Positions 1 to 36,761 of a DNA stretch of 36,761 nucleotides are shown one piece after another. Below the pieces are notes generated by a model. That model was not told the DNA's origin. It saw only the letters and a list, made by a program, of their open reading frames with translations, and did not search any database. Origin of the DNA: Clostridiales bacterium (GTDB taxonomy: Bacteria > Bacillota > Clostridia > Christensenellales > Aristaeellaceae); assembly GCA_012520375.1 (NCBI GenBank), contig JAAYOH010000067.1, positions 1 through 36,761 on the forward strand. The letters run 5' to 3'. The translations under genes and the position numbers were made by a program. The first letter of the stretch is position 1. Every line of letters starts with the position of its first letter.

Positions 1-342
1 CGGGGCAGGCGCATGTGCGTAGGCACAGCCACCCCCGCCGCAATAGCCCGGCCGGCCCTGGAGCGCCATGGCATCCTGGAACACATGGAATTTATCCTGT
101 CCGCACGGGATGAGGACATCGGCAAGGGGGACCCGGCCTTTTACCGCCTGGCCGCCGGGAAACTGGGCCTTTCCCCCGCCCGCTGTGCCCTCTTCGACGA
201 CGCTCCCTACGCCATGCGGGGAGCCAAAACGGCAGGGCTCACGGTACTCGCCATGGCGGAACCCATTCAGGCGCCCCTGAAAGAAGAAATCCTGTCCCTG
301 TGCGACCTGTACGTCCACGATTTCGGCCAACTTTGCGTTTGA
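1..342 (+). CDS. HAD-family hydrolase, C-terminal part (5' end outside window)
   Basis: The reading frame is open from base 1 to a TGA at 340-342, so only the last ~113 residues are present. The segment FDDAPYAMRGAKTAGL is the typical HAD motif IV region (paired Asp) followed by the Gly/Ala-rich turn seen in beta-phosphoglucomutase-like and other small-molecule phosphatases; an upstream Lys in DIGKGDP fits motif III. The nucleophile motif DxDx and the cap domain are missing because they lie before the window. An ATG at 13 falls inside the conserved region and is unlikely to be the start. The family hydrolyses phosphate esters of sugars or nucleotides in the cytoplasm; the substrate cannot be told from this fragment. 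Confidence 0.8.
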   Translation, partial: RGRRMCVGTATPAAIARPALERHGILEHMEFILSARDEDIGKGDPAFYRLAAGKLGLSPARCALFDDAPYAMRGAKTAGLTVLAMAEPIQAPLKEEILSLCDLYVHDFGQLCV

Positions 343-367
343 CGAATCGGGCGCTATCCTGTATAAT
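339..367 (+). promoter_or_regulatory. Sigma-70 type promoter for the small membrane protein gene
   Basis: TTGACG at 339-344 and TATAAT at 362-367 are separated by 17 bases. The -35 box overlaps the stop codon of the HAD gene, and the start codon at 408 lies about 35 bases downstream of the expected transcription start. Confidence 0.75.
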
Positions 368-407
368 AGGGGCACGCAGCAGTCCGATACAGAAAGGAGC
401 ATTCCAA

Positions 408-740
408 ATGTCCGAGGTCCAGCATGTAAGGAGGAGAGAGGTCTCCGCCGGCGAGCGTGAAGGAGCAGGCCAATACCCAAGAAAAAGAGAGGTCTCCGTC
501 CTGAATTGGATGGGTACGTTGATCCTGTCCGCCATCCCCGTCGTCAACCTGATCTTTTTCATCGTTTCGATTTGTAAATCCAGGCAGCCCAGCAAGCGCA
601 ACTATGCCATCGCCATGATCATCCTCATCGTCCTGGCGCTCCTGCTCGCCTTTGCAGGCGTCGCCTTCTTCGCGGACGAGCTGGTGGCGTGGCTGCAGGC
701 AGTCAGAAGCAGTCTTGACGGGTTGAACGTCCCGATCTAA
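408..740 (+). CDS. Small membrane protein with two predicted helices, unknown function
   Basis: 110 residues. I do not recognise a family. The N-terminal ~30 residues are polar and basic (HVRRREVSAGEREG), followed by two hydrophobic stretches: one around residues 36-54 (GTLILSAIPVVNLIFFIVS) and one around 67-88 (AIAMIILIVLALLLAFAGVAFF), then a short tail. It should sit in the cell membrane with a cytosolic charged N-terminus. The ATG at 408 is chosen because GAAAGGAGC ends 8 bases upstream and the promoter at 339-367 lies just before it; a longer in-frame start at 300 would lie before the promoter and inside the HAD gene. It is followed by a GC-rich hairpin that may separate it from leuS. Confidence 0.7.
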   Translation: MSEVQHVRRREVSAGEREGAGQYPRKREVSVLNWMGTLILSAIPVVNLIFFIVSICKSRQPSKRNYAIAMIILIVLALLLAFAGVAFFADELVAWLQAVRSSLDGLNVPI

Positions 741-765
741 CGGGACGGTTGTCGGTCCACCGCCT

Positions 766-803
766 GGGCGCGCGGGCTTGTCGGCGCGCCCGGTTTGTTT
801 GTC
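766..803 (+). terminator. Probable intrinsic terminator before leuS
   Basis: An 8-bp perfect stem GGGCGCGC (766-773) / GCGCGCCC (784-791) with a 10-base loop is followed by the T-rich GGTTTGTTTGTC. A second small hairpin, GTCCCG/CGGGAC at 729-746, spans the end of the preceding gene. The T tract is broken by G, so termination may be partial. Confidence 0.5.
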
Positions 804-832
804 AATATTTGGTTTGCAGGGGGAAACACAAC

Positions 833-3247
833 ATGAGAACGATACCCGTCTATGATCCGTCCACCATCGAGCGCAAGTGGCAGCAATACTGGGAAGAACA
901 GGGCACCTTCAACGCGGAAGCCTCCCACAACAAGCCCAAATTCTATCCCCTGATCGAGTTTCCCTATCCGTCGGGCATGGGCCTGCACGTGGGGCATCCC
1001 CGCAGCAATACCGCCATGGACATCATCGCCCGGAAGCGCCGCATGGAGGGATACAACGTGCTGTTTCCCATTGGCTACGACGCCTTTGGGCTGCCCACGG
1101 AAAACTATGCCATCAAGACGGGGATCCATCCCGCCATCGTCACCAAACAGAATGTAGATCTTTTCCGGAAACAGCTGAAGCGCCTGGGTTTTTCCTTCGA
1201 CTATACCCGGGAGGTCAATACAACGGATCCCGCCTACTACAAGTGGACCCAGTTCATCTTCCTGAAGCTCTTTGAACACGGGCTGGCCTACAAGCAGGAG
1301 ATGCCGGTGAACTGGTGCACCAGCTGCAAGTGCGGCCTGGCCAACGAGGAAGTCGTCGGGGGCGTGTGCGAGCGCTGCGGCGGCGAAGTGGTGCGCCGGG
1401 TCAAGAGCCAATGGATGCTGCGCATCACCGAGTACGCCCAAAAACTGTTGGACGGCCTGGACGAAGTGGATTTCATCGAAAAGGTCAGGGTGCAGCAACA
1501 AAACTGGATCGGCCGGAGCGAGGGCGCCGAGGTGGACTTTGCCCTGAGCACCGGGGAAAAACTCACCGTGTACACCACCCGCCCCGATACCCTGTTTGGC
1601 GCCACCTACATGGTCATCAGCCCCGAACATCCCCTCATCGACACCCACAAGGCCGTCATCGGGAATTACCAGGCCCTGTCCGCCTACCGGGAGGCTGCGG
1701 CCCGCAAGAGCGATTTCGAGCGCACCGAAATGAACAAGGACAAGACCGGCATAGAGATCGACGGCATCCGGGCGGTGAACCCGGCGACCGGCGCCCAGAT
1801 CCCGGTCTGGGTCAGCGACTACGTGCTGATGGGCTACGGTACCGGCGCCATCATGGCGGTGCCCGCCCACGACGAACGGGACTGGGCTTTCGCCAAGAAA
1901 TTCGGGCTGCCCATCGTGGAGGTCGTATCCGGGGGCAACGTACAGGAAGCCGCCTACACCGACATCCAGGAGGGCATCCTGGTGAATTCCGGCCTGCTGA
2001 ACGGGCTGTCCGTCCCCCAGGCCAAGCGCACCATCACCGACTGGCTGGTGGAACAGGGCCTGGGCCACAGGAAAACCAACTACAAGCTGCGGGACTGGGT
2101 TTTCTCCCGCCAGCGCTACTGGGGCGAGCCCATCCCCCTGGTATCCTGCGAGCACTGCGGCTGGGTGCCCGTGCCCTACGAGCAGCTGCCCCTCACCTTG
2201 CCCGAAGTGAAAAAATTCGCGCCCACGGATGACGGGGAATCCCCCCTGGCGGCCTGCAGCGAGTGGGTCCATACCATTTGTCCCCGCTGCGGCGCGCCCG
2301 CCCGGCGGGAGACCGATACCATGCCGCAGTGGGCGGGTTCCAGCTGGTACTTCCTGCGCTACATCGATCCCCACAACGACAAAGCCTTTGCGGATATGGA
2401 GGAACTTTCCTATTGGCTGCCCGTGGACTGGTACAACGGAGGCATGGAACACACCACCCTGCACCTTCTGTACAGCCGCTTCTGGCACCGCTTCCTCTAC
2501 GACATCGGGCTGGTCCCCACCAAGGAGCCATACGCCAAGCGCACCAGCCACGGCATGATCCTGGGCAGCAACGGCGAGAAGATGTCCAAGTCCCGGGGCA
2601 ATGTGGTGAACCCCGACGAGGTGGTGGACGAGCTGGGCGCCGACTCCTTCCGCTTGTACGAGATGTTCATGGGCGCTTTTGATCAAGCCATTCCCTGGTC
2701 CACCGACGGAGCCCGGGGCTGTCGGCGCTTCCTGGATCGGGTGTGGCGCCTGATGGAAATGATGAACGACGAAGAGGGCGTGCGCCCTGCCATGGCCTAT
2801 GATCTGCACGCCTGCATCAAGAAGGTGAGCGAGGACTACGAACGAATGAAGTTCAATACCGCCATCGCCGCCATGATGGCCCTGGTGAACACATTGTACG
2901 AGGCCAAGTCGGTGAGCCGGGGGGAAATGAAGGTGCTGGTGCAGCTGATGAACCCGGTGGCGCCTCACATCACCGAGGAGATCGCAGCGTTGTGCGGCTT
3001 TGGCGAGTTGGCACGGCAGCCCTGGCCCGCCTACGATGAAAAAGCCCTGGTGCTGGAGACCGTGGAAGTAGCCGTGCAGATCAACGGCAAGTTGCGGGGC
3101 CGGCTCACCGTCCCTTCGGACCTGACCAGGGAAAACGCCCCCGCCTACTTCGCCGGGGACGAGGGTTTTCAGCGCCTGCTGGGCGACAAGCAGCTGAAAA
3201 AGCTGATCTATGTACCGGGCCGGCTGGTGAATGCGGTCGTCGGCTGA
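833..3247 (+). CDS. leuS: Leucyl-tRNA synthetase
   Basis: 804 residues, normal for bacterial LeuRS. It charges tRNA-Leu with leucine in the cytoplasm. The class I HIGH-type signature is YPSGMGLHVGH (about 45-55) and the KMSKS loop is at 583-587 (GEKMSKSRGN). The CP1 editing domain is visible as TTRPDTLFGATY with the downstream GYGTGAIMAVPAHDERD segment, and Cys pairs (WCTSCKCGLAN, CERCGGE) form the zinc-type insert. The start at 833 fits because residue 1 begins the conserved IPVYDPSTIERKWQQYW segment; an upstream in-frame ATG at 749 would add a non-conserved tail. A purine-rich GGGGGAAAC precedes the ATG. The short leader has no room for a T-box. uvrC follows after 67 bases. Confidence 0.98.
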   Translation: MRTIPVYDPSTIERKWQQYWEEQGTFNAEASHNKPKFYPLIEFPYPSGMGLHVGHPRSNTAMDIIARKRRMEGYNVLFPIGYDAFGLPTENYAIKTGIHPAIVTKQNVDLFRKQLKRLGFSFDYTREVNTTDPAYYKWTQFIFLKLFEHGLAYKQEMPVNWCTSCKCGLANEEVVGGVCERCGGEVVRRVKSQWMLRITEYAQKLLDGLDEVDFIEKVRVQQQNWIGRSEGAEVDFALSTGEKLTVYTTRPDTLFGATYMVISPEHPLIDTHKAVIGNYQALSAYREAAARKSDFERTEMNKDKTGIEIDGIRAVNPATGAQIPVWVSDYVLMGYGTGAIMAVPAHDERDWAFAKKFGLPIVEVVSGGNVQEAAYTDIQEGILVNSGLLNGLSVPQAKRTITDWLVEQGLGHRKTNYKLRDWVFSRQRYWGEPIPLVSCEHCGWVPVPYEQLPLTLPEVKKFAPTDDGESPLAACSEWVHTICPRCGAPARRETDTMPQWAGSSWYFLRYIDPHNDKAFADMEELSYWLPVDWYNGGMEHTTLHLLYSRFWHRFLYDIGLVPTKEPYAKRTSHGMILGSNGEKMSKSRGNVVNPDEVVDELGADSFRLYEMFMGAFDQAIPWSTDGARGCRRFLDRVWRLMEMMNDEEGVRPAMAYDLHACIKKVSEDYERMKFNTAIAAMMALVNTLYEAKSVSRGEMKVLVQLMNPVAPHITEEIAALCGFGELARQPWPAYDEKALVLETVEVAVQINGKLRGRLTVPSDLTRENAPAYFAGDEGFQRLLGDKQLKKLIYVPGRLVNAVVG

Positions 3248-3314
3248 ACGGCCCTGGCGGGTCGCGATCCGGACGGATTGCGATCCGCTTTGTATATTTT
3301 GGAAGGAGCGCGTC

Positions 3315-5183
3315 ATGACCCCGGAACTTCGGGAAAAGCTGAATACCCTTCCGGATTCCCCGGGTTGCTACCTGATGAAGGGCCGGGGCGAGATCCTCTA
3401 TGTGGGCAAGGCCATAAACCTCAAAAACCGGGTGCGCCAATACTTCGGTTCACCCCACGGCCACAGTCCCAAGGTGCGGGCCATGGTGGAGCGCATCGAC
3501 GACTTCGACATCGTGCTGGTGGAGGGCGAGCTTGAAGCCCTGATGCTGGAATGCAACCTGATCAAACGGCATCGTCCCTATTACAACATCCTGCTGCGGG
3601 ACGACAAGCAGTACCCCTACGTGGCGGTGGACCTGTCCGAGCCCTTCCCCCGGCTGCAGATCCGGCGGCGCATGGAAGATGAAGGCTTTCGCTACTTTGG
3701 CCCCTTCAAAAGCGCCACCGTGATCCGGGAACTGCTGGACGTGGCGCGGCTTGTGTGGCCGGTACGGGTATGCACAAAGCGGCTGGATCCCGGCAAAGCC
3801 CTGCGCCCCTGCGTCCACAGCCAGGCGGGGCGCTGTCTGGCTCCCTGCACCGGAGGCCTCAGCCCCGAAGGGTACCGGGACCTGCTGGACAAGGTGATGG
3901 ATTTTTTGTCCGGCCGTACCGAGCCTTTGACCGCCCGGCTGAAGGAGCGAATGCAGGAGGCAGCCCGACAACTGAACTACGAACAAGCCGCCCAATACCG
4001 GGACTACATCGCGCGGGTGGAGGAGATCCTCCAGCCGCAACAGGCATCCGGCGCCAAAGGCATCCGGCAGGACGTGCTGGCGGCAGCCCCCGACGGGCCG
4101 GACGTGTTGGTGGAATGTCTGTCGATACGGGAGGGCAAACTCGTGGGGGCGGCCTCCTACACCATGCCCCGGGCGGCAGACGAGCCCATGGGAGAGGTGC
4201 TCACCGGCTTCATCCTGCAACACTACGAGGGGGAAGTGCCCCGGGAGCTGCTGCTCCCCTGTCCCCTCCCCGAAGCGGAGACCCTGGCCCTCCTCTTGAA
4301 GGAATCCTTCGGGCACCGGGTACTGCTCACCGTACCCAAGCGGGGCGACAAAAAGCGGCTGCTGGCCCTGGCGGAAAAGAACCTTCAGGATGTCCTGGCC
4401 AAGCGGGCCCGGAAACTGTCCCGCACCGTCGGCGCCTGTGAGGAACTGGCAAAGGCCCTCGGCCTGGCGAGCCGGCCCCGGCGCATCGAGGGGTACGACA
4501 TCTCCAACACCCAGGGCGCCCAGTCCGTGGCCTCCATGGTGGTGATGATCGACGGGGTGATCCAACCTGCCCAGTACCGGCATTTCAGGATCAAAACCGT
4601 GACGGGCGCCAACGACTTTGCCTCCATGCACGAGGTCATCACCCGCCGCCTGTCCCGCGGGCTGCGGGAACGGCAAGATCGCCTGGATCAGGGGCTGGAC
4701 CCCGCAGGAGGCAGCTTTTCCCACCTGCCCGATCTGATCCTCATCGACGGGGGCGCGGGACAGCTGGCCTTCGCCCGGGACGCCATGAAAGGCCTGGGCC
4801 TGGACATCCCCATGTTCGGACTGGCCAAGCGCCTGGAGGAGATCATCCTGCCGGAACAGGAAGAGAGCATCCTGTTGGACCGACGCTCCGATGCCCTGCA
4901 CCTGATCCAGCGGCTGCGGGATGAGGCGCACCGCTTCGGCATCGCCCATCACCGCAAACTCCGTGCCCGAAAAAGCGCAGCCTCGGTCCTGGACGGCATC
5001 CCCGGGGTAGGCCCCGTCCGGAAGAAGGCGCTGCTGAAGCACTTCAAAACCATCGAAGAGCTGAAAAAAGCGGACCAGGAGCAGCTTTCCGCCGTGGAAG
5101 GCGTAGGCCCCGGGCTGGCCCGGGTCATCGCCGGATACTTCCGGGAAAACGCCCCCGGAGGCGGATCCTCCGGCCGACCGTGA
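3315..5183 (+). CDS. uvrC: Excinuclease ABC subunit C
   Basis: 622 residues, full length. UvrC makes both incisions on either side of a lesion after UvrA and UvrB recognise it. The N-terminal GIY-YIG nuclease is seen in GCYLMKGRGEILYVGKA (17-33), which makes the 3' cut; a UVR (UvrB-binding) helix pair lies near 208-240 (NYEQAAQYRD); the RNase H-like 5'-cutting domain includes GYDISNTQGAQSVASM near 395-410 and DLILIDGGAGQL; two helix-hairpin-helix motifs end the protein (DGIPGVGPVRKKALL, VEGVGPGLARVI). The ATG at 3315 has GGAAGGAGCG 5-13 bases upstream; the longer in-frame ORF start at 3231 lies inside leuS. It may be cotranscribed with leuS. Confidence 0.97.
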   Translation: MTPELREKLNTLPDSPGCYLMKGRGEILYVGKAINLKNRVRQYFGSPHGHSPKVRAMVERIDDFDIVLVEGELEALMLECNLIKRHRPYYNILLRDDKQYPYVAVDLSEPFPRLQIRRRMEDEGFRYFGPFKSATVIRELLDVARLVWPVRVCTKRLDPGKALRPCVHSQAGRCLAPCTGGLSPEGYRDLLDKVMDFLSGRTEPLTARLKERMQEAARQLNYEQAAQYRDYIARVEEILQPQQASGAKGIRQDVLAAAPDGPDVLVECLSIREGKLVGAASYTMPRAADEPMGEVLTGFILQHYEGEVPRELLLPCPLPEAETLALLLKESFGHRVLLTVPKRGDKKRLLALAEKNLQDVLAKRARKLSRTVGACEELAKALGLASRPRRIEGYDISNTQGAQSVASMVVMIDGVIQPAQYRHFRIKTVTGANDFASMHEVITRRLSRGLRERQDRLDQGLDPAGGSFSHLPDLILIDGGAGQLAFARDAMKGLGLDIPMFGLAKRLEEIILPEQEESILLDRRSDALHLIQRLRDEAHRFGIAHHRKLRARKSAASVLDGIPGVGPVRKKALLKHFKTIEELKKADQEQLSAVEGVGPGLARVIAGYFRENAPGGGSSGRP

Positions 5184-5239
5184 TCCGCTCAAAAACTTCG
5201 GGCAGGTTCTGGCGCCCCGTTCCGGTTCTGCTGGACATA

Positions 5240-5274
5240 CAAAACAGGCTGCCGTGGCCATTGGCCTGGCAGCC
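5240..5274 (-). terminator. Intrinsic terminator of the GH2 gene
   Basis: GGCTGCC (5247-5253) pairs with GGCAGCC (5268-5274), with an inner GGCC/GGCC pair around an ATT loop. On the minus strand the hairpin is followed by TGTTTTG, so it ends the gene transcribed from 7130 side. It could also slow transcription leaving uvrC. Confidence 0.75.
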
Positions 5275-5288
5275 CGCATGGCATAACC

Positions 5289-7046
5289 TTAGTAGTAACG
5301 TCCGAAGGGATTGAGCGTCAAACTGCGGAACCGCTCGGGGTCGATCTTGGGCTTCCGGTCCGGGGTGAGCAGGCCGTTGACCTCCTGCTGCACGTCGGTG
5401 AGCTGGGTATAGCAGTAGCCCTGGTTGCCCGGAATGTTCCGGGCGGCGTCGGTAAGGGCCTGGTAGCGGGCAAAGAAGGCCTCTTCGCCTTCCACCTTTT
5501 CATGGTAACCCCAGGATCCCTCCTCGCTGCCCTCGGCCTCCATGGCGATGCCGCCGTACTCGGTGAGCATCAGGGCTTCGTCCTTGCCCCGGGGATAGCC
5601 GACGGCCCGGGCCAGGCGATGATCGTTGGAGGACACCTCCACCCGCTCCATATCCGCAAAGTGGCTGGCCAGCACGTCTCCCTCCGCGGCATAGTCGTGG
5701 AGGCCGTAGATATCGGTACGGGTCTGGTCCCAGCCGTCGTTGACGCTGACCAGCCGGGTGCCGTCCTGGGCTTTGGCCTGGCAGTACAGCATCTCGGAAC
5801 ACATCTGCATGCGTTTGTCGTGGGCGATCCGGTCCACGCCCCAGGACTCGTTCAGGGGCACCCACGCGATGATGCAAGGGTGGTTGAAATCCCTGTCGAT
5901 GAAGCCGGACAGGGTATCCGACAGGTTCTTCACGCTCTCCTCGGTGAACTCATAGGCGCTGGGGAGCTCTCCCCACACCAGCACGCCCATCCTGTCCGCC
6001 CAGTAGTAGTAGCGGGGATCCTCCAGCTTCTGATGTTTCCGGGCGCCGTTGTACCCAAAGCGCTGGGTCCACTCCAGGTCCTCCCGCAGGGCCTCGTCGC
6101 TGGGGGGCGTGAGCAGGGAATCGGGCCAGTAGCCCTGGTCCAGGATCAGCCGCTGGTACAGGGGCTTGTTGTTCAGGAAGATCTGCCCGTCCCTGGATTC
6201 GATCTTTCGCATGCCGAAATAGGTCTGCACCTTGTCTCCGCCGCTCAGGGAGATGGTCAGGTCGTACAGGGAAGGATCCTCCGGAGACCAGGTATGAAAG
6301 CCGGTGATGTGTTTGCCCATCACCATGTCAAACAGGGCGCTCTGGCAGCGCTGGGTCAGCTCCAGGGTCTGCTTGCGGAAAGGCTGGCCCCTGTAGGTCA
6401 TGGTGAGCTCTGCGGTCACGGGCTGTTCGGGTTCCCGGTCCAGGGTGAGGTGTACCCGGGCGATGCCCCGGTCGATATCCGGGGTAATGTGGGCGCTGGT
6501 GAGGTAGGTGTCGCCCGCCGCCTCCAGGTACACGGTCTGCCAGATGCCGCTGGTGGGGGTGTACCAGCAGCCGAACCAATGGTCAAGCCAATTCTGCTTG
6601 CCCCGGGGCTGGGTGCAGTCCCGCCTGTCCTCCACCCGCAGGCACAGGTCGTTCTCCCCATCGATCAGGAAGGGCGTGACGTCGAAGGCGAAGGGGGTAT
6701 ATCCCCCCCGATGGCCGCCTACCGCCTGGCCGTTGAGGTACACCGTGGCCTTATAGTCCACCGCGCCAAAGCGCAGCAGAATGCGCCGGCTCGCCATGTT
6801 TTCCGGCACGGCGAAGCTGCGCCGGTACCACATGATCTCGTGCTTCCCCTCCACGTGAACGCCGCTGAGGGCGCATTCGTAGCAGAAGGGCACCAGGATG
6901 GTTCGATCCAGCTTGGTGCCGGGTTTGTACCATTTCTGTACCAGGCCCAGATTCTCGTCGTCAAAGGCAAACTGCCACTCCCCGTTCAGGTTCATCCAGT
7001 CCTCCCGGAAAAAATCCGGCCTGGGATGCTCGGGACGCGGTATCAT
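5289..7046 (-). CDS. Glycoside hydrolase family 2 (beta-glucuronidase/beta-galactosidase-like)
   Basis: 585 residues. Domain order is that of GH2: a jelly-roll sugar-binding domain (about 15-190, with NLNGEWQFAFDD and the VYLNGQAVGGHRGGYTPF turn), an immunoglobulin-like domain (about 190-290) and a TIM barrel (about 300-585). The acid/base Glu is seen in PLNESWGVD (E400) and the probable nucleophile in MLTEYGGIAME (E496). No signal peptide is visible, so it is probably cytosolic and cleaves an imported beta-linked glycoside. The start at 7046 is preceded by GGAAGGAGC at good spacing; a longer frame to 7130 would run through the promoter. It is monocistronic, with promoter and terminator visible. 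The precise substrate cannot be read from the sequence; size is closer to beta-glucuronidase than to LacZ. Confidence 0.9.
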   Translation of the reverse strand: MIPRPEHPRPDFFREDWMNLNGEWQFAFDDENLGLVQKWYKPGTKLDRTILVPFCYECALSGVHVEGKHEIMWYRRSFAVPENMASRRILLRFGAVDYKATVYLNGQAVGGHRGGYTPFAFDVTPFLIDGENDLCLRVEDRRDCTQPRGKQNWLDHWFGCWYTPTSGIWQTVYLEAAGDTYLTSAHITPDIDRGIARVHLTLDREPEQPVTAELTMTYRGQPFRKQTLELTQRCQSALFDMVMGKHITGFHTWSPEDPSLYDLTISLSGGDKVQTYFGMRKIESRDGQIFLNNKPLYQRLILDQGYWPDSLLTPPSDEALREDLEWTQRFGYNGARKHQKLEDPRYYYWADRMGVLVWGELPSAYEFTEESVKNLSDTLSGFIDRDFNHPCIIAWVPLNESWGVDRIAHDKRMQMCSEMLYCQAKAQDGTRLVSVNDGWDQTRTDIYGLHDYAAEGDVLASHFADMERVEVSSNDHRLARAVGYPRGKDEALMLTEYGGIAMEAEGSEEGSWGYHEKVEGEEAFFARYQALTDAARNIPGNQGYCYTQLTDVQQEVNGLLTPDRKPKIDPERFRSLTLNPFGRYY

Positions 7047-7073
7047 ACCATCGCTCCTTCCCACTTTTTCATG

Positions 7074-7095
7074 ATAGAAACGCCATAGAAACGCC
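7074..7095 (-). repeat. Tandem 11-bp direct repeat in the GH2 leader
   Basis: ATAGAAACGCC occurs twice head to tail (7074-7084 and 7085-7095, plus-strand reading). It begins at the expected transcription start of the GH2 gene, 7 bases below its -10 box, so it could be a regulator-binding site; that role is inference. Confidence 0.55.
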
Positions 7096-7101
7096 GCGTT
7101 C

Positions 7102-7130
7102 ATGATAGCACAGGGGTCCGGGGCTGTCAA
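7102..7130 (-). promoter_or_regulatory. Promoter of the GH2 gene
   Basis: On the minus strand TTGACA (7130-7125) and TATCAT (7107-7102) are separated by 17 bases. The start codon is at 7046, giving a leader of about 50 bases. Confidence 0.8.
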
Positions 7131-7188
7131 GGAAGGCTCTCCCCCTTCATTTTATGGTTCACATTTCAGAGTCCGCGCCTCACCCCCC

Positions 7189-7217
7189 TTGCTTTTTTCC
7201 ATGCCGGGGGGTATCAT
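7189..7217 (+). promoter_or_regulatory. Probable promoter of the GNAT-desulfoferrodoxin gene
   Basis: TTGCTT (7189-7194), 17 bases, TATCAT (7212-7217). The expected start near 7224 would leave a very short leader that still includes GGGAGG at 7228-7233. Confidence 0.55.
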
Positions 7218-7237
7218 GGGCAAAAACGGGAGGCCCT

Positions 7238-8152
7238 ATGGACATGCTGAACACGATCACCTACCGCAGCGCCCTGCCGGAAGACGCGGAGCTCATCCTG
7301 GACTTCATCCGTCGGCTGGCAGAATATGAAAAGATGGCAGACCAGGTGACCGCCACCCCGCGGCTGTTGAAGGAATGGATCTTCGAAAAGCAGAAGGCCG
7401 AGGTCATCTTTGCCATGGTGGAGGGAAAAGAAGTGGGGTTTGCCCTGTTTTTCCACAACTTTTCCACATTCCTGGGCAAGTCGGGTCTGTACCTGGAAGA
7501 CCTCTTTGTGCTCCCCGAATACCGGGGCCGGGGGTGTGGCCGTGGCCTGCTGAAAAGGCTGGCAGCCATTGCCCTGGAGCGGGACTGCGGCCGACTGGAA
7601 TGGTGGTGCCTGGACTGGAACAAACCCGCCATCGACTTCTATCTGTCTCTGGGCGCCCGGCCCATGGAGGAATGGACGGTATTCAGGCTGGCGGGGGATG
7701 CCCTGAAGACCTTGGGGTGTTCAGAAACCGAGCGGGGGGAAGAAAACCACATCGTCAACCGCAACCGTCATGGCAATATGCTTTTGACCCGGTTCTATGT
7801 ATGCCCGGCATGCGGCAACGTCCTGCAGGCGGCGGACGAGGCCTTCATCAGCTGCTGCGGCATCGCCCTTCCTCCCCTGGAGCCCCAAGAGCCTGACGGG
7901 AATCATGCCCCCCGGTTGGAAGCGGTGGAGAACGAGCACTACGTGCGGATCCCCCATCCCATGGACAAGGAGCATTTCATCTCCTTTCTGGCCTTTGTGG
8001 GCTGTGACCGCATCCAGTTCGTCAAGTTGTATCCGGAGGGAAACGCCGACGCCCGCCTGTGTTTCCGGGGCGGCGGGCATTTGTACTGGTACTGCAACCG
8101 CCACGGGCTGATGCGTCAGAAAGTACGGCCCAAAACCACGAAAAACCTTTGA
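7238..8152 (+). CDS. GNAT acetyltransferase fused to a complete desulfoferrodoxin (superoxide reductase)
   Basis: 304 residues in one uninterrupted frame. Residues ~5-158 are a spermidine/diamine-type GNAT: acetyl-CoA motif PEYRGRGCGRGLLKRL (93-108), then WNKPAIDFYLSLGA and EEWTVFRLAG at the usual domain end. Residues ~185-295 match two-iron desulfoferrodoxin: Cys189, Cys192, Cys206 and Cys207 in the CPAC...CC pattern of the rubredoxin-like centre I, and His223, His240, His246, Cys286 and His289 (IPHPMDKEHF, YCNRHG) as the five ligands of the catalytic centre II that reduces superoxide to peroxide. The Lys before the first His ligand in the family is Asn here. GGGAGG precedes ATG 7238; ATG 7244 is also possible. 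An internal ATG at 7778 could start a separate SOR but has no clear ribosome site. Cytoplasmic. Confidence 0.85.
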   Translation: MDMLNTITYRSALPEDAELILDFIRRLAEYEKMADQVTATPRLLKEWIFEKQKAEVIFAMVEGKEVGFALFFHNFSTFLGKSGLYLEDLFVLPEYRGRGCGRGLLKRLAAIALERDCGRLEWWCLDWNKPAIDFYLSLGARPMEEWTVFRLAGDALKTLGCSETERGEENHIVNRNRHGNMLLTRFYVCPACGNVLQAADEAFISCCGIALPPLEPQEPDGNHAPRLEAVENEHYVRIPHPMDKEHFISFLAFVGCDRIQFVKLYPEGNADARLCFRGGGHLYWYCNRHGLMRQKVRPKTTKNL

Positions 8153-8179
8153 AAAAACCCCTAAAATGTACCCCCATTC

Positions 8180-8208
8180 TTGTGGAGGGCCGTGATTTCT
8201 GGTATAAT
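8180..8208 (+). promoter_or_regulatory. Promoter of the GNAT-asd-rpiB-nfnAB unit
   Basis: TTGTGG (8180-8185) and a perfect TATAAT (8203-8208) are 17 bases apart. The first gene starts at 8255. Confidence 0.75.
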
Positions 8209-8254
8209 GTTTTGTAAGGTCTGGTCATTGGGGCGGGCCGGGGAGGGAAACAAC

Positions 8255-9064
8255 GTGATCATTCGGCACTCATCCGATCCCATGGAGGGATTGGCGCCAG
8301 AGGATACCTTTGTGGCCTATGACGATCTGGAGGACGAACTGGGGGAAGCCACGGTACAGAGCAACATGGCGGATATGCTGTGTCCCCGGCGGCCTCACCT
8401 GCTGCTCATCCGCGCCAAGTGTCAGCCCGAAGCCAGGGACGCCCTTCTGGGGGCAGCCACGGCCCGGGCGCTGAAACTGGCCCGCTCGGAAGAGAATGCG
8501 GCGGCCCGGATCTACACCGAGTGCCCGCCGGAAGACCAGGAACTCATGGGCATCCTCACCACCCTGGGCTATGAGGACGACGACGGGCTGTTGCGGATGC
8601 GCCGGGTGATCCAGAAGGGGCCGGTGGTAAAGCCCTTCCCCGCAGGGTGCACCCTGGTGCGGGATCATCTGGATGATGAGGACGAGCAGCGCTTCTTCCT
8701 GGAGCGCTATAACGCCATGTTTTCCCGGAACCGGGACGCCGCCTGGCTGAATGGGATCCGGGCCAAGCCGGATTTCCTGCGCCTGTTGGTTGTATCGCCG
8801 GATGGTTTGGCAGGAGAACTTTTGATCTGGACCGAAGGCGGCCAGGGTGTGGTGGGCATCGTCCAGACCACTCCTTCCTGGCAACGCAAAGGGGTGGGCA
8901 GCTACCTCGTGGACTGTGCCCGCAGCCACTGGGCGCGCCTGGGGGTACGGGAGGCCTATTTCGACGTGTGGACCCGGCTCACCGGCGCGGTGCGGCTGGC
9001 GGCCACTTCGGGTTTCCGCCCGGACGAAATGCTTATGCGCTATCCGGGCATCGATATCGGGTAA
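8255..9064 (+). CDS. GNAT-family N-acetyltransferase
   Basis: 269 residues. The C-terminal half carries the GNAT core: a beta strand GVVGIVQTTPSWQ leading into the acetyl-CoA-binding QRKGVGSYLVDCA, then a helix and the strand REAYFDVW and a terminal AATSGFRPDEML. The N-terminal ~125 residues resemble a second, degenerate GNAT-like fold (RARDALLGAATARALKLA-type helix after RPHLLLIRA), so it may be a tandem-GNAT protein. The GTG at 8255 is chosen because GGGAGGG lies 8 bases before it and the promoter at 8180-8208 precedes it; the frame continues upstream to an ATG at 8180 inside the promoter, which is rejected. The acceptor substrate is unknown. asd follows after 23 bases. Confidence 0.8.
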   Translation: MIIRHSSDPMEGLAPEDTFVAYDDLEDELGEATVQSNMADMLCPRRPHLLLIRAKCQPEARDALLGAATARALKLARSEENAAARIYTECPPEDQELMGILTTLGYEDDDGLLRMRRVIQKGPVVKPFPAGCTLVRDHLDDEDEQRFFLERYNAMFSRNRDAAWLNGIRAKPDFLRLLVVSPDGLAGELLIWTEGGQGVVGIVQTTPSWQRKGVGSYLVDCARSHWARLGVREAYFDVWTRLTGAVRLAATSGFRPDEMLMRYPGIDIG

Positions 9065-9087
9065 ATGAGTAGGAGGGAGAAAACGAA

Positions 9088-10170
9088 ATGAAAAAGTATC
9101 GTGTAGGCATCGTGGGTGCGACGGGCATGGTGGGCCAGCGCTTTATCACCCTGCTGGATGGGCATCCATGGTTTGATGTACAGGTGTTGGCCGCCAGTCC
9201 CCGCTCGGCGGGCAAGAGCTACCGGGAGGCCGTAGAGGGCAAGTGGTCCTTTGCCTGCCCCATCCCCGCCTATGCCGCCGACATGGTGGTGGTGGACGCC
9301 TCCAGGGTGGAGGAGGTCAGCGGGCAGGTGGATTTCATCCTCTGCGCCGTAGACATGAAAAAAGAGGACATCCGGGCCCTGGAAGAGCGCTACGCCCGCT
9401 GCGAGACCCCGGTGGTCAGCAACAACTCTGCCTTCCGCTACACCCCGGACGTGCCCATGATGATCCCGGAGATCAACCCGGAACATATGGCCATCATCCC
9501 CGCCCAGAGAAAGCGGCTGGGCACGAAGAGCGGCTTCATTACCTGCAAGCCCAACTGCTCCATCCAGGGCTATGTGCCCGCCCTCTCCCCTCTGCGGGAT
9601 TATGGCATCGCCAAGATCTCCGTGTGTACCTATCAGGCCATTTCCGGCGCGGGCAAGACCTTTGCCACCTGGCCCGAGATGGTGGACAACGTGATCCCCT
9701 TTATCGGGGGGGAAGAGTACAAGAGCGAGGTGGAACCCCTGAAGATCTGGGGCAGCGTCGTGGGAGACGAGATCGTTCCCGCCCAAAAACCCATCATCAG
9801 CGCCCAGTGCTACCGGGTGGCTGCCACCGACGGTCACATGGCCGCGGTGTCTGTCTCCTTTGATCAAAAGCCCCCCATGGACGAGATCTTGAGCCGCTGG
9901 GCAGCGTACAAGGGGCTTCCCCAGAAAGCCGGGCTGCCCAGCGCCCCGGCGCAGTTCCTCACCTATTTCACCGAGGACAACCGGCCTCAGACCCGTCTGG
10001 ACCGGGACATCGAAAAGGGTATGGGCATCTCCATCGGCCGGCTCCGGGAAGACAGTATCTTCGACTACAAGTTCGTGTCCCTTTCCCACAACACCCTGCG
10101 GGGCGCTGCGGGGGGCGCGGTGGAAACGGCCGAAATGCTGTGCCACGAGGGCTATATTGCCCATAAGTAA
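9088..10170 (+). CDS. asd: Aspartate-semialdehyde dehydrogenase
   Basis: 360 residues. It reduces aspartyl-4-phosphate to aspartate semialdehyde with NADPH, the branch point to lysine/diaminopimelate, threonine and methionine. The N-terminal Rossmann motif is GIVGATGMVGQRF (8-20); the catalytic Cys is C157 in CKPNCSIQGY; a conserved SNNSAFRYTPDVPMMIPEIN segment precedes it. The length and the IPFIGGEEYKSEVEP segment are those of the archaeal/fungal-like branch rather than the E. coli type. AGGAGGGAG sits 9-17 bases before the ATG. Second gene of the likely unit beginning at 8255, with rpiB 21 bases downstream. Confidence 0.96.
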   Translation: MKKYRVGIVGATGMVGQRFITLLDGHPWFDVQVLAASPRSAGKSYREAVEGKWSFACPIPAYAADMVVVDASRVEEVSGQVDFILCAVDMKKEDIRALEERYARCETPVVSNNSAFRYTPDVPMMIPEINPEHMAIIPAQRKRLGTKSGFITCKPNCSIQGYVPALSPLRDYGIAKISVCTYQAISGAGKTFATWPEMVDNVIPFIGGEEYKSEVEPLKIWGSVVGDEIVPAQKPIISAQCYRVAATDGHMAAVSVSFDQKPPMDEILSRWAAYKGLPQKAGLPSAPAQFLTYFTEDNRPQTRLDRDIEKGMGISIGRLREDSIFDYKFVSLSHNTLRGAAGGAVETAEMLCHEGYIAHK

Positions 10171-10191
10171 GACCGAGGGGAGGTCCTTTCC

Positions 10192-10635
10192 ATGAAAATC
10201 GCATTGGGCTCGGATCACGGCGGATACGCCCTGAAACTGGCCATCAAAGAACACCTGGAAAAGGCGGGCCACCAGATCACCGATGTAGGCAGCCATGACG
10301 CGAACCGGGCAGAATACCCCTTTTACGGGGAAAAGGCAGCCCGTTTGGTGGCTGCCGGGGAGTGCGAACTGGGCGTCCTGGTGTGCGGGACGGGTTGCGG
10401 CATCTCCCTGTCCGCCAATCGGGTCCGGGGCATCCGTTGCAGCAACTGCTCCGAGCCGGTGACGGCCCGGCTTTCCCGGGAACACAACAACTGCAACATG
10501 ATCGCACTGGGTGGTCGCATCGTGGGCGAGCAAATGGCGCTGGACATCGTGGACAGTTTCCTGAACGCCCGCTTCATCACGGGAGGCCGCCATGAAGAGC
10601 GCGTGAAGATGATCGAGGCGATCGACAGGGATTAG
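10192..10635 (+). CDS. rpiB: Ribose-5-phosphate isomerase B
   Basis: 147 residues, usual RpiB/LacAB size. It interconverts ribulose-5-phosphate and ribose-5-phosphate in the pentose phosphate pathway. The phosphate-binding GSDHGGYALK near the N-terminus, the active-site loop CGTGCGISLSANRVRG and the SREHNNCNMIALGGR segment are all present. Cys residues are frequent (CGTGCG, RCSNCSEP, NNCN), more than in most relatives; a Cys-Asp pair expected near residue 84-86 is replaced by NCSEP. GAGGGGAGG precedes the ATG. It is coupled closely to nfnA: its TAG at 10633-10635 lies within the ribosome site of the next gene. A related sugar-phosphate isomerase of the RpiB/LacAB family is an alternative. Confidence 0.93.
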   Translation: MKIALGSDHGGYALKLAIKEHLEKAGHQITDVGSHDANRAEYPFYGEKAARLVAAGECELGVLVCGTGCGISLSANRVRGIRCSNCSEPVTARLSREHNNCNMIALGGRIVGEQMALDIVDSFLNARFITGGRHEERVKMIEAIDRD

Positions 10636-10640
10636 GAGGA

Positions 10641-11489
10641 ATGCCGGTGTACAAGATCTTAGAAAAGCAGACCCTCAACGAGCAGGTCAGCCGGATGGTG
10701 GTGCACGCACCCTACGTGGCGCGGCGGGCATTGCCCGGGCAGTTCATCATTCTGCGCATCGACGAGGCAGGGGAACGCATCCCCCTCACCATCGCAGGCT
10801 ACGACCGGGAACAGGGCACCATCACCATCATCTACCAGAAGGTAGGCGCCACCACCAGGCTGCTGGATACGCTGAACGCCGGGGACCATCTGCTGGACTT
10901 TGTGGGCCCTCTGGGCAAAGCCAGTGAATTCGAGGGCATGCACAAGGTGGCAGTGGTGGGGGGCGGCTTGGGCGTGGCCATCGCCTACCCCCAGGCCAAG
11001 GCGCTCCACGACCTGGGCGCCGAAGTGGACCTGATCGTGGGGTTCCGCTCCAAAGACCTGATCATCCTGGAGGATGAGTTCCATGAAGCCTGCACAAACC
11101 TTTTCGTCATGACGGACGACGGCTCCAACGGCCACAAAGGTTTCGTGACCAAAGCCCTGGAAGAGCAGCTGAAGGCCGGGGTTGCCTACGACGCGGTGAT
11201 CGCCATCGGACCCCTGGTGATGATGAAAGCCGTGAGTGAAATGACCCGCCCCTACGGGATCCGCACCATCGTATCCATGAACTCCATCATGATCGACGGC
11301 ACCGGCATGTGCGGCGGTTGCCGGGTCATCGTAGGAGGAGAGACCAAGTTCGCCTGCGTGGACGGCCCGGATTTTGACGGCCACCTGGTGGATTTTGACA
11401 GCGCCCTCAGGCGGAGCAGGATGTACCTGGAAGAGGAAAAAGCCGCGACCGAGCGGCACGTATGTCGCCTGACAGGAGGTGCTGGGTGA
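10641..11489 (+). CDS. nfnA: NfnA: ferredoxin-NADP+ reductase alpha subunit (sulfide dehydrogenase beta-like)
   Basis: 282 residues. With NfnB it forms the electron-bifurcating NADH-dependent reduced ferredoxin:NADP+ oxidoreductase of anaerobes, which makes NADPH from NADH and reduced ferredoxin. It has a FAD-binding beta barrel (RALPGQFIILRI, RIPLTIAGYD), a NAD-binding Rossmann part (VAVVGGGLGVAIAYPQAKAL, about 107-125) and the C-terminal [2Fe-2S] Cys set (GTGMCGGCRV plus FACVDGPDFDGH). AGGAGGA directly precedes the ATG at 10641, overlapping the rpiB stop. Its TGA overlaps the next ATG by one base, so the two subunits are probably translationally coupled. Confidence 0.92.
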   Translation: MPVYKILEKQTLNEQVSRMVVHAPYVARRALPGQFIILRIDEAGERIPLTIAGYDREQGTITIIYQKVGATTRLLDTLNAGDHLLDFVGPLGKASEFEGMHKVAVVGGGLGVAIAYPQAKALHDLGAEVDLIVGFRSKDLIILEDEFHEACTNLFVMTDDGSNGHKGFVTKALEEQLKAGVAYDAVIAIGPLVMMKAVSEMTRPYGIRTIVSMNSIMIDGTGMCGGCRVIVGGETKFACVDGPDFDGHLVDFDSALRRSRMYLEEEKAATERHVCRLTGGAG

Positions 11490-12880
11490 TGGCCAATATG
11501 CAGCCGAACAAGACCCCGATCCCCGAGCAGGATCCCATCCTGCGGGGCAAGAACTTCCAGGAGGTGGCCCTGGGCTACACGGAGGAACTGGCCAAAAATG
11601 AGGCTGCCCGCTGCCTGAACTGCAAAACCCGACCCTGTGTCAAGGGCTGTCCCGTGGGGGTGGATATTCCGGAATTTATCAACCGCATCAATGCCGACGA
11701 TATGCAGGGCGCCTACCAGATCCTCCGGGAGGACAATTCCCTGCCCGCCATCTGCGGCAGGGTATGCCCCCAGGAGAGCCAGTGTGAAAAGCTGTGCGTC
11801 CGCGGCATCAAGGGCGAACCCGTAGGCATCGGACGGCTGGAGCGCTATGTGGCGGACTGGGCCATGGCCCAGGACCTGAAACCCCAGCCCCCTGCCCGGG
11901 AAAGGGACAAAAAGGTGGCGATCATCGGCAGCGGCCCTGCGGGGCTCAGCTGCGCGGGTGCGCTCCGGTCCAAGGGCTACCAGGTCACCGTGTTTGAAGC
12001 GCTGCACACCCCCGGCGGGGTCCTGATGTACGGCATCCCCGAGTTCCGCCTGCCCAAGGCCCTGGTGGCCCAGGAGATTGGCGCCCTGAAGGAAATGGGG
12101 GTCGCCATTGAGACCAATGTGGTGGTGGGCAAGTCCATCACCCTGGACGAACTGCTCACGGAGGAAGGCTACGACGCCGTCTTCATCGGCAGCGGTGCAG
12201 GCCTGCCCCGCTTCCAGGGCATCCCCGGCGAGGACCTGTGCGGCGTTTATTCCGCCAATGAGTTCCTCACCCGCATCAACCTGATGAAGGCCTACGATTT
12301 CCCGAATCATCCCACCCCGGTGAAGGTGGGCAGGCAAGTCGCCGTCATCGGCGGAGGCAACGTAGCCATGGACGCCGCCCGCTGTGCCCTGCGCATGGGG
12401 GCGGAAAAGGTCTTCATCGTGTACCGCCGCAGCGAGCAGGAGATGCCCGCCCGGGTAGAAGAGATACACCACGCCAAGGAAGAGGGCATCGTATTCCGCC
12501 TGCTCACCAACCCCACCCGCATCCTGGGGGACGAAGACGGCAACGTGGTGGCCATGGAATGCGTCCAGATGCAGCTGGGCGAGCCCGATGCCTCCGGGCG
12601 GAGGCGGCCCGTGGTCATTCCGGGCAGCGAGTTCACCCTGGACGTGCAGACCGTTGTGGTTGCCATCGGCAACAGCCCCAATCCCCTGGTCACTTCCACC
12701 ACCCCCGGCCTGGACGCCCACAAGTGGGGCGGCATCATCGTGGAAGAGAGCAGCCTGAAAACCAGCCGCGACGGGGTTTATGCCGGAGGCGACGCGGTCA
12801 CCGGAGCCGCCACCGTGATTCTGGCCATGGGAGCCGGCAAGCAGGCGGCGGAATCCATCCACAGGCTGCTGAGGAAATGA
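11489..12880 (+). CDS. nfnB: NfnB: NADPH-dependent glutamate synthase small-chain-like subunit of NfnAB
   Basis: 463 residues. An N-terminal domain with two Cys clusters (CLNCKTRPCVKGCPVG, CGRVCPQESQCEKLC) binds two [4Fe-4S] clusters; then comes a FAD site (IIGSGPAGLSCAGAL) and a NADP site (VIGGGNVAMDAARCAL), with a C-terminal YAGGDAVTGAATVILAMGAGK that closes the FAD site. The homologue is often named gltA or gltD, but the directly adjacent nfnA argues for the bifurcating transhydrogenase. ATG 11489 has AGGAGGT at 11474-11480 and overlaps the nfnA stop; the longer frame from 11462 lies within nfnA. A strong terminator follows. Confidence 0.93.
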   Translation: MANMQPNKTPIPEQDPILRGKNFQEVALGYTEELAKNEAARCLNCKTRPCVKGCPVGVDIPEFINRINADDMQGAYQILREDNSLPAICGRVCPQESQCEKLCVRGIKGEPVGIGRLERYVADWAMAQDLKPQPPARERDKKVAIIGSGPAGLSCAGALRSKGYQVTVFEALHTPGGVLMYGIPEFRLPKALVAQEIGALKEMGVAIETNVVVGKSITLDELLTEEGYDAVFIGSGAGLPRFQGIPGEDLCGVYSANEFLTRINLMKAYDFPNHPTPVKVGRQVAVIGGGNVAMDAARCALRMGAEKVFIVYRRSEQEMPARVEEIHHAKEEGIVFRLLTNPTRILGDEDGNVVAMECVQMQLGEPDASGRRRPVVIPGSEFTLDVQTVVVAIGNSPNPLVTSTTPGLDAHKWGGIIVEESSLKTSRDGVYAGGDAVTGAATVILAMGAGKQAAESIHRLLRK

Positions 12881-12893
12881 GCCGTAGAAATGG

Positions 12894-12932
12894 CGGGCTG
12901 CTTTGTGCATCATAAAAAGCAGCCCGATTTTT
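12894..12932 (+). terminator. Strong intrinsic terminator after nfnB
   Basis: CGGGCTGCTTT (894-904) pairs perfectly with AAAGCAGCCCG (916-926) around an 11-base loop, followed by ATTTTTG. It closes the unit that begins at the 8180 promoter. Confidence 0.92.
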
Positions 12933-12956
12933 GTGCCCTGTCGGCCCTCGGCTTTG

Positions 12957-12985
12957 TTGATATGCTGCGCTAAATGTGCTATCAT
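12957..12985 (+). promoter_or_regulatory. Promoter of the small ORF-MFS transporter pair
   Basis: TTGATA (12957-12962), 17 bases, TATCAT (12980-12985). The expected transcription start near 12992 falls on the ribosome-binding site of the small ORF. Confidence 0.75.
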
Positions 12986-13003
12986 AACGTTGAGGTGATC
13001 CTT

Positions 13004-13201
13004 TTGAAAGAAAACATCCCGGCAGTGAAGCAGCAGCCGGGCATGCTGTTTGCCGTCGCCAAAGCCCCTGACCCGCCGAATGCGAAAGGGATGAAGGGGG
13101 CGCGGATGCGAAAAACACTCAATATAGGGTATAACAGTCCGAAAGAAGGCAAAGAAGACGCCTGCGGCGCCTTTTCCGCTTTTCGTGAGGCATTCGGATG
13201 A
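13004..13201 (+). CDS. Small ORF with TTG start overlapping the MFS gene, possible leader or coupling peptide
   Basis: 65 residues, no recognised family and no membrane segment; it is basic and Pro/Gly-rich. The TTG at 13004 is preceded by GAGGTGATCC (12992-13001), a perfect 10-base match to the 16S rRNA 3' end, which argues for real translation. An ATG at 12974 in the same frame lies upstream of the expected transcription start and is unlikely. Its TGA (13199-13201) overlaps the ATG of the transporter (13198) as ATGA, so its translation could feed ribosomes to the transporter, which has no good ribosome site of its own at that point. Whether the peptide itself does anything is unknown. Confidence 0.5.
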   Translation: MKENIPAVKQQPGMLFAVAKAPDPPNAKGMKGARMRKTLNIGYNSPKEGKEDACGAFSAFREAFG

Positions 13202-14415
13202 AGCGCAGCATGCAAAAACAGAAGGATAAACTGGTTTTTCTTTGCGCCTTGGTCTATTTCACCAGCTATCTGACCCGGGTCAACTTTGCCGCCGTCCTGG
13301 TGGAGATCATCCGGAGCGACGGTTTTGCCCGGACTGCGGTATCCGTGGCGCCCACCGGCCTGTTCATCACCTACGGCGCCGGGCAACTGGTCAGCGGATA
13401 CCTGGGGGATCGGGTCGAGCCGCATCATCTCATCTTTCTTGGGCTTTTCGTCTGCGCCCTGATGAATGCTCTGATCCCCTTCTGTCCCAATCCCCGCTGG
13501 ATGACCTTGGTCTGGAGCGTGAACGGCTTTGCCCAGGCCCTGATCTGGCCGCCCCAGTTGCGGATCCTCTCCCAGTACCTCACCGTCGAGGAGTACAAGC
13601 GGGCGACGGTGAAGGTCTCCTGGGGGGGCTCCCTGGGCACCATCTTCGTATACCTGACAGCGCCCTTCTTCATCGCCTCGAGCGGCTGGAGAGCCGTCTT
13701 CTTCGCTTCGGCTCTGGTCGCCCTGGTGGTCACCGGGTTTTGGTGCCTGGGGTACCGGAGGCTGGAGGGGGACCTGGAACCCGTCGTCCGGCAGAGCTAT
13801 GTGGAAGCCCGGGGCGCCCAGGAGCGACCCATCTTTCCCTTCATGGGCATGTTGCTTTTGATCCTGTTCTCCATCGTGCTTCAGGGGATGCTGAAGGACG
13901 GTATCACCACCTGGATGCCCACCTATCTTTCGGATATTTACCGGACCGGCAGCGGGAAGGCCATCTTCACCAGCGTACTGCTCCCGGTCTTCAGCATGGT
14001 ATCCCATCGGTTGGTGTTGTACATCAACTATCGGCTGATCCCCAATGAAATGCTGTGCAGCGGCGTCCTGTTTTTCCTATGCTTCGTCGCCCTGTTGCTG
14101 CTGAATACGGTGGCCAGCGGTCTGGCAGCTGCGGTACTGTCTCTCGCAGTAGCGGTGGGCAGCATCCACGGGGTCAACCTGATACAGACCTGTATGCTGC
14201 CGCAACACTTCCTGCGCTATGGCCGCATCTCTTTGGTCTCCGGGGTGCTGAACTCCTGCTCCTATCTGGGCAGCACGCTGTCCATATTCGGCATCGCAGC
14301 GGTCACCGAGAAACTTGGCTGGAACGCCACGCTGTTCTCCTGGTGCGGCATCGCCCTCGTCGGCGGCCTGCTGTGCCTTTCCTGCGCCCGCCGGTGGGAA
14401 GCGTTCAAGCAGTGA
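13198..14415 (+). CDS. MFS transporter, possibly organophosphate:phosphate antiporter-like
   Basis: 405 residues with about 12 hydrophobic segments, cell membrane. The N-terminal YFTSYLTRVNFAAVL with its Tyr/Arg in helix 1 and the loop GYLGDRVEPHHLIFLGL after helix 2 are typical of the GlpT/UhpT-like (OPA) branch of the MFS; a mid-protein basic loop and the GITTWMPTYLSDIYR segment at helix 7 also fit that branch, which exchanges sugar phosphates or glycerol-3-phosphate for phosphate. The substrate is not determinable here. The start overlaps the preceding small ORF; an ATG at 13210 (MQKQKDKL) is an alternative. No other metabolic gene accompanies it. Confidence 0.85.
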   Translation: MKRSMQKQKDKLVFLCALVYFTSYLTRVNFAAVLVEIIRSDGFARTAVSVAPTGLFITYGAGQLVSGYLGDRVEPHHLIFLGLFVCALMNALIPFCPNPRWMTLVWSVNGFAQALIWPPQLRILSQYLTVEEYKRATVKVSWGGSLGTIFVYLTAPFFIASSGWRAVFFASALVALVVTGFWCLGYRRLEGDLEPVVRQSYVEARGAQERPIFPFMGMLLLILFSIVLQGMLKDGITTWMPTYLSDIYRTGSGKAIFTSVLLPVFSMVSHRLVLYINYRLIPNEMLCSGVLFFLCFVALLLLNTVASGLAAAVLSLAVAVGSIHGVNLIQTCMLPQHFLRYGRISLVSGVLNSCSYLGSTLSIFGIAAVTEKLGWNATLFSWCGIALVGGLLCLSCARRWEAFKQ

Positions 14416-14566
14416 CCGGATCGTTGTCCCTTCCCGTCACGGCCTTTGGCAGGCCCATGCCACGGAATTGGATAGGCCAATCCGGGATGAGGGCCACAGA
14501 GCATTTCGGCCAAATGGAATCGCCGGAAGGTTTTGTTCGCGTCTTGAGCCTCGCTGATATACTGTA

Positions 14567-14602
14567 ATCCAGGCTCCACTTCCAATGCAGTGGAGCCTGG
14601 AT
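14567..14602. terminator. Perfect 14-bp inverted repeat between convergent genes
   Basis: ATCCAGGCTCCACT (14567-14580) and AGTGGAGCCTGGAT (14589-14602) are exact reverse complements around an 8-base loop. It lies between the ends of the MFS gene and the leucine-rich repeat gene, where a shared terminator is expected, but neither side has an immediate T run (CTTTTTAC occurs only 10 bases beyond on the plus strand). Confidence 0.55.
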
Positions 14603-14661
14603 GGATGATGCTCTTTTTACAACGGCCGGGAGCGCCCGGATCCTCCGGAGTCCCTTTTCTG

Positions 14662-17184
14662 TTATTGTACCACAATTCGTAGTCTGGACCCAACCAGTTC
14701 CGCCTTCCATTGTTCGGCCTGGGATACGGGGACGGTCAAGAATGTATGCGGGTTATCCCATGTGTACCCCATTACGTCTTCACCCAGCGCCGGCATGACA
14801 TCGCAGTTGACGATGATTTCCAGATCCTCGCCGGCATTCCAATCCCCGCAGCGATACAGGCATCGAAAGCCCATCGTCGACACGCTTTTCCCGATCGTTA
14901 TTTGTTTCAGGGCAGAAGCGTAGGCAAATGCGTAATCGCTGAGGAGGGTCACATTGTCGCCAACGATGATGTGTTCAATTTGTGCCAGGTTGGCGGCCCA
15001 CGGGGCATTGGTTTGCGTAGCTGCTTCCGCATTCTCCTGATCTGGCTGATAGGCAACCATCGCCGCATCGCTGTCGATCGTCAGCGTACGGGTTGATTCG
15101 TCATAATGCCATCCTTCTGTGACGTGTACAGGACCTGACGTGTTTTCCCTCCGTTCCGGTTCGCCAAGGCTGAAATCCTTTTCCCGCAGGTTGGGATAAA
15201 TCTCCGCCACGGGGGAGTAGTCCGTAAAAGGATTGTCATGCAGTTCCAGAATGGTGAGCTTCGTGAGGTTCGCGAGAGGGGAAATATCCATGACGTTGTT
15301 GGAAAACACAGAGAACGTTTCGAGGTTTACCAGGTTTGAAACCGGCGCCAGATCGGAAATATTGTTCTCCCAGAATACCGCCCAGGTGAGTTGGATCATG
15401 TCAGTAAGCGGTGAAAGGTCCGAGATGTTGTTTTTCGGCGCTTCAAGGTAGTAGAGCTTTTTCAGCGCCGAAATCGGGCTGAGGTCGGAGACAGCGTTGC
15501 AGCCGATGTCGAGCCGTTCGAGGTTCGGGAAGTACTTGAGGTCGGCGAGGCTGCGGATCTTCTCCGGCTCAGGGATTTCTCCGTAGGGATAATCCCAGTT
15601 GTTGAAGATGAGTTCCGTGACATCGATCAATTCGGATGGATCGATGTCTCCCTCCGGCCTTTGCAGCATCTTGCGCACGCGTTTTTCGAACATGGGATCC
15701 TCAAACATCGAATCTTCGCTATGCACCGCAGAGGGGAAATCATCGCCCGGCGCAGGCGGAAGGGATTCGAGCGCTTCATCCGGGACTTCGAAATCCCTGG
15801 CTTCCAGGTTCGGATAAATCCCCGCGAGCGGCGAATAGTCAGCGACCGGGCATCCCTCCAGAAACAGAACCTTCAGGTTGGTCAGATTTGCAAGCGGAGA
15901 AACATCCTCCACGAGACAGTTTTTCAAGCCCAGATTGTACAGTTTCGCAAGCCCCGCAAGCGGCGTCAAATCGCGGACCGGGCAATTTTCGGCGCCTAAA
16001 AACCCCAGATCCACCAGACCTGAAAGCGGGGAGAGATCCTCGACGGGGCAGAAGTCGATGTTCAAATAGTCGAGGTTCACAAGGCCAGCCAGCGGGGAGA
16101 GATCACTGACCTGCAGGAAGCCGATAAACAGCGATTTGAGCTTCGTGAGCCCGGACAGCGCGCTCAGGTCGGTGATTGGGTTTGAGTTGAATTCCAGTTG
16201 CTCGAGGTTCACGAAGTATTTCAGCGGAGAAATATCGGAGAACATCGATTCCTCGGTCTTTTCGTTGTGTAGCGCGAGGGTCCGGGTCAGGTACGCGTCC
16301 CGCTGGGTGATCGGTCGGTCGTAAATGTTCATTGCGCGTCGGAGCGCCGCCTCAAACGCGGGCTCGGCGATCTCGATCGGTATGTCGGGCGCATCCTCGG
16401 CAAAAAGCGGCTCGAAATCGCGGTCGATAATGTTTGGCATCCATTCCCGGATCGGCTCGAAGTCGGTCACAGGGTTCCCCGCGAGCCGAAGAGATGTGAG
16501 CTTTGAAAGATCCGACAGCGCGCTCAGGTCGGAAATGTTGTTGTTCGTTAGGTCGAGCGTCTCGAGATTCAAAAGACCGGCGAGCGCGGAGATGTCTTCG
16601 ATCCGGTTGTCCCGCAAATACAGCGTGTGCAGGTTTGGAAGTCCCGAAACCGGCGACAGATCCGAGGTTTCGGCAATGTCGCTGATCTGCAGGATCCCCA
16701 GGTTTTCAAGCTCCGCGATCGGCGAAAGGTCGGAAACCGGATTTCCGTCAAGGGCAAGTATGCGCAGGTTTTTAAGCCCTCGGATCGGTTCCAGGTCGCG
16801 GATATCCTGCCCGAACGCCTCGAACTTGAACAGATTCGTGAAATACCGGAGCACCTCGATGCTGTGGATCTTCTCCTCGTTCGGCTGCCCGTTGTAGGAC
16901 GCATACAGGTCCCCCTGGAAGGATCTGGCATCCCCATAGGTCACATCGCCCTCGGGTTTTCCGATGGTTTCCCGGATCCTCGCCTCGAGCACCGGATCGT
17001 CGAAGACGATTGCGCTCTCGTCGCTGATTTGGTCAGGCAAAAAGTCGCTCTCGGACAGGTTTGGTATGATGTGTCCCGGAACCGGGTCGGCGAATGCGCT
17101 ATCCTCTTCTCGGGGTTCCTCAGCGTACCCTACGATCGACAGCGCCAACAGGATTGCCAGCAACAGATACAGAATCCTACGCAT
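14662..17184 (-). CDS. Secreted internalin-like leucine-rich repeat protein with three repeat modules
   Basis: 840 residues. A Sec signal peptide (RRILYLLLAILLALSIVGYA) is followed by three modules, each made of an alpha cap of the type DDPVLEARIRETIGKPEGD (about 62-80, 273-287, 495-513), a run of 20-22-residue SDS22/internalin repeats (xxISDLSPLxxLxxL) and a closing IYPNLEARDFE-like strand (about 249-259, 456-466, 662-671). A C-terminal domain (about 690-840) contains BspA-like strands (IEHIIVGDNVTLLSDYAFAYASALKQITI). No LPXTG motif or transmembrane anchor is seen, so it is secreted or loosely surface-bound; a protein- or glycan-binding role is inference. The ATG at 17184 has GGGAGGG upstream; longer start at 17214 gives a poor signal peptide. 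The SH3-repeat gene lies 183 bases upstream on the same strand. Confidence 0.88.
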   Translation of the reverse strand: MRRILYLLLAILLALSIVGYAEEPREEDSAFADPVPGHIIPNLSESDFLPDQISDESAIVFDDPVLEARIRETIGKPEGDVTYGDARSFQGDLYASYNGQPNEEKIHSIEVLRYFTNLFKFEAFGQDIRDLEPIRGLKNLRILALDGNPVSDLSPIAELENLGILQISDIAETSDLSPVSGLPNLHTLYLRDNRIEDISALAGLLNLETLDLTNNNISDLSALSDLSKLTSLRLAGNPVTDFEPIREWMPNIIDRDFEPLFAEDAPDIPIEIAEPAFEAALRRAMNIYDRPITQRDAYLTRTLALHNEKTEESMFSDISPLKYFVNLEQLEFNSNPITDLSALSGLTKLKSLFIGFLQVSDLSPLAGLVNLDYLNIDFCPVEDLSPLSGLVDLGFLGAENCPVRDLTPLAGLAKLYNLGLKNCLVEDVSPLANLTNLKVLFLEGCPVADYSPLAGIYPNLEARDFEVPDEALESLPPAPGDDFPSAVHSEDSMFEDPMFEKRVRKMLQRPEGDIDPSELIDVTELIFNNWDYPYGEIPEPEKIRSLADLKYFPNLERLDIGCNAVSDLSPISALKKLYYLEAPKNNISDLSPLTDMIQLTWAVFWENNISDLAPVSNLVNLETFSVFSNNVMDISPLANLTKLTILELHDNPFTDYSPVAEIYPNLREKDFSLGEPERRENTSGPVHVTEGWHYDESTRTLTIDSDAAMVAYQPDQENAEAATQTNAPWAANLAQIEHIIVGDNVTLLSDYAFAYASALKQITIGKSVSTMGFRCLYRCGDWNAGEDLEIIVNCDVMPALGEDVMGYTWDNPHTFLTVPVSQAEQWKAELVGSRLRIVVQ

Positions 17185-17367
17185 GTAACACCCTCCCACT
17201 CGTTTCATGAGCATACTTCAGGGGTATCGTTCCAATGAATGTAATTTGGGAATATGTTCTCCTTTTTCATCCACAAAGGCCACGCGGGAAAATTGTATCC
17301 GGGGTTTTCATGGATCGGCGATCAACTATCACCTCCCATATGCGATAGTGCAGGGTCTTTCTTCGAT

Positions 17368-18024
17368 CTATGGCATGAGACTTCCGAGTCGTACCCAGCC
17401 CACGCCGGACTTGAGTTTTCCCCACAAATAGCCGTCGACGCAGGGAGCCTCCTCCACGATGGTATACACGCCGTCCACGCCGACTTTTTGCACGAAGCCG
17501 TAGGCGAAACCGGGGCCGGAATAGATCTTTTCCTCCGCGCCAAGGGGAGTGGTGTAGGGAACGCTGGAGGTGGAGCCCGACAAACGTACCCAGCCCACGC
17601 CGGACTTGAGCTTGCCCCACAAATAGCCGTCGCTGCAGTACGTCTCCTTTACGATGGTATATACGCCGTCCTCGCCGACAGTTTTCACATAGCCGTAGGC
17701 GAAACCGGGGCCGGAATAGATCTTTTCCTCCGCGCCAAGGGGAGTGGTGTAGGGAACGCCGGAGCTGGAATCCGACAAACGTACCCAGCCCACGCCGGAC
17801 TTGAGTTTGCCCCACAAATAGCCGTCGGTACAGTAAGCCTCCTTCACGATGGTGTACACGCCGTCCTCGCCGACAGTTTTCACAAAGCCGTAGGCGAAAC
17901 CGGGACCGGAATAGATCTCAACATTTTTCCCTAGACTCATGGTGTAGCTTGCAGCCTGCGCACCCGTGCACAGGAGCATGATAAAGAGGATGAACGCGAG
18001 TAGAACAATGGAACTTCGCTTCAT
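17368..18024 (-). CDS. Secreted protein with three bacterial SH3-like repeats
   Basis: 218 residues. A signal peptide (KRSSIVLLAFILFIMLLCTGAQA, cleavage likely after AQA) is followed by three 65-residue repeats with the core EIYSGPGFAYGFVKTVGEDG ... YLWGKLKSGVGWVRL, the pattern of bacterial SH3 domains that bind peptidoglycan or surface polymers. There is no catalytic domain and no anchor, so it may be a wall-associated binding protein or partner of the leucine-rich repeat protein next to it. The ATG at 18024 follows GGAAGGGGG; an ATG at 18042 in frame has only a weak site. Repeats are nearly identical at the protein level, with a Ser/Gly linker (VRLSDSSSGVPYTTPLG) between them. Confidence 0.88.
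   Translation of the reverse strand: MKRSSIVLLAFILFIMLLCTGAQAASYTMSLGKNVEIYSGPGFAYGFVKTVGEDGVYTIVKEAYCTDGYLWGKLKSGVGWVRLSDSSSGVPYTTPLGAEEKIYSGPGFAYGYVKTVGEDGVYTIVKETYCSDGYLWGKLKSGVGWVRLSGSTSSVPYTTPLGAEEKIYSGPGFAYGFVQKVGVDGVYTIVEEAPCVDGYLWGKLKSGVGWVRLGSLMP
17391..17975 (-). repeat. Three tandem 195-bp coding repeats
   Basis: The block starting GTACCCAGCCCACGCCGG occurs at 17391, 17586 and 17781 (plus-strand reading), exactly 195 bases apart, each continuing through the same SH3 coding unit with only scattered changes. High DNA identity suggests recent duplication or ongoing gene conversion. The third copy ends approximately, where the sequence passes into the signal-peptide region. Confidence 0.85.
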
Positions 18025-18042
18025 GGTGATGCCCCCTTCCAT

Positions 18043-18716
18043 GTCGTTGTACCTGGATCATAACGTTTCGGAATCCTGCGCCGTCTTGGCGGCTGTATGG
18101 TTCACACTTCACTTCTCAGGCGAAATGGACGGAGAATCGGTTCCCGGAAAGGATATTATTCGTGAGAAAAATTGCATTTTTTCTGCCAGGCTACGCATGG
18201 ATACAGTAAGGTTTATATCAGCTTTTCAGATATCTTTGTCCCCTGAACGCCAAAGATGACATTTTTCAATTTCAAATAGCATAAGCCGGTATTCCGCATG
18301 ATGCTGGGCATAGGCATGCAGGCGTCGACCCATCCAAAAGGACACGCCACCCGGCCCGGAGCCCCTTCCTGCACATCATGGAATAAACTCGGGCGGTCAT
18401 AGGCAGCCAAAAGGTGTCCATGCGAAGGCCACAGGTTTGGCACAGGGATAGCGTAAATCCTCCATCACTGAAATTGGACCAGCTTCAGAACAAGTCTCTG
18501 TTGAGTTCGGCTTCATCGCCCTCACGCCAATTTGCCAAGTTCTCTCTTTACTTCTGCTTCGTCCGCGTATATAATGCTGTCCATGGGAGCCTTCCTTTTT
18601 CCGCATTATTTGATTATGTCGCTTTGGCTTGCAGAAAACCTGGTTTCCCTTTCCGTTGTGCGGAACCATTATGCCTGCCACATGAACGGGTTTATTGCAT
18701 AACACACGAGGTACGT
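18043..18716. other. 674-base stretch without a supported gene
   Basis: It separates the SH3-repeat gene from the helicase gene and must contain their promoters, but I find no convincing -35/-10 pair. Two overlapping short minus-strand frames (18213-18443, 76 codons; 18397-18705, 102 codons) and the upstream extension of the helicase frame (from 18414) have no recognised domain and no good ribosome site. A small A/T palindrome, AGAAAAATTGCATTTTTTCT, lies at about 18163-18183. It may be the remains of an insertion or gene; nothing further can be supported. Confidence 0.4.
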
Positions 18717-21700
18717 ATGAAAGTTGGGGGTCATATGCTCTGTCCCGGTATTTATGAACAGCTGGTCGATCGCCGTCTTGGACGAGAACTGGACCAGCTT
18801 CCGGAAAATCAAAAGGCTACCGCTGCTTTAGACAAGGCAGAGTCTTCTTCAGTGTTGTCCCAATACCTGGCAGATATCGTTCACAAGGCTCTGGAACGGA
18901 TGTGCGATGGCAAGTCTGAGCTGTCGGATCAGGTAGCGCTGGTCAATCAGCTGATAGCCATGGCCAGTGAAGCGGCGGATGAGGACATTGATGAAATCTC
19001 CGTGGATGAACGTGCTCAGCAGCTTCTTGCATTGCTCAGCGAAAAGGATCCTCGTATTGCACTGGGCAAGTCTGCAAAGGATGTCATACGCCCGGAGACC
19101 TCTCTGGCACAAAGCAGTTTATTTACCGGCGCAGTGCATGAACCACAGATGTTCTCAGAACTAAAAAAGGAAATCGCTTCCGCCGACCGCATGGATATGC
19201 TGGTATCTTTCATCAAGTGGAGCGGATTGCGCCTGATCATGGAGGAGTTAATCGAATTTACCCAGCGAGGCGGCAGGCTTCGCATCATAACAACCTCGTA
19301 CATGGGTGCAACGGATATCAAGGCCATAGAAGAACTGGCCAAGCTGCAAAACGTGCAAATCAAGGTATCTTACGATACCCAGCGTACGCGTCTTCACGCA
19401 AAGACCTACGCATTTTATCGCGAGACCGGCTTTACGACCGCATATGTCGGTTCATCGAATCTTTCCAATGCAGCGATTTCCAGCGGTCTGGAGTGGAATG
19501 TAAAGGTCACCGCGCGGGATCTGCCGCAGATCATCCGAAAAATCGCTGCGACCTTTGATGCCTACTGGCACGCAGATGAGTTTGAATACTATAGCGATAC
19601 CGACCGCGAACGCCTTGCTCAAGCATTGAAGACTGAGAGGTATGTCGGCGAGCGCCCCCAATTCCTGTTCGACATCCGACCGTATCCCTATCAGCAGGAG
19701 ATTCTCGACAAACTATTGGCTGAGCGGGAGGTGCACGGCATCTGGAAAAACCTTGTGGTTGCAGCCACCGGCACTGGTAAAACAGTTGTTGCCGCACTGG
19801 ATTACCGTCGCTTCTGTAAACAGAATCCCGGTAAGGCCAACCATCTGCTGTTTATTGCTCATAGGGAAGAAATCCTCAAGCAGAGCAGAGATACCTTCGC
19901 GGGTGTATTGAAAGACGTCAATTTCGGCGAACTCTATGTCGGCGGATACAAACCGGAATCTTTGGATCATGTGTTCGTTTCCGTGCAGACGCTCAATTCT
20001 CAAGCTCTTTCTGAAAAACTGCCTGCCGATCACTACGACTATATTGTCATTGATGAATCGCATCACGCGGCTGCTTATAGCTATGGAAAGGCTTTGGGCT
20101 ATTTTCAGCCAAAGGTTCTTCTGGGTCTGACTGCCACACCGGAACGTATGGACGGCAAAAGCATCCTTGATTACTTCGGCGGACGCATTGCCGCGGATAT
20201 CCGTCTGCCGGAAGCCATTGACCGCAAACTGCTTTGTCCGTTCCAGTATTTCGGTGTATCGGACACAGTTGATTTGGACGAACTGCATTGGACGCGCGGT
20301 GGGTACGATAAAGCCGAACTGAACAACGTGTACACGTTAAACCGTGCGATTGCCGAAAAGCGCGCAGATCACATTCTGCGCAGTCTTGACCGCTACGCAA
20401 CCGATCTGAATGAAGTGAAGGCATTGGGCTTCTGCGTTTCGGTCGAGCATGCGAAGTTCATGGCGGAATATTTCAATCTTTGTGGTTTTCCGGCGATGCA
20501 GCTGATCGGAACTTCATCTGATGAAGAGCGCAACAGCGCACGCAAGCGCCTTGTCAGCGGCGAAATCCGCATCATTTTCGTTGTTGACATCTACAACGAA
20601 GGTGTCGATATTCCAGAAGTGAATACGGTCCTGTTTCTGCGCCCTACGGAATCGCTGACCATCTTTCTCCAGCAACTTGGCCGTGGTCTGCGCCTCTCCG
20701 ACGGCAAGGATTGCCTAACGGTGCTGGACTTCATTGGTGCGGCCAATCGCAAGTATAACTTTGAAGAAAAGTATGCTTCGCTGCTTTCTGGAAATCATCG
20801 CAATGTCGAATACGAGCTGCGGCATGGCTTCGGAAATATGCCGAAGGGCTGCTATATTCAGCTGGAAAAGAAAGCCGCGCAAGTCATCCTCAACAATATC
20901 CGCCAAAGCTACGGATTCAAGGCCAAATTGGTAAACCTGATTGCCTCCTTCGAAGAAGACAGTAGCCAGGCACTGACGCTGGGCAATTTTCTGCGATATC
21001 ATCACATGGATGCACGTTCACTGTACGCAAAATACAGTTTCTCGCGGCTCTGTGCAGAAGCTGGTGTGCGCGAAGCGTTTTCTGAATCCATTGAAGAAAC
21101 AATGACCAAAGCATTCAGCCGGCTGATATCCATCGACTCCCGCCGATGGATCCAGTTTCTGTTACATATCCTGCCGCGTCTTGACGACGTGGATTTTACC
21201 GCACTTTCTCCTATGAAAAAGCAGATGCTCAATATGTTCTATACCACGATATGGCAGGAAACGATTGTGGATTTTGCTGCCGATGAAGTTTGGGATAATC
21301 TCTATGTCCTATCGGACTGTCCGGTGATGCTGGGTGAGCTGATCGATTTGCTCCGGTACAAACTAGACGAAATCGACTTCATCGATATCCCGGCAGGACT
21401 TCCATACGATTGTCCGCTGGATGTGCATTGCAGCTACAGCCGCGATCAGCTTTTGGTGGCATTGGATTTTCTCAAGCCAAAGACTCTGCGCGAGGGTGTG
21501 AAGTATTTAAAGGAAAAGAAAACCGACGTCCTGCTGATCACACTCAATAAGTCAGAGAAGGATTATTCACCCTCTACACTCTATAACGATTACGCCATTG
21601 CTCCCGGTCTGTTTCATTGGCAGAGTCAGTCCACGACAAATGCCGATTCACCAACAGGCCAGCGGTACATTCATCACAAAGAACACGGCGGAAAGGTGCT

Positions 21701-21872
21701 GCTGTTTGTACGGGAATTCAAGCAGGATGCTTGTGGAGCGGCGCCGTATACGTTCCTCGGTTCGGCAGACTATGTAAGCCACAAGGGGAGCCGACCCATG
21801 GACATTGTATGGCAACTACATCACGAAATTCCTGCAAAATATCTGAAGAAAACTATACAGGTGATGGGATAG
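18717..21872 (+). CDS. Superfamily II helicase with N-terminal phospholipase D-like domain and C-terminal DUF3427
   Basis: 1051 residues. After a helical N-terminal region, a PLD-type nuclease-like domain carries RLHAKTYAF (His227, Lys229) and VGSSNLSNAAI. Then comes a full SF2 helicase: Walker A ATGTGKT (K355), DESH box IDESHHA (D446), motif III LGLTATPERMDG and motif VI QQLGRGLRLSD. The last ~350 residues are a DUF3427-type region ending near SADYVSHKGSRPMDIVWQL. Such proteins are restriction-like and often lie among defence genes; cutting or remodelling foreign DNA is a reasonable inference but not shown. The ATG at 18717 has CGAGGT just upstream; ATG 18735 after GGGGG is an alternative. 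Composition is less GC-rich than the housekeeping genes, which suggests transfer. No partner gene is adjacent. Confidence 0.88.
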   Translation: MKVGGHMLCPGIYEQLVDRRLGRELDQLPENQKATAALDKAESSSVLSQYLADIVHKALERMCDGKSELSDQVALVNQLIAMASEAADEDIDEISVDERAQQLLALLSEKDPRIALGKSAKDVIRPETSLAQSSLFTGAVHEPQMFSELKKEIASADRMDMLVSFIKWSGLRLIMEELIEFTQRGGRLRIITTSYMGATDIKAIEELAKLQNVQIKVSYDTQRTRLHAKTYAFYRETGFTTAYVGSSNLSNAAISSGLEWNVKVTARDLPQIIRKIAATFDAYWHADEFEYYSDTDRERLAQALKTERYVGERPQFLFDIRPYPYQQEILDKLLAEREVHGIWKNLVVAATGTGKTVVAALDYRRFCKQNPGKANHLLFIAHREEILKQSRDTFAGVLKDVNFGELYVGGYKPESLDHVFVSVQTLNSQALSEKLPADHYDYIVIDESHHAAAYSYGKALGYFQPKVLLGLTATPERMDGKSILDYFGGRIAADIRLPEAIDRKLLCPFQYFGVSDTVDLDELHWTRGGYDKAELNNVYTLNRAIAEKRADHILRSLDRYATDLNEVKALGFCVSVEHAKFMAEYFNLCGFPAMQLIGTSSDEERNSARKRLVSGEIRIIFVVDIYNEGVDIPEVNTVLFLRPTESLTIFLQQLGRGLRLSDGKDCLTVLDFIGAANRKYNFEEKYASLLSGNHRNVEYELRHGFGNMPKGCYIQLEKKAAQVILNNIRQSYGFKAKLVNLIASFEEDSSQALTLGNFLRYHHMDARSLYAKYSFSRLCAEAGVREAFSESIEETMTKAFSRLISIDSRRWIQFLLHILPRLDDVDFTALSPMKKQMLNMFYTTIWQETIVDFAADEVWDNLYVLSDCPVMLGELIDLLRYKLDEIDFIDIPAGLPYDCPLDVHCSYSRDQLLVALDFLKPKTLREGVKYLKEKKTDVLLITLNKSEKDYSPSTLYNDYAIAPGLFHWQSQSTTNADSPTGQRYIHHKEHGGKVLLFVREFKQDACGAAPYTFLGSADYVSHKGSRPMDIVWQLHHEIPAKYLKKTIQVMG

Positions 21873-21925
21873 TTGATAGGGTACCGTTGCGACCACACTA
21901 TATTGATCCGGTTTTCAACCATGGC

Positions 21926-21949
21926 ACCTGACACCAGGTTTTTGTTTTT
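21926..21949 (+). terminator. Probable terminator of the helicase gene
   Basis: ACCTG (21926-21930) pairs with CAGGT (21935-21939) around a 4-base loop, followed by TTTTTGTTTTTG. The stem is short but the T tract is good and lies 54 bases after the stop codon. Confidence 0.6.
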
Positions 21950-22061
21950 GCCTGTTTAAGGGCACAATGTTCCCTGGAAACACATCGTTGCCAATTTCTT
22001 TGCTCATCTATCGCTAGCCGGAAAAAAGCATACACCTGCCTGATACGCTTCATGCCTGAAC

Positions 22062-22100
22062 AAATATAAGGGCTGCCACAAAACGTTTTTGTGTCAGCCC
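22062..22100 (-). terminator. Terminator of the sugar operon
   Basis: GGGCTGCCACAAAA and TTTTTGTGTCAGCCC (22070-22100) form a long hairpin with one mismatch. Read on the minus strand it is followed by the T-rich TTATATTTG. It lies 24 bases after the D-lyxose isomerase stop codon. Confidence 0.75.
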
Positions 22101-22123
22101 CATCATTCTTCCTTCCGAAAACC

Positions 22124-22801
22124 CTACCCCGGCATATTGGGATACTCGCTGAACAAAGGATACAGGATGGGCTCGTCTTCCTCGATCTCGGGGAAGCGCC
22201 CGATATCCTCATAAAAGCGATTGTCCACGTTGTCGTCGTTGGTCTTGGAGACCTCGCCGATCAGGCAGGGGCCGCCTTCGGCCCAGAAGGTATGATACTG
22301 GCCCACCGGCAACGTGATGCTTTCGCCAACCGACAACTCAATGCGCGAGCCTGCATCCACCACATAGGCGCGTCCATCGCGATACACGGTAACGGGGGTA
22401 TCCAGCATTTCCCCCTGTTCCCCCGAGTTGTAGCACTTGAGCACCAACGTGCCGCCGCCGCGGTTGATTATGTCTTCCATTTTCTTCCAGTGGAAGTGGT
22501 ACGGTGTGACCTGGCCTTCCTCGCTGATCAATATCTTCTCCGCATAGGTTTTTGCATACTTGGGATTGTTGAAGTTCCCGTTGCGCAGGGTGATCATCAG
22601 AAGACCGCACTTGTGAAAGTCACCGCTTCCAAAGTCTGTGATGTCCCATCCGAGCATGTTTTCTTTTATCTCGTCATATTCGCTGTTCTTTGTCTGCCAG
22701 TCCTCCATCGTCCATGTGACGAAGGGGGGCAGGGCAAAGCTGAAACGGGCAGCCAGTTTGAGTGCGTTGCGCTGTATCTGATTCAGTTCCGAACGCTTCA
22801 T
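22124..22801 (-). CDS. D-lyxose isomerase (cupin type)
   Basis: 225 residues, matching the family of D-lyxose/D-mannose ketol isomerases (about 228 residues in the E. coli O157 and Providencia enzymes). The reaction is D-lyxose to D-xylulose, with D-mannose to D-fructose as a common side activity. Cupin metal ligands are visible in TPYHFHWKKMEDIINRGGG (two His and a Glu) and GQYHTFWAE (His). Conserved N-terminal LNQIQRNALKLAARF and LPPFVTWTMEDW segments are also present. Cytoplasmic. AGAGGAGGAG precedes the ATG. It is the last gene of the operon, 19 bases after the permease, which suggests the transporter brings in an aldopentose or hexose that this enzyme isomerises. Confidence 0.92.
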   Translation of the reverse strand: MKRSELNQIQRNALKLAARFSFALPPFVTWTMEDWQTKNSEYDEIKENMLGWDITDFGSGDFHKCGLLMITLRNGNFNNPKYAKTYAEKILISEEGQVTPYHFHWKKMEDIINRGGGTLVLKCYNSGEQGEMLDTPVTVYRDGRAYVVDAGSRIELSVGESITLPVGQYHTFWAEGGPCLIGEVSKTNDDNVDNRFYEDIGRFPEIEEDEPILYPLFSEYPNMPG

Positions 22802-22820
22802 GATTCTCCTCCTCTAGCAA

Positions 22821-23798
22821 TTACGCATTCTTTTCCTCAACAGTCTGCGTGGAACGCTGCTCCTTAATCAGGCTGTCCAGCGCCACCGCGCCAATGAGCA
22901 CTAGGCCCTTGATGAATTGCTGAACGTATTCGTTGATGGTCAACATGGTCATGCCATTGGTGAGAATACCCATGATCAGCACGCCGACAACCACCATGAT
23001 CAAGCGTCCCTGTCCGCCGGACATGCTGACCCCGCCCAACACGACGCCCGTGATGACGTCCATTTCGTAGCCCGTTCCAGCATTGGGCTGCCCCGAGTTC
23101 ACCCGAGCCAGCAGCACAACACCGGCCAGCGAACTCATAAACCCTGAAATGCCGTAAACCAGATACTTGACTTTCTTGACGTTGACACCGGACAGGCGCG
23201 CTGCCTCTTCATTGCCGCCTACCCCGTAGATGTGTCGGCCCAAACGTGTTTTGTTCAGCATAATGATACCAAACAGGAACACCACCGCCATGATGATGAC
23301 CGGGATCGGCACGATGCTTACATAGCCTTGGCCGATGACTGTAAAGGCGCGGTTGAAGCCAAACACCGGCAGGCCGCCCGTAATAATATAGGCGATGCCC
23401 CGTACGGATGTCATGGTACCCAGCGTAGCGATGAAGGGAGGAACCTTGAGTTGAGCAATGAAGAAAGCGTTTGCCAGACCCATCAGGAGGCCGAAGAGAA
23501 GCATGAGCAGGCAAGCCCACACGGGATTCCAAGGTGTTTCTGCAGTCATGAGCAGCGCCGCGCCTACGGCACTGGCGCCCACAACAGAACCACAAGACAG
23601 GTCAATGCCCCCCGTGACCATCACAAAAGTCATGCCCACAGAAATAATCCCGACGATAGAGCTCTGCCGCAGGATGTTGAAGATGTTGTTCGGCATCAGG
23701 AAGCGGTTGGAAAGGCTGGCAAACACGATGATGAGCAAGACCAGAACAAAGATGATGCCATAATGGCTGAGCACGGATTTCAGCTTCTTGGTGTTCAT
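22821..23798 (-). CDS. Ribose-type ABC transporter permease
   Basis: 325 residues with 8-10 hydrophobic segments, cell membrane. It is the RbsC-like permease (BPD_transp_2 family): the N-terminal helix YGIIFVLVLLIIVFASLSNR, the conserved GGIDLSCGSVVGASAVGAA and the EEAARLSGVNVKKVKYLVYG coupling helix region are present, as is the late NAGTGYEMDVITGVVLGGVSMSGGQG motif (cited here in parts). AGGAGG, located in the last codons of the ATPase gene, serves as ribosome site; only 4 bases separate the two genes. Works as a dimer with the ATPase encoded upstream and the binding protein. Confidence 0.93.
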   Translation of the reverse strand: MNTKKLKSVLSHYGIIFVLVLLIIVFASLSNRFLMPNNIFNILRQSSIVGIISVGMTFVMVTGGIDLSCGSVVGASAVGAALLMTAETPWNPVWACLLMLLFGLLMGLANAFFIAQLKVPPFIATLGTMTSVRGIAYIITGGLPVFGFNRAFTVIGQGYVSIVPIPVIIMAVVFLFGIIMLNKTRLGRHIYGVGGNEEAARLSGVNVKKVKYLVYGISGFMSSLAGVVLLARVNSGQPNAGTGYEMDVITGVVLGGVSMSGGQGRLIMVVVGVLIMGILTNGMTMLTINEYVQQFIKGLVLIGAVALDSLIKEQRSTQTVEEKNA

Positions 23799-23802
23799 GG
23801 GA

Positions 23803-25296
23803 TCAACCTCCTATCAATCCGGATGCGTATTCGAGTATAAGCTCCTGGGAAAAATCCGCTTTCCCGATCTCCCCTGCGATCCGGCCGTGCCGCATGACGA
23901 GGATCCGGTCGCTCATGCCGATCAACTCAGGCATTTCGGAAGAGACCATAATGATGCTCTTGCCCTCCTCGTCGACCAGCGTACGCATCAGGTTGTAGAT
24001 CTCCTGCTTGGCGCCCACGTCGATACCCCGGGTAGGTTCATCAAATATGATGATATCACATTTGGTTGCCAGTACTTTGGCAAGCACAACCTTTTGTTGG
24101 TTGCCACCGGAAAGATTCTTGACCAATTGATTGACACTGGGCGTCTTGATTTGAAGTTTTTCGGTATACTCCTCGGCAATCTCCATGTCTTTCTTGCTCT
24201 TCACAAAGGGACCCACCATGGCTTGTGCCAGGGAAGAAAAAGTGATATTCTCCCGTACGGTAAGACCCAGCAGTACGCCCTGGTTTTTGCGGTCTTCCGG
24301 AATCAGGCCGATGCCCTTTTCCAGAGCTTTGGTGGGACTGGTGATGCGCTCTACCTTCCCGTTGATCGTGACAGTGCCCGATTTCACCGGATCCGCTCCG
24401 TACAATGCCTGCATGACCTCTGTCCGACCGGCGCCAACCAAGCCGCCAAAGCCAAGGATCTCACCCCGACGCAATTCAAAGGAGACCCCGTGCACCTTCT
24501 GGGAATGCAGCTGATCCACTTTGAGCACCACATCGCCCAGCGCCACTTTGCGCACGGGATAATCCTCACCCAACTCACGTCCCACCATGTGGGCGATGAG
24601 TTGATGAATGCTGATGTCGCTGGTGTTTTCAGTACAGATGTACTTGCCATCCCGCATGACAGAAACCCGGTCGCAAACGCGAAAGATCTCTTCGATGCGG
24701 TGGCTGATATATAAAATGGTCACGTTGCGCTCTTTCAGCTTGTCAATGATTCGAAAGAGCATCTCGGTCTCATTGTTGGTCAGGGGTGCCGTCGGTTCGT
24801 CCATGATCAGGATCTTGGAATTGGCAGCGACCGCCTTGACGATTTCAACGATCTGCTGATAGGCAATGCCTAGATCGCGTACAAAACTCGCCGGATCCAG
24901 GTCAATACCCATTTCATCGAGGAGCTTCGCGACCTTGGCATTCATGGCTTTCTTGTCCACAAAGCCATTTTTTACGATCTCCTTGCCGAAGTAGATATTT
25001 TCGGCAACCGTCAGATGGGGTATCAATGTGAACTCCTGATAGATTGCGGCAATACCATATTCAATGGCCTCTATAGGGGTGAACTTGCTGTGCTCCTTGC
25101 CTTCGAGGACAATGGTACCCGCCGATGGTTCGATGGCGCCGGTAATGGATTTTATCAGCGTGGATTTGCCTGCACCGTTCTCTCCCGCAAGGGCGTGTAC
25201 TTCTCCACGGTGAAAACTGATCGAAACATCATCAAGCGCCTTGACGGCGTCATAGTATTTTTTTAGATGGTGGACTTCCAGAATATTGTCTGTCAT
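23803..25296 (-). CDS. Sugar ABC transporter ATP-binding protein (two ATPase domains)
   Basis: 497 residues, RbsA/MglA type with two ABC domains in one chain. Domain 1 has Walker A GENGAGKSTLIKSI and Walker B KILIMDEPTAPL; domain 2 has the usual degenerate Walker A GGLVGAGRTEVMQALYG, signature LSGGNQQKVVLAKVLA and Walker B IIIFDEPTRGIDVGAK. It powers uptake of a monosaccharide through the permease. The ATG at 25296 follows GCGGAGGTTCTC; the longer open frame to 25380 runs back through an intercistronic hairpin and is rejected. Cytoplasmic face of the membrane. Confidence 0.94.
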   Translation of the reverse strand: MTDNILEVHHLKKYYDAVKALDDVSISFHRGEVHALAGENGAGKSTLIKSITGAIEPSAGTIVLEGKEHSKFTPIEAIEYGIAAIYQEFTLIPHLTVAENIYFGKEIVKNGFVDKKAMNAKVAKLLDEMGIDLDPASFVRDLGIAYQQIVEIVKAVAANSKILIMDEPTAPLTNNETEMLFRIIDKLKERNVTILYISHRIEEIFRVCDRVSVMRDGKYICTENTSDISIHQLIAHMVGRELGEDYPVRKVALGDVVLKVDQLHSQKVHGVSFELRRGEILGFGGLVGAGRTEVMQALYGADPVKSGTVTINGKVERITSPTKALEKGIGLIPEDRKNQGVLLGLTVRENITFSSLAQAMVGPFVKSKKDMEIAEEYTEKLQIKTPSVNQLVKNLSGGNQQKVVLAKVLATKCDIIIFDEPTRGIDVGAKQEIYNLMRTLVDEEGKSIIMVSSEMPELIGMSDRILVMRHGRIAGEIGKADFSQELILEYASGLIGG

Positions 25297-25336
25297 GAGA
25301 ACCTCCGCAAAGCCGTAATCCGCCTGCCGGGATGAG

Positions 25337-25366
25337 GCTGTGCGCCCTCTTCCGAGGGCGCACAGC
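25337..25366 (-). promoter_or_regulatory. Intercistronic hairpin between binding-protein and ATPase genes
   Basis: GCTGTGCGCCCTC (25337-25349) and GAGGGCGCACAGC (25354-25366) form a perfect 13-bp, GC-rich stem with a 4-base loop and no T tract. In ABC sugar operons such structures commonly protect the binding-protein mRNA 3' end or attenuate the downstream genes; that function is inferred here. Confidence 0.75.
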
Positions 25367-25383
25367 GCGGGATGAATCAATAC

Positions 25384-26343
25384 TTATTCGGCAGATACAA
25401 AGGCGCCGCTCTCGATGTCCTCGAGCCAAACGGGGACGCACTTGAAGAAGGAAACAGGCGCTTCCTCCGGAATGCCGTTTGCCAGGAAGTCAGCCAGGCA
25501 ATTGACACAGTCGATACCCGTCTGGAAAGGAGCAAGGTCGACGGTGGCGCGATAGATGGAGTTCTCCTCCTGCATCTTCGCAATGGCTTCGGGGGTAGCA
25601 TCGCCGCCGCCGATGTAGAACTCAGCCATCGCTTCCTCGCTCAAGCCCATACCCAAAATGGCTTCGTAAGCGCCCAGGGGACCGGAGTCATTGTTGCCGG
25701 TAATGACGCGGACGTCGGGATACTGCTGCATGATGTTCTCGGTGATTTCCATACCCTTGGTGGGGTTGTCGCCGGCCTGACGCGCCACGATGACGGCCTC
25801 GGGACATTCCTTTTCAATGGTGTCCTGAATGCCGTTGCCCCGGGCGACGACAGCTTCCACGTTGTCCTGGGAAATGATCAGCACTTCGGCCTTGCCGCCA
25901 AGTTTCTCGTTGATCCACTTGACTGCGTTGGTGCCGATCACCACGCCGTAAGAGTATTCGTCCAGCGTGAAGATGGCATTGGCATCGTCGATGATCTGCG
26001 CGAAAGAGATGACGATGATGCCCGCTTCTTTCAGCTGCTTGGTGGGCTCGACCAACGCATTGGAGTCGATGGGGCAGGCGATAACGCAGTCAACGCCCTG
26101 GTTCCCGAAGTTTTCAAAGTCGGATACCTGTTTTGCCACATCGTACTGGGCATCCACGACGATTACTTCGTAGCCCAGTTCCTCGGCACGAGCCTGGACA
26201 CCATTCATAACGGAGACAAAATAGGGGTTGGCCAGCTGGGGAATGGACATGCCGATGACGACTTTATCGTCGGCAAATGCGGTGGTGCAAACCATCGCCG
26301 CGAGCATAAGCACGCACAGGACCAGGGAAACGAGTTTTTTCAT
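25384..26343 (-). CDS. Sugar ABC transporter substrate-binding protein (RbsB/periplasmic-binding type)
   Basis: 319 residues. Type I periplasmic-binding fold: a signal peptide (KKLVSLVLCVLMLAAMVCTTAFA) then VVIGMSIPQLANPYFVSVMNG, VDCVIACPIDSNALV and the hinge-region ITGNNDSGPLGAYEAI typical of ribose/galactose/autoinducer-2 binding proteins. It captures the sugar outside the membrane. Unusually for a Gram-positive, the cleavage region (TAFA then DDKVV) looks like signal peptidase I rather than a lipobox, and the Cys residues at 10 and 19 are not in an LAGC-type context, so membrane attachment is unclear. AAAAAGGAGGAA precedes the ATG. lacI lies 70 bases upstream. Confidence 0.93.
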   Translation of the reverse strand: MKKLVSLVLCVLMLAAMVCTTAFADDKVVIGMSIPQLANPYFVSVMNGVQARAEELGYEVIVVDAQYDVAKQVSDFENFGNQGVDCVIACPIDSNALVEPTKQLKEAGIIVISFAQIIDDANAIFTLDEYSYGVVIGTNAVKWINEKLGGKAEVLIISQDNVEAVVARGNGIQDTIEKECPEAVIVARQAGDNPTKGMEITENIMQQYPDVRVITGNNDSGPLGAYEAILGMGLSEEAMAEFYIGGGDATPEAIAKMQEENSIYRATVDLAPFQTGIDCVNCLADFLANGIPEEAPVSFFKCVPVWLEDIESGAFVSAE

Positions 26344-26366
26344 GGGATGTTCCTCCTTTTTTATCT

Positions 26367-26382
26367 TATGCCCGAAGGCATA
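26367..26382 (-). promoter_or_regulatory. Small UUCG-loop hairpin before the binding-protein gene
   Basis: On the minus strand TATGCC-TTCG-GGCATA forms a 6-bp stem with a very stable tetraloop, a few bases upstream of the AAAAAGGAGG ribosome site. It may stabilise the 5' end of a processed mRNA; there is no separate promoter visible in the 70-base gap. Confidence 0.45.
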
Positions 26383-26413
26383 GTGTCTTCTTCATTGCCC
26401 CACGTGGGCAGGA

Positions 26414-27424
26414 TCAAATGGATGTGCCCCGCAGGATGAGCTCGGGAGCAACCAGGTATATGCGATCATCCTTGCTCTTCCATGTCTTCCTTAAGGTTTT
26501 GGCTTCCAGGAGAGCCATGGTCTTTTCACAGATGGCCTGCAGGGGCTGGCGCACCGTGGTAAGCGGGGGGGTTACCAGTTCGGAAAACATAATGTCGTCA
26601 AATCCAACCACCGATATATCTTTGGGGATGCGAAGCCCGGCTTCAACAAGGCGCTTCATGATCCCCAGGGTCATGATGTCGTTGATGCACACCACAGCCT
26701 GCGGCAAGTCGTCCAGGATCTTTTCCGTCGCCCGGTATGCATCGCCGTATCGCGGCTCTTCCAGAAATAGTTCCCGTTTGGGATTGCTCGGGATCCCGGC
26801 CTCCCGCAATGCGCGCACATAGCCCTGATAGCGCAGGCGGGAAAAAAATGCATCCATCCGGGTTGAAACAAACGAGAGATCCCGCAGCCCCCTTTCGATC
26901 AGGTATTTCGTAATCCGGTACTGGCCCGTTTCAAAGTCGCACATGACCAGCGCTTCTTCGCATCCTGTATAGCGATCCGTACAGAATACGATGGGAACCT
27001 CCGCCGCACGCAGCAGTTCCAAGTGCCTTGTATCCGGCGCGTTGCTCAATGTGGGAATCAGGATGACCGCACGCACCCGGTACGAAAGAAACATATGCAC
27101 ATAGGCCGCTTCCTGCCGGCTGGAATTGTTGGTGATTCCCAACAATAGCGTGTATCCCCTTTCTGCCGCAATATGGGTCAGGATATCCACGATATTGCTG
27201 TAAAAGGGATTCTGGATCTCCGGAATCATCAGCCCGATGCAGTTGCTGTTTCGCATCACCAGGGAGCGCGCCGAATGGCTGGGAATATAACATAGTTCCC
27301 GGGCACATCGGTTGACCTTGGCGCGCGTGGCTTCGGAAACCCCTTCCCGGTCATTCAGCGCCATCGAAGCCGTCGACACCGAAACCCCTGCTGCCCTGGC
27401 GACGTCTTTGATCGTCGTTCGCAT
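26414..27424 (-). CDS. LacI-family transcriptional regulator of the sugar operon
   Basis: 336 residues. The N-terminal helix-turn-helix and hinge are clear: TIKDVARAAGVSVSTASMAL (residues 3-22) followed by YIPSHSARSLV. The rest is a periplasmic-binding-like ligand domain (NCIGLMIPEIQNPFYSNIVD, VVCINDIMTLGIMKRL, ISVVGFDDIMFSELVTPPL). It should bind the GAAACGTTTC palindrome in its own leader and respond to the transported sugar or a derivative. Cytoplasmic. ATG 27424 is used since TIKDV directly follows and GGAG lies 7 bases upstream; the ATG at 27451 lies on the upstream side of the operator. First gene of the operon lacI-binding protein-ATPase-permease-isomerase. Confidence 0.92.
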   Translation of the reverse strand: MRTTIKDVARAAGVSVSTASMALNDREGVSEATRAKVNRCARELCYIPSHSARSLVMRNSNCIGLMIPEIQNPFYSNIVDILTHIAAERGYTLLLGITNNSSRQEAAYVHMFLSYRVRAVILIPTLSNAPDTRHLELLRAAEVPIVFCTDRYTGCEEALVMCDFETGQYRITKYLIERGLRDLSFVSTRMDAFFSRLRYQGYVRALREAGIPSNPKRELFLEEPRYGDAYRATEKILDDLPQAVVCINDIMTLGIMKRLVEAGLRIPKDISVVGFDDIMFSELVTPPLTTVRQPLQAICEKTMALLEAKTLRKTWKSKDDRIYLVAPELILRGTSI

Positions 27425-27439
27425 GGTCACTCCGCATCC

Positions 27440-27449
27440 GAAACGTTTC
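27440..27449 (-). promoter_or_regulatory. Palindromic operator, probably for the LacI-family regulator
   Basis: GAAACGTTTC is a perfect 10-bp palindrome with the central CG typical of LacI-family operators. It lies about 10-20 bases downstream of the expected transcription start of lacI, an ideal place for repression, so the regulator probably controls itself and the operon. Confidence 0.7.
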
Positions 27450-27465
27450 AAATTTAATTGTTTAT

Positions 27466-27494
27466 ATTATACCGTGTATGTTTTGTTTTGTCAA
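27466..27494 (-). promoter_or_regulatory. Perfect consensus promoter of the lacI-sugar operon
   Basis: On the minus strand TTGACA (27494-27489), 17 bases, TATAAT (27471-27466). This equals the sigma-70 consensus in both boxes and spacing, as expected for a strong promoter held by a repressor. Confidence 0.9.
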
Positions 27495-27513
27495 TCATTT
27501 TTGTCAATCATTT
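27488..27513. repeat. Tandem 13-bp repeat carrying two -35 boxes
   Basis: TTGTCAATCATTT occurs twice in a row (27488-27500, 27501-27513). Each copy holds TTGACA on the minus strand; the one nearer lacI is the -35 box of the promoter and the other contains the stop codon of the upstream methyltransferase-like gene. Confidence 0.8.
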
Positions 27514-28512
27514 GGGATTTTCGTTGCGGGCAACTTCCAAAAAAGCCATGACATTTTCCGGTGGAACGTCATTGGGCATGGCATGGGTGGGCGCCAAAAT
27601 GTATCCGCCATTTACCGAAAGAATATCCATTACCCGATGCATTTCAGCCTTGACCTCTTCAGGTGTTTTGAAGGGAAGGATACATTGGGTGGAAATGCCG
27701 CCAAAGAATGTTATGGCGTGGCCATATTTCTCTTTAAAATATGCAATGTCGTACACCTCGGGCTGGAATGTGTTGTATATGTCCAAGCCCAGTTCAACCA
27801 GATCGGGAAAAACCTCCCGGCAGTCCCCACAGGAATGTTGGGCAATGTATTTCCCGTACTTGCGCACATGGTCGTACATCCTTTTCAGACGGGGCTTGAT
27901 GAACCGGCGCCACAGCGGCAGCCCCATTTGCAGCCCTTTCTGCATTCCCCAGTCGTCGCCGAAGAAAATGCAATCTATCGGATATTCACAGGCAATGTCC
28001 ACGACCTTGCAATTGTAGTCGGCAATCCTGTCAAGTACCTCGTCAACAAACTTGGGTTCCTCGATAAAATCCATCAAGGTTTCCAGCGTACCGTGCAATG
28101 TCCACAGTCGCTCATACAGGGAAAACCCGATGATGTACATCGTAAACTTGTCAGACTGCGCCGCCAACCGCTCACATTTTTCCCGAATAAGTCGTTCATC
28201 CGGCTCGGGGAAAACATAGTCCCCAATATCCGCAACAGGGATAGGGTGCTCGCTCACGATGCCAAAATCCCCCTCCTGAGCACCTTTGTCCCAAACCACT
28301 CCGAACATATCCCGAAAGCGCCCGTCCCCCAGATCCACGAAAGACTCATTTCTTTCCATGGCCAGGAAGGACCCACTGTTCTCGAAAAAAAGGGGATCCC
28401 CCGTATACCGGATCATGTCCCGCAGCTTTTCATCGGTCAATTCCAGATAATACGGGATCGTGTCCGTGGCTTTGTGTTGAAGAACCTGAAGTACGGTCTC
28501 TCTCTTGGTCAT
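27508..28512 (-). CDS. Uroporphyrinogen decarboxylase-like methyltransferase family protein
   Basis: 334 residues of the URO-D superfamily, in the branch that includes corrinoid methyltransferases (MtaA/CmuA-like) and many uncharacterised gut proteins. Signs are the N-terminal KRETVLQVLQHKATDTIPYY, the central IDCIFFGDDWGMQKGLQM, the HSCGDCREVFPDLVELGLD segment (His-x-Cys zinc-type site) and the GGISTQCILPFKTPEEVKAE region with NGGYILAPTHAMPNDVP at the end. It is not heme synthesis URO-D. A role in methyl transfer or demethylation of a methoxylated compound is inferred from family. ATG 28512 follows AAAGGAG; ATG 28554 is possible. It lies directly upstream of the sugar operon but that operon has its own promoter. 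Confidence 0.8.
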   Translation of the reverse strand: MTKRETVLQVLQHKATDTIPYYLELTDEKLRDMIRYTGDPLFFENSGSFLAMERNESFVDLGDGRFRDMFGVVWDKGAQEGDFGIVSEHPIPVADIGDYVFPEPDERLIREKCERLAAQSDKFTMYIIGFSLYERLWTLHGTLETLMDFIEEPKFVDEVLDRIADYNCKVVDIACEYPIDCIFFGDDWGMQKGLQMGLPLWRRFIKPRLKRMYDHVRKYGKYIAQHSCGDCREVFPDLVELGLDIYNTFQPEVYDIAYFKEKYGHAITFFGGISTQCILPFKTPEEVKAEMHRVMDILSVNGGYILAPTHAMPNDVPPENVMAFLEVARNENPK

Positions 28513-28578
28513 GCATTTCTCCTTTCCCTGCATTCGCAGGTATCCCTTCTCCATTCATCCCCTCTCCCGGCGCAGCTA

Positions 28579-28605
28579 CGCCGCCCTCCAACCGGAAGGG
28601 CGGCG
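28579..28605 (-). terminator. GC-rich hairpin after the phasin-like gene
   Basis: CGCCGCCCT (28579-28587) and AGGGCGGCG (28597-28605) pair perfectly around a 9-base loop, 13 bases beyond the stop codon at 28618. There is no T tract on the minus strand, so termination is uncertain. Confidence 0.45.
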
Positions 28606-28617
28606 CAAAATGGATCC

Positions 28618-29034
28618 TTATTCCTCGGGGGTGTCTTCTGTGGGGGTGTCTTCTGTGGTTTCTTCGGCTTCAGGCTCTTCAAAGGCTTCCAGCAGTTCCT
28701 CTACCCGGGCTTTTACCTGGAGCAACTCCTCTTTGTCCAGGGTGTTCAGGGCGCCCAGGGCGGTCTTCAGATCCATCTCCTCGAAGGCGCCGCTGACCTT
28801 GTCTTTGAGCTGTGCACCGAGCTGGGCAGTCTTGTCCAGCACCGTCTCGCCCTTCCGGGACAGCTTGTCGCCGAGTTCCGAGGCGCGCTTGCGGGTCTCG
28901 GTCCCCTCGGTCGTCAGCTCCTCCACAAAGGTAACGCCCTTTTCCACGGCGCTGGCTACCGCGCCCACGCCCATCTTGAATGCCTTTCCCAGTTCTTCGC
29001 CCAACTTGTCCATCTTTTTGTCATCGTTACACAT
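28618..29034 (-). CDS. Phasin-like/coiled-coil acidic protein, unknown function
   Basis: 138 residues. Helical, with heptad-like charged stretches (LGEELGKAFKMGVGAVASAVEKG, TRKRASELGDKLSRKGETVLDK; shown in part) resembling phasin-family or stress-type helical proteins, then a second helix near 90-115 (TLDKEELLQVKARVEELLEA) and an acidic Glu/Thr/Pro tail with two TEDTP repeats. No signal peptide or membrane segment, so cytosolic. AAGGAGGTACC precedes the ATG. It lies 17 bases after the small membrane protein gene and shares its promoter; the pairing suggests a membrane-linked partner, which is inference. No enzymatic motif is visible. Confidence 0.7.
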   Translation of the reverse strand: MCNDDKKMDKLGEELGKAFKMGVGAVASAVEKGVTFVEELTTEGTETRKRASELGDKLSRKGETVLDKTAQLGAQLKDKVSGAFEEMDLKTALGALNTLDKEELLQVKARVEELLEAFEEPEAEETTEDTPTEDTPEE

Positions 29035-29051
29035 AGCGGTACCTCCTTACA

Positions 29052-29420
29052 TCATCGCACCGGCACCTTGGGAACCGATGAGGTCTGGGCCCTCTCCCGG
29101 GCCCGCTGCAGCTTGTACAATTCCTTTGCCGTCTGAAGGGCCAACCGGTCCTGCATCACGCATTCCCGCTCGTAGGATACGGGCCTGCCCGCCTGGTAAA
29201 TCAGGGCAAACCTGCCGAACACCAGGCCCAGCAGAAAATTCCCGAAAAAGGAGTAGCCCTTCCCCCTGGCAAGAGCCCCCGCCAGGATGGCCTGCACGAG
29301 GCGCACGATCACGATGAGCGCCACCACCACCACAAAGGCGATGGTCAACTTGGGGGCCGCCGCCTCGTACTGTTCCATCAAAGCTACCAGCGTATTGTCA
29401 ACGATGGATTCCATGTTCAT
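29052..29420 (-). CDS. Small membrane protein, unknown function
   Basis: 122 residues. One strong hydrophobic helix near residues 25-48 (KLTIAFVVVVALIVIVRLVQ and following) and a second weaker one near 58-75 (FFGNFLLGLVFGRFALIY), with a long basic, cytosolic C-terminal tail (RLALQTAKELYKLQRARERA). I do not recognise a family. The ATG at 29420 follows AGAAGGGATGT; a second ATG two codons later is possible. First gene behind the TTGACA/TATGCT promoter at 29455-29483, followed by the phasin-like gene. Confidence 0.7.
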   Translation of the reverse strand: MNMESIVDNTLVALMEQYEAAAPKLTIAFVVVVALIVIVRLVQAILAGALARGKGYSFFGNFLLGLVFGRFALIYQAGRPVSYERECVMQDRLALQTAKELYKLQRARERAQTSSVPKVPVR

Positions 29421-29454
29421 ACATCCCTTCTACGATTTCCTTGTTCGCGGGGTT

Positions 29455-29483
29455 AGCATAACACTTTTTCATCCGCTTGTCAA
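29455..29483 (-). promoter_or_regulatory. Promoter of the small membrane protein/phasin-like pair
   Basis: On the minus strand TTGACA (29483-29478), 17 bases, TATGCT (29460-29455), 35 bases before the start codon at 29420. Confidence 0.8.
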
Positions 29484-29493
29484 CAGCGAACGC

Positions 29494-29862
29494 TTACTCC
29501 ATCTCCGCCACATCATAGCCCTTTTTGACAGAAAGGCCCCGCTGGCGATCGAAGTTTTCCTGGTTTTTGTCCAGATAGCGCCGGTACAATTCCCCCGCGT
29601 CCATACCGGCCCGCAGGCACATGCTGACGAAGAAGTGCAGGATGTCCACCAGCTCCTCCCGCACCCGGTCCGGATCTATGGGCTTGGGGTTTTTCCACCA
29701 CTTGAAGTTCACCTCATCCAAGAGCTCCGCCATTTCGGACATCATGGCCAGGGTCTGCATTTTGATCCAGTCTTCGTCCGGGATATCCTGCAAGTTCCGG
29801 CGCTTGATCACCTCGTCGTTCAGCGCCCGCTGCATGGCAAAAATATGCTCCAGTCTGTCCAC
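29494..29862 (-). CDS. dUTPase-like all-alpha NTP pyrophosphohydrolase
   Basis: 122 residues. All-alpha NTP-PPase (MazG/type 2 dUTPase superfamily): the metal-binding EMAELLDEVNFKWWK helix and the later EELVDILHFFVSM helix supply the Glu/Asp set, and KKGYDV closes the fold. These enzymes hydrolyse dUTP or related nucleotides to the monophosphate and pyrophosphate. The GTG at 29862 is chosen because AAGGAGG lies 7 bases upstream and the rest of the open frame to 30036 lies inside the peptidase gene. An ATG at about residue 10 would lack the first helix. It follows the M16 peptidase gene by 16 bases and is probably cotranscribed. Confidence 0.82.
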   Translation of the reverse strand: MDRLEHIFAMQRALNDEVIKRRNLQDIPDEDWIKMQTLAMMSEMAELLDEVNFKWWKNPKPIDPDRVREELVDILHFFVSMCLRAGMDAGELYRRYLDKNQENFDRQRGLSVKKGYDVAEME

Positions 29863-29878
29863 TGTTAAGCCTCCTTTT

Positions 29879-31102
29879 TTATAGGTCCCGCCCCACCAGG
29901 GCCAGGGCGGGCTGGGCCGACAGGGCGGCCCGGCCCGCCTCGCATACCTTTTCATAGGTGATGCCGTCGATGCGCTGCAGCACCTCTTCCTCGCTCTGCG
30001 GCGCGCCCTGGAGCAGCAGCCTCCTGCCCATGGCACTCATGCGGCTGGAGGTAGACTCCAGGCCCAGGATATAGCCCGCCCGCATCTGCGCCCGTGCCTG
30101 CTCAAACTCGCTGCGGCTCATGCCCTCTTCTGCCAATTTCCGGGCCTCTTCTCCCATCAGGTTCAGCACCGCATCGGCGTGCCGGGGCGCAACCCCCGCA
30201 TACACCACCAGAACACCCGTGTCCCGGTAGGAAGCGGGATAGGAATACACCGAATAGGCCAGCCCCCGGTCTTCCCGGATGGACTGAAACAGGCGGGAGC
30301 TGTTTGCGCCCCCGAAAACGCTGTTCACCAGGGAGAGGGGGTAGAGGGCCTCGTCATCCCAGGCCACCCCCGGGTACCCCAGACACAGGTGCAGCTGCTC
30401 CACATCCTTTTGCCGCCGCAGGGAACCGGGCGCGAAAGGGGCAGTCCGGTAGACGGGCAGAGGGTCTTCCCCCCGGGCCCAGCTGCCGAAGTATTTTCCT
30501 GCCAGCTCCAGCACCTCATCCCAGTCGTAATGCCCCGCCACCGCCAGCACGCAGTTGTCGGGGCGGTACATGCGGTCAAAGTAGGACAGGATATCCCCCC
30601 GGGTCAGAGCCGTCAGGGTCTTCGGCGTTCCCAGGATGGGCCGGGCCAGGGGCTGCTCCCCGTAGCGGGCCAGCATAATCAGTTCGCTGACCACGTCTTC
30701 GGGGTTGTCCTCCGCCATGTTGATTTCCTCCAGCACCACGCCCTTTTCCCTCTCGATATCCTCCTCCCTGAAGAGGGAGGCGGTAAGCATGTCGCTGAGC
30801 ACATCCATGGCCAGGGGCAGATGCTCGTCCACCACCCTGGCGTAGTAGCAGGTGCATTCCTTGGCGGTAAAAGCGTTGAGCTGTCCCCCCACCGCGTCCA
30901 TCGCCTCGGCAATCTGCCGGGCGCTGCGCTTTTCCGTGCCCTTGAACAGCATATGCTCGATAAAATGGCTGACGCCCCCCTGGGCCGCACACTCAAACTG
31001 GCTGCCTGCGCCTACCCACAGGCCCACGGAAACCGAGCGGAAATGGGGGATGCGCTCCCCCACAATGCGAAGTCCTCCCGGAAGCATTGCCTGCTCCAAC
31101 AT
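29879..31102 (-). CDS. M16-family zinc metallopeptidase (processing peptidase-like)
   Basis: 407 residues, one M16 half of the mitochondrial-processing-peptidase type. The inverted zinc motif HFIEH is at residues 46-50 (GGVSHFIEHMLFKGT) with the downstream Glu in VVLEEINMAEDNPED. The C-terminal half has the usual GGANSSRLFQSIREDRGLAYSVYS segment. No signal peptide, so it is cytoplasmic. The gene position after rpsO-pnp is the standard Firmicute order, where the family member is called YmxG/MlpA. GGGAGGAAA precedes the ATG. A hairpin lies between pnp and this gene. Confidence 0.94.
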   Translation of the reverse strand: MLEQAMLPGGLRIVGERIPHFRSVSVGLWVGAGSQFECAAQGGVSHFIEHMLFKGTEKRSARQIAEAMDAVGGQLNAFTAKECTCYYARVVDEHLPLAMDVLSDMLTASLFREEDIEREKGVVLEEINMAEDNPEDVVSELIMLARYGEQPLARPILGTPKTLTALTRGDILSYFDRMYRPDNCVLAVAGHYDWDEVLELAGKYFGSWARGEDPLPVYRTAPFAPGSLRRQKDVEQLHLCLGYPGVAWDDEALYPLSLVNSVFGGANSSRLFQSIREDRGLAYSVYSYPASYRDTGVLVVYAGVAPRHADAVLNLMGEEARKLAEEGMSRSEFEQARAQMRAGYILGLESTSSRMSAMGRRLLLQGAPQSEEEVLQRIDGITYEKVCEAGRAALSAQPALALVGRDL

Positions 31103-31123
31103 GTGTTTTCCTCCCGATAGGAA

Positions 31124-31158
31124 GGAAGGATTGAAGGCAGTGCGCCCTCAATCCTTCC
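31124..31158 (-). terminator. Hairpin between pnp and the peptidase gene
   Basis: GGAAGGATTGA (31124-31134) and TCAATCCTTCC (31148-31158) form a perfect 11-bp stem with a 13-base loop. The T tract on the minus strand is weak (TTCCT), so partial termination or mRNA protection is more likely than a full stop. Confidence 0.55.
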
Positions 31159-31175
31159 CCATAGCCGATCTGGTC

Positions 31176-33323
31176 TTATCTGCGGAAACCACGGCGTTCG
31201 CCGTCCCTGCGGGGAGGCCTGCGCACCGGCATGGCCTCGTTGTCGTATTCGATGTCGTTGCGCACCAGATTGATGCGCCCCTGGCTGTCGATTTCCGCCA
31301 CCTTGCACTCCAGGGTGTCGCCAATGTCCACCACGTCTTCCACTTTTCCTACCCGCCCGTTGGCCAGCTTGGAAATGTGGATCATGCCGTCCTTGCCGGG
31401 GGCGTACTCCACGAAAGCGCCGAAAGGCATGATGCGCACAACGGTTCCCACGAACACGTCGCCCACCTCGGGATCCTTGGCGATGCCCTCGATGATGCGC
31501 TTGGCCTTCTGGGCAGCCGCCGCGTCGTTGGTGGCAATGTACACGCTGCCGTCGTCCTCGATGTCGATCTTGACGCCGGTCTCCTCGATGATCTTGTTGA
31601 TGGTCTTGCCCCGGGGACCCACCACTTCGCCGATCTTCTCGGGGTTGATCTTGAGGGTGATGATCTTGGGCGCGTAGGTGGACAGTTCTTCCTTGGGCGC
31701 GGGCAGGCATTTCAGCATTTCGCCCAGGATGTGCATGCGCCCCTCGTAGGCCTGCTTCAGGGCCTGGCGCAGGATGTCCTCGTCGATGCCCTCGATCTTG
31801 ATGTCCATCTGGATGGCCGTGATGCCGCAGGCGGTACCGGCCACCTTAAAGTCCATATCGCCCAGGAAGTCTTCCAGGCCCTGGATGTCGGTGAGGATGG
31901 CCACCTTGCCGGTGTCCGCATCCTTGATCAGGCCCATGGCCACGCCCGCCACGGGGCGCTTGATGGGCACGCCGGCGTCCATCAGGGAAAGGGTGGAAGC
32001 GCACACGCTGGCCTGGGAGGTGGAGCCGTTGGAAGACAGCACCTCGCTGACCAGGCGCAGGCAGTAGGGGAACTCCTCGGTGCTGGGGATCATGGGCTCC
32101 AGGGCGCGCTCCGCCAGGGCGCCGTGCCCGATTTCGCGGCGACCGGGGCTGCGCATGGGCTTGGCTTCGCCGGTGGAGTAGCCCGGGAAGTTGTAGTGGT
32201 GCATGTAGCGCTTGCGATCCTGCAGGTCGATGCCGTCCAGGATCTGCTGCTCGCTGACGGGGGCCAGGGTCGTGGTGGTCATCACCTGGGTGCTGCCTCG
32301 GGTAAACACGGCGGAGCCGTGGGTGCGGGGCAGTACGCCGGTCTCGCACCAGATGGGGCGCACCTGGTCCGTGGTCCGGCCGTCGGGGCGCACGCCCTGA
32401 TCGATGATCTTGCGGCGCATCACCTCTTTGTTGAGGGCGTACAAGGCTTCGTCTACCTCTCCCGCGCGGCCTTCAAACTGTTCCGCGAAGTGCTCCATGG
32501 TCTCCTGCGCTGCTTGCTCGGTACGCTCTTCCCGCTCATGGCGGTCGAAGGTGTCAAAGGCGTAGCGCATTTTATCAAGGGCATATTCCCGCACTGCAGC
32601 CTTCACGTCCTCCCCGGGCAGGGACAGGGGGAATTCCTGTTTTTCTTTGCCGATCTCGGCGACGATCTTCTCCTGGAAGGCCACCAGCTTTTTGATGTGC
32701 TCGTGGCCGAACAGGATACCCTTGAGCATCACCTCTTCGGTGACTTCCTTGGCGCCCGCCTCCACCATCAGCACGGCTTCGGCAGTGCCCGCCACGGTAA
32801 GGCTCAGGGTGCTCTGCTCCTGCTGCTCCGTGGTGGGGTTGATAATGTACTCGCCGTCCACATAGCCCACGTTCACGCCGCCGATGGGGCCCGCGAAGGG
32901 GATCTGGGACACGGAAATGGCAGCCGAGGCGCCGATCATGGCGGCGATCTCGGGGGAATTGTCGTGGTCAACGCTCATGACGGTGGCCACGACGCTCACA
33001 TCGTGCCGCATTCCCTTGGGGAAGAGCGGGCGAAGGGGGCGATCGATCAGGCGGCAGGTCAGGATGGCCTGGGCCGTCGGCCGGCCCTCGCGGCGGATCC
33101 AACCGCCGGGGATACGGCCCACCGCATAGAGCTTTTCTTCATAATCCACGCTGAGGGGAAAGAAATCAATGCCGGGACGGGGCGTAGAAGCCACGGTAGC
33201 ATTGACCAGGACGCAAGTATCGCCGTAGCGCACAAAGCAAGAGCCTGATGCCTGCTCACAATACTTGCCGAACTCGAGCGTCAGGTCTCTGCCGCCCAGT
33301 TGCATGGTATAGGATTTTAACAT
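31176..33323 (-). CDS. pnp: Polyribonucleotide nucleotidyltransferase
   Basis: 715 residues, full length. PNPase degrades RNA 3' to 5' by phosphorolysis as a trimer and takes part in mRNA turnover. Two RNase PH-like domains (about 1-220 and 310-545; the second includes RPDGRTTDQVRP and FTRGSTQVMTTTTLAP), a KH domain (VVGPRGKTINKIIEETG, about 556-572) and an S1 domain (VFVGTVVRIMPFGAFVEYAPGKDG; shown in part, near 622-690). ATG 33323 is chosen because AAGGAGGG lies just upstream and LKSYTMQLGGRDLTLEFG starts the conserved region; the frame is open to 33377. It follows rpsO as in many bacteria. Confidence 0.97.
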   Translation of the reverse strand: MLKSYTMQLGGRDLTLEFGKYCEQASGSCFVRYGDTCVLVNATVASTPRPGIDFFPLSVDYEEKLYAVGRIPGGWIRREGRPTAQAILTCRLIDRPLRPLFPKGMRHDVSVVATVMSVDHDNSPEIAAMIGASAAISVSQIPFAGPIGGVNVGYVDGEYIINPTTEQQEQSTLSLTVAGTAEAVLMVEAGAKEVTEEVMLKGILFGHEHIKKLVAFQEKIVAEIGKEKQEFPLSLPGEDVKAAVREYALDKMRYAFDTFDRHEREERTEQAAQETMEHFAEQFEGRAGEVDEALYALNKEVMRRKIIDQGVRPDGRTTDQVRPIWCETGVLPRTHGSAVFTRGSTQVMTTTTLAPVSEQQILDGIDLQDRKRYMHHYNFPGYSTGEAKPMRSPGRREIGHGALAERALEPMIPSTEEFPYCLRLVSEVLSSNGSTSQASVCASTLSLMDAGVPIKRPVAGVAMGLIKDADTGKVAILTDIQGLEDFLGDMDFKVAGTACGITAIQMDIKIEGIDEDILRQALKQAYEGRMHILGEMLKCLPAPKEELSTYAPKIITLKINPEKIGEVVGPRGKTINKIIEETGVKIDIEDDGSVYIATNDAAAAQKAKRIIEGIAKDPEVGDVFVGTVVRIMPFGAFVEYAPGKDGMIHISKLANGRVGKVEDVVDIGDTLECKVAEIDSQGRINLVRNDIEYDNEAMPVRRPPRRDGERRGFRR

Positions 33324-33392
33324 GTTGCGTTCCCTCCTTAGGGCATTCTCTTTTTTATCGTTTTTCATTGTTACCATATTTCATGCAGCCCC

Positions 33393-33435
33393 GACACACA
33401 AACACCGTCGTCTGGGCGCTTCCCCCAAACGACGG
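33393..33435 (-). terminator. Terminator of rpsO / rpsO-pnp boundary
   Basis: CCGTCGT (33405-33411) pairs with ACGACGG (33429-33435), with an inner TGGG/CCCA pair. On the minus strand the hairpin is followed by TGTTTGTGTG. As elsewhere it probably gives part termination between rpsO and pnp. Confidence 0.65.
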
Positions 33436-33494
33436 CGCTCTTGTTCATCTCTGGGGCCGGTTGCCGGCACACATCACATTCTGTCTCAACGGGA

Positions 33495-33752
33495 TTACTT
33501 GCGCAGGCCCAGCCTGGCGATCAGGGTACGATAGCTCTCGATGTCGGTACCCTTGAGGTAATCCAGGAGGCCGCGGCGCTGACCGACCATCAGCAACAGC
33601 CCACGGCGGGAGTGATGGTCCTTCTTGTTCAGTTTCAAATGCTCGTTCAGGTGGTTGATGCGCTCAGTAAGCAGCGCGACCTGGACTTCGGGGGAACCGG
33701 TGTCTCCCTCGTGGCGGCCGTACTCGGCGATGATTTCCTGCTTGGTCTTCAT
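33495..33752 (-). CDS. rpsO: Small ribosomal subunit protein uS15
   Basis: 85 residues (family about 89). It binds 16S rRNA early in assembly of the 30S platform. The diagnostic [19 protein letters not shown] and [21 protein letters not shown] segments are present, with [13 protein letters not shown]-like C-terminus. The ATG at 33752 has GGAGGAGAC upstream; the frame is open to 33860 but the added part overlaps the promoter region and is not conserved. Upstream promoter at 33851-33879. Confidence 0.97.
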
Positions 33753-33850
33753 AATCGTCTCCTCCATCCTTCGTATTCCCGCAAGCCAGGCAAGCCGTTG
33801 GAGCTTCGGCAAACCGCGCAAACGGATCTGTGGGACATTGTCCGTATTAT

Positions 33851-33879
33851 ATTTTACCACACCTCATAGGCCGTTGCAA
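33851..33879 (-). promoter_or_regulatory. Probable promoter of rpsO-pnp
   Basis: On the minus strand TTGCAA (33879-33874), 17 bases, TAAAAT (33856-33851); a TATAAT also overlaps at 33851-33846 with poorer spacing. The leader to the rpsO start is about 90 bases, long enough for S15 autoregulation. Confidence 0.6.
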
Positions 33880-33912
33880 AGTGCATTCCCGGGGGTTTTC
33901 GTGAAGTTTCGT

Positions 33913-34782
33913 TTATATGTGCGTTTCGGCCCGCCGCCGGAACAGCTCTTCCTTGATGGCGTCCAGATAGGAAACGGGCACCCGCAGGCCGCCGTAGCCC
34001 GTACCCAGGTCGAGGCCCTTTTTGATGGCGCCGTGGAAGTCGCTCCCCCCTGAGCGAAGGGCATTGTAACGTCTGGCCAGCGCTTCCGCCTGTTCTTCCC
34101 AAAAAGCGTCATACTCGCAGTATTTGGTTTCCAAACCGTCCGCGCCCGCTTCCAGGAGCCGGCTGCATATGTGGATGCCGTGCTCCGGATCCATCGGGTC
34201 GATCTGGTTGATGTGGGCAACAAAGGCCAGTCCCCCCGCACGGTGGATCAGGTCGATACAGGCCTCGGCAGGGGGCGTCTTTCGCCGGACGTAGCCCGCA
34301 CGCCCTTTTCGCATGTACCGGTCCAAGGCATCCTTCAGGTCCGTTGCATACCCCCGCCGGATGAGCACTGCGGCAATATGTCCCTTTGAGATCTGCCGAT
34401 CCCCGTACCGTTTCATGTCCTCTGGGCATATGTCGATGCCCGCAGCGGCTAATTGGGCGATCATCTGTTGGTTCCGCCTGGCGCGCGACTTTGCCATTCC
34501 CGCTATGTGGGCATGCAACCCGGGATCCTCCGGGTCAAACAGCAATCCGATGATGTGCACGTCACAGCCGTCCACCAGGGTAGTGATCTCGATGCCCGGG
34601 ATCACCTCGAGTCCGATCCGTTCCCCTTCCGCCATGGCTTCCTTCAGCCCGCCGGTCGTGTCGTGGTCCGTCAGTGAGATGGCGGCCAAGCCCTTTTCTG
34701 CGGCATAACGCACAAGTTCGGTGGGTGTAAAAAGCGAATCCGAAGCGGTGGAATGGGTATGCAGGTCTATATATTGGTTCAT
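33913..34782 (-). CDS. PHP-domain phosphoesterase (3',5'-nucleoside bisphosphate phosphatase/RNase AM-like)
   Basis: 289 residues. PHP-family metal ligands are clear: DLHTHSTASD (H8, H10, D15), LTDHDTT (D39, H40), GIEITT (E65), FVAHINQ and SGGSDFHG near the C-terminus. An insertion domain of ~80 residues (about 90-170) sits between the N- and C-terminal barrel parts, as in the YciV/TrpH group, which removes the 3' phosphate from 3',5'-bisphosphonucleotides and trims RNA 5' ends. Cytoplasmic. AGGGAG precedes the ATG at slightly long spacing. It has its own TTGACA/TATACT promoter and is separated from rpsO by a promoter region. Confidence 0.88.
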   Translation of the reverse strand: MNQYIDLHTHSTASDSLFTPTELVRYAAEKGLAAISLTDHDTTGGLKEAMAEGERIGLEVIPGIEITTLVDGCDVHIIGLLFDPEDPGLHAHIAGMAKSRARRNQQMIAQLAAAGIDICPEDMKRYGDRQISKGHIAAVLIRRGYATDLKDALDRYMRKGRAGYVRRKTPPAEACIDLIHRAGGLAFVAHINQIDPMDPEHGIHICSRLLEAGADGLETKYCEYDAFWEEQAEALARRYNALRSGGSDFHGAIKKGLDLGTGYGGLRVPVSYLDAIKEELFRRRAETHI

Positions 34783-34817
34783 TCACAACGGTTCTCCCTG
34801 TTTCACATCATAGGGTG

Positions 34818-34847
34818 AGTATAACAAACCCCCCATTCCCTTGTCAA
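34818..34847 (-). promoter_or_regulatory. Promoter of the PHP-domain gene
   Basis: On the minus strand TTGACA (34847-34842), 18 bases, TATACT (34823-34818), 36 bases before the start codon. Confidence 0.75.
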
Positions 34848-34963
34848 GAAAGGGATGGTTGCGCAATGATTGTGGAGTAACAATGTCAAGGAAGTGTTTC
34901 AATATATGTATCGTTAACCGAAGGATGTTAAATGGTATTATCGCGCCAGTCATCATTTCATGG

Positions 34964-34992
34964 TAGAAATAATCGTGCCGAATTGATATAAT
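34964..34992 (+). promoter_or_regulatory. Possible extended -10 promoter of the RES-repeat gene
   Basis: TGATATAAT (34984-34992) is a perfect extended -10; the -35 position (TAGAAA, 34964-34969) is weak. It would leave a leader of about 125 bases to the start at 35125. The 342-base gap to the PHP gene otherwise holds only AT-rich sequence and no gene I can support. Confidence 0.5.
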
Positions 34993-35124
34993 TGGGAACA
35001 GCAAAAGAGCAACTTAACGCGGATTGATCGGTTATCTTTTGTATCGTTACAAAGCATAGGCTTTGTGCAACAAGGGACGTTTTACACAAGTGAGAGAAAA
35101 CTGCGACAATAAGGACGGGGAACA

Positions 35125-36761
35125 ATGGACGCAATAAATTTTGAAGCATTATTTTCGAAAGACATATACCAGCTGCCTATTCGTTGGGATGGAAAGAATT
35201 TTTATGCAACGCTATACAACCATCTGAAAAGGTACCGCGAAGACATAGAGAAGTATTGTGACGATCCCTTTTTATGCACTGTGGTGAAAACTGTTTGCCG
35301 AAATATATGCGCCGCCGTAGACTTCAGCTTCAGGGGGTATCCGGGAAAAGCTTACAGGAGTTTTGAAAGTGTAATGGAGCTTCTCGGAAAAGATCCATTA
35401 CTGATTAAAAAGGAGAACATTAACAAGGAACAATTGTACCGTGTTGTTGATGTCGGAAATGCTACCGTACCTACCCGTCAAAGGAACTTTCATGTTCCAT
35501 TCAGCATGCGATCACGAATGTCAACCCAGAGATATAGTATACCGGGATTTCCCAGCCTTTATCTTGGCACATCGGCTGAATTGTGCTGCATGGAATTAGG
35601 GAAAGATCCGCAGCGGGATTATGTTTGTGTGTCACGCTATGAACTACAGATCGATAAACGTATAGTTCACCGTGCATTAGACGACCAGAAAAACGATCAG
35701 CATCCTGTGTTTGATAATGATCAGTTCATAATTTTCGATGTTTCTCTAAAACCGGATAAAGCAATAGAGAAACTAGACCGTGATGACAATAAGGACGTTA
35801 AAAAATTCATCAGAAAATATATTAAGTGGTATCCGCTTATATCCGCCTGCTCATATATACGTGCTATGCGTGATGCCCCTTATTCAGCCGAATATATAAT
35901 ACCACAGCTGTTTATCCAATGGGTACGCTCAAAATATGAAGATGCGGTCATAGGCATCAAGTATTTCTCCTGCGCGTCTGTCTATTCATCGAGCCTTGGC
36001 TATAACTACGTATTCCCCACTATAGGTATTCCGTATCATGCTCGGAAAACCATAACCGATTACTGTGCAAGACTATCACACAGGTTTAAGCTTACTATTC
36101 CAAAGTTTACAATGGAATATAATTCTATCATCGACTGCGTAGAAGTGATAAAAAAAGATAATAATCTTGACTACATAGAGGGTTATAACAACGGCGAAGA
36201 CGAAGAAATTCAAGGAGACTACACGATACCTGAAGGCGTGTCTACGATTGGTGCGTTTGCCTTCCATGGCTGTAGCTCACTGACAAGTATCAACATCCCG
36301 GATAGTGTGACTAACATCGGTACGTTTGCCTTCTATAACTGCAACTCACTTAAAAGCATAAACATCCCGGACAGTGTAACGTGTATTGGTGCGTTTGGCT
36401 TCGATAACTGTAGCTCATTGACAAGTATCAACATCCCGGATAGTGTGATAAGCATCGGGGATGGGGCATTCTCTGGCTGTTGCTTACTAAAAAGCGTCAA
36501 CATTCCAGGTAGTGTGAAAAGCATCAATATCTTTGCCTTTGCTAATTGTAGCTTGCTGAAAAGAATCACCATCCCAGACAGTGTGACTAACATCAGGAAA
36601 GGTACCTTCACAGGTTGCAGTTCACTGAAAAGCATAAACATCCCAGACAACGTAACAAGCATCGGTGAAAGTGCCTTCTTTAACTGTAGCTCGCTAGTAA
36701 GCATCACTATCCCAGACAGTGTGACTAACATCGGAAAAAGTGCCTTCTCTAGCTGTAGTTC
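35125..36761 (+). CDS. RES-domain (NAD+-consuming toxin-like) protein with BspA-like leucine-rich repeats, 3' end outside window
   Basis: At least 545 codons with no stop before the window end. After an ~100-residue helical N-terminal part, residues ~105-330 look like a RES domain: LYRVVD (R106), the very typical FHVPFSMRSRMSTQRYSIPG (R136) and SLYLGTS (Y146), CCMELG (E157) and IGIKYFSCAS (S282), matching the Arg-Glu-Ser set of the family, whose studied toxins degrade NAD+. From residue ~368 come at least eight 23-residue BspA-like repeats (IPDSVTNIGxxAFxxCSSLKSI). No signal peptide or membrane segment, so it is probably cytosolic. ATG 35125 has AAGGACGGGG upstream. AT-rich codon use differs sharply from the neighbours and suggests transfer. 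An antitoxin or partner may lie beyond the window. The RES call is by motif recognition, not a search. Confidence 0.75.
   Translation, partial: MDAINFEALFSKDIYQLPIRWDGKNFYATLYNHLKRYREDIEKYCDDPFLCTVVKTVCRNICAAVDFSFRGYPGKAYRSFESVMELLGKDPLLIKKENINKEQLYRVVDVGNATVPTRQRNFHVPFSMRSRMSTQRYSIPGFPSLYLGTSAELCCMELGKDPQRDYVCVSRYELQIDKRIVHRALDDQKNDQHPVFDNDQFIIFDVSLKPDKAIEKLDRDDNKDVKKFIRKYIKWYPLISACSYIRAMRDAPYSAEYIIPQLFIQWVRSKYEDAVIGIKYFSCASVYSSSLGYNYVFPTIGIPYHARKTITDYCARLSHRFKLTIPKFTMEYNSIIDCVEVIKKDNNLDYIEGYNNGEDEEIQGDYTIPEGVSTIGAFAFHGCSSLTSINIPDSVTNIGTFAFYNCNSLKSINIPDSVTCIGAFGFDNCSSLTSINIPDSVISIGDGAFSGCCLLKSVNIPGSVKSINIFAFANCSLLKRITIPDSVTNIRKGTFTGCSSLKSINIPDNVTSIGESAFFNCSSLVSITIPDSVTNIGKSAFSSCS
36226..36761 (+). 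repeat. 69-bp coding repeats (BspA-like leucine-rich repeat units)
   Basis: Eight units of 69 bases (23 codons) run in frame to the window edge, with shared blocks such as AACATCCCGGATAGTGTGA. The fourth to sixth units are more diverged, while the first three and last two are closest to one another. Confidence 0.85.

Follow-up and report, generated by a model that had tools for sequence, protein, structure and literature searches.

Canonical desulfoferrodoxins, or two-iron superoxide reductases (2Fe-SOR; 1dfx, 2ji1), have a CX2CX15CC motif, a Glu-Lys pair and a comparatively long stretch between the first two of their iron-binding histidines. The Glu-Lys pair, which precedes the first histidine, is catalytic in canonical Dx-SOR proteins, and a 2001 paper in Biochemistry reportedly took Glu47 and Lys48 as its subject. 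Desulfoferrodoxins are dimers, as are XRE regulators and SSAT-like GNAT acetyltransferases. Two classes published in SORGOdb, as described in the accessible part of PMC3116461, resemble the locus that we analyzed: the HTH-Dx-SOR class (19 proteins in 2011), whose members bear an N-terminal HTH domain, and the Atypical-SOR class (10 proteins in 2011), which gathers exceptional domain fusions or mutated Dx and includes Kcr_1172 with its C-terminal redoxin-like module.

Our locus lies in the window, that is, the whole 36,761-nucleotide stretch of Clostridiales DNA that was analyzed (contig JAAYOH010000067.1 of assembly GCA_012520375.1). It shares with the HTH-Dx-SOR class the module sequence, its spacing, the stretch preceding it and its place in a tree, but it carries a GNAT acetyltransferase domain where the class has the HTH. 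Being an exceptional fusion that contains a SOR unit, it also fits the Atypical-SOR class, although its partner is an N-terminal GNAT rather than a C-terminal redoxin-like module. The main text of PMC3116461 nowhere uses the word 'acetyltransferase', and we found no published GNAT-SOR fusion in the literature searched, a claim that we hold to be a weak one. Treponema TrtA was set aside, since PMC12724145 describes it as a 104-residue protein whose XRE HTH is its sole recognized domain. The features of the locus are as follows.

7228-7233, forward strand: Shine-Dalgarno-like GGGAGG, read from the sequence
7238-7717, forward strand: GNAT acetyltransferase domain, residues 1-160 (PF00583, phmmer, profile of standalone relatives)
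7718-7738, forward strand: linker at the junction, residues 161-167 (7 residues), outside both parent profile alignments
7739-8149, forward strand: Dx-SOR module of the HTH-Dx-SOR type, residues 168-304 (profile, AlphaFold2, VIA-align)
7802-7858, forward strand: center I cysteines Cys189, Cys192, Cys206 and Cys207, CX2CX13CC (alignment columns)
7898-7906, forward strand: Gly221-Asn222-His223, the first center II histidine, with Gly-Asn replacing the canonical Glu-Lys (alignment columns)
7955-8104, forward strand: the other center II ligands His240, His246, Cys286 and His289 (alignment columns)

The two parts are read in a single open frame on the forward strand (7238-8152), stop-free through 304 codons, which bears out the in-frame fusion of 304 residues claimed in the earlier note; neither a stop nor a frameshift, for which a check of residues 160-185 had been set, is present in the translation. 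The GNAT profile alignment stops at residue 160 and that of the Dx-SOR profile starts at residue 168. By eye, the GGGAGG motif sits 4 and 10 bases 5′ of two ATGs that are in frame, at 7238 and 7244, and no ribosome-binding site is seen upstream of the internal ATG at 7778; a single product is thus the simplest expectation, and separate translation of the two halves was set aside. Between positions 7000 and 8320, the sole promoter-like site found runs from 7130 to 7102 on the opposite strand.

Judged by its sequence, the N-terminal half is a member of a standalone thialysine/diamine-type GNAT family present in related bacteria. It matched PF00583 in a Pfam scan (7.1e-18) and, by phmmer, the thialysine acetyltransferase 12jc (9e-47, residues 6-159) as well as 2fe7 (4.5e-47), with likeness to these SSAT-like enzymes across the whole GNAT domain, and it scored 278.5 bits over residues 5-160—far above chance—against a profile of 18 standalone relatives. 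The spermidine/diamine-type GNAT recognized before is supported, as one of the SSAT/thialysine type. Standalone relatives (a GNAT of ~160 residues) are 58-72% identical among the best matches listed for the family, order and class sets (60-71% for the top family rows with further occurrences in order and class); they stop at or shortly after the domain, whereas the fusion protein runs on into the Dx-SOR module. At E 1e-62 or better, GNAT matches occur in 18 of 396 order genomes and 20 of 391 class genomes besides the window genome, and all of these, among the matches listed, end by residue 169. Of 62 near-invariant columns, 4 are changed in the GNAT half of the fusion (Lys to Arg, Gly to Asp, Ser to Ala and Tyr to Phe), compared with a maximum of 3 among 29 relatives, which could reflect relaxed constraint. 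In genome G079, a gene on the reverse strand (L114:7183-8034) carries the same GNAT family fused C-terminally to a MazG domain (PF03819, 2.7e-8).

The C-terminal half, on sequence grounds, is a module of the published HTH-Dx-SOR class and not the ordinary superoxide reductase that it had been taken for. Against a profile of HTH-Dx-SOR proteins (141 sequences, including copies of single genes from overlapping loci) the fusion scored 185.9 bits over residues 168-296, likewise far above chance, entering at profile position 79 of 209, just past the HTH domain, where the match begins. No HTH was found in the fusion itself, either with an HTH profile (-1.5 bits) or as any HTH family in a Pfam scan at E 1. 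Its scores against the curated models fell below their cut-offs (35.3 versus 146.9 bits for TIGR00320, 19.1 versus 22.2 bits for PF01880); for this reason, and for two spacings that depart from the canonical ones, the earlier description as a 'complete two-iron superoxide reductase' was too strong.

To place the module we drew on a scan of genome contigs (61 loci) together with a family search (200 genomes), from which identical sequences were removed. A match to the module was then present in 159 distinct ORFs: 137 near full length (at least 100 bits), 15 canonical, and seven pieces that were excluded (two in L059, one each in L061, L181 and L228, and two in L207); L062, with an ORF of 56 residues, fell under the 60-residue limit and was likewise excluded. 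An XRE-type HTH precedes the module in 136 of the 137 near-full-length ORFs, and the one with a GNAT is the fusion. Outside these counts stand 20 weaker matches added later from the family search, 19 of them standalone and canonical-type (55 to 76 bits) and one a fragment (L244); none of these 20, some of which lie in long open frames, had an HTH or GNAT match. In both L059 and L207, an HTH-Dx-SOR gene appears to be split into two ORFs. The neighborhoods of HTH-Dx-SOR genes (785 ORFs in the regions) offered no useful conserved neighbor: the second commonest cluster (16 loci) looks like antisense shadow ORFs of the HTH-Dx-SOR gene itself, and all later clusters comprise at most 6 loci.

A tree of the module, built by a quick method with SH-aLRT support from 71 of the 136 HTH-type rows, the 15 canonical proteins and the fusion, split off the canonical proteins with a support of 100 and nested the fusion module among the HTH-type rows, close to L007, L002 and L003. 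The grouping of the fusion with L002 and L007 received a support of 90 and its pairing with L007 alone 33, in a tree of few columns that leaves open 32 of its 83 inner branches. The branch of the fusion module (0.37) falls between the median (0.27) and the 90th percentile (0.55) of the HTH rows, and the module departs from one of 19 near-invariant columns, a count that 36 of the 136 members match or exceed. Given this usual number of changes and an ordinary branch, the module is not visibly decaying.

All four center I cysteines and all five center II ligands of the earlier description hold up, nine of nine aligning with canonical ligands. That the lysine next to the first histidine is replaced by asparagine was likewise correctly seen (Asn222), but the change is a trait of the class rather than peculiar to the fusion, and Gly221, which replaces the canonical Glu, had gone unmentioned. 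All 15 canonical rows have the Glu-Lys pair before the first histidine, as does one of 136 HTH-type rows; at these positions, HTH-type proteins have Lys in 1/136 and Glu in 63/136. The absence of the lysine from the fusion is therefore inherited from a class that lost it. Spacings agree: 13 residues separate the second and third cysteines in the fusion and in all 136 HTH-type proteins, compared with 15 in 15/15 canonical ones, and 16 (134/136) or 17 (2/136) residues lie between the first two histidines in HTH-type proteins, compared with 19 in the canonical set (15/15), this stretch being three residues shorter than canonical in the fusion.

All nine ligands are kept in 104 of the 136 HTH-type proteins and at least one is missing in the remaining 32, which argues that the iron sites are not absolutely constrained in the class. 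The last histidine is Asp in 24/136. We observed a coupled change in ten HTH-type proteins (L038, L128, L129, L130, L194, L196, L201, L202, L205 and L206), in which the fourth center I cysteine is His and, in ten of ten, the last center II histidine is also Asp. Three further HTH-Dx-SOR-like sequences (L056, L057 and L225) have lost several center II ligands, including the cysteine, and kept the four center I cysteines.

Structure prediction agrees with a desulfoferrodoxin fold for the module. Residues 168-304 were modeled by AlphaFold2 with a pLDDT of 84.8, and the predicted module aligned nearly full length with desulfoferrodoxins, in VIA-align with 1y07 (Z 14.3) and 1dfx (Z 13.2, 114 aligned, rmsd 2.9), and in Foldseek with 2ji2 (1.7e-8). 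It thus shares with canonical desulfoferrodoxins (1dfx, 2ji1) the predicted fold and the nine iron ligands, but differs from them in its CX2CX13CC motif, its Gly-Asn pair and its shorter stretch between the first two histidines. A full-length AlphaFold2 model reached a pLDDT of 62.7 overall and left the GNAT half, the part without alignment rows, unfolded.

The earlier note had called for a survey of related genomes to see whether they share the fusion. We found no second case: among the matches listed, the fusion occurs in 1/200 family, 1/396 order and 1/391 class genomes—sets that overlap—and each time it is the window itself; for the order and class sets, this holds for matches at E 1e-62 or better, a level that a more diverged fusion could escape. 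The draft genome of the window (95% complete) has no other HTH-Dx-SOR gene and no second copy of the GNAT at E 0.001, and at the same level G049, a genome of the same genus (89% complete), lacks both the GNAT and the Dx-SOR module. IMG/VR gave no other fusion of the module: 45 of its stretches fit a pattern, none of them a relative. Four records of a plasmid collection matched; there, one is labeled an HTH protein, another a desulfoferrodoxin, and two have no annotation. GNAT and HTH-Dx-SOR genes were never adjacent in 20 GNAT and 20 Dx-SOR regions of 5 to 20 kb each, the Dx-SOR region of L117 having only a distant GNAT (27% identical) ~5 kb off.

The explanation that we favor, although taken whole it falls somewhat short of an even chance, is a domain swap that placed a Dx-SOR module acting as an iron-based redox sensor on an acetyltransferase. 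The profiles and the tree support well an origin by exchange of the HTH for the GNAT: in an ancestor, a standalone thialysine/diamine-type GNAT coding sequence would have been joined in frame at the point where the HTH domain of an HTH-Dx-SOR gene ends, thereby replacing the DNA-binding part with an acetyltransferase, and such a swap would be easier because all three kinds of domain are dimeric. Superoxide or another oxidant may then bind to, or react with, the two iron sites of the module, and their altered state would be passed to the N-terminal effector domain of the dimer—presumably the HTH in the relatives and the GNAT in the fusion—so that the protein would acetylate a small amine in response to oxidative or iron status.

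Ligands kept in 104/136 relatives and a lysine kept in 1/136 are as expected if a sensor needs metal and not fast turnover. Because the genome also encodes one further module match, a separate canonical Dx-SOR (PF01880, 73 bits), the fusion would not be required for bulk superoxide reduction; this gene and the lack of visible decay in the fusion module count for a sensor. Against it count the occurrence of the fusion in a single genome, the 32/136 relatives without some ligand and the 4/62 deviating columns of the GNAT half, and the literature searched yielded no experiment in which an HTH-Dx-SOR module senses anything. A redox or iron sensor tethered to the acetyltransferase is nonetheless the most likely role of the module, with an uncoupled tether nearly as likely. 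The canonical Dx-SOR starts five bases downstream of an ORF (L001:212-1761) that combines ferredoxin, rubredoxin and rubrerythrin domains.

Such an uncoupled tether would have arisen by a chance deletion or rearrangement, with the halves working or idling separately and the module not regulating the GNAT. It is a serious contender, if one that we would still not expect to prevail. A single case among 200 family genomes (among the matches listed) fits it, as does the joining of the same GNAT to an unrelated MazG domain in G079, which argues that no redox link is needed for this GNAT to become fused at its C-terminus; nor is a functional link visible in the relatives, where GNAT and HTH-Dx-SOR genes were never neighbors in the 20 + 20 regions. 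What speaks against an uncoupled tether is that the module retains its nine ligands with the usual number of changes and that the GNAT half appears complete in sequence.

Less likely than the uncoupled tether, and improbable in its own right, is the bifunctional enzyme of the earlier note, in which a true superoxide reductase and an acetyltransferase would serve one stress response in a single protein, with polyamine acetylation under oxidative stress as a possible link. The intact five center II ligands and four center I cysteines would suit it, and so would the predicted desulfoferrodoxin fold (Z 13.2 to 1dfx). However, the canonical Glu-Lys is Gly-Asn, with the lysine also missing in 135/136 relatives, the stretch between the first two histidines is three residues shorter, and the same genome has a canonical Dx-SOR gene at another site.

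The genomic surroundings bear on whether the joint exists in the cell at all. Downstream of the fusion lie a divergent second GNAT-like gene (GNAT2; 8258-9064, forward strand; 268 residues read, with C-terminal GNAT matches below Pfam cut-offs), genes that we take by eye to be asd and rpiB, and two more, in an order that is kept in G049 with one extra, presumably dapA-like ORF between asd and rpiB. GNAT2 adjoins asd in the window, G049 and G045. Upstream of GNAT2, where the window has the fusion, G049 carries a gene for an iron-dependent repressor on the opposite strand. In G079, the GNAT-MazG gene immediately precedes a GNAT2 relative and an ORF that by eye is dapA-like. Elsewhere in the window, two long ORFs (14662-17214, reverse strand; 35125-36759, forward strand) have leucine-rich-repeat-like sequence as judged by eye. 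A false assembly join between two genes that lie apart in the cell, one for a GNAT and one for an HTH-Dx-SOR protein, is unlikely, and has the least chance of the readings considered: the genome is a draft of 106 contigs, the fusion is in one assembly, and G049 has neither half at E 0.001 and a different gene upstream of the shared GNAT2-asd block, but the joint is in frame and brings the natural end of a GNAT to the natural start of a module, and, with downstream gene order kept in G049 (bar the one ORF between asd and rpiB) and a GNAT gene beside the GNAT2 relative in G079 (one of 20 GNAT regions, and so weak support for the GNAT belonging at this place), two separate errors around ~430 bases would probably be required to create such a join.

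Returning to the sensor reading, the presence of a GNAT on a module of the HTH-Dx-SOR type may suggest a portable redox sensor module. We regard it as possible but doubtful that modules of this class are general, transplantable iron-based redox sensors and that the fusion is a natural redox-gated acetyltransferase, with superoxide or oxidized iron turning its acetylation of a small amine on or off. Should the module not regulate its partner, the fusion would be a private one of little consequence. If it does, superoxide or iron sensing would become a candidate function for the HTH-Dx-SOR proteins of Clostridia and their relatives, and the natural swap would offer a ready test, with the same sensor placed on a directly assayable enzyme instead of a DNA-binding domain.
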